A DNA stretch of 64,000 bases from NCBI GenBank assembly GCA_016868855.1, contig VGFP01000001.1, positions 372,001-436,000 of the forward strand, given 5' to 3'. The notes under the pieces are model-generated. The model searched no databases, had not been told where the DNA came from, and worked only from the letters and a program-made list of their open reading frames with translations. A program made the translations under genes and the position numbers. Of this stretch, positions 1 through 64,000 are shown one piece after another; the stretch's first letter is position 1, and every line of letters begins with the position of its first letter. Source of the stretch: Bacteroidota bacterium (GTDB lineage: Bacteria > Bacteroidota > Bacteroidia > Chitinophagales > Chitinophagaceae).

Positions 1-374
1 AATCTCCTACGTACATCAGTGATGCAGTTTGCTTAACTGCCTGCAAATTGGCAGAAAGCACCAATGCAGACGCATTGATCGGTATGACACAAACAGGATA
101 TACTGCGTTCATGCTCAGTTCTTACCGTCCAAAATCACATTTGTTCATATTTACGAAGGAGCGCACGCTTGTCAATCAATTGAGTCTCAGTTGGGGTGTA
201 AGGGCATTCTATTATGGAGAAGAAGAAAGTCTGGATGAAATCATCACAGATCAAATCCAGATACTGAAAGAAAGAGGCTTTATTAGAAAAGGTGAAGTAG
301 TGGTAAACACCTGCAGCACTCCTGTAGAACTGCATCTTCCTACTAATACCATCAAGGTCAGCACAGTTGAATGA
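1..374 (+). CDS. pyk: Pyruvate kinase, C-terminal part (5' end outside window)
   Basis: Pyruvate kinase transfers phosphate from PEP to ADP in the last step of glycolysis. Only the C-terminal alpha/beta domain is present, about 123 codons, with the frame open from the first bases. The segment DAVCLTACKLAESTNADALI followed by a TQTGYTA motif is the usual start of this domain. The conserved tail LPTNTIKVSTVE also fits the family. The gene ends by translational coupling with the next one: its TGA overlaps the ATG of rnhA (ATGA). The identification rests on recognised family motifs; the catalytic barrel lies upstream of the window. Confidence 0.93.
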   Translation, partial: SPTYISDAVCLTACKLAESTNADALIGMTQTGYTAFMLSSYRPKSHLFIFTKERTLVNQLSLSWGVRAFYYGEEESLDEIITDQIQILKERGFIRKGEVVVNTCSTPVELHLPTNTIKVSTVE

Positions 375-841
375 TCAACCACAAGGGTTTAACGATTTAT
401 ACAGATGGAGCAGCCAGGGGGAATCCTGGCAGAGGTGGCTATGGTGCCATTCTAATGTGGAAGGGTGAATCAAAAGAGATTTCTGCTGGATTTGTTCATA
501 CCACCAACAACAGGATGGAATTGCTTTCTGTGATCGCCGCGTTGGAAAGTTTGAATAGAACTGGACTGGATATCGAGATTTACTCTGACAGCAAATATGT
601 TGTACAAGCTGTCAACGAGGGATGGTTGGAGAATTGGATGAAGAATGATTTCAAGGGCGGAAAAAAGAACAAAGACCTCTGGAAGAGATTTTATCAGCTC
701 TCGAAGATGCACCAATTAAAATTTATCTGGGTAAAAGGACATGCATCCAATCCATATAACCAGAGGTGTGATGAGTTGGCTACGGCCGCAGCAGACGGCA
801 AAGACTTACAGGAAGACAGAGGATATACTGAGAATAATTAG
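371..841 (+). CDS. rnhA: Ribonuclease HI
   Basis: Degrades the RNA strand of RNA-DNA hybrids in the cytoplasm. The 156 residues are the normal length for single-domain RNase HI. The first catalytic Asp lies in YTDGAARGNPGRGGYGAI, Glu follows in NRMELL, Asp in YSDSKYV, and the C-terminal catalytic region is WVKGHASNPYNQRCDELA. It overlaps the pyk stop by four bases, so it is probably co-translated. Its 3' end overlaps the stop codon of the convergent DUF6580-like gene by four bases (TTAG shared on the two strands). Confidence 0.96.
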   Translation: MINHKGLTIYTDGAARGNPGRGGYGAILMWKGESKEISAGFVHTTNNRMELLSVIAALESLNRTGLDIEIYSDSKYVVQAVNEGWLENWMKNDFKGGKKNKDLWKRFYQLSKMHQLKFIWVKGHASNPYNQRCDELATAAADGKDLQEDRGYTENN

Positions 842-1398
842 CCTGCTACACGTACATCAGCTGATTTCTTGATCAACTGATTTGCTCCAAAAAAAATAGA
901 CCCAAACACAACGGTTGCAATAATGCTGTTTGCATAAAACGGCAATCCATCTACATAGGTCTGAAGCAATCCGGAGAAATTTTTAGGACGCTGATAACCC
1001 CCGTTTCCCATCCAAACCATCAGGTTTGATAAGATGAAGAAAATAGTAGGTGCAGCAACCGTGCTTTTTGCAATAGAAGCAATTTTTTCTGCATTTGTGA
1101 AAAACCCTACAATGGTGAGTGCACCAAACAAGAGATAATTGCTAACCATGCCATTGTAAAATCCGGGTATTTCGAATATACCAGCGATGAACAAGAGCTG
1201 GTAAAAAAGATCAGAAATCAACAGGGATAAAATCGGGAATGCAAAAGCAAATCGTTTGTCTTTGATGACTGCGCCACTGAAAACTGCCATAGCAAACTGA
1301 GGCGCGAATCCCCATGGTCTGCCAGGAATAGCCCTGTAAACAGCAGCTACAAATACCAACATCAAGAAAGTGTATATGTTGAATTTAGATAGTTTCAT
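838..1398 (-). CDS. DUF6580-like membrane protein, putative transporter
   Basis: A 186-residue integral membrane protein with about five hydrophobic segments. The motif YRAIPGRPWGFAPQFAMAVF followed by VIKDKRFAFAFPILSLLISD matches what I know as the DUF6580 family, annotated as putative transport proteins and resembling ECF-type substrate-binding components. The ATG at 1398 (MKLSKFN) is preferred over a TTG nine codons upstream. No ATPase partner is adjacent, so any transport role is inference. It is convergent with rnhA and shares a four-base stop overlap. Confidence 0.7.
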   Translation of the reverse strand: MKLSKFNIYTFLMLVFVAAVYRAIPGRPWGFAPQFAMAVFSGAVIKDKRFAFAFPILSLLISDLFYQLLFIAGIFEIPGFYNGMVSNYLLFGALTIVGFFTNAEKIASIAKSTVAAPTIFFILSNLMVWMGNGGYQRPKNFSGLLQTYVDGLPFYANSIIATVVFGSIFFGANQLIKKSADVRVAG

Positions 1399-1485
1399 AA
1401 TCCGTGTTTGAACAAAAATAAACAATTATAGGGGGCTTGCAACAATAAGTACATTTCAGTTTTCCTCAAAATGTGAATAGATATA

Positions 1486-2667
1486 TCAGTCCACACTTGC
1501 CAACACTACATCCAAATCCGTATCGGCCTGAACGGTGCAATGCTTTCCAGGTGGAATAAAATAGGCTGCAGCTGAATCCACTGCCTCCTGCTTGTCCCCT
1601 CTTATAACAGCCCTGCCTTTGGTGAGGAGCATAATAGTAGGGCGATCGGAGTTTACAGAAGTCGACTTCCCTTGGAGAAGATGCAGGTAACGGATGTTAA
1701 AGTCAGGGACGGGACATTCAAATGCTTGCTCCTCTATTTGTTGAGCTTTAATGATTTTTGGAACTGTTATATTAAACAAGGTGTTTTTGAGCAACTCCGG
1801 GATGTCAATGAATTTTGGAGTAAGTCCTGCACGCAAAACATTATCAGAGTTGGACATCAGCTCAATATTTTGTCCCTCTAAGTATGCATGCGGCATTCCA
1901 GCACCCTGAAAAATACCATCTCCAATATCCAAACGAAGAATATTGAAAAGATAGATGGAGAAAATCCCTCTGTCATAATGCCCATTGTTGCAAAGATTCA
2001 CCATGGCCCTAGCCGCCCAGAAATCAGGGGAGTATTTGGATAATTCGCCTTTATGATATGCAGGGACAATCGTTTTTGCAAGAGGTGAAAATATTTGATC
2101 AACTTCATTCTGCGAGAATTGCATCAGGTGACTGTAGAGTACCTCGATACCTGCTTTCTCATAAAGCGGTTTAAATGGATGCAAGAAAGTGTACCGCGAC
2201 AATCGATCTTCTATATCCTCAGCAAAACCATGCAAAAGCCAAAACTCGCTGAGTGCGATCATGACCTCTGGTTTGTGGTTTTCGTCTTTGTAATTTCTAT
2301 GGGGAGCATCCAGGGGTATTCCAAGCTTGTTTTCATGTTTGAATCCGATCTCAGCTGATTGTTTGTTGGGGTGGACCTGAATGGATAGCATATCCTTCAC
2401 ATCCAAGACCTTCAATAAAAATGGGAGTCGACCAAACTGTTCAGCAATTTTTTCTCCCAACCAATATGTGTTTGAGGCTTTGATCGCATCTCCCAATGAA
2501 ACCCACTTGTTGGGCTCTATTTCAACTTCTGTTATTCCACCGGGATGTGCCCCTAACCAATACTCTGCTGCAGGGATATTTCTATCTGTTTCCAGGTGAA
2601 AAAGATCAGGAATGAAATTATTTCCACCCCAGGCATATGGCTGTATTCTACCTATCAATCGATGCAT
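1486..2667 (-). CDS. manA: Mannose-6-phosphate isomerase, class I
   Basis: Interconverts mannose-6-phosphate and fructose-6-phosphate, feeding GDP-mannose and surface glycan synthesis. The protein has 393 residues, typical for the class I family. The N-terminus RLIGRIQPYAWGG, the zinc-ligand segment LLKVLDVKDMLSIQVHPNKQ and the conserved ENHKPEVMIAL are visible, and the active-site stretch FQGAGMPHAYLEGQNIELMSNSDNVLRAGLT is split across the second half. The ATG at 2667 is chosen because the family begins with this motif; an open frame extends 32 codons further upstream without homologous character. It is divergent from yraN with 57 bp between the starts. Confidence 0.94.
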   Translation of the reverse strand: MHRLIGRIQPYAWGGNNFIPDLFHLETDRNIPAAEYWLGAHPGGITEVEIEPNKWVSLGDAIKASNTYWLGEKIAEQFGRLPFLLKVLDVKDMLSIQVHPNKQSAEIGFKHENKLGIPLDAPHRNYKDENHKPEVMIALSEFWLLHGFAEDIEDRLSRYTFLHPFKPLYEKAGIEVLYSHLMQFSQNEVDQIFSPLAKTIVPAYHKGELSKYSPDFWAARAMVNLCNNGHYDRGIFSIYLFNILRLDIGDGIFQGAGMPHAYLEGQNIELMSNSDNVLRAGLTPKFIDIPELLKNTLFNITVPKIIKAQQIEEQAFECPVPDFNIRYLHLLQGKSTSVNSDRPTIMLLTKGRAVIRGDKQEAVDSAAAYFIPPGKHCTVQADTDLDVVLASVD

Positions 2668-2724
2668 ATCACTTATAAAAAAATGGTGATTGAATGAATT
2701 TCGAAGGTAGAAAAAGAGGAGAAC

Positions 2725-3081
2725 ATGGCAAGACACAATGATACGGGAAAACTGGGTGAGCAATTTGCGCTGGAATGGGCAATCGACAATGATTACCTAA
2801 TCAGAGAGCGAAACTGGAGTTTCGGAAAATGGGAAATTGATTTGATTGCTTCAAAAGAGGACAGGCTTCATTTCTTTGAAGTAAAGACAAGAAGGACAAA
2901 TATTTATGGTTACCAGGAGGAATTGGTTGACAAGCATAAACTTTGGCACTTTATTTCAGCAGGTACAGCCTATATCAGGTACCAAAAAGAATTCAAGTGG
3001 ATTCAGTTTGATATTCTTTCCATCACGCTGGACGAACATGATAAACCCCATTTTTTTCTAATTGAAGATGTGTATCTCTAA
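2725..3081 (+). CDS. yraN: YraN/UPF0102 family endonuclease-like protein
   Basis: A 118-residue member of UPF0102, a small family with the PD-(D/E)XK nuclease fold; its cellular role is not settled. The sequence shows GEQFALEWA, then RNWSFGKWEIDLIASKEDRLHFFEVKTRR, here given as its two catalytic parts EIDLI and FEVK. A purine-rich AGAGGAG lies three bases before the ATG, which is unusual in this window but close for a Shine-Dalgarno site. The stop overlaps that of the convergent tlpA-like gene by four bases. Confidence 0.9.
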   Translation: MARHNDTGKLGEQFALEWAIDNDYLIRERNWSFGKWEIDLIASKEDRLHFFEVKTRRTNIYGYQEELVDKHKLWHFISAGTAYIRYQKEFKWIQFDILSITLDEHDKPHFFLIEDVYL

Positions 3082-4160
3082 TTTTTGGAGAAGATTGTTT
3101 CAAGCTTCAACCGCAACTGCTCTCCCCTTAAGTTTTTTCCTATAATTTTCCCTTCCGGATCAATCAGATAATTTTGAGGGATGCTTTGAATCTTATACTG
3201 AACAGCGACTTCATTGCTCCAAAATTTCAAATCGCTGAGTTGGGTCCAGGTCAACTTATCATCTTGAATAGCCTTCAACCAAGGTTCTCTTGCCCTGTCG
3301 AGTGAGACACCCAACACGGTAAATTTTTTTTCCTTGTATTGATTGAATGCATTGACAACATTTGGATTTTCCTGTCTGCATGGGCCACACCAACTGGCCC
3401 AAAAATCAAGCAGTACATATTTTCCTTTGAAAGATGAGAGTTTGATATCTTTTCCACTTACATCCTTTTGAGTGAAATCTGGTGCCATTGTTCCCACAGC
3501 ACCAAACTTGGCATCTGATGCCATCTTCTGAGCCATCTTGCCATAATAATTGTCTTTGGCCTGCTCTGAGATGATGGACAATCTGTTTTCCATTACCATT
3601 GGATCATCACTCAACTGCATCATCACCAAAACTACAAATGGTGCAACAGGAGAATTGCTGTAGTTTTTCACAAAATCATCTCCGAATCTATTGGCATCTA
3701 CAATCAATTGTTCATAATTTTTTCTGATGGACTCATCTTTATTACCTTGATTGATTTGCTGTGCAAGTCCACTTAACTTCTGAAGGATGGGTGAATAGTT
3801 GGTATTGAATTGAAAAAAATCGTATGTGGTTTGAGAACCGGTGATTTTGGATGTTTGCAACGTTTTGAAATCACCTTCAATTGAAATTTCAGAAGGATCC
3901 ATGAATAAGAAAAGATTTTGCTGAGAACCCTTTGCAGATAGTTTGTACAATCCAGGTTCCTTCAGCTCTCCCTTCAATTCGAACATTTCACCACTGGAAA
4001 CACCTTTTGCCAGAGGTTCAGGATCGAGTTCTTCATTTTGAAGTACAATCTCCGTTTTATCGGGCATGCCTTTAAAATTTCCTTTGATGGTAAACTTGCC
4101 ACTCTGCGCCAGCAGGAATCCAGGCAATGCAAACAATGTAAGAATGAATAATTTTTTCAT
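3078..4160 (-). CDS. TlpA-like thiol:disulfide oxidoreductase with DUF4369-like N-terminus
   Basis: A 360-residue exported thioredoxin-fold protein. A signal peptide (MKKLFILTLFALPGFLLAQ) is followed by a DUF4369-like domain to about residue 110, a helical linker, and a C-terminal TlpA/AhpC-TSA domain from about residue 220. The active site is WASWCGPC. Such proteins act as periplasmic disulfide reductases or resacetins of redox state in Bacteroidota; the substrate here is unknown. The ATG overlaps the hisIE stop (ATGA), making it the last gene of the trp-his operon. That position may be a coincidence of packing. It is a second TlpA-type protein in the window, the other being at 36800-38020. 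Confidence 0.87.
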   Translation of the reverse strand: MKKLFILTLFALPGFLLAQSGKFTIKGNFKGMPDKTEIVLQNEELDPEPLAKGVSSGEMFELKGELKEPGLYKLSAKGSQQNLFLFMDPSEISIEGDFKTLQTSKITGSQTTYDFFQFNTNYSPILQKLSGLAQQINQGNKDESIRKNYEQLIVDANRFGDDFVKNYSNSPVAPFVVLVMMQLSDDPMVMENRLSIISEQAKDNYYGKMAQKMASDAKFGAVGTMAPDFTQKDVSGKDIKLSSFKGKYVLLDFWASWCGPCRQENPNVVNAFNQYKEKKFTVLGVSLDRAREPWLKAIQDDKLTWTQLSDLKFWSNEVAVQYKIQSIPQNYLIDPEGKIIGKNLRGEQLRLKLETIFSKN

Positions 4161-4759
4161 TTTTGATGGCGTTGTTGCAAAATTTGCTTTACATCCTGCA
4201 AAGCATATCCTTTTGCGTTTAACAATATTAAATAATGAAACAGCAAATCTGCAGCTTCATTGAGAAACAATTCACTGTTTTGGTCTTTTGACTCTATAAC
4301 GAGTTCGACTGACTCCTCTCCAACTTTCTGTGCTATTTTATTTATACCTTTTTCAAAGAGAGAGTGAACATAAGAGTTTGCATCATTTGAATTTTTGCGT
4401 TGCTCTATGATTGTTTCAAGATGATTCAAAAAATCACCTGATTCATTGATTTCACCCCAACAGGTATCTGATCCAGTATGACATGTTGGTCCCTCTGGTT
4501 TAACCTTGAACAACAATGTATCATGGTCACAATCGACTGCACATGATTTTAGATGCAGGAAATTTCCGCTCTCCTCACCTTTTACCCAAATCCGTTGCTT
4601 GGATCTGCTGTAAAAAGTTATTTTTTGGGTTGATATGGTAAGATCAAATGACTCCTTATTCATAAATCCCATCATCAATACCTTACTAGTATCAAGGTCT
4701 TGAATGATGGATGGTACGAGTCCATCGTTGTATTTTGAGAAATCAACTTTGATCTGCAT
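4157..4759 (-). CDS. hisIE: Bifunctional phosphoribosyl-AMP cyclohydrolase / phosphoribosyl-ATP pyrophosphatase
   Basis: Performs steps 2 and 3 of histidine biosynthesis. The HisI part spans about residues 1-105 and carries SRSKQRIWVKGEESGN, CAVDCDHD and GPTCHTGSDTCW, the Cys/Asp metal-binding pattern of cyclohydrolases. The HisE part spans about 110-200 with KVGEESVELVIE and NEAADLLFHYLILL. The 200-residue length matches fused HisIE. It lies 24 nt after hisF, the widest gap in the operon, and overlaps the downstream tlpA-like start by four bases. Confidence 0.96.
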   Translation of the reverse strand: MQIKVDFSKYNDGLVPSIIQDLDTSKVLMMGFMNKESFDLTISTQKITFYSRSKQRIWVKGEESGNFLHLKSCAVDCDHDTLLFKVKPEGPTCHTGSDTCWGEINESGDFLNHLETIIEQRKNSNDANSYVHSLFEKGINKIAQKVGEESVELVIESKDQNSELFLNEAADLLFHYLILLNAKGYALQDVKQILQQRHQK

Positions 4760-4783
4760 GGTTGTAAAATTACTGAATGATTT

Positions 4784-5536
4784 TCATCTGACAGGAATTT
4801 GCCTTTTTCTTAAGAATGCTTTAAGATCTGGTATGGCAATCTCTTTGAAATGAAATATACTTGCTGCAAGTGCTGCATCGGCCCGCTGACTTAAGATTTC
4901 AAAGAAATGTTCAGGTGTTCCACCCCCTCCTGAGGCAATGACAGGTACACTTAGAGCAGAGGAAACTTTATTGGTGATATCAACCGCAAAACCATTTTTT
5001 GATCCATCATGATCCATCGAGGTCAGCAATATCTCCCCCGCTCCTCGTTTTACACCTTCGATTGCCCAATCTGTACATTTTGCTGATGTGGAGACAGTCC
5101 CACCGTTTAAATACACATACCAGTCGCCATCATCATGTTGTTTTGCATCGATGGCTAGCACAATGCATTGACTGCCGAATGCTGCTGCCAGTTCGTTGAT
5201 CAAATCAGGACGCTTGAATGCTGCTGTATTGACCGATATTTTATCAGCCCCGGCATCAAGCAAAACCCTGACATCCTCTACCGATGCAATTCCACCTCCC
5301 ACAGTGAATGGTATATTGATGGCATGTGCAATGCGATTCACCAAGGATGCAAGTGTCTTTCGTTTTTCATTGGTTGCAGTGATATCCAAAAAAACCAATT
5401 CATCTGCGCCTTGCTCAGCATACAATCCAGCCAATTCAACCGGATCGCCTGCATCACGTAAATTGACAAAATTGGTACCCTTTACTGTTCTGCCATCTTT
5501 GATATCAAGACAAGGAATGATTCGCTTTGTGAGCAT
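4784..5536 (-). CDS. hisF: Imidazole glycerol phosphate synthase, cyclase subunit
   Basis: HisF uses ammonia delivered by HisH to convert PRFAR to imidazole glycerol phosphate and AICAR. The 250-residue (beta/alpha)8 barrel has the catalytic Asp11 in [10 protein letters not shown] and Asp130 in VLAIDAK, the same numbering as in well-studied HisF. The phosphate-binding VGGGIAS and [12 protein letters not shown] motifs are also visible. It starts one base after hisA ends and cooperates with hisH, two genes upstream. Confidence 0.97.
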
Positions 5537-5537
5537 A

Positions 5538-6266
5538 TTATTTCGATTCGTTTATATATTGCTCTATTTGAGAGATGCTGATTTTATTTTCATAAATGGC
5601 CTTCCCGATGATCACACCATCACAATGAACCTCGCTTAATTTATATATGTCATCCATGCAGGAAACCCCTCCACTTGCAATGATATTTGTTTTGGGAAAG
5701 TTTTTTTTCAAGCTGTCGTAGAGTTCAATGGACGGTCCCTCCAGTTTTCCATCTTTTGCTATGTCTGTGCAAAATACATTTTCCACTCCTTTGCTTACAT
5801 ATTGCTCCAAAAAAGGAAACAGTTTCATTTCAGATGCTTCCATCCAGCCACTTACCATGATATTACCGTCTTTTACATCCGCACCCAACATGAACCGATG
5901 GGCTCCAAAACGCTCTAACCATTCTGCGAAAATTTGTGGCTCTTTGACAGCTATGCTTCCAACTGTTACATATCGAACTCCCAGAGAAAGAATCCGTTCC
6001 ACATCTTCAATGGTTTTCACTCCGCCGCCAAAATCAATATGCAAATTGGTTTGTGCAGAAATTTGCTCGATTGATTGCCAATTCACTACCCGCCCAGCTT
6101 TTGCACCATCCAAGTCCACCACATGCAAACGTTGAATGCCATGCGCTTCATATGTTTTGGCCATATCGAGTGGAGAAATGCCGTACACAGATTTCTGTTG
6201 ATAATCGCCTTCAGTGAGGCGCACACATTTTCCATCAATGATATCTATGGCTGGTATGATCTGCAT
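5538..6266 (-). CDS. hisA: ProFAR isomerase
   Basis: 1-(5-phosphoribosyl)-5-[(5-phosphoribosylamino)methylideneamino]imidazole-4-carboxamide isomerase, step 4 of histidine synthesis. It has 242 residues. Catalytic Asp8 is in [15 protein letters not shown] and Asp130 in LGADVKDG; the phosphate-binding segments DFGGGVKT and ASGGVS are present. A separate trpF lies in the same operon, so this need not be a dual-function PriA enzyme. It is one base from both hisH and hisF, consistent with one transcript. Confidence 0.97.
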
Positions 6267-6267
6267 A

Positions 6268-6858
6268 CTAGAGATCTAAAAAATTTTGAATGATTTTACT
6301 TCCAACTTCTGCACTCTTTTCCGGATGGAACTGCACGCCATAGAAATTATCACGACTCAGGGCTGCGCTGTAATTCATTCCATATGCAGCTTTTGCTATG
6401 GTATGCATACCCAAATGGGCATAATAACCATGCACAAAATAACCATAGCTGTTTTCTGCAACACCCGCGAAAATGGGAGATGTTAAATCAAATATATTGT
6501 TCCATCCGATTTGTGGCGATTTCAATTGAATGACATCGGGATTGAATTTTTTCACCTCCTCTGAAAATATTCCGAGGCAGTCTGTATTGTTTTCCTCTGA
6601 ATATTGACACATCAATTGCATCCCCAAACAAATGCCAAGAAATGGTTGTTTTACGCCCCTGATTACCTGATCAAGACTTCTCTCTTTTAAATACCTCATC
6701 GCACTGCTGGCCTCCCCCACGCCGGGGAAAATGACCCTATCAGCTGAAAGGATTTCTTCAGCAGTATCGGTCAGTAAAGATGAAACACCTAAACGTTCGA
6801 GCGCAATTTCGACTGACTTCACATTGCCTGCATTGTATTTGATGATAGCTATTTTCAT
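6268..6858 (-). CDS. hisH: Imidazole glycerol phosphate synthase, glutaminase subunit
   Basis: Class I glutamine amidotransferase that supplies ammonia to HisF. The 196-residue protein has the nucleophile Cys77 in LGICLGMQLM and the His178/Glu180 pair in VQFHPEKS. The N-terminus IAIIKYNAGNVKSV is typical of HisH. Its ATG overlaps the trpA stop by four bases, so the join between the trp and his halves of the operon is translationally coupled. I see no internal promoter at the junction. Confidence 0.96.
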   Translation of the reverse strand: MKIAIIKYNAGNVKSVEIALERLGVSSLLTDTAEEILSADRVIFPGVGEASSAMRYLKERSLDQVIRGVKQPFLGICLGMQLMCQYSEENNTDCLGIFSEEVKKFNPDVIQLKSPQIGWNNIFDLTSPIFAGVAENSYGYFVHGYYAHLGMHTIAKAAYGMNYSAALSRDNFYGVQFHPEKSAEVGSKIIQNFLDL

Positions 6859-7625
6859 TGCAAAATGGAACGAATGAATGTTGTTGTGGCTGATATATAA
6901 TCTTTTTCTGTTTGAAGCCGGTTGATGAAAGCGGTACCAATGATGCCGCCATTTGCATGTCCACTGAGCAATTCAAATGAGACTTTATCCTTTATTCCGA
7001 ATCCAACCAAAATAGGATTCCTCAATTGATACCCATTCAGTCGGTCGACATATGAAACAACTGCATCCATATTTTTTTCTTTACCAGTAGTTGATGACGA
7101 AGAAACAGCATATAGAAAACCAGTACTCAATTGATCCAATTTTTTCACCCTCTCCGCTGATGTTTCAGGTGTTACCAAGAAAATAAAATCGAGTCCGTAT
7201 TTTTTCATGATATCACCATATCCATGTTCAAATTCAAACGGAGGCAAATCGGGTAAAATCAATCCGTCAATTCCAACTGCTGAAGCCATCTCACAAAATT
7301 TCTCGAAACCGAATTGCAACACAGGATTCATATAGCCCATCAAAATGACAGGAATATGAATATCTTTTCGAAACGTTCTCAATTGATCAAACAATGTGGC
7401 AATGGACATCCCATTCTTCAATGCAACCGCACTGCTTTCCTGTATAACCGGTCCATCTGCCAAAGGGTCGCTGTATGGCATTCCCAATTCGATGATGTCA
7501 ACTCCATCACTTTGCAATGTTTTCATGATCTCAACTGTGCTATTCAGTTCTGGAAATCCAGCAGTGAAATATACGTTGAGTACTCCCTTTTTCTTTTTAT
7601 CAAACAGATCCTGAAGTCTTCCCAT
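6855..7625 (-). CDS. trpA: Tryptophan synthase alpha subunit
   Basis: Cleaves indole-3-glycerol phosphate to indole and glyceraldehyde-3-phosphate and channels indole to TrpB. The 256 residues include Glu46 in IIELGMPYSDP and Asp57 in LADGPVIQ, matching the catalytic Glu and Asp of the family. FGIKDK and GIIGTAF contribute to phosphate binding. It is the last trp gene; its stop overlaps the hisH start. Eleven bases separate it from trpB. Confidence 0.97.
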   Translation of the reverse strand: MGRLQDLFDKKKKGVLNVYFTAGFPELNSTVEIMKTLQSDGVDIIELGMPYSDPLADGPVIQESSAVALKNGMSIATLFDQLRTFRKDIHIPVILMGYMNPVLQFGFEKFCEMASAVGIDGLILPDLPPFEFEHGYGDIMKKYGLDFIFLVTPETSAERVKKLDQLSTGFLYAVSSSSTTGKEKNMDAVVSYVDRLNGYQLRNPILVGFGIKDKVSFELLSGHANGGIIGTAFINRLQTEKDYISATTTFIRSILQ

Positions 7626-7636
7626 GTTTTTTTTCT

Positions 7637-8830
7637 TTATTGCTCATTCATCGCATTCATATAGGTCGAAAGATCCTTATCGCCTCTTCCGCTCAAACAA
7701 ATTACTGACACCTCATCTTTTTTAAGATTCATATTGCTCAACACTGCAAATGCATGGGCTGTTTCCAACGCTGGTATGATGCCTTCAAGTTTTGAAACTT
7801 CAAATGCAGCTTGCATGGCTTCTTCATCTGTTGCAGATAAAAATGTTCCTCTGCCGCTGGAGAAAAGATGGGCGTGCATGGGACCAATTCCCGGATAATC
7901 GAGTCCGGCTGATATGCTGTGTGGCTCAACAACCTGTCCATCGGGGGTTTGCATGACAATGCTTTTGCTTCCATGTAAAATACCAGGCACACCCAATTGT
8001 GTTGTAGCAGCACTGAGTCCACTGTTGACACCATGCCCCGCAGCTTCAACAGCTACTATCTCAACGGAAGGCTCGTCTAAAAAGTGATAAAAAGCACCAG
8101 CTGCATTGCTGCCGCCACCTACACAGGCGATGACACGATTGGGAAGTGTACTGCTGGTTTTTTCCTGTAATTGGATACGGATTTCATTGCTGATGACTGA
8201 CTGAAATCTTGCAACCATGTCAGGGTATGGATGCGGTCCTACCACTGAACCGATGATATAATGTGTATCGGTTGGGTGATTGATCCAGTCGCGTATGGCT
8301 TCATTGGTAGCATCTTTGAGTGTTTTGCTTCCACTGGTGGCAGGAATTACTTTAGCACCAAGCATTTTCATGCGTGCAACGTTTGGTGCCTGCCGTTCAA
8401 TATCCTTCTCCCCCATATAAACAATGCATTCCAATCCCTTTAGTGCACAAACCGTTGCAGTAGCCACTCCATGTTGTCCGGCTCCTGTTTCAGCAATTAT
8501 CCGTTTTTTACCCAAACGTTCTGCCAACAAAATTTGTCCGATGGTATTGTTGATCTTATGGGCTCCTGTATGACAGAGATCTTCTCTTTTCAGATATATA
8601 ACCGATCCATACTTCTCACTCAATCGTTCGGCCAAAAAAAGCGGAGTAGGTCTTCCAACATAATCTTTCAGCAAGGCGTGAAAATCTTTCTGAAAAGTTG
8701 GATCATTGTAAATCAACTGATAAGATTGCTGCAGTTGTTCAACATTCTGGAACAACATTTCAGGAATAAATGCTCCTCCAAAATCACCGTAGTATCCTTG
8801 CAAATCGGGAGATGTAAAAGTTTTATTCAT
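7637..8830 (-). CDS. trpB: Tryptophan synthase beta subunit
   Basis: PLP enzyme that condenses indole with serine to make tryptophan. The PLP lysine is in HTGAHKINNT, about residue 92 from this start, and the phosphate-cup motif GGGSNAAG follows near residue 235. GRPTPLFLAERLSEKYG and the C-terminal CLSGRGDKDL are family hallmarks. Two in-frame ATGs occur at 8836 and 8830; I use the second (MNKTF), but the first is equally possible and only extends the overlap with trpF. Length about 397 residues. Confidence 0.97.
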   Translation of the reverse strand: MNKTFTSPDLQGYYGDFGGAFIPEMLFQNVEQLQQSYQLIYNDPTFQKDFHALLKDYVGRPTPLFLAERLSEKYGSVIYLKREDLCHTGAHKINNTIGQILLAERLGKKRIIAETGAGQHGVATATVCALKGLECIVYMGEKDIERQAPNVARMKMLGAKVIPATSGSKTLKDATNEAIRDWINHPTDTHYIIGSVVGPHPYPDMVARFQSVISNEIRIQLQEKTSSTLPNRVIACVGGGSNAAGAFYHFLDEPSVEIVAVEAAGHGVNSGLSAATTQLGVPGILHGSKSIVMQTPDGQVVEPHSISAGLDYPGIGPMHAHLFSSGRGTFLSATDEEAMQAAFEVSKLEGIIPALETAHAFAVLSNMNLKKDEVSVICLSGRGDKDLSTYMNAMNEQ

Positions 8831-9467
8831 GTGCATAGCTGTTTAGCGATTTTTTGAATTTTATCAGTTTTTCAATATCTTTCATTCCAGGTGCTGTCTC
8901 AAATTTGCTGTTGATATCTACTGCCACCATTTTTTCTTCATGTGTGCTGAATTCGAACACTTGCTCAGCATCCTCCACTCCAATACCACCGCTTAAAAAA
9001 TATTGATGTGACAAAGGTACCGACAATTGCTGCCAATCGAACTTTACTCCCGATCCTCCATGCAAGTCCGATTTGGTATCAAACAAAAACGAATCCACAT
9101 GCCCATAGCCCGCTGTCATATCAACCAATGGATCGCCAGATCCTACACGAAATGCTTTAATAACCCTGCAATGGGTTGAAGCTTGTTTACAATAATCAGG
9201 TGATTCATCGCCATGTAGTTGAACATAATCCAATTTCCAGGAATTGATAGTGTTAAGCAAATGATCCATCGATGCATTCACAAAAACACCAACAGTACAA
9301 ATTCTCATTCTTGATATCTTCTCAATTTCCATAGCAGTAAACTTTTCAGCAGCATACCTGGGCGATGCAGGATAGAAGATAAACCCTGCAAAATCAATCT
9401 GCATCTCATCCAACATCTGCACTTGATTAAAATCAGTCATGCCGCAAACTTTGATTTTTAAACTCAT
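8823..9467 (-). CDS. trpF: Phosphoribosylanthranilate isomerase
   Basis: Converts N-(5-phosphoribosyl)anthranilate to CdRP. The 214-residue TIM barrel has the catalytic Cys in the N-terminal IKVCGMTD and a general acid Asp in the FLFDTKS segment. GGSGVKFDW and LSGGIGVEDA bind phosphate. Its 3' end overlaps the trpB start and its start overlaps the trpC stop by four bases, so it is translationally coupled on both sides. Confidence 0.95.
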   Translation of the reverse strand: MSLKIKVCGMTDFNQVQMLDEMQIDFAGFIFYPASPRYAAEKFTAMEIEKISRMRICTVGVFVNASMDHLLNTINSWKLDYVQLHGDESPDYCKQASTHCRVIKAFRVGSGDPLVDMTAGYGHVDSFLFDTKSDLHGGSGVKFDWQQLSVPLSHQYFLSGGIGVEDAEQVFEFSTHEEKMVAVDINSKFETAPGMKDIEKLIKFKKSLNSYAHE

Positions 9468-10246
9468 CCCAATTGATTTATAAAATGTTGGAGCGATGCC
9501 CCTGGATCAGATTGCTTCATAAAATATTCACCAATCAAAAATCCCTTGTATCCATGCGCTCTGAATAATTTAATCTGGGAAGGCTGATCAATACCACTCT
9601 CTGCTACTTTTATTTTACTGGATGGAAGTTGTTCAGCCATTTTCAAACTCCGATCGATGTTGACTTCAAATGTTTTCAGGCTTCGGTTATTGATACCCAC
9701 CAACTGTACTTCATCACATACATGGTTCAACTCCTCTTCATCATGCAATTCCAGCAATACTTCCATTCCAAGTTCATTGGCGAGTGTTGCCAGTTGTCGA
9801 ACTCTTGACGGTGACAAACATGCAGCAATGAGGAGGATGAAATCGGCACCAATGGATTTTGCTTCATGCACCTGATATTCATCAATGATAAAGTCCTTTC
9901 GCAAAATAGGTATAGTTATTTGGGACCTGACAGATGTAATTTCATGATTGGATCCTCCAAAAAAAGATGCATCGGTGAGGATTGACAATGCAGAAGCACC
10001 TGCCTGCTGATAGGCATTGACAACAAACGACACTTCTAATTGATCATTGATCACACCTTTGGAGGGTGACTTCCGTTTGTGCTCTGCAATAATACCAGAA
10101 GTGTTTGGTTGATTCAGCGCATGACTTATTGAATAGCAACTCCGTTGATATGATGGCGATTTCATCAACATATTTTCCGGAACAAGCTGCTTGGCTTCTC
10201 TCAGCTCCATCGCCTTTTTCAATACAATTGTATCCAGTATATTCAT
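9464..10246 (-). CDS. trpC: Indole-3-glycerol phosphate synthase
   Basis: Closes the indole ring, CdRP to indole-3-glycerol phosphate. The 260-residue barrel shows the IAEHKRKSPSKG motif with catalytic lysines, LRKDFIIDEYQV, LLELHDEEEL and VGINNRSLKTFEV, and then VAESGI. All are diagnostic for TrpC. It begins two bases after trpD ends and is not fused to TrpF, unlike the enterobacterial protein. Confidence 0.97.
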   Translation of the reverse strand: MNILDTIVLKKAMELREAKQLVPENMLMKSPSYQRSCYSISHALNQPNTSGIIAEHKRKSPSKGVINDQLEVSFVVNAYQQAGASALSILTDASFFGGSNHEITSVRSQITIPILRKDFIIDEYQVHEAKSIGADFILLIAACLSPSRVRQLATLANELGMEVLLELHDEEELNHVCDEVQLVGINNRSLKTFEVNIDRSLKMAEQLPSSKIKVAESGIDQPSQIKLFRAHGYKGFLIGEYFMKQSDPGASLQHFINQLG

Positions 10247-10248
10247 TG

Positions 10249-11241
10249 CTATTGAAGTTGAATGAGATTTTTCAATGCCTGATTTGCTTTTCCACCCAAT
10301 AAACTTTCCTTGGCTGCGTCAAATGCCGATGGATAATCTGCAAATTTTCCGGTAAGTAAGAGTCCGAAGGCTGCATTGCAACATACCACTGCATTTTGTG
10401 CATCAGTTCCCTTTCCCTGTAGGATGTTCAAGAATTTTTCAACTGCAGCATCCACTGTATCACCACCGTAAATTTCATCCGGACGAACATTCGTTTTTCC
10501 CAATGCGAGCGGTTGAAACACATTTTCCCCTTCTTTGGTGATGACTTTAGCATCTGCCGTCAAAGAAATTTCATCATATCCATCGAGTGAGTGTACAATA
10601 GCAAATGATCCTTGTTCACTTTGAAGCAAGTAGTTGTAGAGCCTGGCTATTTCAAGGTTATATACTCCAATCAACTGAAAAGCAGGCTTAGAGGGATTTA
10701 CAACGGGTCCTAATAAATTGAAAAAAGTCCTCACTTTGAGATTCTTGCGTATAGGTCCCACAGTTTTCAATGCCGGATGAAAAAATGGCGCATGCAAGAA
10801 ACACATGTTAGCAGCATCCAGTTCTCTTCTCAACGCATCCTGATCATTTTTAAATTTATAACCAATTCGCTCCATCAGATTCGATGCTCCGCTGATACTG
10901 CTTGCCCCATAGTTGCCATGTTTGGCAACGGGAAAACCTGCACCAGCAACGATAAAACATGCGAGGGTTGAAATATTGAAAGTATTCTTTCCATCACCTC
11001 CGGTGCCAACTACATCCATTACTTGTTTACCTTGAAAATCAACCGGGACAGAAAGTTCCAACAATGCATCTCTGAATCCCATGAGTTCATCCAGTGTGAT
11101 GCTCCTCATAAGATATACTGTCATGAAAGCGCTCAATTCGTGTTCATTGTACTCGCCTTTTCCAATAGATACCAGAATTTGTCTGGCGTCTTCTCGTGAA
11201 AGTGTTCTGTGGTCGAATAAATAGTTCAATACTTTTTTCAT
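10249..11241 (-). CDS. trpD: Anthranilate phosphoribosyltransferase
   Basis: Transfers phosphoribose from PRPP to anthranilate. The 330-residue protein has the PRPP-binding GTGGDGKNTFNIST at residues 79-92 and the anthranilate-site segment VAKHGNYGASS. The N-terminal helical domain is followed by the alpha/beta domain, as in the family. It stands alone rather than fused with TrpG, and begins three bases after trpG ends. Confidence 0.97.
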   Translation of the reverse strand: MKKVLNYLFDHRTLSREDARQILVSIGKGEYNEHELSAFMTVYLMRSITLDELMGFRDALLELSVPVDFQGKQVMDVVGTGGDGKNTFNISTLACFIVAGAGFPVAKHGNYGASSISGASNLMERIGYKFKNDQDALRRELDAANMCFLHAPFFHPALKTVGPIRKNLKVRTFFNLLGPVVNPSKPAFQLIGVYNLEIARLYNYLLQSEQGSFAIVHSLDGYDEISLTADAKVITKEGENVFQPLALGKTNVRPDEIYGGDTVDAAVEKFLNILQGKGTDAQNAVVCCNAAFGLLLTGKFADYPSAFDAAKESLLGGKANQALKNLIQLQ

Positions 11242-11244
11242 GCA

Positions 11245-11838
11245 TTATTTTTTTGGACACAACCAGTTTTCAATCATTTTTTTTCCTTGTGGGGTCAATA
11301 CACTCTCTGGATGAAACTGAACACCCTGCACATCATATTTCTTGTGCCGAAGTGACATGATCATACTATTTTCATCTGTTGAAGTAATTTCCAACTCATC
11401 GGGGAACGATTCACTACTAACTACCCAACTATGGTAACGGCCTACCGTTAATCGATGATCAAATTCAGTAAACCAATCGTTTCCGAAAGTAGACTTCTGA
11501 ATATCTGTTCGGAGTTGTATTTCAGTTGAAATACCATGATATACATTTGGTAGATTGATCAATTTAGCACCAAAAACCTCACCGATGGCTTGTTCGCCGA
11601 GGCATACACCAAAAATGGAGTGTGTAGGACTACAGGTTTTGATCAAGTCGAGCAAAACACCTGCCTCTTGAGGGATACCCGGTCCGGGTGACAATAAAAT
11701 TTTATCATAACGTGCAGCGTCATGAACAGATATTTCATCATTCCTAAAAACATTTACTTGATCACCGATGATTTCTTTAGCCAGGTGAACAAGGTTGTAT
11801 GTGAATGAATCATAATTATCGAGAACCAGCAATTTCAT
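11245..11838 (-). CDS. trpG: Anthranilate synthase component II (glutaminase)
   Basis: Supplies ammonia to TrpE for anthranilate formation. The N-terminus LLVLDNYDSFTYNL, the oxyanion loop SPGPGIP, nucleophile Cys79 in GVCLGEQA and the C-terminal VQFHPESVLT mark a class I amidotransferase of the TrpG/PabA type. The ATG at 11838 is preferred over a GTG three codons upstream. PabA activity is also possible because many bacteria share the subunit, but the position next to trpE argues for TrpG. Confidence 0.95.
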   Translation of the reverse strand: MKLLVLDNYDSFTYNLVHLAKEIIGDQVNVFRNDEISVHDAARYDKILLSPGPGIPQEAGVLLDLIKTCSPTHSIFGVCLGEQAIGEVFGAKLINLPNVYHGISTEIQLRTDIQKSTFGNDWFTEFDHRLTVGRYHSWVVSSESFPDELEITSTDENSMIMSLRHKKYDVQGVQFHPESVLTPQGKKMIENWLCPKK

Positions 11839-11856
11839 TAAACTCACTTTATGATG

Positions 11857-13293
11857 TTATGATTGATGAATCGTTGATGCCAGTTGAATGGCTTTTTTCA
11901 ATGCCCCCAATTTATTAATCACCTCCTGCAATTCTTTTTCTGGCACACTTGAGGCAACTACTCCTGCTCCAGCCTGATAATAAAGGGTATTGTTTTTACT
12001 TAAAAAGCTTCTGATCAGTATAGCGTGATTGAAAGAGCCGTTGAATCCCACCATACCAATGGCACCACCATAGAAAGAGCGTTTTGTAGGCTCATATGTA
12101 TCTATCAACTCCATTGCCTTGTATTTCGGTGCACCACTGAGTGTTCCTGCAGGAAATGTATTGGACATCATAGAAAATGGATTGGCATCGCGCTTAGCAG
12201 TTCCAGTGACCTCACTCACCAAGTGTATAACGTGCGAGTAGAATTTAACCTGACGGTATTGAGATACTTGCACATTTTCACAGACCCTGCTGAGATCATT
12301 TCTCGCCAAATCAACCAGCATGACATGTTCTGCATTTTCTTTTGGGTCCTGCAGCAATCTTTCTGCCTCTTTCCTGTCCATCGCATCATCACCTGTTCGT
12401 TTGAATGTGCCTGCTATAGGATGAACAGTTGCCTTTCCGTTACCAACGATCAATTGGCTTTCTGGTGAAGATCCCAGGAGGCGGTACTCACCATAGTCAA
12501 AATAAAAAAGATATGGAGATGGATTGATCATGCGCAATGCCCTGTATACATTGAATTCATCGCCCTTAAAAGCTTGTTCAAATCGTCTGCTCAAAACAAT
12601 TTGAAAGACATCTCCACGGTGACAATGTGCTATACCTTTCTGAACCATTTCTATATAAGATTGATCCGTCATATTGGACGATTCATCACCAACCGCATTA
12701 AAGGGGAACTGTGGCAAGTCCCTACCATGAATGATATCTTCAATGACCTGCTTTCCACCTTCAATACCCTCTACATGATTTTCAAGTAACATCATTTCAT
12801 CCTTGTGATGATCGATGGCGATGACAAATTGATACAATCTGTAACGCATCAATGGAATGAAATCGGAAGTAGAAGTTGACTTCAACTGGTATGATTTTTC
12901 TTTGAATAGCACCGTTTCAAAAAACCTAACAGCATCAAACGTTGTGTATCCATAGAGCCCCTGTGCAAATACCTCCTCCCTGCTTTGCTGAAATACTTCG
13001 TACTGACACATATACTTCCAAATCAGATCTGGAACCTGATCGTTGGACAGGTGGATGGTCTCTGGATCAGCAAGAGGATATTTGAATTCTACTGTTTGCG
13101 CAGAGCTGATTTCAATTCCTCCAATTGCGTTGATGGCTATGAAAGAAAAACTGTTCTCAGAAGTATGGTGATCGGTACTTTCCAATAGAATGGTATCCCT
13201 GAATTTATCCCGCAATCTGAGGTAAATGCCCACCGGAGTATAGAGATCGGCAGGTAATTTTTTGAAACTGGTACTTAATTTTATTTTTTTCAT
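11857..13293 (-). CDS. trpE: Anthranilate synthase component I
   Basis: Makes anthranilate from chorismate and ammonia, the first committed step to tryptophan. The 478-residue protein has the N-terminal feedback element LLES at residues 36-39 followed ten residues later by Ser, the usual tryptophan-binding signature. The catalytic half shows LSRRFEQ, PIAGTFKRTG, LVDLARNDLSRVCE and GTLSGAPKYKAMELI. It is the first structural gene of the trp-his operon. Its ATG lies 22 nt after the U-tract of an intrinsic terminator, so transcription should depend on attenuation as described separately. Confidence 0.97.
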   Translation of the reverse strand: MKKIKLSTSFKKLPADLYTPVGIYLRLRDKFRDTILLESTDHHTSENSFSFIAINAIGGIEISSAQTVEFKYPLADPETIHLSNDQVPDLIWKYMCQYEVFQQSREEVFAQGLYGYTTFDAVRFFETVLFKEKSYQLKSTSTSDFIPLMRYRLYQFVIAIDHHKDEMMLLENHVEGIEGGKQVIEDIIHGRDLPQFPFNAVGDESSNMTDQSYIEMVQKGIAHCHRGDVFQIVLSRRFEQAFKGDEFNVYRALRMINPSPYLFYFDYGEYRLLGSSPESQLIVGNGKATVHPIAGTFKRTGDDAMDRKEAERLLQDPKENAEHVMLVDLARNDLSRVCENVQVSQYRQVKFYSHVIHLVSEVTGTAKRDANPFSMMSNTFPAGTLSGAPKYKAMELIDTYEPTKRSFYGGAIGMVGFNGSFNHAILIRSFLSKNNTLYYQAGAGVVASSVPEKELQEVINKLGALKKAIQLASTIHQS

Positions 13294-13314
13294 TTTCTAT
13301 TTTACGATGTCAAT

Positions 13315-13347
13315 AAAAAAGCAAAGCCCCGAAAATTCGGGGCTTTG
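13315..13347 (-). terminator. Leader terminator (candidate attenuator) of the trp-his operon
   Basis: On the minus strand CAAAGCCCCGAA (13347-13336) pairs perfectly with TTCGGGGCTTTG (13333-13322). The stem is followed by C and six Ts (13320-13315), a textbook intrinsic terminator. It sits between the leader ORF and trpE, not at the end of smpB, which has its own terminator at 13467-13495. A competing fold is visible: AAAAGGGGU at 13381-13373 can pair with CCCC (13342-13339), with a flanking G-U, plus UUUU (13335-13332), leaving a three-base bulge. Premature termination as the function is inference. Confidence 0.8.
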
Positions 13348-13370
13348 AATATGTTACAAAACAAGTTTGG

Positions 13371-13424
13371 CTACCCCTTTTGAGAGATAGTATGCCATCC
13401 GTTGTTATTGTTGATAGATTTCAT
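13371..13424 (-). CDS. Candidate Trp-His leader peptide of the trp-his operon
   Basis: A 17-codon ORF, MKSINNNNGWHTISQKG, ends 24 nt before the terminator stem. Codon 10 is TGG (Trp) and codon 11 is CAT (His), one for each pathway encoded downstream. The Trp/His codons lie in TGGC-A-TAC (13397-13390), which can pair with GTAGCCA (13374-13368) spanning the leader stop codon. That would be a 1:2 stem. A ribosome stalled at Trp or His would free the GGGG segment for antitermination. Only one codon of each type is present, weaker than classical leaders. No expression evidence is available from sequence. Confidence 0.6.
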   Translation of the reverse strand: MKSINNNNGWHTISQKG

Positions 13425-13466
13425 TCAGACAAATTTGCAGAAAAAAAATCATATATCCAAGCAATC

Positions 13467-13495
13467 AAAAAATTTAATCTTCTCTGTTGAAGATT
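13467..13495 (-). terminator. Intrinsic terminator of smpB
   Basis: On the minus strand AATCTTC (13495-13489), loop AACAGA, GAAGATT (13482-13476), then AAA and six Ts down to 13467. The stem overlaps the smpB stop codon. Its presence means the second hairpin at 13322-13347 is not needed to end smpB and more likely serves the trp-his leader. Confidence 0.65.
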
Positions 13496-13928
13496 ACTTG
13501 ACAAATCGCTTGATTTCCCTCTCAGATTCTCTCTGTTTTATGCTCTCCCGCTTGTCATGGAGTTTCTTACCCTTTCCCAAACCGATTTTCATTTTAGCAT
13601 ATCCCCTTTGATTAAAATAAATACTCAAGGGAATGATGGTAAATCCTTTCCCCTTCAGCTTCTGGCCAATTTTATCCAATTCCTTTTTTTTCAGGAGCAA
13701 TTTTCGCTCACGTGTTGGATTGTGGTTGGCATAGCTGCCGAACTCATAAGGTGAAATATGAAGACCTTTGACAAACAACTCCCCCCGGTCGAGCAAACAG
13801 TAACTATCATTGAAACTTACCCTGCCGTCACGAATGGCTTTTACCTCTGTGCCTGTCAACATCATACCCGCATCAAAAGTATCTTCGATGAAATATTCGT
13901 ACGAAGCAGACCGATTCTTGATTTCCAT
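13494..13928 (-). CDS. smpB: SsrA-binding protein SmpB
   Basis: Binds tmRNA and brings it to stalled ribosomes for trans-translation. The 144-residue protein contains KNRSASYEYFIEDTFDAGM, GTEVKAIRDGRVSFNDSYC and HNPTRERKLLLKKKEL, all typical of SmpB. A basic C-terminal tail (KLHDKRESIKQRESEREIKR) is expected to mimic the mRNA in the ribosome. It follows accD with 23 bp between them, probably on the same transcript, and ends in an intrinsic terminator. Confidence 0.97.
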   Translation of the reverse strand: MEIKNRSASYEYFIEDTFDAGMMLTGTEVKAIRDGRVSFNDSYCLLDRGELFVKGLHISPYEFGSYANHNPTRERKLLLKKKELDKIGQKLKGKGFTIIPLSIYFNQRGYAKMKIGLGKGKKLHDKRESIKQRESEREIKRFVK

Positions 13929-13951
13929 CGTAAGTTGACCAGTTGATTATA

Positions 13952-14869
13952 CTAACTGGCAAATAAGGAGAGCAGCGTGGCAATTTTGTTTTTGAGCTCT
14001 TTTCTTCCAACAATCATATCCAAAAATCCATGCTCAATCAGAAATTCAGAAGTTTGAAACCCGTCTGGCAGATCTTTCTTGATGGTTTCCTTGATAACCC
14101 TCGGACCAGCGAATCCAATCATGGCGCCAGGTTCACCAATATTGACATCGCCAACCATGGCAAATGATGCCGTTGTACCTCCGTATGTAGGATCTGTACA
14201 GAGCGATATATAGGGAATACCAGCCACTGCAAGTTTGCTGATTTTTCCAATGGTCTTGGGCAACTGCATCAATGAAAATGCACTTTCCATCATCCTTGCA
14301 CCCCCACTTTTGCTGATGATCATCAATGGTATTCGGTGCTCCAGGCAGTATTCGGCAGATCGTGCAATTTTTTCTCCCATCACACTCCCCAATGACCCCC
14401 CAATGAAATTGAAATCCATGCAAGATATAACCAGATCATTCCCATTCACTTTGCCAACTGCAGCTGTGATGGAGTCATGGAGTCCGGTTTTGGTGTATGC
14501 TTCATCTAGTCGCTTTTTGTATGGTTTCAGATCATTGAATCCAAGGAAATCAATCGACTTCACATCGGCAAATAATTCAGTGTATTGATGTTCGTCGAAC
14601 AAAATATCAAAATACTCCTCGCTGCCAATGCGGTGGTGATAGCTGCACTTTGGACATACAGAGAGGTTGTCTTTCAGCTCATCGGTGGTGCAGGTATATT
14701 TACAGGAAGGACATTTCGTCCAGAGTCCATCTGGCGTCTCTTTTTTTTCAGCAGTCGATGTACTGATCCCCTTCTTTCTGCGTTTGAACCAACTGTTAGA
14801 GGATGTCTCCTGCTCAGGTATGGAACCAGAAAGTTGTGCATTAAAGTCTTCTTCTCTTTTGAGTGCCAT
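13952..14869 (-). CDS. accD: Acetyl-CoA carboxylase carboxyltransferase subunit beta
   Basis: Together with AccA it transfers the carboxyl group from biotin to acetyl-CoA, the entry step of fatty-acid synthesis. The N-terminal zinc ribbon shows CPSCKYTC...CPKCSYHH, and the crotonase-like core carries SKSGGARMMESAFSLMQ and GGTTASFAMVGD. The ATG at 14869 (MALKREEDF) gives 305 residues; a longer open frame of 13 codons upstream is not supported. A TAnnTTTG box lies about 26 bp upstream, so it probably has its own promoter after parC. Confidence 0.96.
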   Translation of the reverse strand: MALKREEDFNAQLSGSIPEQETSSNSWFKRRKKGISTSTAEKKETPDGLWTKCPSCKYTCTTDELKDNLSVCPKCSYHHRIGSEEYFDILFDEHQYTELFADVKSIDFLGFNDLKPYKKRLDEAYTKTGLHDSITAAVGKVNGNDLVISCMDFNFIGGSLGSVMGEKIARSAEYCLEHRIPLMIISKSGGARMMESAFSLMQLPKTIGKISKLAVAGIPYISLCTDPTYGGTTASFAMVGDVNIGEPGAMIGFAGPRVIKETIKKDLPDGFQTSEFLIEHGFLDMIVGRKELKNKIATLLSLFAS

Positions 14870-14894
14870 TCGCTGCGTTTGTTGTTTCCGATTA

Positions 14895-14902
14895 CAAATA
14901 TA
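14895..14902 (-). promoter_or_regulatory. Candidate -7 promoter box for accD
   Basis: The minus strand reads TATATTTG, matching the Bacteroidota -7 consensus TAnnTTTG, 25 nt upstream of the accD ATG. No clear -33 TTTG is seen at the expected spacing, so confidence is modest. Confidence 0.35.
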
Positions 14903-14947
14903 AACCATCCATTATTCATGGCATGACTATATGTAATTCATTGAATA

Positions 14948-17461
14948 TCAGTTAAAAAGCGAAGCCTGTTTGGATGAGGAAGGCGATTCAAGCCATTCTA
15001 TTTCAGTACTCTTGGTATAATCGACCAATTTGGTTCCCACTGCCTTCCATCCCATGACTTCAATAAAATCATTCACTTTTACCTTGGTTTGCTTGGACTG
15101 TGTACCCCGCCCGGATTTGATCATGGCTACAGGATTGGGCTCAGTGGATACGGCCTCCACATAATTACCCGGTGCTTCTTTGATGAAATAAAACTTATTG
15201 TGCAGTGTGGTGGTTTCTATTTTGAATCGCTTCAAATTAAACTGCAATTTTTCATTGTCAAGATAAATGGCTGTAATGATCTTTGAAGGATCAAATTTTT
15301 CGATTTTGATCAGTTTATCATGATCAAATCGCTGGGTCAATTCCGTATCGGTGATCTCATAATAACCATCATGATAAATTACCAACAATTGATCATCTGG
15401 TGTAAATGTGCCGAGAAAACTCCCTTTTTCCTCTGTATTCAGTCTTCCGAAAGTATCATCGAACCAGAGTCCCCTGCCACCCAAGGTGGACTTACCAGCT
15501 TCCAGCAGTTTTACATTTTTGATGGGATATTTGGTAACCTGATTTCCAACAGAACCCCTTCCTTTGATATCGAGTGAATCAAAATAAAATTCCAATTGTT
15601 TGTTTCTGGCGCTGCAATTGGGACTCAATACCACAGTAACAGACTCTGCTTCTCCATTGGCATTGGCAGTGAAATAATTCACTTTTGATTTTTCACTTCC
15701 TTTGGTAAGGTCATATTCCTTGTCGCGTGTTACTCCAGTTACATTGAATCGTTTTGCATATGAAATACCCGTCGCGCCATCGGTATAAATCATATTATAC
15801 GTGCTGCGTTCATCACTCTTGTGAAAGATCGCTGTATACAAAATATCTTTTCCGATGTATACTTTATCATCGACTTTCACAACTTTCATGATACCCTGCC
15901 TGGTAAAAACAATGATGTCATCCAAATCTGAGCACTCAGTAACAAACTCATCCTTTTTCAAACTTGTTCCGATGAACCCTTCAGCTCTATTCATATAAAG
16001 CCGCACATTGGCAATGGCCACCTGGCGCGCCTGAATGACATCAAATAATTTAATTTCCGTTTTGCGCTCTTTGCCTTTACCAAATTTTTCTTTGAGCCCT
16101 TCAAAATATGCGATGGCATATTCGGTGAGGTTATTCAAATCATGCTTCACTTGTTTCATATCCGCCTCGAGCGCCTTGATCTGCTGATTCAATTCATCGA
16201 TATCGAGTTTGTAAATGCGGCGTACCGGCTTCTCCGTAAGCTTTACCACATCCTCTCGCGTAATTTCTTTTTTGAAACTTTTCCTGTAGGGATCAAAAGC
16301 TTTTAAAATGGAATGCAATACACGTTCCCAATCCTCGTGTTTCTTTTCCAACTCTTTGTATATCTTTTCTTCAAAAAATATTTTCTCAAGAGAAGTAAAA
16401 TGCCATTTTTCCTGCAGTTCGGCCAAGCGGATCTCTAATTCTTTTTTCAATAGCTCCTTGGTATAGTCAGCTGAGTGCTGCAACAGTGCAGTTACCGTTC
16501 CAAAAACAGGTTTATGGTCGATGATGACACATGCATTGGGTGCAATGCTAACTTCACAATCAGTAAAAGCATACAGTGCATCTATGGTAATGTCCGATGA
16601 AATGCCAGCTGCCAATTCAACCAGTATCTCAACTTCGGCCGCAGTATTGTCCGTTACTTTTTTGATTTTGATTTTTCCCTGATCGTTTGCTTTGACGATA
16701 GATTCCATGAGTTGTGTTGTTGTCACACCAAATGGAACATCCTTGATCACGATGCTTTTTTTATCCAGCTCCTGTATATGGGCTCGGCACCTGATTCTTC
16801 CGCCTTTTTTTCCATCATTGTAATTGGTAACATCGATCATTCCACCTGTTTGAAAATCAGGATAGAGTTCTAATTTTTTACCCTTTAAATATTTAATCGA
16901 AGCATCAATCAGTTCATTGAAATTATGAGGTAGTATTTTTGTTGAGAGTCCCACTGCAATCCCCTCAGCACCCTGTGCAAGCAAAAGTGGAAATTTCATG
17001 GGCAGGTTGATCGGCTCTCTTTTTCTTCCGTCGTAACTCAACTGCCAATCTGTTGTTTTTGCATTGAAAGCAACTTCAAGTGCAAAATTGCTCAGTCTTG
17101 CTTCGATGTAACGAGCTGCCGCAGCATCATCCCCTGTTCTGACATCTCCCCAGTTTCCCTGGGTATCTACCAATAGGTCTTTTTGGCCAAGATTGACCAG
17201 CGCATCTTGAATACTCGCATCCCCGTGGGGATGATGTTGCATGGTTTGTCCGATGATGTTTGCAGCTTTGTTCAATCTTCCATCATCCATTTCCTTCATG
17301 GAATGAAGAATTCTTCTTTGAACAGGCTTGAGACCGTCGTTGACCTCCGGAACTGCTCTTTCCAGAATGACATAAGATGCATAATCCAGGAACCAGCTTT
17401 TATACTGACTGGAAACGCCACCTTCCTGATCGAATTCAGTGATTGATTTATTCTTTGCCAT
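14948..17461 (-). CDS. parC: DNA topoisomerase IV subunit A
   Basis: ATP-dependent type IIA topoisomerase subunit that breaks and rejoins DNA during decatenation. The 837 residues begin with the winged-helix breakage-reunion domain; the catalytic Tyr118 sits in AARYIEARLS, after HHPHGDASIQDALVNLGQ. A coiled segment around 330-460 and a C-terminal beta-propeller-like region follow. The partner parE is two genes upstream. I call it ParC rather than GyrA because of the linkage with parE and the sequence of the N-terminal domain; the GyrA box typical of gyrase is not evident. Confidence 0.9.
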   Translation of the reverse strand: MAKNKSITEFDQEGGVSSQYKSWFLDYASYVILERAVPEVNDGLKPVQRRILHSMKEMDDGRLNKAANIIGQTMQHHPHGDASIQDALVNLGQKDLLVDTQGNWGDVRTGDDAAAARYIEARLSNFALEVAFNAKTTDWQLSYDGRKREPINLPMKFPLLLAQGAEGIAVGLSTKILPHNFNELIDASIKYLKGKKLELYPDFQTGGMIDVTNYNDGKKGGRIRCRAHIQELDKKSIVIKDVPFGVTTTQLMESIVKANDQGKIKIKKVTDNTAAEVEILVELAAGISSDITIDALYAFTDCEVSIAPNACVIIDHKPVFGTVTALLQHSADYTKELLKKELEIRLAELQEKWHFTSLEKIFFEEKIYKELEKKHEDWERVLHSILKAFDPYRKSFKKEITREDVVKLTEKPVRRIYKLDIDELNQQIKALEADMKQVKHDLNNLTEYAIAYFEGLKEKFGKGKERKTEIKLFDVIQARQVAIANVRLYMNRAEGFIGTSLKKDEFVTECSDLDDIIVFTRQGIMKVVKVDDKVYIGKDILYTAIFHKSDERSTYNMIYTDGATGISYAKRFNVTGVTRDKEYDLTKGSEKSKVNYFTANANGEAESVTVVLSPNCSARNKQLEFYFDSLDIKGRGSVGNQVTKYPIKNVKLLEAGKSTLGGRGLWFDDTFGRLNTEEKGSFLGTFTPDDQLLVIYHDGYYEITDTELTQRFDHDKLIKIEKFDPSKIITAIYLDNEKLQFNLKRFKIETTTLHNKFYFIKEAPGNYVEAVSTEPNPVAMIKSGRGTQSKQTKVKVNDFIEVMGWKAVGTKLVDYTKSTEIEWLESPSSSKQASLFN

Positions 17462-17463
17462 GG

Positions 17464-18294
17464 CTACTCAGCAGTTTCTACTGCCGTTTTTTTCTTGATT
17501 TCAAAATCTTTCATTGCACCCATTTTACCAATGATCTCATACTTTTCATTCTGCTGGATCATTGTTTTCAATCTCCATAGCAAAAATGCATCACCAGTGG
17601 TTTCTTTGCTTTTAGAAAGAAAAGAATGAATGATCTTCGATGCCTTTTGAGCTTCGGGCATGATAAATCTCGAAAGATCTGTATCATAAAAATTGACTTC
17701 CTTGTGCAATATTTTTTTACCCCCTTCCAATAGACGAACCATGGACCCTTGTGCGCATATTTTATTCCATTCATCACCGTCCACCTCAAATTCACTGGTT
17801 GTAATGGGTCGTGCTAATTTTTTTGCTTTTAAAAATTCCTTGGTAGGAATCTGACTCAACCAATCCGGGTAAAAAATATTTCCTTTTTCATTGATGAAGG
17901 GCAGGTTGTTGAGATAAAGAATATGGATACGCCCCTGGAATGCAGCAAGCTGACTCACCAGCCAGTAATATCCACAAACGTCGTGCTTGTTTTGTGCAGC
18001 CCATATCCATACAGATTCATGTTCATCATTGGTCAGTGCCTCTGCGATGCTAAGCAATACTTTTTCATCATCCACTATCCCGTCAACTGACTTTCCTTCA
18101 TAATCACCTCCCTCCAAGACTCTTCTCCACCAATCTTTCCGAGCAGCTGCTCCCTCAGGTGTATTGATGAGTTCTAGGGGGCCAACTGCGTAATCATCGC
18201 GGATGATGTTGATTTCACCTGCCAGGCTCTCATCCATTTCGATGGCTTTCCCCAATACTTCTATATCTGGTTCATTGAATACAATGTGAATCAT
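17464..18294 (-). CDS. DUF1835 (plus DUF3658-like) protein between parE and parC
   Basis: A 276-residue soluble protein of unknown function. The N-terminus IHIVFNEPDIEVLGKAIEMD and the later INIIRDDYAVGPL are the DUF1835 signature. The middle part YYWLVSQLAAFQGRIHILYL and the C-terminal DAFLLWRLKTMIQ fit the DUF3658-type continuation. It is packed between parE (4 bp away) and parC (2 bp away), so it is made from the same mRNA as both topoisomerase IV subunits. A role connected to topoisomerase IV is only suggested by this position. Confidence 0.82.
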   Translation of the reverse strand: MIHIVFNEPDIEVLGKAIEMDESLAGEINIIRDDYAVGPLELINTPEGAAARKDWWRRVLEGGDYEGKSVDGIVDDEKVLLSIAEALTNDEHESVWIWAAQNKHDVCGYYWLVSQLAAFQGRIHILYLNNLPFINEKGNIFYPDWLSQIPTKEFLKAKKLARPITTSEFEVDGDEWNKICAQGSMVRLLEGGKKILHKEVNFYDTDLSRFIMPEAQKASKIIHSFLSKSKETTGDAFLLWRLKTMIQQNEKYEIIGKMGAMKDFEIKKKTAVETAE

Positions 18295-18298
18295 ACTT

Positions 18299-20194
18299 TT
18301 AATTTGATTGTTCTACGGCATCAAGTTCCACTCGCAGATTCGAAACGATGAAATCCTGTCTCTCCTGCGTGTTCTTTCCCATATAATATTCCAACAACTG
18401 TTGAATGTGTATTTGATTTTCAAGTATCACTGGTGTTTTTTTCATATCGGGACCAATGAATCGCTTGAATTCTTCGGGTGAAATTTCCCCGAGTCCCTTG
18501 AACCTGGTAATCTCCGGTTTTGCACCAATTTTTTTGATGGCTGCCTGTTTTTCGTTTTCAGAGTAACAATAAATGATTTCCTGTTTATTCCTGACCCTGA
18601 AAAGAGGCGTTTCCAAAATATATACATGTCCGTCTCTGACCAAGTCAGGAAAAAATTGCAAGAAGAACGTCATGAGCAATAACCTGATATGCATTCCATC
18701 CACATCGGCATCTGTTGCGATGATGATGTTGTTGTATCGAAGATCATCCATACCTTCCTCTATGTTGAGAGCATGTTGAAGCAAGTTGAACTCTTCGTTT
18801 TCATAAACGACTTTCTTTGTGAGTCCAAATGAATTCAACGGCTTTCCCCTCAAGCTGAATACTGCTTGTGTTTCTACATCTCTTGATTTCGTGATTGATC
18901 CGCTTGCAGAATCGCCCTCCGTAATAAATATGGTGCTTTGAAATTGTTTGGCAATGAACTCCTCCTTTCCTTTTGCAGGATGTTCAGCGTTCAAATGAAT
19001 GCGGCAATCCCTCAATTTCTTGTTGTGAAGATTGGCTTTCTTTGCACGCTCATTGGCCAATTTTTTAATTCCCGCCAATTCTTTTCGCTCCCGCTCACTT
19101 TGCTCAATGCGCTTTTTAAGTGCTTCTGCTACTGAAGGATTTTTATGCAGGTAATTATCCAATTCCTTCGCAAAAAAATCAGATACAAAATTTTTCATGG
19201 AGGGCCCACCTTCAAACATGGTTTGAGAACCCAATTTGGTTTTGGTTTGGGATTCAAACACAGGTTCTTGCACCCTTACTGCAATAGCCGCTACAATACT
19301 TTGCCTGATGTCTGATGTATCGTAATCTTTTTTGAAAAAATCACGGATTGTTTTTACAAACGCTTCCCTGAAGGCAAGTACATGTGTTCCTCCCTGGGTA
19401 GTATACTGACCATTTACAAAACTGTAGATATCCTCACCGTACTCATTGTTGTGGGAAATCGCCACTTCAATGTCCTCTCCTTTCAGGTGGATCACTGGAT
19501 AACGCAACTCATCCTCATTGGTATTTCTGTGCAGCAAATCAAGCAATCCATTTTTGCTAACAAATTTCTTTCCGTTGAAGTTGATGATGAGTCCAGCGTT
19601 CAAATAACAATAATTCCAAAGTTGTTTTTCGATGTAATCAGGAATGAAATGATAGTTGCGGAAAATCTGATCATCGGGTATAAATACAACCTCGGTTCCA
19701 TTGGATTCTTTGCTGACGGTTTCCTTGTATTCTTTGGATAGGGCGCCTCTTGTAAACTCTGCAATTTTCTCCTTACCATCCCTGAATGCCCTCACCTTAA
19801 AATATGCACTCAATGCATTCACCGCCTTGGTACCTACACCGTTGAGTCCAACGCTCTTTTGAAAAACCTTGCTATCGTATTTGGCACCAGTGTTGATCTT
19901 GCTGACTACATCCACGAGCTTACCCAGTGGAATTCCACGACCATAATCACGGATCATGACCTGCTTGCCGTTCAATTCGAGGTCAATCTGTTTTCCATAC
20001 CCCATCATATGCTCGTCAATACAGTTGTCCATGACCTCTTTCAGCAGGACATATATACCATCGTCCTGGCTGCTGCCATCACCCAACTTTCCAATGTACA
20101 TACCCGGACGAAGGCGAATATGTTCCTTCCAATCAAGACTCTTGATCGAGTCTTCGTTGTACTCAAATACATTATTTTCTTGCTGTTTAGCCAT
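18299..20194 (-). CDS. parE: DNA topoisomerase IV subunit B
   Basis: ATPase subunit of topoisomerase IV. The GHKL ATP site shows [24 protein letters not shown] and [14 protein letters not shown]. The transducer domain is followed by the TOPRIM region with EGDSASGSI and [14 protein letters not shown]. From the ATG at 20194 (MAKQQENN) it has 631 residues; a second in-frame ATG two codons upstream at 20200 is possible. It heads the parE-DUF1835-parC group. Two short dyads lie directly upstream at 20202-20245. Confidence 0.95.
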
Positions 20195-20201
20195 AATCAT
20201 T

Positions 20202-20245
20202 GAACCACTGGTTCATTTTAAACCAAATTGTGTAATCACTTGGTT
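20202..20245. promoter_or_regulatory. Dyad elements directly upstream of parE
   Basis: GAACCA-C-TGGTTC (20202-20214) is a perfect interrupted palindrome immediately before the parE start. A second dyad, AACCAA ... TTGGTT (20221-20226 and 20240-20245), reuses the same AACCA core. They may be operator half-sites or an mRNA hairpin near the start codon. No regulator can be assigned from sequence; the neighbouring XRE/S24 repressor is a candidate only by proximity. Confidence 0.35.
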
Positions 20246-20328
20246 GCCAAAGATAAATGAATGGAACCTGCCATGATAATGCAGGTTATCAACGGGATGT
20301 GCATAATTAAAGGGCTCGCGAAGAGCAA

Positions 20329-21084
20329 TCAATTCATGCGCTTCTTGATGGTACTGACCTGCTCTTGGAGGTTGCTAACAAGTTGAGCAAGCTGACCCAC
20401 ATCCCAACGCTGTTGTTGCGCCACTTTTGAAATAACCATCTGAGCCTGCCATATTTCAAGAATATCTTCCGCATTGATCTGGTATGGCTGGAAGGATGGA
20501 TTGTCACTGGTGAGCGTGACTTTATTTTTTGATTTGACAGACCTTGAAACACGTTTGTAAACAATCCCCTCATTTTTACTGACAACAATGCATGCTGCAT
20601 TTTGCTTGACATCACCCAATGTGTCCATTTTTTGTCCAACAATAATTGAACCGCTTGGCGTCGGCAACATACTGTCACCAATGATTTCAAAAGCCCTGAA
20701 ATGTCCGCTGCCCAACATGGGAAGCGTAAACGTGTTGAGCTCGTCGATGAACTCATCGTCGGCATAACCGGCCAAGTAACCTGCAGCGGCTTTCATTGGA
20801 ACAAAATGTATGACTTGATTTTCTCCCGACATCTTCAATTGCCTGCGCTTGGATAAATAATTTCCTTTTGATTCACTCATGTCTCTTCTCAGCAGTTCAT
20901 CCAGACTGACCCTGAAAAGATCACTGACAACCTCCAGCACATCGACTCTTGGTTCCGCACGCTCCTCTTCATATGCCCCCAACAGAGAACGCTTGATCTG
21001 CAGTTTTTGAGCAAATTCTTCCTGCGTGAGTCCCTTTAACTTGCGCAGATATTTCAAATTTTGGCCTGCGAATGACTGTGACAT
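20329..21084 (-). CDS. XRE-family repressor with S24 (LexA/CI-like) peptidase domain
   Basis: A 251-residue regulator. Residues 1-70 form a helix-turn-helix (LKGLTQEEFAQKLQIKRSLL). The C-terminal half has the S24 fold: a plausible Ala-Gly cleavage site in KAAAGYLAGY, the catalytic Ser in IGDSMLPTPSGS and the Lys in GIVYKRVSRS. A short coiled C-terminus follows. Proteins of this design inactivate themselves during DNA damage or respond to ligands; which applies is unknown. It is divergent from surE, with a palindrome in the shared spacer that could be its own operator. parE follows 134 bp downstream. Confidence 0.85.
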   Translation of the reverse strand: MSQSFAGQNLKYLRKLKGLTQEEFAQKLQIKRSLLGAYEEERAEPRVDVLEVVSDLFRVSLDELLRRDMSESKGNYLSKRRQLKMSGENQVIHFVPMKAAAGYLAGYADDEFIDELNTFTLPMLGSGHFRAFEIIGDSMLPTPSGSIIVGQKMDTLGDVKQNAACIVVSKNEGIVYKRVSRSVKSKNKVTLTSDNPSFQPYQINAEDILEIWQAQMVISKVAQQQRWDVGQLAQLVSNLQEQVSTIKKRMN

Positions 21085-21107
21085 ACTAATGAATTTGGGG
21101 GCAATAT

Positions 21108-21122
21108 ACTAAAATATTTAGT
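21108..21122. promoter_or_regulatory. Candidate operator palindrome between XRE/S24 gene and surE
   Basis: ACTAAA-ATA-TTTAGT is a perfect 6+6 dyad with a three-base centre, 24 bp before the start of the XRE/S24 repressor gene. A larger imperfect inverted repeat, GCTAAGTTTTTTT (21137-21149) with AAAAAAACTGAGC (21169-21181), lies next to it. Self-regulation is common for repressors of this type; the operator role is inference. Confidence 0.4.
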
Positions 21123-21195
21123 TTTCCAAGAAAAATGCTAAGTTTTTTTTCAAAATGCCATTTGATTCAAAAAAACTGAGCTCTTAAATATGTGG

Positions 21196-21203
21196 TAATT
21201 TTG
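21196..21203 (+). promoter_or_regulatory. Candidate -7 box for surE
   Basis: TAATTTTG matches TAnnTTTG and ends only seven bases before the surE ATG, which would give a leaderless or nearly leaderless transcript. No good -33 element is seen at 19-21 bp. The match could be fortuitous in AT-rich DNA. Confidence 0.3.
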
Positions 21204-21210
21204 AAATGAT

Positions 21211-22002
21211 ATGAAAACCAAAAATTCAAAAAAAGAAAAGCACATCATCCTGGTTGTAAACGACGATGGCGTCAGTGCGCCAGGTATCAATCACTTGGTG
21301 GAAGCAGTAAAGGATTTAGGAAGAGTTGTCGTGGTTGCGCCCGATAAACCTCAATCAGGCATGGGACATGCCATTACCATTGGGTATCCCTTGCGTATGC
21401 ATAAAACCCATATTGCTGCAGATGTGGAAGCATGGGGCTGCAGCGGCACCCCTGTAGATTGCGTGAAACTTGCTGTCGATAAAGTACTGCACCGCAAACC
21501 GGATATATGCCTGAGCGGTATCAACCATGGAGCCAATCACTCCATCAACGTGATTTACTCGGGTACCATGAGTGCTGCCATAGAAGCATCCATCGAAAAT
21601 ATTCCTGCTGCGGGATTCTCTTTGCTCGATCATAGCCTCGAAGCTGACTTTACAGGCGCAAAAAAATATGCCAGAATGATCGTTGAAAAGATGCTGGCCA
21701 AAAAAGCAGACAAACACCTTTGCCTGAATGTCAACATTCCAAAAGGCGATGCAGGATTGATCAAAGGTATCAAGGTGTGCAAACAGGCATATGCCAAATA
21801 TGAAGAGGATTTCAAAGAGAGAAAAGATCCGATTGGTAAAAAATATTATTGGCTGACGGGAGAATTTTTAAACCTTGAAAAAAGCAAAGACACAGATGTA
21901 TGGGCGTTGCAAAACAATTATGTAAGTGTAGTTCCGGTTCAGTATGACTTGACCAACTATGCGCTGAAAAAGAAAATTGAAAAAGATTATACCTGGTCAT
22001 GA
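21211..22002 (+). CDS. surE: 5'/3'-nucleotidase SurE
   Basis: Metal-dependent nucleoside monophosphate phosphatase. The N-terminal VVNDDGVSAPGI holds the metal-binding Asp pair; PDKPQSGMGHAIT and SGINHGANHSINVIYSGTMSAAIE are the other signature stretches. The 263-residue length is normal. Its TGA overlaps the ATG of the next small membrane protein gene, so surE, that gene and lpxB probably form one operon. Confidence 0.96.
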   Translation: MKTKNSKKEKHIILVVNDDGVSAPGINHLVEAVKDLGRVVVVAPDKPQSGMGHAITIGYPLRMHKTHIAADVEAWGCSGTPVDCVKLAVDKVLHRKPDICLSGINHGANHSINVIYSGTMSAAIEASIENIPAAGFSLLDHSLEADFTGAKKYARMIVEKMLAKKADKHLCLNVNIPKGDAGLIKGIKVCKQAYAKYEEDFKERKDPIGKKYYWLTGEFLNLEKSKDTDVWALQNNYVSVVPVQYDLTNYALKKKIEKDYTWS

Positions 22003-22292
22003 GAAACAAGGATAATTATATACTGGGATTGGCAATTGGCACTGTACTCCCCTTGTTGAGCTTCTTTGGTTATTATTATTGGAAGTTCAGTTTGTTTTCA
22101 TTCAATGAATTCATTGAACTGCTTGCACAAAATAAATCACTTGTAACTGCACTCAGTATTCCATGTCTGCTGTTGAACATTGTACTTTTTACCATTTTCA
22201 TCAATGGTAGAAAAGATAAAACAGCCAAAGGAATTTTCATCGTCTCGATCGTTTATGCCCTGTCGGCACTGCTCTTCAAATTCTTATCTTAA
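21999..22292 (+). CDS. Small three-segment membrane protein
   Basis: A 97-residue protein with three hydrophobic segments (about residues 7-27, 45-68 and 76-95). I do not recognise the family. It is translationally coupled to surE by an ATGA overlap and ends eight bases before lpxB. That linkage suggests a conserved surE-lpxB operon component, but its function is unknown. Confidence 0.75.
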
Positions 22293-22300
22293 ACATCCGC

Positions 22301-23434
22301 ATGAAATATTACATCATCGCTGGTGAAGCATCGGGTGATTTGCATGGCAGCAGATTGATCAGCGCCATTTTGAAAAACGATGCCGCAGCGGATATCCGTG
22401 CATGGGGTGGCGACCTGATGCAGGCAGCGGGTGCCAAATTGGTAAAACACTTTAGGGATTTAGCATTCATGGGATTCGCTGAAGTACTGTTGCACATCAA
22501 AACGATTGTTAACAATCTTCGATTTTGCAAAAAGGATATCGCCGATTTTCAACCAGATGTTGTGGTATTGATTGATTATCCTGGATTTAATCTACCCATT
22601 GCCCGATTTGCAAAGAAAGTTGGATTCAAAACAGTATACTACATATCCCCCCAGGTTTGGGCATGGAAAGAAAATAGGGTTAAAAAAATAAAACAGTATG
22701 TTGACCGGATGCTGGTCATTCTTCCATTCGAAAAAACATTTTTCCAACAAAGGAATTATCAAGTTGAATACGTAGGCCACCCACTGATTGAAACAATTGA
22801 AGCATTTCAAACTTCAACAGCAACAACAGCATTCATCAAAGATTTCAAACAAACCAATCCCCTTCCGGTTGTAGCTATTTTACCCGGATCGAGAAAACAA
22901 GAAATCAGAAAAAAACTTCCACTGATGCTGGAAGCTACCAAGGGCTTACCTGAAACAACATGCATTGTTGCACAGGCACCCGGTATAGATGATGCATTTT
23001 TATGGGGACTCACAAAAAACCATCCCCATGTCAAGGTTTGGAAAAACAAAACATATCCTTTGCTTTCCATTGCTAACGCCGCAATCGTTGCATCAGGCAC
23101 AGCAACATTGGAGACCGCCATTTTTGGTATACCCCAAGTGGTTTGCTATAAAACATCCTGGCTGTCTTATGCAATGGCAAAATATTTTATCAAGATTCCA
23201 TACATTTCACTTGTCAATATCATACAAAATAAAGCGGTTGTAAAAGAATTGATTCAACAAGAGCTGACAGCAAAAAATCTTGAGAAAGAGATAAGAACAC
23301 TGTTGTATGACCAACAAACAATAGAGCAAATGAAACTCGATTACAGTGCACTTAAAAACAGTTTGATCCCTGATGGCAACGCATCAGAAAATGCAGCAGC
23401 CTCGATACAGCGCTTCATGAATCAAGCCATTTGA
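22301..23434 (+). CDS. lpxB: Lipid-A-disaccharide synthase
   Basis: Glycosyltransferase (GT19) that joins UDP-diacylglucosamine and lipid X in lipid A synthesis at the inner membrane. The 377 residues start with [15 protein letters not shown], the classic LpxB N-terminus, and contain [29 protein letters not shown] and [10 protein letters not shown]. The later LPGSRKQEI and [11 protein letters not shown] belong to the nucleotide-sugar binding half. Its TGA abuts, without a spacer, the stop of the convergent 55-residue membrane protein gene. Confidence 0.97.
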
Positions 23435-23602
23435 TCAACGTTTGATCAAGAGTCTCACTATAATAACAATGATTGCAAAAAGAAAAAGCAGTATGGACAA
23501 CCTGTTGATTCCATGCATGTACTTGATCCAGGTTGTATTGGGACTGTCCTCATCTTTTTTTCTGAGATAGAGATAGGTTGCGATCTGTTTCCAAATTCCC
23601 AT
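23435..23602 (-). CDS. 55-residue single-span membrane protein (DUF6728-like)
   Basis: A short minus-strand gene: ATG at 23602, TGA at 23435-23437. The product begins MGIWKQIATYLYLRKKDED, continues with a TTWIKYMHGINRLS segment and ends in one hydrophobic helix of about 18 residues flanked by Arg/Lys. It resembles small proteins of Bacteroidota that I know as DUF6728, but this link is tentative. It fills the whole gap between lpxB and the LuxE-like gene in a codon-clean frame. Its end abuts lpxB exactly. Function unknown. Confidence 0.7.
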   Translation of the reverse strand: MGIWKQIATYLYLRKKDEDSPNTTWIKYMHGINRLSILLFLFAIIVIIVRLLIKR

Positions 23603-23611
23603 ATATATGAT

Positions 23612-24574
23612 TTAAGCTGTCAATAAACTGCATCCCCGTACATCGCTGCTGTCAATCCTTCCCATCAGTTCGAAAGCACCATTACCGGTGAATCGAGCAA
23701 GATCATCGGTTGCAATGAATCCAATGCTATCACGGTTTGCAAGATCAATAACATTGATAACACCCGTGCGCATGATATGTTCATTGGCATTCCAAATTTC
23801 AAATGGATCATCGATTGATCTCAATAATATTTTCAATGTAGAGGACATTTGATAAATACCGTCTCCCTTTGAATAAGCCTGCGACATCAGCTCTGTCATG
23901 CCATACTCCGCATGAATGGATGCAACACCCAATCCATCTTTCAACAGCTGGTGTACTGCTGATCTGGTGAGTTCTTTTCGTCTTCCTTTCATACCGCCGG
24001 TTTCCATCACAATGGTGTTATGCAGTTGCATGGGATGTGATGCTGCAAAATCAAGCAACGCAAAAGTAACCCCCATCAGCAATGTTTTTTGTCCGGATGC
24101 TTCCAATTGGCTAAGCACCTCCTGCAACTGCTTGAAATCATGGAGGAAAAATCCGCTGTACCTGTGATTGCTCAATTGAATAAAATGATCAACCATGGCA
24201 ATCAGAGAAGAGTTTTTTCTTTCCAAATAAGAGGGAAGCAAGCCAATGACACAATATTCACGCAGGTCTCCATACTGTTCCTCAAACAACACAACCGTAT
24301 GATCAAGGTACTGTTTGAGGTCGCTGATGCAATGCCTGCTGTTGTTCATGCCGGTTGTTCCACTGCTCTCAAAACATTGTGCAGGGTTGAATGCACCGGT
24401 TTTGACTGAATGCGTTTTAAAAAAGGAAATGGGCAAATAAGGTATTTCTTCCAATCGATTGATTGAAGTGGGATTGATGTGAAGACCCTCAATGAAATTC
24501 CTGTACAAAGGATTCTCCACAGACTGTTTTCTGAACAACATCCATGCGTCTTTTATAAACAATGGATCAAACAA
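23612..24574 (-). CDS. LuxE/PaaK-like acyl-protein synthetase
   Basis: A 320-residue member of the adenylate-forming LuxE-like family, which activates acyl groups. The signature FESSGTTGMNNSRHC is the AMP-binding loop, and IPYLPISFFKTHSV is typical of the N-terminal region. Later stretches METGGMKGRRKELTR and HAEYGMTELMSQAYS match the family core. The start appears to be TTG at 24574; the next in-frame ATG at 24541 would cut into the conserved N-terminus. No LuxC/LuxD partners are nearby, so the substrate is unknown. Confidence 0.8.
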   Translation of the reverse strand: MFDPLFIKDAWMLFRKQSVENPLYRNFIEGLHINPTSINRLEEIPYLPISFFKTHSVKTGAFNPAQCFESSGTTGMNNSRHCISDLKQYLDHTVVLFEEQYGDLREYCVIGLLPSYLERKNSSLIAMVDHFIQLSNHRYSGFFLHDFKQLQEVLSQLEASGQKTLLMGVTFALLDFAASHPMQLHNTIVMETGGMKGRRKELTRSAVHQLLKDGLGVASIHAEYGMTELMSQAYSKGDGIYQMSSTLKILLRSIDDPFEIWNANEHIMRTGVINVIDLANRDSIGFIATDDLARFTGNGAFELMGRIDSSDVRGCSLLTA

Positions 24575-24629
24575 GGTTAAAGGTTGTTAAAATAGGTTAT
24601 GGGGAATAGGTTTTTCGTTGTGAAACGGC

Positions 24630-24637
24630 TAATTTTG
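24630..24637 (+). promoter_or_regulatory. Candidate -7 box for the lipoprotein gene at 24655
   Basis: TAATTTTG matches TAnnTTTG and predicts a 5' leader of about 15 nt. No -33 TTTG is evident at standard spacing. Confidence 0.35.
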
Positions 24638-24654
24638 AACAGCAACAAAGGTAC

Positions 24655-25086
24655 ATGAGAAAAATCTTCCCTCTCATCTTCACTGCTTTTTTTATGACTG
24701 CTTGCGAAAAAACCAGCATGCAATCCAAACCTGTTTTGAAAATCAACAGCATCAGCTCGAGTCAGATTTTTGCCGGAGATGATTTACAGATCAAATTACA
24801 GCTTTCAGATCAGGAAGGTGACTTTCTCGATACCATTTGGTTTAAAAAAACCACCACCAGGTGCCTGAGAAGCAATTTTACCGATTCGAGTCTCCTGCAA
24901 ATTCCATCCGACCTCCCCAGAACAAAAAATTTCAGCGGTGAATTGATTGTCACGCTGAACTACAGTGTGGCACTTCAACCAAGATGCTTCAGCAGTGATA
25001 CTGCTGTATTCAGCTTTTGGGTAAAGGATGAGAAGGGCAACAAAAGTGATACGGTCAAAACCTCATCCATCATTATTTCAAGATAA
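24655..25086 (+). CDS. Predicted lipoprotein of unknown function
   Basis: A 143-residue exported protein. The N-terminus MRKIFPLIFTAFFMTACEKT has a lipobox ending in Cys17, so it is probably lipidated. The remainder contains repeated acidic and Ser/Thr-rich beta-strand-like segments, such as SDQEGDFLDTIWFKK and WVKDEKGNKSDTV, reminiscent of small immunoglobulin-like lipoproteins in Bacteroidota. I do not recognise a named family. It ends eight bases before the M42 peptidase start. Confidence 0.72.
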   Translation: MRKIFPLIFTAFFMTACEKTSMQSKPVLKINSISSSQIFAGDDLQIKLQLSDQEGDFLDTIWFKKTTTRCLRSNFTDSSLLQIPSDLPRTKNFSGELIVTLNYSVALQPRCFSSDTAVFSFWVKDEKGNKSDTVKTSSIIISR

Positions 25087-25093
25087 ACTTCAT

Positions 25094-26203
25094 ATGGAAA
25101 AGTCAATCAAATCAAAAAGATTACTTAACGATCAGTCCTATGCATTTCTAAAAGAATATATCAACACCCCCTCACCTACAGGATTTGAATCAGGGGGACA
25201 AAAACTATGGCTCAAATACATCCAGCAACACGTGGATGAAACCATGACAGATCCTTACGGTTCTGTTGCAGGCATCATCAATCCAAAAGAAAAATTCAAA
25301 GTGGTCATCGAAGCACACGCAGATGAAATCAGCTGGTTTGTGAATTATATTTCTGAAAGTGGTCTCATTTACCTAAAAAGAAACGGAGGAGTTGATCACC
25401 AAATTGCTCCGGGCAAAAGAGTGTTGATTCATGGTAAAAAAGGTTCCGTAAAAGCTGTATTTGGTTGGCCAGCTATTCATACAAGAATTGGCGGAGGTGA
25501 AAGAAAAGATCCTCAACCTGCAGTAGAAAACTTATTCCTCGATTGCGGTGCAAAAAACAGAAAAGAAGTTGAGTCGCTTGGAATTCATATCGGAGCAGTT
25601 GCAACTTATGAAGAAGGATTTGATGAACTGGCATACAATTACTTGATTGGAAGAGCGATGGACAATAGGATTGGTGGATTCATGATTGCTGAAGTGGCAA
25701 AAATGATAAGAACCAATAAAATAAAATTACCCTATGCATTGTATGTTGTGAATGCGGTGCAAGAGGAAATTGGATTGAGGGGTGCAGAAATGATTGCAAG
25801 AAGAATCAAGCCAGATGTTGCTATCATCACCGATGTAACACATGATACTACCACTCCCATGGTCAACAAAATCATCGAGGGTGATGTTGCCTGCGGCAAG
25901 GGTCCCTCGCTTGCATACGGACCAGCAGTCCACAACAAGTTGCTCTCATTGGTTGAAAATGTTGCGGGCAAAAAGAAAATTCCCGTACAAATGCGGACTG
26001 TTTCAAGAAGTACTGGCACTGACACTGATTCATTTGCTTACGCGAACGATGGTTGTCCCTCTGTGCTGATATCCATACCATTGAGATACATGCATACAAC
26101 AGTAGAGATGCTGCACAAAGATGATGTTGAGAACACCATCAGACTGATTTATGAAACGCTTGTTACTTTAAGTCCGAAGACCAACCTGAGCTATTTCTCG
26201 TAA
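25094..26203 (+). CDS. M42-family metallo-aminopeptidase
   Basis: A 369-residue dinuclear zinc aminopeptidase of the M42 (glutamyl aminopeptidase/endoglucanase-annotated) family, probably cytoplasmic. Metal and catalytic motifs are HADEISWFVNYI, GRAMDNRIGGFM, VQEEIGLRGAEM and ITDVTHDT. STGTDTDSFAY and IPLRYMHTTVEM complete the family pattern. The ATG at 25094 is chosen because the upstream extension overlaps the lipoprotein gene and does not resemble the family. It overlaps the convergent porQ by 13 bases at its 3' end. Confidence 0.92.
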   Translation: MEKSIKSKRLLNDQSYAFLKEYINTPSPTGFESGGQKLWLKYIQQHVDETMTDPYGSVAGIINPKEKFKVVIEAHADEISWFVNYISESGLIYLKRNGGVDHQIAPGKRVLIHGKKGSVKAVFGWPAIHTRIGGGERKDPQPAVENLFLDCGAKNRKEVESLGIHIGAVATYEEGFDELAYNYLIGRAMDNRIGGFMIAEVAKMIRTNKIKLPYALYVVNAVQEEIGLRGAEMIARRIKPDVAIITDVTHDTTTPMVNKIIEGDVACGKGPSLAYGPAVHNKLLSLVENVAGKKKIPVQMRTVSRSTGTDTDSFAYANDGCPSVLISIPLRYMHTTVEMLHKDDVENTIRLIYETLVTLSPKTNLSYFS

Positions 26204-27216
26204 TCGAACAATTTATAGACGAAAGAGACTTGGTGTTGCGAGTAGGTTGACTGGTAATGTGTCCGAGCATATTGAAATTGCAAGCTGTTCAGATTCAGTC
26301 GGATACCATATCCAAATCCGGTCAGCCCATTGGCAAGGTTTCTGATTTGCAATTCTTTTCTCCTGAGCATGTTGTAACCAAGCGTGAGTACAATTTTTTC
26401 TCCCACCAATACATCTGCTCCAGCAATAAAATGACTGAGAATCTTGGTTCCAATACCATTTCGCAGCACGGTTCCATAATTATCTGTATCAAAATTCTCA
26501 TCCGGATACAACAAATCAAATTGGTGCAATCGCTGTGCAGTCAATGATAATTTAATGGGTGCCTTCTCCAACTGCTTTGTCAATCCAATCAGTAAATCAA
26601 AAGGAAGATCTTCTCCCTGATTCGTATATTGTTTGATTTGGAACCCCATGTTTCTTGCAGCGAATCCAACCTGTAGCATGTTCTCTTCGTCATAATAATT
26701 CAACCCAATATCAGATGCCATTCCAATGCTGTTGTAAGGACCATACCTTGAATTGATAAACTTTAACGTTGCTCCATAAAACCATCTTTCGCCATAGGTT
26801 CTGGCTGCTGACAATGAAACCATTTGATCAAATGCAGTGAATGTTCCCATTACATTGCCAGCAGCATCGGTCTGGGTTTCATTTCCATAAAGAAGGTGTG
26901 CAATGCCTGCAGCAAAAGTGGTATTCCAATTCTCGTGGTGATAGGCACCAGCGCCAAAGAGTTCGTTGACGGTTGGAGCAATTGCAGCAAAATTTGCTGA
27001 TATATTACCATGGTGCTGGTATCTCAACAACGCAGGGTTGTCATTGAAGAGTCCCACATCATTGTTGAAAGTAGATACATTTCTTCCACCCAAGGCACTG
27101 GCCTGAGGCACCCATTGCATTTTTAAAAAATTATAGGTCGCAGATCCGCCAAGTGTTTGGGCTTCTGAATACGAGCAGATTTGGGATAAAAAAAGCAGGC
27201 ATGCAAAAAATCGCAT
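26191..27216 (-). CDS. porQ: Type IX secretion system protein PorQ
   Basis: PorQ is an outer-membrane protein of the type IX secretion machinery that works with PorU, PorV and PorZ in processing and attaching cargo. The 341-residue protein has a signal peptide (cleavage after about ...CSYSEAQ) and then GGSATYNFLKMQWVPQASALGG, split by the conserved NVSTFNNDVGLFNDNPALLR motif that is typical of PorQ. The rest is predicted beta-barrel. This is a strong taxonomic marker for Bacteroidota. No other secretion genes are in the window. Confidence 0.88.
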   Translation of the reverse strand: MRFFACLLFLSQICSYSEAQTLGGSATYNFLKMQWVPQASALGGRNVSTFNNDVGLFNDNPALLRYQHHGNISANFAAIAPTVNELFGAGAYHHENWNTTFAAGIAHLLYGNETQTDAAGNVMGTFTAFDQMVSLSAARTYGERWFYGATLKFINSRYGPYNSIGMASDIGLNYYDEENMLQVGFAARNMGFQIKQYTNQGEDLPFDLLIGLTKQLEKAPIKLSLTAQRLHQFDLLYPDENFDTDNYGTVLRNGIGTKILSHFIAGADVLVGEKIVLTLGYNMLRRKELQIRNLANGLTGFGYGIRLNLNSLQFQYARTHYQSTYSQHQVSFVYKLFDYEK

Positions 27217-27251
27217 GCCCGAATTTAAACCGATGCGGTGAATATTTAAAA

Positions 27252-29651
27252 TTAAACCAATGCCAATTCAAGAACCTGTTGCATGGTCTTTACATAATGA
27301 AAGCGCATGCCTTTGATGAATTCAGCATTGATTTCCTGTACATCTTTCTCATTTTGCCAACAGAGAATGATCTCTTTCAATCCCGCTCTTTTTGCAGCCA
27401 ACACTTTTTCTTTGATCCCTCCCACCGGCAATACTTGTCCACGCAATGTTATTTCTCCCGTCATTGCCAGAAATGGTTTTACTTTTCTGGAGGTAAACGC
27501 CGATGCCAGTGCAGTCATCATGGTGATGCCAGCACTTGGACCGTCCTTGGGCACTGCTCCTTCCGGCACGTGGATATGAATGTTTTTCTTTTTAAACATG
27601 TCTGTATCAATAGCGATTTTCTTTGCATTGGCCTGCAGATACGTATATGCAGTGGATGCACTCTCCTTCATAACTGTTCCCAGGTTTCCTGTCAGCTGCA
27701 AATCACCCTTCCCATCGCTCAAGGTTGTTTCGATGAAAAGGATATCTCCTCCCACGTATGTCCATGCCAAACCAACAGCCACTCCCGGCATGTTCGCTGT
27801 TTTGTAGAGTTCATTGGAATATTTAGGTTTCCCCAAAATTCTGGTTACATCTGCTTGTGAAATGACAGATTTTACCTTGCCCTGCAAAGCGACATCTTTG
27901 GCACAGCTCCTCATGATGCTGGCCAATTGACGATCCAATTCCCTTACACCGCTTTCCCTTGTGTAATTTTCAATCAGATAGGTCATGACCTGCTGATTCA
28001 TTTTAAGATCTTGATCCTTGAGTCCGTGTAATTCTTTTTGCTTTGGCAGCAAATGTGTTTGCGCGATCTTCTCTTTTTCTTCCACTGCATAGCCAGTCAG
28101 ATCAATGATTTCCAATCGATCTCTCAGTGCAGGCTGAATACTCTGTATGTCATTTGCGGTTGCAATGAAAAGCACGCGACTCAAATCGTATTCAAGTTCC
28201 AAATAATTATCATAAAAACTGTTGTTCTGCTCGGGATCCAATACTTCCAGCAATGCAGATGAGGGATCACCCCTGAAATCTTTGCCCACTTTATCAATCT
28301 CATCCAGAATCATCACAGGGTTGGATGATTTTACTTTTCTGATGGATTGAAGTATCCTGCCAGGCATTGCACCAATATATGTTTTGCGGTGTCCCCTGAT
28401 TTCACTTTCATCATGGAGTCCCCCTAAACTGAAACGGACATATTTTCTTCCAATGGCGCTTGCTATGCTTTTACCCAGAGAAGTTTTTCCGATGCCTGGG
28501 GGACCCACAAAGCAGAGAATCGGACTTTTCATGTCGCCCTTCAATTTTAATACTGCCAGGTATTCAAGAATTCTCTCTTTGATTTTTTCCATTCCGTAAT
28601 GATCCTTATCCAGCACCTTCTTGGTCTTTTTCAAATCATAGCTATCAGTAGTACAATCGTCCCACGGAAGATCCAACATCAAATCAACATGGTTGTAAAC
28701 AGTTGAATAATCTGGCGTACTCGGATGCATGCGCTCCAACTTCTCGATTTCTTTTTGAAATAACTCTTTCGCTGCAGCCGACCATTTTTTTGCTTCAGCC
28801 TTTTTCTTCATCTCCTGAATTTCACGGTCATTGCTATCACCTCCCAATTCCTCTTTGATGCTTTTCAATTGCTGCTGAAGAAAATATTCCCGCTGTTGCT
28901 TGTCAAGCTCCGTCTTGGTTTTGGTCGTTACCTTGTTTTTCAGTTCAGCAAACTGCAATTCTTTTTGCAAGAGCTTCAACAAAAGTTCAGCACGCTGTCG
29001 CATGTCATTCATTTCCAGCAACGCTTGCTTGTCTGCCAACTCACAATTCAAATTGCTGCCAACGAAATGAATCAGGAATGCGGGATTTTCAATGTTGCGC
29101 AAAATAATGGAAGCCTCAGTAGGTATATTTGGAGACAATTGAATGATCTGTGCAGCAAGGTCTTTGATAGAAGAAACAGAAGCCTGAAATGATTGATCAT
29201 CTGTCACCACCTGTTCCTCCAACGCCTCAACCACACCCTTGAAAAAGGGATCTTCGGCACTGATGCTGATCAGTTGAAATCTTTTCTTTCCCTGCAAAAT
29301 GGCGGTTGTTCCACCATCTGGCATTTTGATCAGCTTGACGATTTTTGCAACAGTTCCTATCCCTTCCAAATCACCAACATCCGGGTCTTCGATATTGCTG
29401 TCTTTTTGGGAGATTACGCCCACTAATTTGTCAGTCTTGTACGCTTCCTCTATGGCCTTGATGGACTTATCCCTTCCCACTGTAATTGGTATGACTACTC
29501 CTGGAAAAAGAACGGTATTTCTAAGTGGCAAAAGCGGTAATTCCTTCGGTAAAACCAGTTTCTCACCATTATCATCTCCCTCATTGAGCGGAATTATGGG
29601 CATAAAGTCCAATTCTTCCTCCTGAGGCAATAAGTTTAAATTCAATCCCAT
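27252..29651 (-). CDS. lon: ATP-dependent protease Lon
   Basis: Cytosolic AAA+ protease for damaged and regulatory proteins. From the ATG at 29651 (MGLNLNLLPQ) it has 799 residues: an N-terminal LON domain to about 230, a coiled-coil linker, the AAA+ module with Walker A GPPGIGKTSLG near residue 380 and DEIDKVG, and the serine-lysine protease domain. The catalytic Ser is in PKDGPSAGITM near residue 705, and the Lys in GGIKEKVLAAKRAG. A strong terminator separates it from the downstream barrel-protein gene, so lon has its own promoter. The porQ gene follows 35 bp after it. Confidence 0.97.
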   Translation of the reverse strand: MGLNLNLLPQEEELDFMPIIPLNEGDDNGEKLVLPKELPLLPLRNTVLFPGVVIPITVGRDKSIKAIEEAYKTDKLVGVISQKDSNIEDPDVGDLEGIGTVAKIVKLIKMPDGGTTAILQGKKRFQLISISAEDPFFKGVVEALEEQVVTDDQSFQASVSSIKDLAAQIIQLSPNIPTEASIILRNIENPAFLIHFVGSNLNCELADKQALLEMNDMRQRAELLLKLLQKELQFAELKNKVTTKTKTELDKQQREYFLQQQLKSIKEELGGDSNDREIQEMKKKAEAKKWSAAAKELFQKEIEKLERMHPSTPDYSTVYNHVDLMLDLPWDDCTTDSYDLKKTKKVLDKDHYGMEKIKERILEYLAVLKLKGDMKSPILCFVGPPGIGKTSLGKSIASAIGRKYVRFSLGGLHDESEIRGHRKTYIGAMPGRILQSIRKVKSSNPVMILDEIDKVGKDFRGDPSSALLEVLDPEQNNSFYDNYLELEYDLSRVLFIATANDIQSIQPALRDRLEIIDLTGYAVEEKEKIAQTHLLPKQKELHGLKDQDLKMNQQVMTYLIENYTRESGVRELDRQLASIMRSCAKDVALQGKVKSVISQADVTRILGKPKYSNELYKTANMPGVAVGLAWTYVGGDILFIETTLSDGKGDLQLTGNLGTVMKESASTAYTYLQANAKKIAIDTDMFKKKNIHIHVPEGAVPKDGPSAGITMMTALASAFTSRKVKPFLAMTGEITLRGQVLPVGGIKEKVLAAKRAGLKEIILCWQNEKDVQEINAEFIKGMRFHYVKTMQQVLELALV

Positions 29652-29741
29652 AATATAATCTTTACGACAATATGTCACCCAAGCCCCTAAAACAGGGTAC
29701 TCTGCTGAATGTACACCTTATAGGTCAAGTTTGATGCCAAC

Positions 29742-29772
29742 AAAAAAAGCCCTGATGAATTATCAGGGCTTT
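29742..29772 (-). terminator. Intrinsic terminator after the PorT-like gene
   Basis: On the minus strand AAAGCCCTGAT (29772-29762), loop AATTC, ATCAGGGCTTT (29756-29746), then a run of seven Ts ending at 29742. It lies 20 bp past the stop at 29792 and before the lon start, so it isolates the two transcription units. Confidence 0.8.
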
Positions 29773-29791
29773 TATATTGAAAAAGTACTTT

Positions 29792-30361
29792 TTAGAGTGA
29801 AATACCGACTCCCGCCTGAAGCATTTTTGATTTCCAGGAATCCTGCACGGTGGCTACATTTATTTCTGACAAACCGAAGGAATACCTGCCAAATACACTC
29901 AATTTTGAAAGATTCAATTGTACGCCGGCCAGCATACTGAAGTCTTTATTCTTCAAGGCATCACCCCCAACCCTGAGGGCATCTTTGGTTTGGCTGATGG
30001 TCATGCCAATCTGCGGACCAGCCTGGATGGAGATCAAAGGCACGGGACTGATATTGATCAAAATGGGTACATGTAAATATGTTGCTTTGAGATCAGTCAA
30101 TCCATTCCTGAAAACAGCTGTGTTTGGTGTGACACTGAGTTTGATTGAACTGATCAGTCCCTCAACCTGCACTCCGACAATTTCAGATGTTTTGATTCTC
30201 GCAAAGAGTCCAGCATGAAATCCGCCTTTGTAATTCTCCTGAAAGGAAGCACTGGTATTGGTGGTAAAGTTTCCACCTGCCTTGATGCCCAATTTCAAGC
30301 CTTGTGCATGCATTTGAAGAAATGCACATTTCAATAGAAGCAATGAAAATATCCTTTTCAT
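29792..30361 (-). CDS. PorT-like outer-membrane beta-barrel protein
   Basis: A 189-residue exported protein with signal peptide MKRIFSLLLLKCAFLQMHAQ, followed by alternating amphipathic strands. LGIKAGGNFTTNTSASF and the end MLQAGVGISL are typical of the outer-membrane beta-barrel (PorT-like) group common in Bacteroidota. The family name does not imply a secretion role here. The ATG at 30361 removes eight upstream codons and places the signal peptide at the N-terminus. A TAnnTTTG box lies 22 bp upstream, and a strong terminator follows. Confidence 0.78.
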   Translation of the reverse strand: MKRIFSLLLLKCAFLQMHAQGLKLGIKAGGNFTTNTSASFQENYKGGFHAGLFARIKTSEIVGVQVEGLISSIKLSVTPNTAVFRNGLTDLKATYLHVPILINISPVPLISIQAGPQIGMTISQTKDALRVGGDALKNKDFSMLAGVQLNLSKLSVFGRYSFGLSEINVATVQDSWKSKMLQAGVGISL

Positions 30362-30382
30362 AATTTGGTGTTTTAATTTATT

Positions 30383-30390
30383 CAAAAATA
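30383..30390 (-). promoter_or_regulatory. Candidate -7 box for the PorT-like gene
   Basis: TATTTTTG on the minus strand matches TAnnTTTG and predicts a 5' leader of roughly 20 nt. The -33 element is weak. Confidence 0.35.
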
Positions 30391-30417
30391 CATCTTATTC
30401 TTTTGTATGTAACTACA

Positions 30418-31431
30418 TTAAAATGTGACACCTGCGGTTACATTGAAAATATTAGAAAATTTATTGGTGGATGTCGATTGAAAATAATATCCAAGAAAAT
30501 ATCCTGTGGAGACAGAAATCGCATCTTTGAACCAGGATATGTTGGCAGATACAGCAGCAGTTCTGATACCGAACCCACTTCCTGAAGTTTGATTGACCCT
30601 GTAAAATTGCTCCATGCGTTTTCGATCTTCCAGCTCATTTCTGAATCGTTCTCTGGACTTGATGCTTTCCGAACTGGTTGATTGGACTCCTGATATGATG
30701 CTGATTTGAGGGATAAAACTTAAAAGATCGTTTTTCAACAAAACAGATGACTTTAAAAATGAGTGGGAAATTCCTGTATTGATTGAGAGATCCCTGATGT
30801 GCACTTTGTAGGTATCAAGGATATTCATAACCATTCCGTTGGGCATTCTTCTGGGAACAATATAACTATCGGTATAATTTCCATCGCCATACCCAATAGA
30901 CAAAGAAGGCCTTAACCATGTTGTACGACCTTGAACATATCCATATACATTATGATTGAAAGGTGATATCCGACTTGGATCCTGCACAGTTGATTTTGCA
31001 TAGTAAGAATAGGAGATTCCATACATCAGGTTCTTTGCGACTTTATCATAAGATGGAGTGATGGCTGTTTGCTACCACCGAACTGTATTGTTGATGTTTC
31101 TGACATAACCCATGATACTGATACCAAGTCCGGATTTATGGAAATAAGCAACACTGGGAATAAAAGCAGTTGCACCAGTAGAAGATTGCTGTGCATTCAG
31201 CACATTGTTGTTGGTACTGAAAAGTCTGTTGCTGAATGATGTGGTAACCGAGAAAAAACTTTTTTGTGTGCACAATGAATCAAGCATACCTCTCAATTCA
31301 TTGATGAGGCTGTCGTTTTTAAGAAAGGAGAAATCATCCTTGGACGAAAGCAACTGATTTTTTTCCTGGGAGTTCACTTGTTGAAATGAGAGAAAGATCA
31401 TGAACAGGAAAAGTGGGAAACTGCGCAGCAT
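30418..31431 (-). pseudogene. Outer-membrane-type protein interrupted by one in-frame TAG
   Basis: Two open segments, 31431-31072 and 31071-30418, lie in the same frame and are separated by a single TAG at 31074-31072. Read through, the product would be about 337 residues: signal peptide MLRSFPLFLFMIFLSFQQVNSQ, a helical stretch to about residue 60, then strand-rich sequence ending in the aromatic VTAGVTF typical of outer-membrane barrels. The stop follows TGG (R-W-stop-Q), so a TGG to TAG change is a simple explanation. It may be a recent nonsense mutation, an assembly error or, less likely, programmed readthrough. The family is not recognised. Confidence 0.7.
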
Positions 31432-31508
31432 TGGTTGTTGTGTTCGGTTGGTAATTAGACCCGATTTCGCTGAGAAAGTTACACTGATTTTATGAAAGAA
31501 CTGTTAAA

Positions 31509-32753
31509 TCAGGCAAGTTCAATGAGGGTGATTTCCGGTAAAATGCCAACCCTGCCTGGATATCCAAGAAATCCAAATCCACGGTTTACATACAAATGCT
31601 GCTCTCCTTTTTTATAGAGTCCGCCCCACTGTTTGTACACATACTGCACCGGACTCCATCTGAATCCTGGAATCTCCACACCGAATTGCATGCCATGTGT
31701 ATGGCCTGATAAAGTCAAATCAATATCCCCATAATGTTTGCATACTTCTGCATCCCAGTGACTGGGATCATGGCTCAACAATATTTTGAATGGATATTGA
31801 TCAGCACCTTGATATGCTTTTTTGAGATCGCCGTATTTGGCAAAATTTGCGCGGGCACCCCAATTCTCAATTCCAATCAATCCAATAGATGCACCATTTT
31901 TTTCAAGTGCTATATGTTTATTGAGCAGCAATTTCCAACCCATTTCTGAGTGGATGCTTTTCAGCTTGTCGAGGTTTTCTCTTTTTGCATCAGGACTTGG
32001 CCATGATACATAATCACCATAATCGTGATTACCCAGAATGCTGTATATACCCATGGGAGCTTTAAGGGATGAAAAAAGTTCTATTTTATCATCCATCTCC
32101 TTTGCCATGTTGTTGACAAGATCTCCAGTGAAAAAAATGACATCCGGTTGCAGATCATTTATTTTTTGAATCCCCTTCTTGACAGCTTCTACATCATCCA
32201 AACTCCCACTGTGTATGTCTGAGATCTGTACGATCTTCAGTCCCTTGAAAGCTGCAGGTATTTTATCAGATTGTATGGTTGCTTTCTCAATGCGGTAACG
32301 GTATTTATTCCCAAATCCATACAAGAGTGTCCCAAATAAACCTCCCCCTACTCCTATGCCAAGCCATGATAAAAACAGAGACCTGCTGATTGCATCGGTT
32401 GGAGTTGTATCACCTTTTACCAGTTGGTATGTCTTGACGCCACCCCATTGCAGCAATCTTCTTGCATCATCCACCAGGAAAAAAATCATGGCAATGAATT
32501 TTGCGATGAAAAATCCAAATAAGATTGCAATGACATAAACCCGCACAAATGCCGGAAGCGACTCAAATTGAATATATGGGATGACCAAAAACAGGATGAT
32601 CGCAACAACAGTAAAGCTCCAGTAAGCAGCATGAATGACCAAACGAAGCTTGGGAGACAGAGATGCAGTAACCAATTTAAGGGATTGGAACACATACAAA
32701 TCAATCAAAATCATGGTAATGATGAATATCCACGAACCCAGGAGCCTTTTCAT
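31509..32753 (-). CDS. Membrane-anchored metallophosphoesterase
   Basis: A 414-residue protein with about four N-terminal hydrophobic segments (residues 8-28, 42-62, 70-95 and 130-150) and a cytoplasmic or periplasmic calcineurin-like phosphoesterase domain. The metal-binding motifs are QISDIHSGS, FFTGDLVNN, SILGNHDYGDY, LLSHDPSHW and LTLSGHTHGMQFG. It resembles YaeI/YkuE-type phosphoesterases, some of which act on lipid A precursors; the substrate here cannot be inferred. It is divergent from parA. Confidence 0.88.
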   Translation of the reverse strand: MKRLLGSWIFIITMILIDLYVFQSLKLVTASLSPKLRLVIHAAYWSFTVVAIILFLVIPYIQFESLPAFVRVYVIAILFGFFIAKFIAMIFFLVDDARRLLQWGGVKTYQLVKGDTTPTDAISRSLFLSWLGIGVGGGLFGTLLYGFGNKYRYRIEKATIQSDKIPAAFKGLKIVQISDIHSGSLDDVEAVKKGIQKINDLQPDVIFFTGDLVNNMAKEMDDKIELFSSLKAPMGIYSILGNHDYGDYVSWPSPDAKRENLDKLKSIHSEMGWKLLLNKHIALEKNGASIGLIGIENWGARANFAKYGDLKKAYQGADQYPFKILLSHDPSHWDAEVCKHYGDIDLTLSGHTHGMQFGVEIPGFRWSPVQYVYKQWGGLYKKGEQHLYVNRGFGFLGYPGRVGILPEITLIELA

Positions 32754-32830
32754 GTTGATAACTATTGTTTAATGCCTGCTACTCTAACATTATTTTAGCC
32801 ATTATGTTCCCTAAAATGGTGCCGAAATTG

Positions 32831-32838
32831 TAAATTTG
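32831..32838 (+). promoter_or_regulatory. Candidate -7 box for parA
   Basis: TAAATTTG matches TAnnTTTG, with a predicted 5' leader of about 30 nt before parA. No TTTG is seen at 19-21 bp upstream. Confidence 0.4.
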
Positions 32839-32872
32839 TCATCCTGTCATTTTAACAAAAAGCTGAAAATCA

Positions 32873-33688
32873 ATGGCCAGAATCATAGGCGTCGCGAATC
32901 AGAAAGGTGGAGTTGGAAAAACAACAACGGCCATCAACTTGGCGGCAAGTTTTGCGGTGCTTGAATACAAAACTTTGCTGGTGGATGCCGACCCACAGGC
33001 AAACAGTACCTCCGGAGTTGGCTTCGACCTACAAAATGTTCAGCAAAGCATTTATGATTGCATGGTGGGTGATGCAAAAGCAAGGGACACTATTTTGAAA
33101 ACCGAGATCCCCAACCTTGACCTCATACCTTCTCATATTGATCTGGTGGGTGCTGAACTTGAAATGATCAACTACCCCAACAGAGAAAACGTCATCAAAA
33201 CCATTTTGGATGATTTAAGAAATGAATACGACTTCATCGTCATTGATTGTTCTCCATCCCTCGGACTCATTACAGTCAATGCACTTGTGGCTGCAGATTC
33301 AGTTGTGATTCCAGTACAAGCTGAATTCTTTGCATTAGAAGGTTTGGGCAAACTGCTCAATACCATCAAGATTGTTCAAAACAGACTCAACACCGCTTTG
33401 TCTATCGAAGGAATTTTGATGACCATGTATGATGTGCGATTGAGATTGTGCAATCAGATTGTGAGTGAAGTAAGAAAGCATTTCGAAGAGATGGTCTTCG
33501 ATACCCTGATTCACAGAAATTCGAGATTGAGTGAAGCCCCCAGCGTAGGAAAGCCTGTAATATTGTATGATGCAGACAGCAAAGGTGCCGTCAATTATCT
33601 CAACCTCGCGAAAGAGATCCTGCAAAAAAACAACCTGACCAAGATCAAAGAGGAAGAAAGAACATTAAATTTAGAAGATGAGCAATAA
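32873..33688 (+). CDS. parA: Chromosome partitioning ATPase ParA (Soj)
   Basis: Walker-type ATPase that moves ParB-parS complexes. The 271-residue protein starts ARIIGVANQKGGVGKTTTAI with the deviant Walker A lysine, has LVDADPQANST, and the Walker B-like FIVIDCSPSLGLITVNAL. This matches chromosomal ParA. It overlaps parB by 11 bases (33678-33688), so the two are translationally coupled. The short leader carries a -7 box at 32831-32838. Confidence 0.96.
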   Translation: MARIIGVANQKGGVGKTTTAINLAASFAVLEYKTLLVDADPQANSTSGVGFDLQNVQQSIYDCMVGDAKARDTILKTEIPNLDLIPSHIDLVGAELEMINYPNRENVIKTILDDLRNEYDFIVIDCSPSLGLITVNALVAADSVVIPVQAEFFALEGLGKLLNTIKIVQNRLNTALSIEGILMTMYDVRLRLCNQIVSEVRKHFEEMVFDTLIHRNSRLSEAPSVGKPVILYDADSKGAVNYLNLAKEILQKNNLTKIKEEERTLNLEDEQ

Positions 33689-34595
33689 TCCATCCAATAA
33701 AAAAGATGCACTGAACAGAGGAATCAGATCACTGCTGGGAAGCATCGATACTGAATTGAAAAATCCGCTTACGGGAACACTGAAGTCAGAAGTGATTTCA
33801 AAAAACACTTCCGTCAGCCGAATTGCACTCACAGATATTGTTCCCAATCCAAGACAACCGCGACAGGATTTTGATCAAAAGGCCATTGAGGATCTTGCAC
33901 AATCAATGCGCCAGCACGATATCATTCAACCCCTTACTGTAACTCCCCTCAGCAATGGCAAATACAAATTGATTGCCGGAGAGAGAAGATGGAGAGCAGC
34001 GAAGTTGGCGGGATTGAAAGATGTGCCTGCATATGTGAGAGAAGCCGATGACAAACAAGTGCTTGAACTTGCGCTGCTCGAAAATTTACAAAGAGAGAAC
34101 CTGAATGCCATTGAAATTGGACTCGGATATCAGCGCCTGATGGATGACTGTGCCATGACACAGGAAGAAGTTGCAACGAGAATGGGTATGGACAGAAGCT
34201 CAGTTTCCAATTATATCAGGATGCTGAAGTTGCCGCCTGATATCATTGTCGCGGTAAGAAATGGTTCATTGAGCATGGGACACGCAAGAGCACTGATCAA
34301 TGCAGGCGAAGTTGAAAAACAAATGTTTGTTTTCAATACCATCGTCTCCAAAAAACTATCTGTCAGACAAACAGAAGACCTTGTCAAACAGCTTTACAAA
34401 CCATCGAAAAAGAAAGAGCATTCGACCGCACCTAAAAACAACTTCAACCATATCCAGCAACAAATTGCTTCACAGCTGGGAACCAAAGTGAAATTGGAGC
34501 ATCATGCTACGGGAAAAGGAAAAATCATATTGGAATACTTCTCAGTCGAAGAACTGAACAGCCTTTTGGATAAGATGAAAGTAACAATACACTGA
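33678..34595 (+). CDS. parB: Chromosome partitioning protein ParB
   Basis: CTP-binding clamp that loads at parS. The 305 residues include the ParB N-terminal motif IVPNPRQPRQDF, the CTPase motif LIAGERRWRAAKLAG, and the helix-turn-helix MTQEEVATRMGMDRSSVSNYI. The C-terminal dimerisation segment is the final 60 residues (ASQLGTKVKLEHHATGKGKI). No parS-like palindrome is visible nearby. The stop overlaps the start of the DUF5683 gene by one base. Confidence 0.96.
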   Translation: MSNNPSNKKDALNRGIRSLLGSIDTELKNPLTGTLKSEVISKNTSVSRIALTDIVPNPRQPRQDFDQKAIEDLAQSMRQHDIIQPLTVTPLSNGKYKLIAGERRWRAAKLAGLKDVPAYVREADDKQVLELALLENLQRENLNAIEIGLGYQRLMDDCAMTQEEVATRMGMDRSSVSNYIRMLKLPPDIIVAVRNGSLSMGHARALINAGEVEKQMFVFNTIVSKKLSVRQTEDLVKQLYKPSKKKEHSTAPKNNFNHIQQQIASQLGTKVKLEHHATGKGKIILEYFSVEELNSLLDKMKVTIH

Positions 34596-35170
34596 TGATT
34601 GCATGTCCATTCAACAAATTCACTCTTCTTTGTACATTCCTTGTCGTTTTCATTGCGACGAATAATTTCGCACAATCCAAACCAGAAGTAAAATCTCTCT
34701 CAGATACGACTAAAAAGGTCAGGTCTATCGCTGCAAAAGCAGCCATCAGGTCTGCCATCTTACCCGGACTCGGTCAGATTTACAACAAGAAATACTGGAA
34801 ATTGCCATTGGTATATGGCGCATTGGCGATTCCCGTCTCAACATTCAAATACAACAGCGATTGGTATACCAAAACAAGGTTTGCCTATACAGTCAGGGTC
34901 ACCAACGATACTGCCAATTTCAAAAATATTGCGCGAGAACTTCAGCCTATCTCAACCGAGGCATTGAGAACATACAGAAACAGTTTTAGAAAAAACATGG
35001 ATTTTTCTGTATTGGGACTCCTGCTGATGTGGGGATTGAATGTTGTGGATGCAACAGTGGATGGACACCTTAGGACATTCAATATCTCAGATGATCTAAC
35101 CATGAGCATCAAACCCAGCACAAGAAATTTACAGCAAGGATTTGGCATGACGGCTACTTTACATTTTTAA
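34595..35170 (+). CDS. DUF5683 membrane-associated protein
   Basis: A 191-residue exported or membrane protein. A signal-like N-terminus (FTLLCTFLVVFIATNNFAQ) is followed by AAIRSAILPGLGQIYNKKYWKLP, given here as its two parts: the PGLGQIYN motif and the KLPLVYGALAI segment that are typical of DUF5683. It is co-transcribed with parAB (ATGA-type overlap) and lies nine bases before dapB. Function unknown; the parAB-DUF5683-dapB order recurs in Bacteroidota as far as I know. Confidence 0.82.
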   Translation: MIACPFNKFTLLCTFLVVFIATNNFAQSKPEVKSLSDTTKKVRSIAAKAAIRSAILPGLGQIYNKKYWKLPLVYGALAIPVSTFKYNSDWYTKTRFAYTVRVTNDTANFKNIARELQPISTEALRTYRNSFRKNMDFSVLGLLLMWGLNVVDATVDGHLRTFNISDDLTMSIKPSTRNLQQGFGMTATLHF

Positions 35171-35179
35171 ATACATCAT

Positions 35180-35902
35180 ATGAATATTGCTTTGATTGGA
35201 TATGGGAAAATGGGTAAAACCATAGAGCAGGTTGCGATTGAAAAGGGACACCATGTTAAATTGAAAATAGATCTTCAGAACCTGGATGATTTCAACCAAC
35301 AAAACTTCCAAGCAATTGATGCTGCAATAGAATTTACGGGTCCACATACAGCTTACAACAACATCATCAAATGCCTTGAATGGGGAATACCTGTTGTGAG
35401 CGGATCAACTGGCTGGCTGGAACATCTTGCCGATGTTGAATCCATGTGCAATAATAAAAAAGGAAGTTTTATCTATGCAAGCAATTTCAGCATAGGTGTC
35501 AACATCTTTTTTGAATTGAACAAAAAATTAGCACAATTGATGGATGGCAAACATCAGTATGATGTCTCCATCAAGGAAATTCACCATACACAGAAAAAAG
35601 ATGCACCCAGTGGCACTGCCATCACACTTGCAGATCAAATTCTCGCCAACAATGCAGGCAAATCAAGCTGGGTAAATGATATTCCTGCTTCGAAAGATGA
35701 ATTGTTCATCAAGAGCGAGCGAATCGATCCATATCCTGGACAGCATGAGGTAACCTACACCTCCTCTGTTGATGAAATAAAAATCATTCATGAGGCGCAC
35801 AGTCGCGATGGATTTGCATGGGGTGCAGTCTTGGCAGCAGAATTTATTGCAACAAGAAAAGGTATCTTTACCATGAAAGATGTAATTGGATTCGGAAATT
35901 AA
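35180..35902 (+). CDS. dapB: 4-hydroxy-tetrahydrodipicolinate reductase
   Basis: NAD(P)H-dependent reductase of the lysine/diaminopimelate pathway. The 240 residues begin with the dinucleotide-binding ALIGYGKMGKTIEQ, and have the catalytic EIHHTQKKDAPSGTA with the conserved His and Lys. SNFSIGVNIFFEL and HSRDGFAWGAVLAA fit the family. It lies in the parAB-DUF5683-dapB-rrf2-msrC row of closely spaced plus-strand genes. Confidence 0.95.
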   Translation: MNIALIGYGKMGKTIEQVAIEKGHHVKLKIDLQNLDDFNQQNFQAIDAAIEFTGPHTAYNNIIKCLEWGIPVVSGSTGWLEHLADVESMCNNKKGSFIYASNFSIGVNIFFELNKKLAQLMDGKHQYDVSIKEIHHTQKKDAPSGTAITLADQILANNAGKSSWVNDIPASKDELFIKSERIDPYPGQHEVTYTSSVDEIKIIHEAHSRDGFAWGAVLAAEFIATRKGIFTMKDVIGFGN

Positions 35903-35908
35903 TCCCAC

Positions 35909-36316
35909 ATGCTGAACAAGAAAACGCAATACGCATTTCAGGCATTGATGTATCTGGCAGAGCACAAGGACGATGGTCCAGTGCTGATTGCTGACATTTC
36001 AAAGAAGAAAAAAATTCCCCTGAAATTTCTTGAAAATATTTTACTGGAACTTAGAAAATCAAACATACTTGAAAGTAAAAAAGGGAAAGGTGGAGGGTAT
36101 TTCATCAAACAGAACGCATTGAAGACCCCCCTCTCTGACATCATCCGTAAAATTGAAGGTCCCATAGCCATGCTCCCTTGTGCAAGCCTTTATTTTTATG
36201 AAAGATGTAAAAATTGTGACGAAAAGCATTGCGGATTGCATGACACAATGGTACTTGTTAGAGATGCAACCCTCAAGGTGCTTGACAATAAAACAATTGC
36301 AGATTTGGTAAAATAA
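35909..36316 (+). CDS. Rrf2-family transcriptional regulator
   Basis: A 135-residue winged-helix regulator. The N-terminus LNKKTQYAFQALMYLAEH and the recognition part IPLKFLENILLELRK, followed by KKGKGGGYFI, are typical of Rrf2/IscR. Four cysteines in the C-terminal half (LPCAS, ERCKNC, KHCGL) could bind an iron-sulfur cluster or sense redox state. The regulated genes are unknown. It is six bases from dapB and five from the sulfoxide reductase, so it may respond to the redox stress addressed by the latter. Confidence 0.88.
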   Translation: MLNKKTQYAFQALMYLAEHKDDGPVLIADISKKKKIPLKFLENILLELRKSNILESKKGKGGGYFIKQNALKTPLSDIIRKIEGPIAMLPCASLYFYERCKNCDEKHCGLHDTMVLVRDATLKVLDNKTIADLVK

Positions 36317-36321
36317 AATAG

Positions 36322-36792
36322 ATGGCTGAAGATTTGATCATCGCAACCGGAAACAAGGAAGAAAAATATCAGCAGCTCTTGCCGCAGATTAAAGCATCGA
36401 TAGAGGGAGAGCAAAATTTAGTTGCCAATCTGGCCAATGTTGCAGCAGCACTCAAGCAACAATTTAATTTTTGGTGGGTCGGATTTTATTTGATTGACGG
36501 AGACGAACTGGTGCTTGGCCCTTTTCAGGGACCTATTGCTTGTACCCGAATCAGAAAAGGCAAAGGTGTTTGCGGAACAAGTTGGGAGAAAAACAAAACC
36601 ATCATCGTTCCAGATGTGGAGGCCTTTCCCGGACACATTGCCTGCAGCAGCCAATCAAAAAGCGAAATTGTTATCCCTTTTCTACACAAAAAGAATCCGG
36701 CTGGTGTATTGGATGTAGACAGCGAGCACTACAACAGCTTTGATGAAATAGACGCAAAATATTTGGAGGAAATCGTTGCTCTGTTACAATAA
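36322..36792 (+). CDS. msrC: Free methionine-(R)-sulfoxide reductase (GAF-type)
   Basis: A 156-residue GAF-domain enzyme that reduces free Met-R-sulfoxide. The diagnostic WWVGFYLIDGDELVLGPFQG is followed by ACTRIRKGKGVCGTSWE and HIACSS, which hold the three conserved redox cysteines. The end (DIDAKYLEEI-like) is complete. It is convergent with a TlpA-type gene seven bases away, and lies just after the Rrf2 regulator. Confidence 0.92.
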   Translation: MAEDLIIATGNKEEKYQQLLPQIKASIEGEQNLVANLANVAAALKQQFNFWWVGFYLIDGDELVLGPFQGPIACTRIRKGKGVCGTSWEKNKTIIVPDVEAFPGHIACSSQSKSEIVIPFLHKKNPAGVLDVDSEHYNSFDEIDAKYLEEIVALLQ

Positions 36793-36799
36793 CCTTTCA

Positions 36800-38020
36800 T
36801 TACTCTTTCACCAGCTTTCTAATAAGCTCATCAAATTCTTGCTTAAATTTTTCATGGTGAATACCTGTAGCTGGACCCGAATATCCGGCATGTGTTTTCT
36901 TAACCTGTCCATCCTTGCCCAAAATGATCATTGAAGGAAAGGCCTTGATGGATGTCATTTTGGGAAGCGTTTTTTCAGTCCTCAACGGATCATTGGATGT
37001 AACACCCGTGATGAGTATGGGATACTGAACATTGAATTTATTTTTAAACCGCATCAGACTTGTTCTTGCTTTTTCAAAATCGGTTGAATATTCATATGCG
37101 AGTCCAATCACTTCCATTCCCATCGCAGGATGCTCGTTGTAGTACTTGCTCAAAAATGCAGTTTCATCCATGCAATTGGGACACCAAGAACCCATGATTT
37201 GAATCACAACCACTTTGTTTTTGAAACGATCGTCACTTATTGAAACCATTTTACCATCCAAATCAGGGAAACTGAAATTCATCTGTTGAGCTGGTTCTTT
37301 TACGCGCATCAACACATCAGTTTCATCAAGTTCGATGTTGGCATCTCTTGTTGCATTCCAGGTTTCGATGGAAGTGGCTCCGCTTGCAAAAACTCCATTC
37401 ACCAATGCACCTTCTTTATTGATGGATGCGGAAAAATAGAATGCATGCGTTCCGTCAAAAGTCGACATAACCAGAGAATCACCATTGGCAACACCTTCCA
37501 AAAACCTGTAATCTCCTGTTGTGGTTAGTATACTGCCCGTTAATTTGTTACCCAATTGTTTTAGCTCTCCAATAGCATCTGATTGCTTGCCCTCTGCATT
37601 GACAAATGAAGCACGCCATCTGCCTGTTAGATTGAACTTTCGGGCGGATGCAGGATACTGATAACGGTATGTCCCTTTTTTGATTTCTATCGGCATGAAT
37701 ATATCCCCCTTTGAACCTGCTTTTTTCCATTGACCGGCAAAGCCTGATGCAGTTTTTTTCAGAAAGAGCTCTGCTCCAAAAAAAGGCATGGCAACCAGCA
37801 AAGAATCTTTGGTTTGGCGGAAATCCTTTACAACAATTCTTTCCTCCGCATTTTTTATGACCCATTCAAGTTGCTGTCCATTTCTTTTTTCATCAATATT
37901 GAAAACCACATCAAGTCCATCTGCCCGAATGATCTTAGCCCGCCAAGTATTGGATACTGTTTGAGCGTATGTATTCAAAAAATATCCTGTGATGATAAAA
38001 AGCAGTAATGATTTTTTCAT
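36800..38020 (-). CDS. TlpA-like exported thioredoxin-fold protein
   Basis: A 406-residue exported protein. Signal peptide MKKSLLLFIITGYFLNTYAQ, then an extended beta-rich N-terminal region to about residue 250, and a C-terminal TlpA-type redoxin domain. The active site is GSWCPNCMDE, so the motif is CPNC rather than the CGPC of the other TlpA gene. Such proteins reduce periplasmic disulfides or assist haem-protein maturation. The ATG at 38020 is used; an in-frame TTG two codons upstream is less likely. It follows the threonine-dehydrogenase-like gene with two bases between them. Confidence 0.85.
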   Translation of the reverse strand: MKKSLLLFIITGYFLNTYAQTVSNTWRAKIIRADGLDVVFNIDEKRNGQQLEWVIKNAEERIVVKDFRQTKDSLLVAMPFFGAELFLKKTASGFAGQWKKAGSKGDIFMPIEIKKGTYRYQYPASARKFNLTGRWRASFVNAEGKQSDAIGELKQLGNKLTGSILTTTGDYRFLEGVANGDSLVMSTFDGTHAFYFSASINKEGALVNGVFASGATSIETWNATRDANIELDETDVLMRVKEPAQQMNFSFPDLDGKMVSISDDRFKNKVVVIQIMGSWCPNCMDETAFLSKYYNEHPAMGMEVIGLAYEYSTDFEKARTSLMRFKNKFNVQYPILITGVTSNDPLRTEKTLPKMTSIKAFPSMIILGKDGQVKKTHAGYSGPATGIHHEKFKQEFDELIRKLVKE

Positions 38021-38022
38021 AT

Positions 38023-38961
38023 TCAAATATTTTGCAACATGTCTTGGGTCATCTTATCTAGATCATATTCATGTTTCCATCCCCAATCTGAGCGAGCCAT
38101 TGAATCATCAATGCTTTGTGGCCAGCTATTGGCAATTTGCTGCCTGTAATCAGGCTTGTAGTTGATATGAAAACCGGGAATCATCTTTTGGATGGATCCT
38201 GCAATTTCTTCAGGAGAAAAACTCATCGCCGCCAGGTTGTAGGAGGTTCTCACTGAAATTTTTTCTGCAGGTGCTTCCATCAATTCGATGGTTGCCCTGA
38301 TTGCATCCGGCATGTACATCATGGGGAGTTTTGTACCAGCTTCCAGAAAAGAAGTGTATTTCTTTTTTTCTTTTGCCTCGTGAAATATTTCTACTGCATA
38401 ATCAGTAGTACCTCCTCCTGGCGCAGATTTATAGCTGATGAGTCCGGGGTACCTGATGCTTCTCACATCCACCCCATAACGTTGGTAGAAATAATTGCAA
38501 CAGAATTCACCTGCATATTTGCTGATACCGTATACGGTTGTTGGCTCGATGATGGTTTGCTGCGGACAATTTTCCTTCGGTGATGTTGGTCCAAATACTG
38601 CAATGCTGCTTGGCCAATAGACCTTTGATAATTTTTCCTCTTTGGCAATATCAAGCACATTCAGCAGAGATTGGGTATTCAAGTGCCATGCCAGTGGAGG
38701 ATTTTTTTCTCCAGTTGCAGAGAGGATGGCGGCCAGTAAATAGACCTGGGTGATGTTTTGTCGGATGACCTGTACATGCAACATTTCCTTGTTCATTACA
38801 TCGATGCTTACATAGGGACCTGTTCCCTTTAGCAATTCATTTTCCTCGCGTAAATCAGATGCAACAACATTGGAACCACCGTATATTTTACGCAATGCCA
38901 AGGTAAGCTCAACACCAATTTGTCCGCATGCTCCAATGACCAGGATTTTCTCTTTTTTCAT
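38023..38961 (-). CDS. NAD-dependent epimerase-type L-threonine 3-dehydrogenase
   Basis: A 312-residue short-chain dehydrogenase/epimerase family enzyme. The N-terminus KILVIGACGQIGVELTLAL binds NAD, and the catalytic Tyr-Lys pair is in YGISKYAGE. The C-terminal half, YPGLISYKSAPGGGTTDYAV followed by KLPMMYMPDAIRATIELMEAP, is the pattern I associate with bacterial threonine 3-dehydrogenases of the epimerase type, which make 2-amino-3-ketobutyrate. The partner Kbl is not in the window, so other epimerase substrates are possible. It is divergent from kdsA. Confidence 0.8.
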   Translation of the reverse strand: MKKEKILVIGACGQIGVELTLALRKIYGGSNVVASDLREENELLKGTGPYVSIDVMNKEMLHVQVIRQNITQVYLLAAILSATGEKNPPLAWHLNTQSLLNVLDIAKEEKLSKVYWPSSIAVFGPTSPKENCPQQTIIEPTTVYGISKYAGEFCCNYFYQRYGVDVRSIRYPGLISYKSAPGGGTTDYAVEIFHEAKEKKKYTSFLEAGTKLPMMYMPDAIRATIELMEAPAEKISVRTSYNLAAMSFSPEEIAGSIQKMIPGFHINYKPDYRQQIANSWPQSIDDSMARSDWGWKHEYDLDKMTQDMLQNI

Positions 38962-38978
38962 GAAACAATCTTATTTCG

Positions 38979-38986
38979 CAAACTTA
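38979..38986 (-). promoter_or_regulatory. Candidate -7 box for the threonine-dehydrogenase-like gene
   Basis: TAAGTTTG on the minus strand matches TAnnTTTG, with a predicted leader of about 15 nt. The -33 element is unclear. Confidence 0.35.
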
Positions 38987-39002
38987 GTTATTAAGGGCCT
39001 CT

Positions 39003-39010
39003 TATCTTTG
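39003..39010 (+). promoter_or_regulatory. Candidate -7 box for kdsA, possibly leaderless
   Basis: TATCTTTG matches TAnnTTTG and ends four bases before the kdsA ATG, which would place the transcription start at or within a few bases of the initiation codon. It is the same octamer as the infA box. No clear -33 TTTG. Confidence 0.38.
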
Positions 39011-39014
39011 CGAC

Positions 39015-39836
39015 ATGCAAAATTTTTTGGCGGAACTGTTCAAAGAGCAGGACTACGACAAAGACTCTTTTTTTCTGATTGCGGGTCCTTGTGTGGTTGA
39101 AAATCAAGTGCTTTTGGAGACCGTTTCAACAAAAGTATCCACCCTTTGCAAACAATTGGGCATCCCCTTTGTGTTCAAGGGATCTTACAGAAAAGCAAAC
39201 CGAACCAGCGGAGCATCTTTTTCCGGCATTGGTGATAAAGAAGCACTGGCATTGCTGAAGCAAACAGGAGAAAAATTTCGATTGCCCGTTACAACCGATA
39301 TTCATTCCGCCGAGGAAGCTTCCAAAGCTGCCGCTTATGCAGACATACTCCAAATTCCTGCCTTCCTCTGCCGGCAAACTGATCTGTTGCAGGCAGCTGG
39401 CGAAACAGAAAAAATTGTCAACATCAAAAAGGGACAATTTGTGAGTGGTGAAGCCATGAAATTCGCAGTTGATAAACTGAGAAAAACAGGTAACCAACAA
39501 GTGATGTTGACGGAACGAGGTACCACTTTCGGATACCAAGATCTCGTCGTTGATTACAGAAATATTCCCATCATGCAGTCACACGGAGTACCCGTGGTTG
39601 TTGATTGCACACATTCATTGCAGCAACCCAATCAATCATCCGGTGTCACCGGGGGAAATCCAACGCTGATCTCTACCATCGCAAAAGCAGCCATTGCAAC
39701 TGGAGCAGATGGTATTTTCATTGAGACACATCCAGATCCATCAAATGCATTGAGTGATGGAGCCAATATGTTGAAGCTCGACTTATTGGAGGATTTGCTG
39801 AAACAACTCGTAAAAATTCGGAGATCTGTTCTTTAG
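39015..39836 (+). CDS. kdsA: 3-deoxy-8-phosphooctulonate synthase
   Basis: Condenses PEP with arabinose-5-phosphate to make Kdo-8-phosphate for the LPS core. The 273-residue barrel shows LIAGPCVVENQ, FKGSYRKANRTS, GLQIPAF-type DILQIPAFLCRQTDLL, and TERGTTFGYQDLVVDYR. VDCTHSLQQPN and IFIETHPDPSNALSDGAN complete the set. Its stop overlaps that of the convergent PspC-domain gene by four bases. The ATG fits the family's short N-terminus. Confidence 0.96.
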   Translation: MQNFLAELFKEQDYDKDSFFLIAGPCVVENQVLLETVSTKVSTLCKQLGIPFVFKGSYRKANRTSGASFSGIGDKEALALLKQTGEKFRLPVTTDIHSAEEASKAAAYADILQIPAFLCRQTDLLQAAGETEKIVNIKKGQFVSGEAMKFAVDKLRKTGNQQVMLTERGTTFGYQDLVVDYRNIPIMQSHGVPVVVDCTHSLQQPNQSSGVTGGNPTLISTIAKAAIATGADGIFIETHPDPSNALSDGANMLKLDLLEDLLKQLVKIRRSVL

Positions 39837-40054
39837 TTGTATCGTACGGGGTTTCTCCTGGACTCAATGAAATATCGCTTGATATTCATCCAAAAAGCGA
39901 AAATGAGATAAAAAATCGCAGGTGACCCAAACGTAAGGCATGATATATATATAAAATACTTTCGGATGGTCGTGGTGGGGATTCCGAACAGTTCCCCGAT
40001 ACGGGTACAGACCCCAAAAACATGCCATTCGATGAAGTCCCTCATTCTGTTCAT
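39833..40054 (-). CDS. PspC-domain small membrane protein
   Basis: A 73-residue protein whose segment FGVCTRIGELFGIPTTTIRK is a PspC domain core, followed by a transmembrane helix (FIYISCLTFGSPAIFYLIFAF split in the middle) and a basic tail. PspC proteins of this size sit in the inner membrane and are linked to envelope stress in other bacteria; here the role is unknown. Starts at 40054 (MNRMRD) and 40045 (MRDFIEW) are both possible. A -7 box lies only four bases upstream of the first, which would favour the second or leaderless translation. Confidence 0.8.
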   Translation of the reverse strand: MNRMRDFIEWHVFGVCTRIGELFGIPTTTIRKYFIYISCLTFGSPAIFYLIFAFWMNIKRYFIESRRNPVRYN

Positions 40055-40058
40055 ATCC

Positions 40059-40066
40059 CAAATATA
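40059..40066 (-). promoter_or_regulatory. Candidate -7 box for the PspC gene
   Basis: TATATTTG on the minus strand matches TAnnTTTG, and TTG on the same strand at 40084-40086 is 17 bp upstream. The box ends four bases before the first possible ATG. Confidence 0.3.
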
Positions 40067-40092
40067 AAAAATTCCCATTATTCAACGAACAG

Positions 40093-40123
40093 TTGGTAAG
40101 GGCTACCGAAATGATTAATTTTG
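40093..40123 (+). promoter_or_regulatory. Bacteroidota-type promoter of aconitase
   Basis: TTG at 40093-40095 and TAATTTTG at 40116-40123, spaced by 20 bp, fit the TTTG-N19-21-TAnnTTTG consensus. The predicted start is about 18 nt before the ATG at 40145. This is one of the two best promoter matches in the window. Confidence 0.55.
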
Positions 40124-40144
40124 CGGTGCCCAAAAAAATATACC

Positions 40145-42412
40145 ATGGTATTCGATTTAGACCTCATCAAGAAGACATACAGTGAAATGCCTGCGAAAGT
40201 GGATGCTGCCAAAAAAGCTTTGGGAAGGCCCCTGACACTCGCAGAAAAAATTCTTTTCGCACACCTGTGGAAAGGAGTTGAAATCAAGGATTTTGAAAGA
40301 GGAAAAGCCTATGTGGATTTCGCACCAGACAGAGTTGCCATGCAAGACGCAACCGCCCAAATGGCCTTGTTGCAATTTGATACAACTGGCAGAAAGAAAG
40401 TAGCAGTCCCATCAACTGTGCACTGCGACCACCTGATTGTAGCGAAAGATGAAAGCAAAGCAGATTTAAAGAAAGCCATCACTGAAAATGATGAAGTATA
40501 TAATTTTCTCTCGTCTATTTCCAATAAATACGGAATCGGCTTTTGGAAGCCAGGAGCTGGAATCATTCACCAGGTGGTGTTGGAAAACTATGCATTCCCG
40601 GGCGGAATGATGATTGGAACCGACTCTCACACGGTGAATGCAGGGGGACTGGGAATGATTGCGATTGGTGTGGGTGGTGCTGATGCATGTGACGTCATGG
40701 CTGGATTAAGCTGGGAGTTGCTGATGCCCAAATTGATTGGTGTTAAGTTGACCGGCAAATTGAATGGATGGACATCCCCCAAAGATGTCATCTTGAAGGT
40801 TGCAGGTATCCTCACCGTAAAGGGCGGAACCAATGCCATTGTTGAATATTTCGGAGAAGGTGCTACCAGCATGAGTTGTACCGGTAAGGGAACCATTTGC
40901 AATATGGGTGCTGAAATTGGTGCAACTACTTCTACATTTGGATACGATGAAAGCATGGCCAGATACCTGCGTTCAACAGGAAGGTCTGAAGTGGCTGATG
41001 TTGCAGATCAGGTAAAATCATACTTAACCGGCGATCCTGAGGTCTATGCCAATCCTGAAAAATATTTTGATAAAGTTATTGAGATCAATTTGAGTGAATT
41101 GGAACCGCATTTGAACGGTCCATTTACACCCGATTTGGCTACGCCGATTTCACAAATGAAAGAAGCCGCTGCTGAAAACAACTGGCCAACAAAGGTTGAA
41201 GTTGGACTCATCGGAAGCTGTACCAATTCTTCTTATGAGGACATCAGCCGAGCAGTGAGCTTAGCCAAGCAAGTAGCAGAAAAAGGATTAAAAACAAAAG
41301 CTGAATTCACCATAACACCCGGATCAGAACTCGTGCGTTATACCATCGAACGTGATGGATTCCTCGACACATTTGCTCAAATAGGAGCAACGGTATTTGC
41401 AAATGCATGTGGACCCTGTATTGGTATGTGGGATCGCATGGGGGCTGAGAAGCAAGAGCGCAATACAATTGTTCATTCTTTCAACAGAAATTTTGCAAAG
41501 AGAGCAGACGGAAATCCAAACACATTGGCATTTGTTGCTAGTCCTGAATTGGTAACAGCACTTGCCATCGCAGGTGATCTAACTTTCAATCCAATTTCTG
41601 ATACACTTACCAATGGAAAAGGCGAACAAGTAAAATTGGATCCACCTTCAGGAGATGAGTTGCCCAAAAAAGGATTTTCTGTTGAAGATGCAGGATACCA
41701 GGCACCAGCTGAAGACGGCAGCAAAGTTCAAATCAATGTGAAAGATGACAGCAAGCGTTTGCAGCTGCTCTACCCTTTTGCAGCCTGGGAGGGAACAGAT
41801 TTGAAGGGATTGAAGCTGCTGATCAAAGCAAAAGGAAAATGTACGACTGACCATATTTCCATGGCCGGTCCCTGGTTGAAATTCCGTGGTCACCTCGACA
41901 ACATCAGCAACAACATGTTGATCGGTGCAGTTAACTTCTTCAATGAAAAAACTGATTCCGTTAAAAATCAATTGACAGGAGAATACGGAACAGTTCCTGC
42001 AACACAAAGAGCTTACAAGGCCGCCAACATTGGATCCATCGTGATTGGTGATGAAAACTATGGAGAAGGTTCTTCAAGAGAACATGCTGCCATGGAACCA
42101 CGCCACCTCGGTGTTCGTGTGGTGATGGTTAAATCATTCGCCCGCATCCATGAAACCAACCTGAAAAAGCAGGGAATGCTGGCATTGACATTTGCCAACA
42201 AAGATGATTACAACAAGATTCAAGAGGATGACAGCATTGATATCGTTGGACTCACCAGCTTCACTTCAGGTAAGTCACTCGAAGTTGTATTGCATCACAA
42301 AGACGGATCATCAGAAACCATTCAAGCAAACCACAGCTACAATGAACAACAGATTGAGTGGTTCAAAGCAGGTGGAGCATTGAATGTGATCAGAGCGGGA
42401 ATGTCAAAGTAA
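40145..42412 (+). CDS. acn: Aconitate hydratase
   Basis: Isomerises citrate to isocitrate in the TCA cycle with a 4Fe-4S cluster. The 755 residues carry [14 protein letters not shown] and [13 protein letters not shown], whose three cysteines bind the cluster. Active-site stretches [17 protein letters not shown] and [22 protein letters not shown] are present. The size and motifs fit the mitochondrial-type aconitase rather than AcnB. The ATG at 40145 ([12 protein letters not shown]) is preferred over an extension of eight codons. It ends five bases before the convergent aroQ. Confidence 0.96.
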
Positions 42413-42417
42413 ATAAC

Positions 42418-42840
42418 TCAAAGACGTTTTAAATAATCAAGGGCCAAGGCATAACCGTCGAGGCCCAATCCTGCGATCGTTCCTTTTGCTTTGGCAGAAA
42501 TATGGGAAATTTTTCTGAACTCCTCCCTTGCCTGGATATTCGATATATGCACTTCTATGACAGGTGCTGATACAGCAGCGATTGCATCGCCCAATGCAAC
42601 AGATGTATGTGTATAGCCACCGGGATTGATAATGATCCCATCTTGTGAAAATCCAGATTGCTGTATGGCATCAATCAGTTCACCTTCAATATTGCTTTGT
42701 ATATAAGTGATATCAACGTCCGGGTAGGCAGACCTCAATTTTTCCAGAAAGAATTCAAAAGACTCTGATCCGTAAACGGATGTTTCTCTTTTGCCCAGCA
42801 GGTTGAGATTGGGACCGTTGATGATGGTGATCTTTTTCAA
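42418..42840 (-). CDS. aroQ: Type II 3-dehydroquinate dehydratase
   Basis: Dehydrates 3-dehydroquinate in the shikimate pathway. The 140-residue protein has IINGPNLNLLGKRE near the N-terminus with the catalytic Tyr later in SVYG, then QSNIEGELIDAI, NPGGYTHTSVALGDAI and EVHISNIQAREEFR. The frame opens with TTG at 42840; no upstream ATG exists in frame, so TTG is the likely start. It follows carA by ten bases and is probably co-transcribed with it. Confidence 0.95.
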   Translation of the reverse strand: MKKITIINGPNLNLLGKRETSVYGSESFEFFLEKLRSAYPDVDITYIQSNIEGELIDAIQQSGFSQDGIIINPGGYTHTSVALGDAIAAVSAPVIEVHISNIQAREEFRKISHISAKAKGTIAGLGLDGYALALDYLKRL

Positions 42841-42850
42841 TGGAACAAAT

Positions 42851-43960
42851 CTAGTTATTATTGATCAATTGCATAAAATCATCAAACAGGTATCGGCTGT
42901 CGTGTGGACCTGGAGTGGCTTCCGGATGGTATTGTACAGAAAAAGCTGGTCTGTCTTTTAACCGAATGCCTTCAATGGAATCATCGTTCAGGTTGATATG
43001 TGTGATTTCAATCTTATCAGATTTTCTTACTGCATCTGGATCAACTGCGAAGCCATGATTCTGTGTTGTGATCTCACAGAGTCCGGTCATTAGATTTTTA
43101 ACGGGATGATTCAGGCCACGGTGTCCGTGGTGCATTTTGAATGTTGGAATGCCATTTGCAAGTGCCAATAGCTGATGCCCAAGGCAGATACCAAACACAG
43201 GCTTTTTGGTATCTAATATTTTTTTGACAGTTTCAACTGCATAGGACATTGTTGAGGGATCACCAGGACCGTTGGAAATAAAGAAACCATGTGGTTCAAA
43301 TTTCAGCAGTTCTTCAAAAGAAGTTTTGGCGGGGTGCACACGAACGTAAGCTCCTCTGTCTGCCATGCATTTGATGATGTTTCTTTTCACACCGAAATCC
43401 AATACGGCTATTCTAATCGCAGCAGCCGGATCTCCCATATGATAGACCTTGTCCGTTGTAACAAGTGAAGCCAGTTCGAGTCCGTCCATAGAAGGCACCT
43501 CTTTCAATGCATCCTTCAATTGTTGAATATCTGTGATTTCAGAGGAGATGATGCAGTTCATCGCTCCTTTTTCACGTATGTGCGTTACAAGTGCGCGTGT
43601 GTCGACATCTTGAATAGCCACTATGTTCTGTTGAAGGAGATAATGCTGCAGTGAATCATTCGCCATGAGCCTGCTGTATTTCTCTTCCAGGTTTCTTCCA
43701 ATCAATCCTTTGATCTTACCCGTATCGCTCTCCACATCTTCAGGCTTTACACCATAGTTGCCGGTATGAACATTGTTCATGATCAGCACCTGCCCGTAAT
43801 AACTCGGGTCGGTAAATACTTCCTGATAACCAGTCATCCCGGTATTGAAACACAGTTCTCCGGAGGTAGTCCCGATTTTCCCGAATGACTTACCATGGAA
43901 AACCATTCCGTCTTCCAGAACCAGCACTGCAGGGACCGTATTTGTTTCTTGATTGGGCAT
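42851..43960 (-). CDS. carA: Carbamoyl-phosphate synthase small subunit
   Basis: Glutaminase subunit that feeds ammonia to CarB for arginine and pyrimidine synthesis. The 369 residues include the N-terminal VLVLEDGMVFHGKSFG and FNTGMTGYQEV, then the amidotransferase domain with nucleophile Cys in FGICLGHQLLALA and VQYHPEATPGPHDS. carB is not in the window. It starts 20 bp after the rplQ terminator and may partly depend on readthrough, as I see no clear promoter of its own. Confidence 0.96.
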   Translation of the reverse strand: MPNQETNTVPAVLVLEDGMVFHGKSFGKIGTTSGELCFNTGMTGYQEVFTDPSYYGQVLIMNNVHTGNYGVKPEDVESDTGKIKGLIGRNLEEKYSRLMANDSLQHYLLQQNIVAIQDVDTRALVTHIREKGAMNCIISSEITDIQQLKDALKEVPSMDGLELASLVTTDKVYHMGDPAAAIRIAVLDFGVKRNIIKCMADRGAYVRVHPAKTSFEELLKFEPHGFFISNGPGDPSTMSYAVETVKKILDTKKPVFGICLGHQLLALANGIPTFKMHHGHRGLNHPVKNLMTGLCEITTQNHGFAVDPDAVRKSDKIEITHINLNDDSIEGIRLKDRPAFSVQYHPEATPGPHDSRYLFDDFMQLINNN

Positions 43961-43980
43961 TTGCTAATTTTTTACAAAAT

Positions 43981-44010
43981 AAAAAAGGCAGTGTCAAACG
44001 ACCTGCCTTT
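43981..44010 (-). terminator. Intrinsic terminator after rplQ
   Basis: On the minus strand AAAGGCAG (44010-44003), an 11-base loop, CTGCCTTT (43991-43984) and a T-run to 43981. It lies 25 bp past the rplQ stop and just before carA, so it closes the ribosomal-protein operon. Confidence 0.7.
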
Positions 44011-44035
44011 ACTATGATAATTTATCAACATTTTC

Positions 44036-44557
44036 TTATTCTGATGCGGTTGATTCTTCTGAAGTTGCTGCAGGTGCTTCAGCTGCTGGAGCTTCAGCCG
44101 TTGCTGATTTCTTTTTGGCACCGCCACTTCTTCTGGTTTTTTTGGCTGGAGCTGCTGCCTCGCCTTTTCCTTTGCCGTAAATTTCATTGAAGTCAACCAA
44201 CTCGATCATGGCTCTCTCTGCGTTGTCTCCTAAACGGATACCCAGCTTGATGATGCGGGTATATCCACCAGGACGACCAGCTACTTTGGGCGCAATGTTG
44301 GTGAAGAGTTCTTTTACAGCAGATTTGTCTTGCAAATAAGAGAAAACAATGCGGTGATTGTGCATGATTTGCTCCTTGCTTGCTGATTTTTTTGTTTTGG
44401 TGATCAACGGCTCGATGAATGTTCTCAACGCCTTTGCTTTTGCAAGTGTTGTAACAATTCTCTTGTAGGTGATCAGCTGACTGGCAAGGTTACCCATGAG
44501 GGCCTCGCGGTGGGCCTTTTTACGGCCTAGGTTGTTGATTTTGTCTCCGTGACGCAT
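44036..44557 (-). CDS. rplQ: 50S ribosomal protein L17 with long C-terminal tail
   Basis: Large-subunit protein. The conserved core is [20 protein letters not shown] and [20 protein letters not shown], then [24 protein letters not shown]. Residues beyond about 125 form a Lys/Ala/Glu-rich low-complexity tail of some 50 residues ([18 protein letters not shown]). The core alone matches the usual bacterial length near 125, so the tail is an extension; similar tails occur in Bacteroidota as far as I know. Last gene of the infA-rplQ operon. Confidence 0.95.
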
Positions 44558-44615
44558 GACTGTTTGTTTTAAAGCTGTACCGTGTCAGGAATTACAGCCT
44601 GTTTATAATAATGAA

Positions 44616-45617
44616 TTAAAACTCATCTACATCGATACCCAATTTGGCAAGATCCATGCCAAAGTGAAGTCCTCTTTCTTGCAACACCTGCTCAATTTCA
44701 GAAAGTGATTTTTGTCCGAAGTTTCTAAACTTCATCAAATCTTCCTGCTCATATTGTACAAGCTGGCTCAAACTGTTGATTTTAGCAGCTTTCAGGCAGT
44801 TGAAGGCACGCACTGAAAGATCCAAGTCTTCCAAAGGAGTCTTCAATACTTTTCTGAGTTGCAACGTTTGCTCGTCAACCAGGTCTTCCTTCTTCTCTTC
44901 CTTGTTGTCAAATGTGATGTTCTCATCAGTGATGATCATCAAATGTTGAATCAGGATGCGAGAAGCCTGCTTCACTGCTTCTTCAGGGTGAATGGTACCA
45001 TCAGTCACTACATCCAACAAGAGTTTTTCGAAATCTGTACGCTGTTCAACACGTGTGTTTTCAATCGCATACTTCACGTTCTTGATCGGAGTATAGATAG
45101 AGTCGATGGGAATATATCCGAATGGAGCTTCTTTGATTTTGTTGTCTTCAGCTGGAACATACCCTCTACCCTTTGAGATGTAGAGCTCGATATTCAATTT
45201 TGCTGAAGGATCCATGCTGCAAATCAACAGTTCTGGATTCATCACCTGGAAAGTTCCTGTGACTTCATCAATCATGCCAGCAGTGAATTCAGACTTTCCT
45301 TTGATGGATAAAGTCAGCTTTTCATTCTGTACATCATGATCGAGGATTTTCTTGAATCTGATTTGCTTGAGGTTGAGGATGATTTCAGTTACGTCCTCCA
45401 CCACTCCTTTAAGTGTGGCGAATTCGTGGTCAGCACCTTCAATGGCAATACCAGAGATGGCATATCCTTCCAAAGAATTCAAAAGAACCCTGCGGAGTGC
45501 ATTACCAATGGTAACGCCGTATCCTGGTTCAAGAGGCTTAAACTCAAATTGAGCTTCAAAATCAGTTACTTTCTGAAGTACGATTTTTTCCGGTTGTTGG
45601 AAATTTAAAATGGCCAT
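44616..45617 (-). CDS. rpoA: RNA polymerase subunit alpha
   Basis: Scaffold of RNA polymerase assembly. The 333 residues comprise the N-terminal dimerisation domain (FEFKPLEPGYGVTIGNALRRVLL) and the C-terminal domain from about 255 (LEDLDLSVRAFNCLKAAKI). The latter binds DNA and activators. Between rpsD and rpoA is a 90-bp spacer with three stem-loops. rplQ follows 58 bp downstream. Confidence 0.98.
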   Translation of the reverse strand: MAILNFQQPEKIVLQKVTDFEAQFEFKPLEPGYGVTIGNALRRVLLNSLEGYAISGIAIEGADHEFATLKGVVEDVTEIILNLKQIRFKKILDHDVQNEKLTLSIKGKSEFTAGMIDEVTGTFQVMNPELLICSMDPSAKLNIELYISKGRGYVPAEDNKIKEAPFGYIPIDSIYTPIKNVKYAIENTRVEQRTDFEKLLLDVVTDGTIHPEEAVKQASRILIQHLMIITDENITFDNKEEKKEDLVDEQTLQLRKVLKTPLEDLDLSVRAFNCLKAAKINSLSQLVQYEQEDLMKFRNFGQKSLSEIEQVLQERGLHFGMDLAKLGIDVDEF

Positions 45618-45644
45618 ATTTAAATTTCAGTTTTACTTGTTAAT

Positions 45645-45697
45645 CTTCTGAATAAGATCAGAAGGGTGATATAAAGACCCTGAGCTGAAATATCAGC
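45645..45697 (-). other. Three stem-loops in the rpsD-rpoA spacer
   Basis: CTTCTGA/TCAGAAG (45645-45651 with 45658-45664), AGGGT/ACCCT (45663-45667 with 45677-45681) and GCTGA/TCAGC (45684-45688 with 45693-45697) are arranged in series in a 90-bp spacer. None is followed by a T-run, so they are not obvious terminators. They may serve as processing or translational-control structures; the function is not known. Confidence 0.45.
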
Positions 45698-45707
45698 CCG
45701 GGCAAGA

Positions 45708-46313
45708 TTACTTAGAATACAATTCGACGATAAGCTGCTCCTTGATGTTCTCAGGAACACTCTCCCTTTCTGGATATGCTACAAAAGTTCCAGATAGTGC
45801 ATTCTCATTGAAATCAACCCATCCAATCTTTGGATTTTTGGGTCTCATCAACGCTTTGAAGCTTTCGCTTTCTTTGCTCTTTCCAGCAACGGTGATCACA
45901 TCACCCGGCTTCAATTGGAAAGAAGGAATGTTGACAACCACGTCGTTTACCATGATGTGCTTGTGTGAAACCAACTGACGTGCAGCGGGTCTTGAAGGAG
46001 CAATCCCCATGCGGTATACAGTATTGTCCAAGCGAGCCTCCAACAATTTGATGAGGTTTTCACCAGTAACACCTTTCAGACGGGCAGCTTCCTCAAAAGT
46101 CTTGCGGAACTGACGCTCCAACACACCATATGTGTATTTTGCTTTTTGTTTTTCTTTCAACTGAATAGCATACTCTCCGAGTGACTTGCGTTTGCGTTGC
46201 GCACCATGCTGTCCGGGAGGGTTGCTGTTTTTGTCGAGATACTTTCCATTGCCCAGAATGGGTTCTCCGAAGATTCTCGAAATTTTTGTTTTGGGTCCAG
46301 TGTAACGAGCCAT
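45708..46313 (-). CDS. rpsD: 30S ribosomal protein S4
   Basis: Primary 16S rRNA binder of the small subunit. The 201 residues start ARYTGPKTKISRIFGEPILG and contain the S4 RNA-binding domain LLEARLDNTVYRMGIAPSRPAARQLVSH. In many bacteria S4 represses its own operon; here it lies in the middle of the operon. The absence of Cys-type zinc ligands at the N-terminus indicates the zinc-free form. Confidence 0.97.
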   Translation of the reverse strand: MARYTGPKTKISRIFGEPILGNGKYLDKNSNPPGQHGAQRKRKSLGEYAIQLKEKQKAKYTYGVLERQFRKTFEEAARLKGVTGENLIKLLEARLDNTVYRMGIAPSRPAARQLVSHKHIMVNDVVVNIPSFQLKPGDVITVAGKSKESESFKALMRPKNPKIGWVDFNENALSGTFVAYPERESVPENIKEQLIVELYSK

Positions 46314-46341
46314 AGTTTTTTGTTTTGATTTTTTAGTTTAG

Positions 46342-46381
46342 ACAGCAGATTATGAAAAAATCAAAAAACTGAATCTGTTGT
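46342..46381 (-). repeat. Inverted repeat in the rpsK-rpsD spacer
   Basis: ACAGCAGATT (46342-46351) is the reverse complement of AATCTGTTGT (46372-46381) except for one mismatch, with a 20-base loop. The stem could form in the mRNA between rpsK and rpsD. Confidence 0.4.
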
Positions 46382-46398
46382 CCTTTATAAATAATTGA

Positions 46399-46806
46399 TT
46401 ATACACGACGCTTTTTAGGAGGACGGCAACCATTGTGCGGCAATGGAGTGATGTCCTTGATCATAACCACTTCGATTCCGGAGTTTGCCAACGCACGGAT
46501 GGCACCTTCTCTACCTGCACCGGGACCTTTAACGTATACATCCACTCTCTTCAATCCTGCCTCCGTAGCTACCCTTGCAGCATCCTGCGCAGCCATCTGT
46601 GCAGCGTATGGGGTATTCTTCTTGGAACCTCTGAATCCCATCTTACCTGCACTGCTCCAGGAAATAACCTGTCCCGACTTGTTAGTTAAACTGATGATGA
46701 TGTTGTTGAAAGTGGCGTTGATGTGTGCATCTCCGAAACTGTCTACTTTCACCACTCTTTTCTTCGCAGCTGCTTTAGCGCTGGTTTGTTGTTGTGCCTT
46801 GGCCAT
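46399..46806 (-). CDS. rpsK: 30S ribosomal protein S11
   Basis: Small-subunit protein of the platform. The 135 residues contain [37 protein letters not shown] and the C-terminal [18 protein letters not shown]. The length and motifs are standard. It lies between rpsM and rpsD in the conserved order, separated from rpsM by a structured spacer of 106 bp. Confidence 0.98.
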
Positions 46807-46852
46807 AATTTTTTAAAATAGGTACTCTAAATGTTGTCAGTCTTTTCAGACC

Positions 46853-46894
46853 CTGTTCAATCCTCTCCTGCACATGGTTTCCGGCATTGAACAG
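46853..46894 (-). repeat. Inverted repeat in the rpsM-rpsK spacer
   Basis: CTGTTCAAT (46853-46861) and ATTGAACAG (46886-46894) form a perfect nine-base stem with a 24-base loop. There is no T-run next to it. A candidate processing or regulatory structure in the mRNA. Confidence 0.45.
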
Positions 46895-46912
46895 TTGAAT
46901 GGGTGCATATAA

Positions 46913-47293
46913 TTACTTCTTAGGCGCCTTTTTCTTACCAGCAACTGTCTTTCTCTTACCTTTTCTGGTACGAGAGTTGGTTTTGGTTCTCTGACCTCTC
47001 ACTGGCAATCCTTTACGGTGACGAAGTCCGCGGTAGCAGGCTATGTCAAGCAAACGCTTGATAGACATCTGAACCTCAGAACGAAGCTGTCCTTCAACTT
47101 TGAATTCATTGGTGATGATGTTCCTGATTGCATTCAGTTCATCGTCATTCCACTGGTTCACTTTTTTATCGTAGTTGATGTTGGCTTTATCAAGAATGTA
47201 CTGTGCAGTTGCACGTCCAATTCCGAATATGTATGTGAGACCAATCTCACCTCTTTTGTTCTTTGGCAAATCTATACCTGCTATACGAGCCAT
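46913..47293 (-). CDS. rpsM: 30S ribosomal protein S13
   Basis: Small-subunit head protein. The 126 residues begin [20 protein letters not shown] and carry the C-terminal [20 protein letters not shown] with a basic tail. rpmJ lies 34 bp upstream in the usual order. Confidence 0.98.
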
Positions 47294-47327
47294 ATATATT
47301 TTTGAATTTTAGCTTTTGAAATGTTGA

Positions 47328-47444
47328 TTAACCTTGACGCTGCTTAAATCTGGGATTCTTTTTGTTGATGACGTACAACTTTCCTTTGCGACGTACAATC
47401 TTGCAGTCTGCACTACGCTTTTTGATGGATGCTCTAACTTTCAT
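47328..47444 (-). CDS. rpmJ: 50S ribosomal protein L36
   Basis: A 38-residue protein encoded by ATG at 47444 to TAA at 47328-47330: [20 protein letters not shown] and then [18 protein letters not shown]. The family usually has a C-x2-C...C-x4-H zinc knuckle; here only one Cys (residue 14) is present. This looks like the zinc-free paralogue type. It sits between infA and rpsM, its standard place. Confidence 0.95.
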
Positions 47445-47474
47445 ATCTCTAATTTTTCCTCCGAAGAGTGTTGT

Positions 47475-47693
47475 TTACTTGTACCTAAAAATGATTCTTC
47501 CCCTTGTCAAATCGTATGGACTCATCTCAACTCCCACTTTATCACCCGGTAAAATTCGGATATAGTGCATCCTCATTTTGCCTGAGATGGTAGCAAGGAT
47601 TTCATGCCCATTTTCCAATTTCACCTTGAACATTGCATTGCTGAGTGCTTCTACAATTATTCCGTCTTGCTTGATGAGATCCTGTTTGGCCAT
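47475..47693 (-). CDS. infA: Translation initiation factor IF-1
   Basis: Binds the ribosomal A site during initiation. The 72-residue OB-fold protein is [20 protein letters not shown] followed by [20 protein letters not shown] and [18 protein letters not shown]. The ATG at 47693 is used; an upstream open extension does not match the family. It begins the operon here: the preceding gene is a cytochrome-b-like membrane protein, not map or secY. Confidence 0.97.
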
Positions 47694-47707
47694 AGTTTTT
47701 GGGAGCG

Positions 47708-47715
47708 CAAAGATA
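47708..47715 (-). promoter_or_regulatory. Candidate promoter of the infA operon
   Basis: TATCTTTG on the minus strand matches TAnnTTTG and would give a start about 12 nt before the infA ATG. A T-rich -33 region lies 19-20 bp upstream, but without a clean TTTG. Confidence 0.42.
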
Positions 47716-47839
47716 AGAAAATCAACGTAATTTGAAAAATAAGTTGACATTATTTAACGCCTATCATAACCCAAAACCAAATTTGGATTAGTCTGCTGAT
47801 TATCAATTATTTGTAAAAATAGGCCTGAAAAACACGTTC

Positions 47840-48307
47840 TTACATACCCGGGAAGAGCGGTCTACCGATTTCTCTGAACGGCCAGGGGATGGAAATGAGT
47901 ATCAGAACGAGGGCAACCAAGAAATAACGGAAGGCCTTTTTGAACTTATCAACATCGGAAACGGACTTCTTAGACATGCCATATCCCAAGGTAATCAGCA
48001 CAATGGCTAGAATCATTGTTACTGGATGTTCCATTTGATAAAATCTGAGGGTGGCATCCTTCATCATCGATACGCCTTCTGGTTTTACGAAAGTGAACAA
48101 TCCGAACCTGCCGAGCGTCCACTGATACAATCCCAATAAAAGGGTGATGTGTGCTGAAATCATGGTGAACAACCAGATTTTCTTATCTCCTGCTGAAAAA
48201 GTTTTATTTGACTTCCAACCGTTGTATGATTGTAAGACCGACAATACAAGCAACACCAGAATAACCCAACGCAACAAATTATGTAAATGCAACAAGCCTG
48301 TTTCCAT
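47840..48307 (-). CDS. Cytochrome-b-like four-helix membrane protein
   Basis: A 155-residue integral membrane protein with about four helices (residues 7-25, 46-67, 92-112 and 128-147). Histidines occur in LLHLHNLLRW and ISAHITLLLG and in EHPVTMILAI, which could be haem or metal ligands; related genes are sometimes labelled cytochrome b. I cannot assign a function. A good -7 box (TACATTTG at 48327-48334) with TTG 22 bp upstream precedes it. It is divergent from tgt. Confidence 0.65.
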   Translation of the reverse strand: METGLLHLHNLLRWVILVLLVLSVLQSYNGWKSNKTFSAGDKKIWLFTMISAHITLLLGLYQWTLGRFGLFTFVKPEGVSMMKDATLRFYQMEHPVTMILAIVLITLGYGMSKKSVSDVDKFKKAFRYFLVALVLILISIPWPFREIGRPLFPGM

Positions 48308-48326
48308 AAACTGATTTTTATTGGAT

Positions 48327-48359
48327 CAAATGTAAAACAACCTGGTCATATTTGATCAA
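48327..48359 (-). promoter_or_regulatory. Candidate promoter of the cytochrome-b-like gene
   Basis: On the minus strand TTG (48359-48357), a 22-bp spacer and TACATTTG (48334-48327). The spacer is one or two bases longer than the usual 19-21. The predicted leader is about 17 nt. Confidence 0.45.
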
Positions 48360-48380
48360 GCTTTCTGAGTAACTTGCAGC

Positions 48381-49520
48381 ATGCCCCCACTCTCCTTTCA
48401 GATTGAAAAAAAGGATCCGCATTCGAAAGCGCGGACCGGAACAATCGCAACAGATCATGGCACCATTCAAACACCCATTTTCATGCCGGTTGGAACCGCG
48501 GGGACTGTCAAAGCAGTGACGCAACAACAACTGGAGGAAAATGTAAAAGCTGCAATCATTCTGGGGAATACCTACCATCTTTACTTGCGACCAGGATTGG
48601 ATGTGCTGCAATCTGCAGGTGGTTTGCATAAATTCAACGGATGGGAAAAACCAATTCTAACAGACAGTGGCGGATACCAAGTTTTCTCTCTTGCCTCTAA
48701 CAGAAAAATCAATGAAGAAGGGGTGGTCTTTCAAAGCCATATCGACGGATCTAAACATCTGTTTACCCCGGAAAAAGCAATGGATATCCAACGTGTCATT
48801 GGCGGTGATATCATCATGGTATTCGATGAATGTCCCGCTTATCCCAGTGAATATGCGTACGTGAAAAATTCAATGGAACTCACACACCGTTGGCTAGACC
48901 GTTGCTTCCACCGCTTCAATGAAACTGAGGGCCTGTATGGATATGATCAAAATTTATTTCCCATCGCGCAAGGCGGCACTGAAAAAGATCTCAGAAAAGC
49001 TTCATGTGAATACATTGCTTCGAAACAAGCTGTGGGAAATGCAATTGGAGGACTGAGCGTTGGTGAACCAACTCAACTGATTTATGAAATGTGCGCATGG
49101 TCATGTGAATATCTGCCAGAGAACAAACCCAGGTACTTGATGGGTGTCGGAACACCGCAAGATTTGCTGGAATGTATTTCATTTGGTGTAGACATGTTTG
49201 ACTGTGTGATGCCAACCAGAAATGGTAGAAATGAGATGCTCTTCACTTCAGAGGGAATCATCCACATAGACAATAAAAAATGGGAATTCGATCACGCTGT
49301 AATTGATCCCGCACTGGATAACAATGTCTCCAATTTTTACTCAAAATCTTACTTGAGACACCTGATCAAAAGCAAAGAGATACTGGGACTCACCATTGCA
49401 AGTATTCAGAACCTGGCTTTTTATTTATGGCTTGTCACTGAGGCAAGAAATCAAATCAACGCTGGAAGTTTTTCTAGCTGGAAAAACAACATTTTACCCA
49501 TCATCACAAGACGTTTATAA
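48381..49520 (+). CDS. tgt: tRNA-guanine transglycosylase lacking the zinc ligands
   Basis: Exchanges guanine-34 for the queuosine precursor in tRNAs with GUN anticodons. The barrel motifs are all present: LTDSGGYQVFSLA with an active-site Asp, FDECPAYP, IAQGGTEKDLR, GGLSVGEP and FDCVMPTRNGRNEMLF with the catalytic nucleophile Asp. The C-terminal zinc-site region, which in E. coli Tgt holds Cys302, Cys304, Cys307 and His333, aligns without gaps to DPALDNNVSNFYSKSYLRHL and IASIQNLAFY. All four ligands are replaced (Leu, Asn, Ser and Gln). The 379-residue protein is otherwise normal. I am sure of the enzyme class, less of its activity. Confidence 0.93.
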   Translation: MPPLSFQIEKKDPHSKARTGTIATDHGTIQTPIFMPVGTAGTVKAVTQQQLEENVKAAIILGNTYHLYLRPGLDVLQSAGGLHKFNGWEKPILTDSGGYQVFSLASNRKINEEGVVFQSHIDGSKHLFTPEKAMDIQRVIGGDIIMVFDECPAYPSEYAYVKNSMELTHRWLDRCFHRFNETEGLYGYDQNLFPIAQGGTEKDLRKASCEYIASKQAVGNAIGGLSVGEPTQLIYEMCAWSCEYLPENKPRYLMGVGTPQDLLECISFGVDMFDCVMPTRNGRNEMLFTSEGIIHIDNKKWEFDHAVIDPALDNNVSNFYSKSYLRHLIKSKEILGLTIASIQNLAFYLWLVTEARNQINAGSFSSWKNNILPIITRRL

Positions 49521-49558
49521 CAAAACTTTTTATTACATTCATGTAAAGAACTCCTGCA

Positions 49559-50353
49559 ATGAAAATCACTCTCCCCATGCTGATGCTTCTTGCATTTTCC
49601 ACTTCCACTGTTATTGCACAAGACAAAGATCTTTTTGAAAAACAACTGTTCATATCGGGTGAAGACACACTGCCATGCAGAATTCTCACACCCATCAATT
49701 TTGATGCAAGCAAAAAATATCCGTTGCTGATTTTTTTACATGGTGCTGGCGAGAGAGGCAGTGACAATGAAGCCCAGCTGACATGGGGCGCTGATGTTTT
49801 TCTTGATTCTCTGAACCGCATAAAGTTTCCGGCAATTGTGATTTTCCCTCAATGTCCTGCAAACGACAAATGGTCAGAATACAACAAGAACTCACTCAAA
49901 GACAGTACTGGATATGAATTTTCAGACGTTGCAGCCATCAGAAAACCCCTGAAACTTGTCAGTGACTTCATAGATACATTGTTGCAGTCAAATCAGATTG
50001 ATAAAAAAAGAGTGTATATCGGAGGACTCTCCATGGGCGGCTTTGGAACGTTGGAATTGTTATGGAGAAAGCCACAAACTTTTGCAGCAGCGTTTCCTAT
50101 ATGTGGTGCAACCAATCCAAATAAATTGAAAGAATACCGGAAAAATCTTCCCATTTGGATTTTTCATGGTGACAAAGACGCTGTCATTCATGTTTCAAAT
50201 AGCAGGTTGATTTACGGCATCCTCAAAAAAACAAATCCCAACGCAAAGTATACCGAGTACGCGGGCGTAAATCACGACAGCTGGAAGAATGCATTTGCAG
50301 AGCCCCAACTACTGAATTGGTTGTTTGCTCAAAAAATGAGCACTGCAAAATAA
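49559..50353 (+). CDS. Exported alpha/beta-hydrolase (esterase-like)
   Basis: A 264-residue hydrolase with a signal peptide (MKITLPMLMLLAFSTSTVIAQ). The nucleophile Ser is in GGLSMGGFGTLE, the oxyanion region in FLHGAGERGSDNEAQL, the Asp in HGDKDAVIHV and the His in GVNHDSW. The arrangement is like the feruloyl-esterase/phospholipase-type carboxylesterases found near polysaccharide genes in Bacteroidota. The substrate is unknown. It is convergent with the TonB receptor gene three bases away. Confidence 0.85.
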   Translation: MKITLPMLMLLAFSTSTVIAQDKDLFEKQLFISGEDTLPCRILTPINFDASKKYPLLIFLHGAGERGSDNEAQLTWGADVFLDSLNRIKFPAIVIFPQCPANDKWSEYNKNSLKDSTGYEFSDVAAIRKPLKLVSDFIDTLLQSNQIDKKRVYIGGLSMGGFGTLELLWRKPQTFAAAFPICGATNPNKLKEYRKNLPIWIFHGDKDAVIHVSNSRLIYGILKKTNPNAKYTEYAGVNHDSWKNAFAEPQLLNWLFAQKMSTAK

Positions 50354-50356
50354 TTT

Positions 50357-52417
50357 TTACTTGAGATCGATGATCAAACCGAATTGAATATTTCTTCCGG
50401 GTGCAGAATTGTAAAATCTGTTGCCAAATGCATTGATGTCGAAGCCCAAAGAATATTTTTCATTGCCAATATTATCTGCCAACAAAAATATTTCAATAGG
50501 TCTGGCATGTCCTGATCTCCACCCTAGCTTCGATTGCCAGAGCCGGTATGGATCACTGAAGAAAGTATTTGCATCATTGAGCGGCATCTTGCCAACATAA
50601 ATGAATTGAATATTCCAGTAGATTTTCTTTGTTATATCCATTGATAAAGTTGAAACAATCACCTTATCTGCAACACCTGTCAATTGATTGCCCGCAAAAC
50701 TTGTTTGATTGTTTTTATAATTCACAAAACGAAAATCATTCAGCGTGATTGCCTGTGACCATTTAATTGATTTGAAAAATCTTTGGCGCAGCATATTTAT
50801 CCAATGATACTGATACTCCAATTCAATTCCTTTCTGCTGAACATCACCTTCGTTCACAAAGTATTCTGCTCCATTGTTGTTGACCCTGCGAACAATAGCA
50901 TTTTTGAGATCAAATTGGAAAAGCGAAGCCTGCATAAAAAATTTATTTCTCCATGCACTCACTTTCAGACCAACTTCCTTGTTCCAGCCATACTCGGCCT
51001 GGAGTCCGCTGTATATCCCCCCAGCAGACGGACGGATTTCTGCGATGGAAGGTGAAGAATATCCTTTTGACAATTGCCCAAACAATGAAATATTTTTCAT
51101 AGGTGCCAACAGCAGTGCAAACCTGGGCAGCAGTTGACGGTTGAAATCCAACTCCTTCAAACCAGTAGAGGGGATTCCTAGTGTTCTTTCAATTGAATAA
51201 AAAAAACGATTGATGCTGAGACCAGACTGAATCTGCAAGTACTCCAACGGCTGCAGATTCAATTGTGTAAATGCGAATTGCTGCCTGGCAACAAGTTCAT
51301 CTGTTACCTTATTTCCGTCTGGAGTACCCTTGTTGTTTCCACTGCTGTCAATCGCATACTCCCCTTTTTGAATTTCAAAACCGCTGACCCATTGGAGTGG
51401 AATCGGCAAATTATCTTCGTAGACTATCTTAGAGCGAAGTCCCAGGTTATACTCCCTCCTTTTTTCATAATTGGTAATGAAAGGATTTCTGAATCTTGTA
51501 AGTCCGTTTGTTACAGAACTCACTGTCTTCCATTTTGAACTTATCTGATAGGTATTGGAGAAACCGACAAATGCTGTTTTGTTGTAAATAGCAGTCCTTT
51601 GATCAACTACAGAAGGCAAAGTTGCAGTTGCTGGTCTGGATTGCCTTGGATTGGCATTGAACTGGGCAAGGGTGAGTCCTCCAGGTGTTTGATAAAAAAG
51701 ATCAGCATAAAACAAAATCAAATCAGTTGAAACTTTTTCATTGCTTTTGATGCGCATATTCAGCTGGATATTGTCTTTGCGCATCTTGCTTTGTACTCTG
51801 TAACCATTGGATTGAAAATGTCCCTGCAAAAAGTTAAGCTGAACATCCTTTGATTGGTATTGATATTGAATTGACTGCTGAAGGGTGCCAAAACTTCCAC
51901 CCAACAAGCGCAATTTCAAATCGCTGCTGTCTTTTGACTTTCCGAAACCATTGAGTAAAACTGCCCCGCCAGTGCCTGCTCCATATAAACTTCCTGATGG
52001 ACCCTTGATCAATTCGATTCCGTTGACGGCATGTATATCCAACAGATTCATGTATGTATTTCCGCCGGCATCAGTCAGAATAAAATCGTCGTAATACACT
52101 TTTACATTTCTGATTCCGAATGGCGATCTCAGCAAACTTCCGCGGATGGACAAACGATAGCTTCCGGGTGACCGCTCCTCCATCCTGACACCACTGGCTG
52201 TATTGAGCGCAGGCAGCAAGGAAAATGCTGAATTTGCATTCAGGGTTTGTTTGCCAATATGTACAATAGTAGCTGGCGTGTTGAGAAGTGACTTGTTTGA
52301 CTCAAAGCCTTTGACAACGACTGCATCCAATGCAGCAGTATCAACTTTTTCCTGCGAGACGATGTTGAGAGATAAAAGGATTGAAAAGACGAATATTATT
52401 CTTTTCAAGGGTATCAT
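50357..52417 (-). CDS. TonB-dependent outer-membrane receptor
   Basis: A 686-residue receptor. Signal peptide MIPLKRIIFVFSILLSLNIV, a plug domain with the QTLNANSAFSLLPALNTASG and RLSIRGSLLRSPFGIRNVKV stretches, and a 22-strand-type barrel ending in the aromatic GRNIQFGLIIDLK. It lacks the N-terminal carboxypeptidase-like domain typical of SusC proteins, so it is more like siderophore or vitamin receptors. No SusD partner is adjacent. It begins right after the pdhB stop, implying co-transcription. The substrate is unknown. Confidence 0.9.
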   Translation of the reverse strand: MIPLKRIIFVFSILLSLNIVSQEKVDTAALDAVVVKGFESNKSLLNTPATIVHIGKQTLNANSAFSLLPALNTASGVRMEERSPGSYRLSIRGSLLRSPFGIRNVKVYYDDFILTDAGGNTYMNLLDIHAVNGIELIKGPSGSLYGAGTGGAVLLNGFGKSKDSSDLKLRLLGGSFGTLQQSIQYQYQSKDVQLNFLQGHFQSNGYRVQSKMRKDNIQLNMRIKSNEKVSTDLILFYADLFYQTPGGLTLAQFNANPRQSRPATATLPSVVDQRTAIYNKTAFVGFSNTYQISSKWKTVSSVTNGLTRFRNPFITNYEKRREYNLGLRSKIVYEDNLPIPLQWVSGFEIQKGEYAIDSSGNNKGTPDGNKVTDELVARQQFAFTQLNLQPLEYLQIQSGLSINRFFYSIERTLGIPSTGLKELDFNRQLLPRFALLLAPMKNISLFGQLSKGYSSPSIAEIRPSAGGIYSGLQAEYGWNKEVGLKVSAWRNKFFMQASLFQFDLKNAIVRRVNNNGAEYFVNEGDVQQKGIELEYQYHWINMLRQRFFKSIKWSQAITLNDFRFVNYKNNQTSFAGNQLTGVADKVIVSTLSMDITKKIYWNIQFIYVGKMPLNDANTFFSDPYRLWQSKLGWRSGHARPIEIFLLADNIGNEKYSLGFDINAFGNRFYNSAPGRNIQFGLIIDLK

Positions 52418-53404
52418 CTACTTTTGAATGTACATCACTTCTTTGATCAACTTGACAGTTCTTGCAACGTCGGGAAGATATGCAGCAACAAGATTGGGAG
52501 CATAGTGCATTGGTGCATCTGCAGCGGTGATTCTTCTGATGGGAGCATCCAAATAATCAAAGCCTTCTTTTTGAATCCTGTAAGTAATTTCAGATGATAC
52601 AGAAGCGAATGGCCACTGCTCTTCGACTATAACGAGTCGATTTGTTTTTTTGACACTTTCCAAGATGGTCATCCAGTCAAGTGGACGTATGGTTCTCAAA
52701 TCAATTACTTCCGCGCTGATGCCTTCCTTTTCAAGTTCTTCTGCAGCACCCAAAGCAACCTTCATCATTTTGTTGAATGATACGACGGTAACATCTCTTC
52801 CTGCTCTTTTGATATCAGCTTTACCAATTGGAATGAGGTATTCTTCTTCAGGCACTTCTCCTTTGTCACCATACATCACCTCACTTTCCATGAATATAAC
52901 CGGATCATCATCGCGGATGGCACTTTTCAACAATCCCTTCGCGTCATATGGATTTGAAACAGATATGACTTTGAGTCCGGGTATATTGGCATATAAACTT
53001 TCAAATGCGGTTGAGTGCTGTGCGCCCAATTGTCCGGCTGATCCATTGGGACCGCGGAATACAATTGGACATCCAACTTGTCCACCACTCATGGCCAACA
53101 TCTTGGATGCAGTATTTAAAATTTGATCGAGGGGCAGCACGGCAAAGTTCCATGTCATGAATTCAACAATGGGTCTCAAACCATTTTGAGCAGCACCTAC
53201 TGCAACAGCAGTGAATCCCAACTCAGCAATGGGCGTATCAATCACACGCTTGGGACCAAACTCGTCCAACATACCCTGACTAACCTTGTATGCACCATTG
53301 TACTCAGCTACTTCTTCACCAAGAATGAAAACCCTATCATCTCTTCTCATTTCCTCTTGCATGGCCTCCCTGAGTGCTTCACGAAACGCAATGATTCTTG
53401 ACAT
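52418..53404 (-). CDS. pdhB: Pyruvate dehydrogenase E1 component, beta subunit
   Basis: Transketolase-like subunit of the E1 heterotetramer that decarboxylates pyruvate. The 328-residue sequence has REALREAMQEEMRRDDRVFI, LGEEVAEYNGAYKVSQGML, TPIAELGFTAVAVGAAQNG and the PNGSAGQLGAQHSTAFESLY loop. VVSFNKMMKVALGAAE and AAYLPDVARTVKLI follow. The alpha subunit is not adjacent, so it must be elsewhere. The strongest promoter in the window lies just upstream, and the TonB receptor gene follows with no gap. Confidence 0.93.
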   Translation of the reverse strand: MSRIIAFREALREAMQEEMRRDDRVFILGEEVAEYNGAYKVSQGMLDEFGPKRVIDTPIAELGFTAVAVGAAQNGLRPIVEFMTWNFAVLPLDQILNTASKMLAMSGGQVGCPIVFRGPNGSAGQLGAQHSTAFESLYANIPGLKVISVSNPYDAKGLLKSAIRDDDPVIFMESEVMYGDKGEVPEEEYLIPIGKADIKRAGRDVTVVSFNKMMKVALGAAEELEKEGISAEVIDLRTIRPLDWMTILESVKKTNRLVIVEEQWPFASVSSEITYRIQKEGFDYLDAPIRRITAADAPMHYAPNLVAAYLPDVARTVKLIKEVMYIQK

Positions 53405-53426
53405 AAAGTACTGTTTAAAAGAGTTG

Positions 53427-53458
53427 CAAAAATATTGCAGAATGAGGACTTCTGCAAA
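53427..53458 (-). promoter_or_regulatory. Bacteroidota-type promoter of pdhB
   Basis: TTTG (53458-53455), 20-bp spacer, TATTTTTG (53434-53427): an exact fit to TTTG-N19-21-TAnnTTTG. The predicted start is about 20 nt before the pdhB ATG. Confidence 0.65.
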
Positions 53459-53484
53459 TTTGTGGACATGGTGGCCTACAACAG

Positions 53485-55494
53485 CTATTTTTGATACAAA
53501 ATCGCTGCTGAATGCGGCTGCAATTGGATTTCGGTATTGACTGCTGTACCAGTAGCAGAGATCTGATTGTTCAGTACAAAAGCCGACCAGCTTCCAGCTG
53601 GAATCGTTGCATGTTGCGCTTTGCTGTTACCGTTGAACAAGACAAAAATCTTGCTCCATTCATCACCAGCTGCCTTTCCATTGATCTCATAACCAACAAG
53701 TCCGTTTTCCCCTTGCTTAAAATCAATCAATGAGGCTATTTCCTTTTGCGTTGTCAACCTAAATGCTGGATGATCTTTGCGCATGGAAATGAGTGCACGG
53801 ACATATTGAAATACATCAGAGTTGTCTGCCTTGTCGAACCAATTGATTTTATTTATGTCATCAGAGGAATTGAATGAGTTTTCGACACCTTTCTTGGATC
53901 GCAAAAATTCTGTTCCTGCATGCAAAAATGGAATCCCTTGAGAAGTCAGAACAATGGTCAACGCAAGTTTGTGCATTTCTCTTCTGGCAATTACAGTATC
54001 ATCAGCATTGGAGATCGCCCATTTATCCCACAAAATATTGTTGTCGTGGCAATCCACATAACTGATGACCTGTGAAGGATTTTTGGCATAGGGCGCTTTT
54101 GAATAATTCACTTTTGAGTAATCAACCTGTGGATGTTCACAGGCTGCAGTGATGCCAAATTTGATGGACTCCTCCATGCCAGTTTTCCCGCTTGCAAATC
54201 CACGGTCCAATGGCTCAAACACACTTCCTTTGATGGCGTCTCGCAGATCATCGCTGAATACTGCGATATTGGACAACTGATATGCATTTTTTTTCAAGGC
54301 CCTTTGTGAATCAGGCAAAGGCGATGACCCGGCAGTCCACCCTTCTCCATATAATAATATATCCGGTTTGATGGCTCTTAGCTCGTTGGATATCATGTTC
54401 ATTGTTTCGATGTCGTGAATGCCCATCAAATCAAACCTGAATCCATCGATATGATATTCTTTTACCCAATACTTGAGCGACTCCAACATGAATTTTCTCA
54501 TCATTGGTCTTTCACTTGCTGTTTCATTTCCGCAGGCAGATGCATTTGAAAAAGAACCATCCTCTTTTTGTCTGTAATAATATCCTGGTACCAACTGATT
54601 GAAATAAGAATTTTCGGTAAACATGGTATGATTGTATACAACATCCATCACAACGCGGATCTTTTTCTGATGCAGCGCCTTCATCATTTCCTTGAACTCT
54701 TTGATTCTAGTCACCCCATCATCTGGATTGCTGGAGTATGATCCTTCAGGTGTGTTGTAATTCAGTGGATCATATCCCCAATTGTATTGATTGCTGTCTT
54801 TTTTGCTTTCATCAATGCTGTAAAAATCATATACCGGTAACAGATGCACATGTGTAACACCCAACTCCTGCAAATGATCCAATCCTGTTTGAACTCCAGC
54901 AATATTCATGGATGCAGCTTCAGTAAGTCCAAGGTATTTCCCTCTGGTCTGTACACCGCATTGTTTGTCGATTGTAAAATCACGGACATGCATTTCATAT
55001 ATCACTGCATCCGTTGGGAGTCCGCCTAACTGGCTCGAAAGATTTTTCCTATTGCTGAATAATGGAGATCGATCCAAGTCCCAATCGCGCGGATTGGTTG
55101 TCTTCAAATCAATAACTACTGCTCTCCTGCCATTGGTTCCAACTGCCTTTGCATATGGATCTGGAACTTCATTCAACCATTTTCCGTGGGAGTAAATTTT
55201 AAAAACATAATACACTCCTTTCAGGTTTCTTGAAATGGTTTTGGTCCAGGTACCCTGTACGCCCCTCTGCATTTCTATGGTTTCAATCGGAGTTCCGCCC
55301 AATGCATTTTTGTACAGTAGCAACAAAGCTTTTTCTGCAGTCGGACTCCATATTTTAAATGTGGATGCAGAAGTTGAATAGTTCAATCCCAAATCATTGC
55401 CTTGATATACAGGATATTTTTCCGGATTGAAAAACTGACTAAAACCAAAAAAACTGTGGATCATGATGAAAAGGGTGATAACAATTTTTTGCAT
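53485..55494 (-). CDS. Type I pullulanase (GH13_14-like), exported
   Basis: Hydrolyses alpha-1,6 linkages in pullulan and branched alpha-glucans. A signal peptide (MQKIVITLFIMIHSFFGFSQ) is followed by a CBM48-like N-terminal domain, then the GH13 barrel with VTHVHLLPVYDF, NWGYDPLNYNTPEGSYSS (the pullulanase YNWGYDP motif), MDVVYNHT, the nucleophile Asp in GFRFDLMGIH, the acid Glu in LYGEGW and SYVDCHDN. The ATG at 55494 is chosen for the signal peptide; the upstream extension is Cys-rich and unlikely. It follows pckG by 22 bp and may be co-transcribed with it. Confidence 0.93.
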   Translation of the reverse strand: MQKIVITLFIMIHSFFGFSQFFNPEKYPVYQGNDLGLNYSTSASTFKIWSPTAEKALLLLYKNALGGTPIETIEMQRGVQGTWTKTISRNLKGVYYVFKIYSHGKWLNEVPDPYAKAVGTNGRRAVVIDLKTTNPRDWDLDRSPLFSNRKNLSSQLGGLPTDAVIYEMHVRDFTIDKQCGVQTRGKYLGLTEAASMNIAGVQTGLDHLQELGVTHVHLLPVYDFYSIDESKKDSNQYNWGYDPLNYNTPEGSYSSNPDDGVTRIKEFKEMMKALHQKKIRVVMDVVYNHTMFTENSYFNQLVPGYYYRQKEDGSFSNASACGNETASERPMMRKFMLESLKYWVKEYHIDGFRFDLMGIHDIETMNMISNELRAIKPDILLYGEGWTAGSSPLPDSQRALKKNAYQLSNIAVFSDDLRDAIKGSVFEPLDRGFASGKTGMEESIKFGITAACEHPQVDYSKVNYSKAPYAKNPSQVISYVDCHDNNILWDKWAISNADDTVIARREMHKLALTIVLTSQGIPFLHAGTEFLRSKKGVENSFNSSDDINKINWFDKADNSDVFQYVRALISMRKDHPAFRLTTQKEIASLIDFKQGENGLVGYEINGKAAGDEWSKIFVLFNGNSKAQHATIPAGSWSAFVLNNQISATGTAVNTEIQLQPHSAAILYQK

Positions 55495-55516
55495 GTAAAA
55501 TGAATTGTATTGCAAA

Positions 55517-57361
55517 CTAATGAATTTCGGGAGCAAGCGACCAATGTGCGGGTGATCTCCACAATCCTGAGAGCAACAGTTCGCGCATGAAGAAAAATTC
55601 CTTTGGCAGTCTGTCGAACATTTTAGAGAAGAGTTCTTCATGTGCAAGTATTTCTGTTTTCCATGCCTCTCTGTCAACTTCCATCACTTTATCATATTGT
55701 TCTGGTGTAAACTTCAATTCACCCCAATCAATGTCTACGTATTTGGGCATCCACCCAATGGGGCTTTCTATTGCCGATACCTCTCCATTGACTCTTTCTA
55801 CGATCCATTTCAACATGCGCATATTATCTCCAAATCCCGGCCATGTAAAATTTCCCTGCTCATCTTTCCGGAACCAGTTGACGCCAAAAATTCTCGGTGG
55901 ATTGGGAAGATTTCTACCAAACTGCAACCAATGGTTGAAGTAATCGGCCATGTGATAACCGCAGAATGGCAACATCGCGAATGGATCCCTTCTTACTTTT
56001 CCAATATCACTAAAAGCAGCTGCAGTGGTCTCAGAGCCCATGGTAGCAGCCATGTACACACCATAATTCCAATTAAAAGCTTGATAAAGCAATGGAATGG
56101 TGGTGCTTCTTCTTCCGCCAAAAATAAAAGCGCTGATGGGAACTCCGTTTGGATGCTCCCATGCAGCATCAATGCTTGGACACTGATGTGCGGGGGCAGT
56201 GAAACGTGCGTTTGGATGGGCAACAGGCTGACCACTTGATGGATCATGCAATTCCCCTTTCCAATTCTTGATGCCCTTCGGTACTTCTTTGGTCAATCCC
56301 TCCCACCAAACATCACCCTCTGGTGTGATACCAACATTGGTGAAGATGCTGTTTTTTGAAAGTGCTGCAATGGCATTTGGATTGGTTTTTGCATTGGTTC
56401 CTGGGGCTACCCCAAAGTATCCGTATTCTGGGTTGATGGCATAGAGTCGCCCGTCTTTGCCTGGTTTGATCCATGCAATATCATCTCCCACTGTTGTGAC
56501 TTTCCAACCTTTCATATCCCCCGGTGGAATCAACATGGCAAAATTTGTTTTACCGCATGCACTTGGAAATGCAGCAGCAACGTATGTTTTGCGACCATGC
56601 GGATCTTCCACACCAAGTATAAGCATGTGCTCTGCCAACCATCCTTCTTCCTTTCCCATCACCGAAGCAATGCGCAGTGCAAAGCATTTTTTTCCAAGCA
56701 ATGCATTTCCTCCATATCCGGAACCGTAGGAAACAATTGAACGGTCTTCGGGATAATGAACAATGTATTTAACAGTAGGATTGCAAGGCCATGGAACGTC
56801 TTTTTGTCCGGGTTGCAATGGAGCACCGAGAGAATGCAAACACTTGATGTATTCTCCCTCTTCACCAATCAGATCCAGTACTTTTGATCCTACCCTTGTC
56901 ATGATATGCATATTGACCACCACATAGGGCGAATCAGAAACCTGTACGGCCATTTTTGCAAGCGGTGACCCCAATGGTCCCATGCAAAAAGGAATCACAT
57001 ACATGGTTCTGCCTTGCATGGAGCCCCTGAACAGTGCTTTCATTTTTGCTTTCATTTCTTTGGGATCTACCCAGTTGTTCGTAGGACCCGCATCTTCTTT
57101 TCTTCTGCTGCAAATGAATGTTTTGTCTTCGACCCTTGCCACATCGCTCGGATCGGAGTTGCAAGCATATGAATTGGGCCATCTATCTTGATTGAGTTTT
57201 GTGAAAGTCCCGTTCTGCACCAACAGACTGCACATCTGATTGTATTCTTCTGTTGAGCCATCGCACCAATGAATGCTATCGGGTGTGCAGACCTCCGCCA
57301 TTTCTTTGACAAAATTGATCAGGTCTTGATTTTTCAGTTCCTTGGGTTGATTCGTTTTCAT
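55517..57361 (-). CDS. pckG: Phosphoenolpyruvate carboxykinase (GTP)
   Basis: Converts oxaloacetate to PEP in gluconeogenesis. The 614 residues include [18 protein letters not shown], the P-loop-like kinase motif [13 protein letters not shown] with the reactive Cys, [20 protein letters not shown] and [21 protein letters not shown]. These define the GTP-dependent (not ATP-dependent) enzyme. A TAnnTTTG box lies 20 bp upstream. It is divergent from the DUF1549/DUF1553 gene. Confidence 0.97.
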
Positions 57362-57380
57362 GGGGGTAAAATTTCTACTG

Positions 57381-57388
57381 CAAAATTA
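57381..57388 (-). promoter_or_regulatory. Candidate -7 box of pckG
   Basis: TAATTTTG on the minus strand matches TAnnTTTG and implies a leader of about 17 nt. No good -33 TTTG at 19-21 bp. Confidence 0.4.
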
Positions 57389-57483
57389 CTTGAAATGCAG
57401 TTCAGACTTCCTTTATTTCTACACTGTAAATCAACATTCTGTGCAAAAAAATTCATTAACTTAGTAACCGAACTTCCCAGCCA

Positions 57484-59826
57484 ATGAAATCCAAATTCAT
57501 TCAACTCATCCAAACAAAGAAGATATATTTCCTCTCACTGGCTTTGATCTCATTGCTATGTGCAACAGGATTTTTTGTGATGAGAGAAAAATCCGTCGAT
57601 CAGGCTATACCTGATGTAGTGGATTTCAATTTTCACGTAAGACCCATTTTATCTGACAGATGTTTTAAATGCCATGGACCTGACGCTAACAAAAGAGAAG
57701 CCAATCTTCGCTTGGACACCGAAGAAGGTGCATTTGCAGCACTCAAGGATGATCCATCACGTCATGTGATTGTTCCCGGCGATCCAATGGCATCTGCATT
57801 GTATACAAGAATAGTTTCATCAGACACATCCGAAATGATGCCTCCACCATCTTCCAACCTTGCATTGAGCAAGAGAGAGATTGCCATCCTGAAGAAATGG
57901 ATTCAACAAGGAGCCAAGTACAAGAAACATTGGGCATTCATTGCACCTGTAAAATCCAGCGTTCCTGATGTAGACGACGATTACAATCCACGCAATGAAA
58001 TAGATCATTTTATTTTCAAAAAACTAGAAGAAGTCGGATTGGACCCGAATGAAGAAGCAGAGAAAGAAACATTGCTGAAAAGGGTGAGCATGGACATCAC
58101 GGGATTGCTTCCTTCCATCGAAATGCAAGAAAAGTTTTTAAGCGATCAATCACCCGATGCCTACGAAAAAATAGTTGATGAACTGCTGTCAAGCAAACAT
58201 TACGGTGAAAAAATGGCCATACCCTGGATGGACCTTGCCAGATATGCCGACAGCCATGGTTACCAGGATGATGGATACAGAACCATGTGGCCATGGAGAG
58301 ATTGGGTGATTCATGCCTTCAACCAAAACTATCCTTACTCAACATTCATCACATGGCAATTAGCTGGCGATTTACTGCCCAACCCTACAAAAGAAATGTT
58401 ATTGGCCACCGGATTCAACAGAAACCATAAAATTACCCAGGAAGGTGGGGTCATTGATGAAGAATACAGAATTGAATATGTGACCGACAGAACAAATACG
58501 TTTGGAAAAGCATTCATGTCGATTACACTTGAATGCGCCAAATGCCACGATCATAAGTACGATCCAGTCTCCCAAAAAGATTATTACAGCATGTTCGCCT
58601 TTTTCAATCAAGTGCCTGAAAAAGGATTGGTAGGTGATATTCAACTCGCATCCCCCGGCGATCCACCCAACATGAAGATCACCACGGAGGATGTAAAGAC
58701 GGTGATGAATTTTATTAATAAAAAAGATACTTCTCCTGTTGTGGTGATGGTGATGAAGGACAGCATGGGTATTCGTCCAACACAACTGCTGCGAAGGGGC
58801 AATTATGATCAGCCGGCAGATACGGTTGACATGAATACGCCCACCAGCATACTGAGCTTCAACACGAAAAAATTTGAAAAAAACAGATTGGGATTGGCAA
58901 AGTGGATGATTGATCCTAAGAATCCGCTTACCGCAAGAGTTTTTGTAAACAGAATTTGGAATGAGTTTTTTGGAAAAGGATTGGTAAAAACCGTTGGTGA
59001 TTTTGGCATGCAGGGAGAATTGCCCAGCCATCCTGAATTGCTTGACTGGATGTCGGTTGACTTCATGGAGAAGGGATGGGACATCAAGCGTTTGGTGAAA
59101 ATGATTGTTACATCAACCACCTACAGACAAAGCACCAAACGAACAACAGATAAACTTCAAACAGATCCAGAAAACAAATACTTGAGTTATTATCCAAGAT
59201 TGAGACTCAGTGCCGAACTGCAAAGAGATCTGATCCTTTCTGCTGCAGGTATCTTGAACAAAGAGATTGGCGGACCAAGTGTGAAACCATATCAGCCCAA
59301 AGGTGTTTGGGAATCAACCACATCAGGCCGCGGTGAGCTCGCAAAGTATGTGCAGGACAAAGGAGATAAACTATACAGAAGAGGTTTGTACAACTTCATC
59401 AAACGTACAGCTCCCCCGCCTGCTCTGCTGATCATGGATGCCAGTACAAGAGACCAATGCGAAGTAACTCGATCAAGAACAAATACTCCACTGCAAGCGT
59501 TGGTACTGATGAACGACCCGCAAATATTGGAAGCTGCAAGAGTGCTGGCGCAGAACATCGCCAACCTGCAACTGACCGAAAAAGAGAAATTGAAAAAACT
59601 GTTTCAGCTGATTCTCTGCAGAAAACCCAACGACAGTGAAATGGAAATGCTTCAGCAATATTATACACAGGAAAAAAATAGATTCAATCAAAACAAAATA
59701 AAAGCAGCGTCATTTATCAAAGCTGGAGAGTACAATCAGATCAAAACAAAAGATTTGGGTGAAACAGCCGCATTGATGCAAGTCAATCAACTTTTATTCA
59801 ACCTTGACGAAACAACTGTAAAATGA
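57484..59826 (+). CDS. DUF1549/DUF1553 protein with PSCyt1 c-type haem motif
   Basis: A 780-residue protein of the type called planctomycetal cytochrome (PSD1). An N-terminal membrane anchor or signal (residues 13-33) precedes a cytochrome-like motif CFKCHGPD at residues 60-67, then DUF1549, which contains a second CAKCHDHKYDP at 351-361, and DUF1553 in the C-terminal half (RVFVNRIWNEFFGKGLVKTV). Two CxxCH motifs imply haem attachment in the periplasm. The function of these proteins is not established. It overlaps the DUF1501 gene by four bases, so the pair is translationally coupled. Confidence 0.87.
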   Translation: MKSKFIQLIQTKKIYFLSLALISLLCATGFFVMREKSVDQAIPDVVDFNFHVRPILSDRCFKCHGPDANKREANLRLDTEEGAFAALKDDPSRHVIVPGDPMASALYTRIVSSDTSEMMPPPSSNLALSKREIAILKKWIQQGAKYKKHWAFIAPVKSSVPDVDDDYNPRNEIDHFIFKKLEEVGLDPNEEAEKETLLKRVSMDITGLLPSIEMQEKFLSDQSPDAYEKIVDELLSSKHYGEKMAIPWMDLARYADSHGYQDDGYRTMWPWRDWVIHAFNQNYPYSTFITWQLAGDLLPNPTKEMLLATGFNRNHKITQEGGVIDEEYRIEYVTDRTNTFGKAFMSITLECAKCHDHKYDPVSQKDYYSMFAFFNQVPEKGLVGDIQLASPGDPPNMKITTEDVKTVMNFINKKDTSPVVVMVMKDSMGIRPTQLLRRGNYDQPADTVDMNTPTSILSFNTKKFEKNRLGLAKWMIDPKNPLTARVFVNRIWNEFFGKGLVKTVGDFGMQGELPSHPELLDWMSVDFMEKGWDIKRLVKMIVTSTTYRQSTKRTTDKLQTDPENKYLSYYPRLRLSAELQRDLILSAAGILNKEIGGPSVKPYQPKGVWESTTSGRGELAKYVQDKGDKLYRRGLYNFIKRTAPPPALLIMDASTRDQCEVTRSRTNTPLQALVLMNDPQILEAARVLAQNIANLQLTEKEKLKKLFQLILCRKPNDSEMEMLQQYYTQEKNRFNQNKIKAASFIKAGEYNQIKTKDLGETAALMQVNQLLFNLDETTVK

Positions 59827-61280
59827 AAATGGAACAGCAAGAAAAGGAATTCAGGTTAAATGTCACCCGACGACATTTTTTAACCAAAGCTGGATTGGGA
59901 ATGGGCGGTGCAGCATTGGGAGGACTCCTTTTCAAAGATCAATTCATAGGGGCCGAATCGCAGGCTGCCATGCAATTGGGTGTTGCACAGTTTGCACCCA
60001 AAGCAAAAAGAATCATTTATCTCTTTCAAAACGGAGCTCCCTCTCAATTGGAAACCTTTGATTACAAACCATTGTTGAATAAGATGCATGGAGCAGAACT
60101 TCCGGCATCCATCAGAATGGGACAACGATTGACAGGCATGACTTCCAACCAGGAGAAATTTCCACTTGTTGGATCCACGTTCAATTTTGCACAGCATGGT
60201 CAGTCAGGTGCCTGGGTTTCAGAATTGTTTCCGCACATGGCAGCCATCGTTGATGATCTTTGTTTTATCAAAACGATGCATACAGAAGCCATCAACCATG
60301 ATCCTGCTTTGACGTTTTTTCAAACCGGCGCACAACAGGGAAACAGACCCAGCATGGGCGCATGGATGAGCTATGGATTGGGTAGCGAAAATTCAAATCT
60401 CCCCTCCTACTGCGTTTTGCTTTCAAGAGGAAGAGGAAACGGACAGGGAGTGTATTCAAAATTATGGACCAATGGATTTCTGGACAGTGTCCACCAAGGT
60501 GTTGTGTTCAGCAGTGGAGAAGATCCGGTGTTGTATCTCAATAATCCGGAAGGGCATGACAAACAAAACAGAAGAGACATGCTGGATATGTTGGCTAAAT
60601 TCAATGCAGCATCTTTCGAAAACATCGGTGACCCAGAAATCAAAACAAGGATACAACAATATGAAATGTCGTATCGCATGCAAAGTGCTGTTCCTGAATT
60701 AACTGACTTCAGCAAAGAATCCAACAGCACCATCAAACTCTATGGGCCCGATTGCCTGGTTCCGGGCACCTACGCAGCAAACTGTTTGCTGGCCAGAAAA
60801 TTATCAGAGTCAGGCGTTCGCTTTGTACAATTGTATCACCAAGGGTGGGATACACATGGCAACCTAGAGGGCGATATGCGCATGCAGGCAGAAGATGTAG
60901 ACCGTGCAAGTGCTGGCTTGATCAAAGATCTCAAGCAAAGAGGATTGTTAGATGAAACGCTTATCATATGGGGTGGTGAATTCGGAAGAACCAACTATTG
61001 CCAAGGTGCATTGACAAAGGACAGCTATGGAAGAGATCATCATCCGAAATGCTTTTCATTGTGGATGGCAGGCGGCGGAACAAAACCAGGAACCGTTTAT
61101 GGAGAAACCGATGAATTTGGATACAATATCGTGAAAGACCCAGTAAGCGTACACGATTTTCATGCAACGGTGCTGCACCTCATGGGCATCAACCATGAGC
61201 AGCTGACTTATAAACATCTTGGTAGAAGATACCGTCTGACAGATATTGCCGGAGAAGTTGTACAAGGAGTGATTGCATGA
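59823..61280 (+). CDS. DUF1501 protein with Tat signal
   Basis: A 485-residue protein. The N-terminus RLNVTRRHFLTKAGLGMGGA carries a twin-arginine (residues 16-17), so a folded protein is likely exported. The DUF1501 core shows IYLFQNGAPSQLETFDYKP, the metal-site-like HAEYH/GWDTHG segment (LYHQGWDTHGNLEGDM), WGGEFGRTN and YGRDHHPKCFSLWMAGGG, as in sulfatase-related alkaline-phosphatase-like folds. It pairs with DUF1549/DUF1553 genes in many genomes. The enzymatic activity is unknown. ATG at 59823; a second ATG at 59829. Confidence 0.88.
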   Translation: MKMEQQEKEFRLNVTRRHFLTKAGLGMGGAALGGLLFKDQFIGAESQAAMQLGVAQFAPKAKRIIYLFQNGAPSQLETFDYKPLLNKMHGAELPASIRMGQRLTGMTSNQEKFPLVGSTFNFAQHGQSGAWVSELFPHMAAIVDDLCFIKTMHTEAINHDPALTFFQTGAQQGNRPSMGAWMSYGLGSENSNLPSYCVLLSRGRGNGQGVYSKLWTNGFLDSVHQGVVFSSGEDPVLYLNNPEGHDKQNRRDMLDMLAKFNAASFENIGDPEIKTRIQQYEMSYRMQSAVPELTDFSKESNSTIKLYGPDCLVPGTYAANCLLARKLSESGVRFVQLYHQGWDTHGNLEGDMRMQAEDVDRASAGLIKDLKQRGLLDETLIIWGGEFGRTNYCQGALTKDSYGRDHHPKCFSLWMAGGGTKPGTVYGETDEFGYNIVKDPVSVHDFHATVLHLMGINHEQLTYKHLGRRYRLTDIAGEVVQGVIA

Positions 61281-63445
61281 TGAAACAAAATCAGCTACAC
61301 GTTCATATCATAGGATCATTGTTGATGCTCTTGCAGGCATTGATGCTTGTATTGTGCATTGTTTCACTGAATGATATCCCATGGTGGCTGAAACAGCTTG
61401 GACACCTGCATCCTGTCCTGCTGCACCTTCCCATTGCATTCATCTTTCTGCTGCTGCCATTGTCATTTATTTTCAAAAAAGATAGTGATCAAGAACGATT
61501 GTTCATTTCGTATTTTCTACATTATACTGCCTTGTTTGCAACCATTACGGCATTGTTGGGTCTCTTGTCTGCTTCTTCCAATGAATACGACCCGGATATA
61601 TTACTGAAGCACAAATGGCTCAGCATTTCAACTGCGCTCTTATCACATCTGCTGATTTATATATTTCAAATCAGTCATCGCAAAAGAAGTTTATGGATCA
61701 CAGCTGTATCTACAACAGTCACAGTGATGATGGTTGGGAGTCACTTTGGCGGCAGTCTAACACATGGCGAAGACTATCTGAATTTTGATAAAGAAGAAAA
61801 AAATACCAAAGCGTTCATGCCATTGAGCGACTCAACACTTATTTATCAAGATCTTGTTCAAACTGTACTCATAAACAAATGTATAGAATGTCACAATGAG
61901 AAGAAAATGAAAGGGGGACTGAATTTGAACTCCTATGCTTCCTTTCAAAAAGGAGGTAAAACGGGTGCTGCATTTGCAGTTGGAGATCCAGATCAAAGTC
62001 TTTTTATCCAACGGGCACTCCTGAATATAGATGACAATAAACATATGCCTCCAAAGGGCAAGATGCAATTGACACAAGAAGAACTCTTTCTGTTCAAGGA
62101 GTGGACAAAAAGAAATGCAGATACACTTTTGCAATTCCACCAAATTGACTTGAAAGACACCTTGCATGCCATCCTGTCTAAAATGGTAGAGGTGAAGTCA
62201 ATTGAAAACACAGCCAAGGTGTATCCATTCTCAAAAGCAGTTGATGACAATATTCAATCATTGAATTCTCCTTTTAGAAGAATCATGCCGGTGGATATAA
62301 ACTCCCCTGCCCTGGTTGTAAAATTTTATTTGAAAGAGAAATTCTCCCTGCAGTTGTTGGAAGAATGTTCACCCATTGCAAAACAGGTTATAGAAATCAA
62401 TCTGTCGTCCATGCCTGCAGATGATGCAGTCTTCAAACATCTTTCCATGTTTGAAAACCTTGAAAAATTGAACTTGAATGGAACAATGATCAGTGGAAAG
62501 CAACTCTCATCATTGAAATCCAACAAACATCTATCATCCATTAAACTTGCCAATACTGCTGTACGCGCAAATGAAATTGAAACGCTGGGAACACTGCCAT
62601 CTTTACAATCAGTTTACTTGTGGAACAGCCAGGTGACGAGTGATGAGATTACGCTGCTTCAAAAAAAATATTCAAGCATAAAATGGGATATTGGCTATAT
62701 ACCGGATGAAAAAGAATTGCTGAAGCTAACACCTCCTTCAACTGCAAATGCAGAAAAGATGATTCTTGATCCAGGTGAACTTGTTCAGTTGAAACATCCA
62801 CTTCCGGGTGCACAAATAAAATATACCACAGATGGATCGGTTCCTGATTCATCCAATGGAATGATCTATACAAAACCATTTAATATCAGTGGACTCACAC
62901 AGATCAACGCCATTGCCGTATCAGATGGTTGGATGTCGAGCAACCCCTCCAACTTTACCTATTTCCTTAAAGGAGCAAAAGTAGACTCAGCTGTGTTGAT
63001 CCATCGCCCAGCTGATAGATACAAGTCAAACGGATCTGTTGCACTGATTGATTTCAACAAGGGAATAACTACAAATTTGAATTTGAACTGGCTGGGATTC
63101 AGGGATGAGACGATGAAAGCTGGATTTTATTTTAGTCAGCCTGCCGTTATCAAGCAAGCTGTATTGAGCATAGCAGACAACACGTATTCCTATGTATTTC
63201 CACCTGAAAAAATCATCATAAAAGGAGGCAGCAACAAATCAAACTTAAAAGTGATTGGGTCTTTTAGTCCCATTCAACCAAAAGCTCAACGAAACGCTGG
63301 TATCATCCCAATTACAGTCCAGCTAATCCCTGGCCTTTATCCCTTCATCGAAGTGGAGGCCATCAATCTGCAGCGACTTCCTCCATGGCACCCTGGCAAG
63401 AAAGAAAAAGGATGGGTGTTTGTCGATGAGGTCTTTTTCTATTAA
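61277..63445 (+). CDS. Membrane cytochrome with DUF2231-like, leucine-rich and chitobiase-C-like domains
   Basis: A 722-residue multidomain protein. Residues 1-160 hold about five transmembrane segments including HLHPVLLHLPIAFIFLLLPL (DUF2231-like). A CxxCH motif CIECHNEKK at 202-210 belongs to a PSCyt1-like haem domain ending near 285. Residues about 370-480 contain leucine-rich repeat-like units (FENLEKLNLNGTMISGKQL). A CHB_HEX_C-like beta domain follows from about 505 (PGAQIKYTTDGSVPDSSNG), and the C-terminus is beta-rich. It overlaps the DUF1501 stop by four bases and ends before dnaG. The unusual domain order suggests a periplasm-facing redox or surface-binding role; this is inference. 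Confidence 0.8.
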   Translation: MMKQNQLHVHIIGSLLMLLQALMLVLCIVSLNDIPWWLKQLGHLHPVLLHLPIAFIFLLLPLSFIFKKDSDQERLFISYFLHYTALFATITALLGLLSASSNEYDPDILLKHKWLSISTALLSHLLIYIFQISHRKRSLWITAVSTTVTVMMVGSHFGGSLTHGEDYLNFDKEEKNTKAFMPLSDSTLIYQDLVQTVLINKCIECHNEKKMKGGLNLNSYASFQKGGKTGAAFAVGDPDQSLFIQRALLNIDDNKHMPPKGKMQLTQEELFLFKEWTKRNADTLLQFHQIDLKDTLHAILSKMVEVKSIENTAKVYPFSKAVDDNIQSLNSPFRRIMPVDINSPALVVKFYLKEKFSLQLLEECSPIAKQVIEINLSSMPADDAVFKHLSMFENLEKLNLNGTMISGKQLSSLKSNKHLSSIKLANTAVRANEIETLGTLPSLQSVYLWNSQVTSDEITLLQKKYSSIKWDIGYIPDEKELLKLTPPSTANAEKMILDPGELVQLKHPLPGAQIKYTTDGSVPDSSNGMIYTKPFNISGLTQINAIAVSDGWMSSNPSNFTYFLKGAKVDSAVLIHRPADRYKSNGSVALIDFNKGITTNLNLNWLGFRDETMKAGFYFSQPAVIKQAVLSIADNTYSYVFPPEKIIIKGGSNKSNLKVIGSFSPIQPKAQRNAGIIPITVQLIPGLYPFIEVEAINLQRLPPWHPGKKEKGWVFVDEVFFY

Positions 63446-63467
63446 TTTCACGGGTTCATATATTTTT

Positions 63468-64000
63468 TTGATCTCTCAGCAAACCATACAGGAAATCCAA
63501 AGCCGGATTGACATCATGGATGTCGTTGGCAACTTCGTGAAACTGAAAAGAAGGGGTACCAACTACCTCGGACTATGCCCATTTCACAATGAAAAAACGC
63601 CCTCTTTTACCGTTTCTCCTTCAAAAGAAATTTACAAATGCTTTGGTTGTGGGAAAAGTGGCAATGCGATCGGATTTGTCATGGATCATGAAAAATTCAC
63701 CTATCCGGAGGCGCTCAAATGGCTGGCCAACAGATACAATGTCGAAATTGAGGAAACAGAAAGCAGTCCCGAATACAAAGAACAACAACAGGTAGCGGAC
63801 AGTCTTCACATCATCAATCAATTTGCTGCCAAATATTTTTCCAAGCAATTGTTGGAATCAGAGGAAGGCCAATTGAATGCGCTTGAATACCTCAAAGAAA
63901 GAGGATTCAATGATGCAACCATTGAAAAATTTCAAATCGGTTATTGTCCGGAGACTGGTGATGCATTCACCAAGGAAGCCATCAAACAACAATACAGCAG
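63468..64000 (+). CDS. dnaG: DNA primase, N-terminal part (3' end outside window)
   Basis: Synthesises RNA primers for replication. The first 177 codons are present. The CHC2 zinc-binding domain is LCPFHNEKTPSFTVSPSK followed by EIYKCFGCGKSGNAIGF, and the helical linker to the TOPRIM domain begins with EALKWLANRYNVEIEE. The start is taken as TTG at 63468 (ISQQTIQEIQSRIDIMDVVG), since the family usually begins there. An in-frame ATG at 63426 inside the preceding gene is an alternative. The 3' part is cut by the window. Confidence 0.93.
   Translation, partial: MISQQTIQEIQSRIDIMDVVGNFVKLKRRGTNYLGLCPFHNEKTPSFTVSPSKEIYKCFGCGKSGNAIGFVMDHEKFTYPEALKWLANRYNVEIEETESSPEYKEQQQVADSLHIINQFAAKYFSKQLLESEEGQLNALEYLKERGFNDATIEKFQIGYCPETGDAFTKEAIKQQYS

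Follow-up and report, generated by a model that had tools for sequence, protein, structure and literature searches.

The trpEGDCFBA-hisHAFIE operon described here is preceded, we estimate with a probability of about 0.8, by a two-input ribosome-mediated transcription attenuator whose leader peptide would report a shortage of either tryptophan or histidine. It lies in a stretch of 64,000 nucleotides (all of it called the window below) from an assembly of 1.43 Mb that is 87% complete and whose nearest named relatives, among the matches listed, are Chitinophagaceae (Bacteroidota); the leader ORF sits between smpB (13928-13494) and trpE (13293-11857) on the minus strand (Table 1). The comparisons below support ribosome-mediated attenuation as the main reading of the locus. 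Sequence and comparison show a conserved leader with its codons, alternative pairings at a kept distance, and a His codon that depends on linkage to his genes; we infer from there on a promoter, a start site, translation, stalling and a response to Trp or His shortage, which would work together as follows: Transcription would begin just before the leader ATG, and when charged tRNA-Trp or tRNA-His is short the ribosome would stall at TGG or CAT, masking region 1 and freeing region 2, so that the GGGGU:GCCCC antiterminator could form and polymerase would continue into trpE. When Trp and His are both plentiful the ribosome would reach the stop codon and cover GGGGU, and the GCCCC arm would join the terminator. 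In untranslated RNA region 1 could hold region 2 (this is predicted for the window and not for most relatives), and the terminator would form as well.

Table 1. Positions of the operon genes and of the leader elements in the window
Feature	Position	Strand	Remarks
Candidate -33 element, TTG	13458..13460	(-)	20 nt upstream of the -7 element; proposed
Candidate -7 element, CAAATTTG	13430..13437	(-)	TAnnTTTG-like; 5 nt before leader ATG
Leader peptide ORF (predicted), MKSINNNNGWHTISQKG	13371..13424	(-)	17 codons, ATG...GGA TGG CAT...AAG GGG TAG
Regulatory Trp codon TGG (candidate)	13395..13397	(-)	WWW in most relatives
Regulatory His codon CAT (candidate)	13392..13394	(-)	directly 3' of TGG
Region 1, UGGC-AUAC-UAUCUCU	13383..13397	(-)	predicted partner of region 2 when ribosome-free (fold)
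Region 2, AGGGGUAGCCA	13368..13378	(-)	folds, swap test
Region 2 core, GGGGU	13377-13373	(-)	can pair with either region 1 or region 3; extends into stop codon
Region 3 core, GCCCC	13339..13343	(-)	5' arm of terminator; pairs with GGGGU in antiterminator
Intrinsic terminator	13315..13347	(-)	11-bp stem 13347-13322 plus T-rich tail
trpE	11857..13293	(-)	TIGR00564, E 1e-120, below curated cut-off; first structural gene
trpG	11245..11847	(-)	
trpD	10249..11241	(-)	
trpC	9464..10246	(-)	
trpF	8823..9467	(-)	best match E 6e-47, below curated cut-off
trpB	7637..8836	(-)	
trpA	6855..7625	(-)	
hisH	6268..6858	(-)	
hisA	5538..6266	(-)	
hisF	4784..5536	(-)	
hisIE	4157..4759	(-)	

The initial annotation, made from the window alone, described a 17-codon ORF with adjacent TGG and CAT codons and a perfect intrinsic terminator ahead of trpE, and both are confirmed by reading the minus strand from 13424 to 13371 and by the 11-bp terminator stem with its CTTTTTT tail. 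The stem ends 28 nt from trpE and the U tract 21 nt before its ATG. Terminator-like sites as such are no more frequent than expected between 3000 and 16000 (9 observed, 9.1 by chance), and the leader terminator tops these nine, having the most pairs (11) and the most GC pairs (7). The window leader has one Trp and one His codon, and its sensitivity may therefore be low; theory relating codon number to the sensitivity of attenuators is found in the accessible part of PMC1183508. The genes from trpE to hisIE run head to tail from 13293 to 4157. The operon had been called a fused trp-his operon, which holds insofar as the trp genes and hisHAFIE are joined, but hisG, hisD, hisC and hisB are grouped at another place of the same genome. 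A gene for a ResA-like thioredoxin (3078-4160) comes after hisIE in the window, and a similar resA-like gene follows trpA or hisIE in 88 of the 134 loci that reach trpA, many loci ending earlier.

Are the short ORF and its Trp and His codons kept in relatives? Counting paralogues, a TrpE-like match is present in 94 of 99 relatives; 50 upstream regions were read in this first set and 47 leaders were carried forward. The larger set has 161 loci, made up of the 80 best of 587, the window, and 80 that were hand-picked for long contigs and genus spread among the matches listed (277 of 394 genomes have a match), and it was reduced to 153 distinct TrpE before counting. An ORF with Trp codons was called at 152 of these 153 loci (none was found at L131; at L083, of unknown linkage, the scripted call took the wrong upstream ORF and the true leader, MKRIYTNNGWHFISDKG, was set by hand). 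Every leader contains Trp by construction, because the caller seeks Trp-containing ORFs, and the same caller finds an ORF in 5% of shuffled upstream regions and on 9 of 153 reverse strands, with WWW in neither control. In 137 of the 152 leaders the first Trp run is WWW; 7 have WW and 8 a lone W (among them L155 with WRWH). A His codon stands directly after the run in 139, WWWH being the usual form. The window belongs to a clade with the single-Trp version, of which there are 24 leaders and 11 distinct DNA versions of five codons; in these 11, TGG and the CA of the His codon are invariant, and the third His base is T in 7 and C in 4. The conservation that the initial annotation had named as a check is thus present for the ORF and its Trp codons, and for the His codon when his genes are linked.

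The link between the His codon and the his genes was measured as follows: Loci with hisH downstream of the trp genes were called his-linked, and those with at least 2.5 kb after trpA and no hisH unlinked. Of the his-linked leaders 100 of 101 have His after the Trp run, as do 14 of the 22 unlinked ones, or 14 of 24 when two further loci are added (L119 and L133, both WWWQ, where the 0.8-2.5 kb available shows trpA and then a resA-like gene); Fisher's test of 100/101 against 14/24 gives p 1e-7, ignoring kinship. Linkage is unknown at 30 of the 153 loci (26 with His, 3 without and 1 with no leader), and all of these except L119 and L133 were left out. The 24 unlinked loci include L120, although its hisH sits roughly 7 kb past trpA, and L161 (Kaistella), which is outside the family. 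In the 100 his-linked leaders the codon after the last Trp is CAT in 88, CAC in 10, CAA in 1 and GGG in 1, the last being a WWGH leader whose next codon is His.

Kinship was taken into account on a midpoint-rooted FastTree tree of a single gene (134 TrpE, with G041, G043, G047, G058 and five other-family genomes added). Letting the rate of His loss vary with linkage improves the model by 2dL = 20.8 (p 5e-6 by the chi-square approximation, with two optimiser starts), the modelled rates being 2.27 in unlinked and 0.033 in linked lineages. An independent-pairs test is not significant with its 4 and 5 supported pairs and gives no decision because the pairs are too few; among the few pairs that differ in linkage, the mean number in which His goes along with linkage is 1.2 and 2.2, and the mean number in which it goes against it is 0.0 and 0.2. 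There are exceptions on both sides: L159 (Arachidicoccus) and G058 are linked with WWWQ leaders, and G047 (same family) and G089 (another family) have WWWH without linked his genes. The unlinked family members G043 (WWWQ) and G041 (WWL) have no His. These comparisons support the view that presence of the His codon follows operon content, with exceptions.

Of the 24 unlinked genomes, 17 have hisG and hisH on one contig at most 5 kb apart (six of these 17 are without the His codon), one has them on separate contigs and one at a distance of about 20 kb; in the other 5 neither hisG nor hisH was found at the thresholds used. Four of these five lack the His codon (P, L, Q and N in its place) and one keeps it; the missing genes can reflect assembly incompleteness, although G391, which is among the five, has a completeness rating of 100%. 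Kaistella antarctica (L161), of a different order, has a TrpE 58% identical to that of the window, a WWHH leader and unlinked his genes, and horizontal transfer is possible.

The separate hisG gene of the window genome (L078, G000:C1) has its own five-His (HHHHH) leader, MSPILNMHHHHHFFPKG, with a hairpin and a T tract behind it. An upstream short ORF with at least three consecutive His codons was found at 27 of 30 hisG loci examined, which were taken from 57 genomes with hisG and include that of the window. With a poly-His leader before hisG and a Trp-His leader before trpE, hisGDCB would therefore respond only to His, and trp-hisHAFIE to both amino acids. Eight loci have another arrangement (L145, L149, L151, L154, L155, L156, L253 and L254), in which hisG precedes trpE by 4.6-4.8 kb and trpA is followed by hisH, A, F and IE; this resembles a trp operon inside a his operon, as judged from the genes searched (hisG and hisHAFIE).

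Can the RNA form the alternative structures that such a leader needs? The window leader RNA folds to -35.8 kcal/mol compared with -17.9 (sd 3.1) for its shuffles (z -5.7; 0 of 200 as low). When it is ribosome-free the computed fold has the terminator together with UGGC:GCCA and UAUCUCU:AGGGGUA as the 1:2 stem, and the UAC:GUA pairs that the initial annotation had drawn in that stem are not recovered. With Trp or His in the A site (and a ribosome footprint assumed to extend to 12 nt, counted from the first A-site base) GGGGU:GCCCC forms in the nascent RNA, and with the stop codon in the A site the terminator forms with no competing structure. The GGGGU:GCCCC core of the 2:3 antiterminator that had been proposed is therefore retained, but its AAAA:UUUU extension is absent from the fold when the loop is included. 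That extension is rare in relatives as well: AAAA precedes GGGG in 10, UUUU is in the terminator loop in 11, and both occur in 4 of 127 leaders. In full-length stalled window RNA the terminator is still the equilibrium fold, and the decision must therefore be kinetic, as in classical attenuators.

An intrinsic terminator between leader ORF and trpE was detected for 150 of the 152 leaders (in the other two, L215 and L221, the detector finds none, yet the stem is visible), and the same search on shuffles gives a hairpin in 9 of 75, all weaker than the weakest real one. The stem ends at most 60 nt from trpE in 105 of the 150, with a median of 38. In nascent folds of these 150 leaders the antiterminator is present in 150 with a Trp stall, 150 with a His stall and 30 with the ribosome at the stop codon; folds with shuffled middles give 87, 79 and 70, respectively. 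The claims that a stall at either codon favours the antiterminator and that a completed leader favours termination accordingly stand in computed folds. The distance from the codon after Trp to GGGG is 13-17 nt in 125 of 127 measured leaders. Only 39 of 150 leaders have four or more region 1:2 pairs in their nascent fold of minimum energy, and in 136 the nascent RNA pairs with the terminator arm even when no ribosome is present, so outside the window this part of the model is weak; the 1:2 stem is, as far as folding predicts, the weakest part of the attenuator model.

Pairing was also probed by swap and fold tests on the 150 leaders. The 2:3 duplexes of arms from the same leader come to -12.38 kcal/mol and those of swapped arms -10.84 (sd 0.14), and the 1:2 duplexes -9.11 and -8.59 (sd 0.11); in both cases 0 of 2000 permutations, which ignore kinship, were as low. 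A leader's own partner is better than the median swap in only 88 and 87 of the 150, respectively, probably because GGGG:CCCC is common to most leaders. A contiguous 2:3 duplex (5 bp or longer, with 3 or more GC pairs) is present in 138 of 150 leaders and in 24% of shuffles, and compensated variants among the leaders include GGGGUC:GACCCC, GAGGCUU:GAGCCUC, ACAGUG:CGCUGU and GUGUC:GACAC. Covarying stems had also been named as a sign of attenuation, and by the swap test and these variants region 2 and the terminator arm do co-vary. The unlinked WWWQ or WWWS leaders L110, L119, L133, L231 and L239 have another antiterminator core, of the type UGUGUC or UGUGCC, facing GACAC or GGCAC on the terminator side.

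The primary sigma factor of Bacteroidota recognizes TAnnTTTG at -7 and TTTG around -33, according to the accessible text of PMC7366714. We counted TTTG at 4-9 nt before the leader ATG in place of a free best-match search for TAnnTTTG, which is blurred by the upstream box. TTTG is exactly 7 nt before the ATG in 74 of 150 leaders (0.8% of shuffles) and 4-9 nt before it in 118 (4.7% of shuffles), and in the hisG leaders it is 4 nt before the start in 22 of 27. A sigma-70 promoter scan gave 34 sites where 34.0 are expected by chance, no excess. With these boxes transcription would start at the leader ATG or a few nt upstream of it, and their position 4-7 nt before the start codons of both leaders suggests that the trp and hisG leader mRNAs may be nearly leaderless. 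In Bacteroides only about 3.7% of 5' UTRs are shorter than 10 nt, as given in the portion of PMC7366714 available to us.

We searched Rfam for known families. At the gathering score there were 0 matches in the window, T-box models included, and 0 in the loci of 20 relatives (17 with a trp leader, 2 with a hisG leader and 1 with neither). A loose threshold gave 25 matches in the window, all far below the gathering score and none of them to Trp_leader or His_leader, which we take to be the family names for such leaders. The best by E-value (2.7e-5), a flavivirus 5'UTR model on the opposite strand and also far below its gathering score, was taken for an effect of the terminator hairpin and set aside.

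Would a leader that senses tryptophan alone explain these observations as well? The His codon would then be present through RNA pairing or by descent and histidine would go unsensed, an account that gains from the fact that UGGC belongs to region 1, from the retention of His in 14 of the 24 unlinked operons, and from the other families of the order, where 5 of 6 WWW leaders have no His next (G076 P, G090 N, G075 A, G077 N and G086 L). G072 offered only a doubtful YWWR candidate, and in the upstream region of G098 (another family) no leader candidate was found. We consider sensing of Trp alone unlikely, since the His codon tracks linkage (100/101 and 14/24, with p 5e-6 in the likelihood-ratio test), both His codons are used in linked leaders (CAT 88 and CAC 10), and a His codon in the A site leads to the antiterminator in all 150 folds. 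The hairpin might instead be an ordinary terminator of smpB, which is directly upstream in the window, with a chance ORF beside it and a separate promoter for trpE. We reject this as hardly credible: smpB was found upstream in only 7 of 161 loci, and leader and terminator are still there when other genes take its place. In addition, the ORF of the leader is conserved, and in the window no more than 28 nt lie between the stem and trpE. Control of the terminator by a T-box, a protein or a metabolite riboswitch is also very improbable, given that Rfam gave 0 matches at the gathering score in the window and the 20 relatives' loci and that the conserved parts are an ORF, fixed codons and a fixed spacing to region 2.

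With the two-input attenuator as our preferred reading, we lean, somewhat beyond even odds, towards a fuller picture in which it acts as an OR gate: the trp-his operon would open when either Trp or His runs short, and the first half of the his pathway would listen to His alone through its poly-His leader. The His input would be kept with linkage and tend to be lost without it, so that leader codons track operon content; both leaders may be nearly leaderless; and the window clade would have trimmed WWWH to one Trp and one or two His codons.

The E. coli trp attenuator (trpL) likewise has a short ORF with Trp codons, alternative stems and an intrinsic terminator before trpE; it differs from the present leader, which has a single Trp and a single His codon (most relatives have WWWH), an antiterminator core at the stop codon, a promoter box that in 118 of 150 leaders is 4-9 nt ahead of the ATG, and no Rfam match. 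The leaders of ilvGMEDA and thrABC carry codons of more than one amino acid, from connected pathways. They resemble the present leader in combining the codons of several amino acids, whereas here two separate pathways are joined by the operon. Both are listed as attenuated operons in the accessible part of PMC1183508. In the poly-His his attenuators of gamma-proteobacteria, and of some Firmicutes according to the part of PMC9413887 at hand, leader His codons sense histidine, as would the HHHHH leader of the window genome's own hisG; in the trp leader, by contrast, a single His follows Trp and would act on hisHAFIE within a trp operon. The trpL of Sinorhizobium meliloti is leaderless, its transcript starting at the leader ATG (from the accessible text of PMC7298713), and it shares Trp codon runs and alternative hairpins with actinobacterial trp attenuators (likewise from an accessible portion, PMC1262725) and with the leaders described here. 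As far as those portions go, these systems belong to other phyla and sense Trp only, and unlike in S. meliloti the start close to the ATG is here deduced from promoter boxes alone.

The mechanism is classical; the two-pathway input and its tie to operon content are the new part. Among the matches listed, open-licence PMC titles and the starts of abstracts describe no Trp-His leader and no trp or his attenuation in Chitinophagaceae, and those listed show little on attenuation in Bacteroidota. The leader offers a testable sensor that would join two biosynthetic pathways, and across the family it amounts to a natural experiment in how a regulatory leader gains or loses an input as operons fuse or split.
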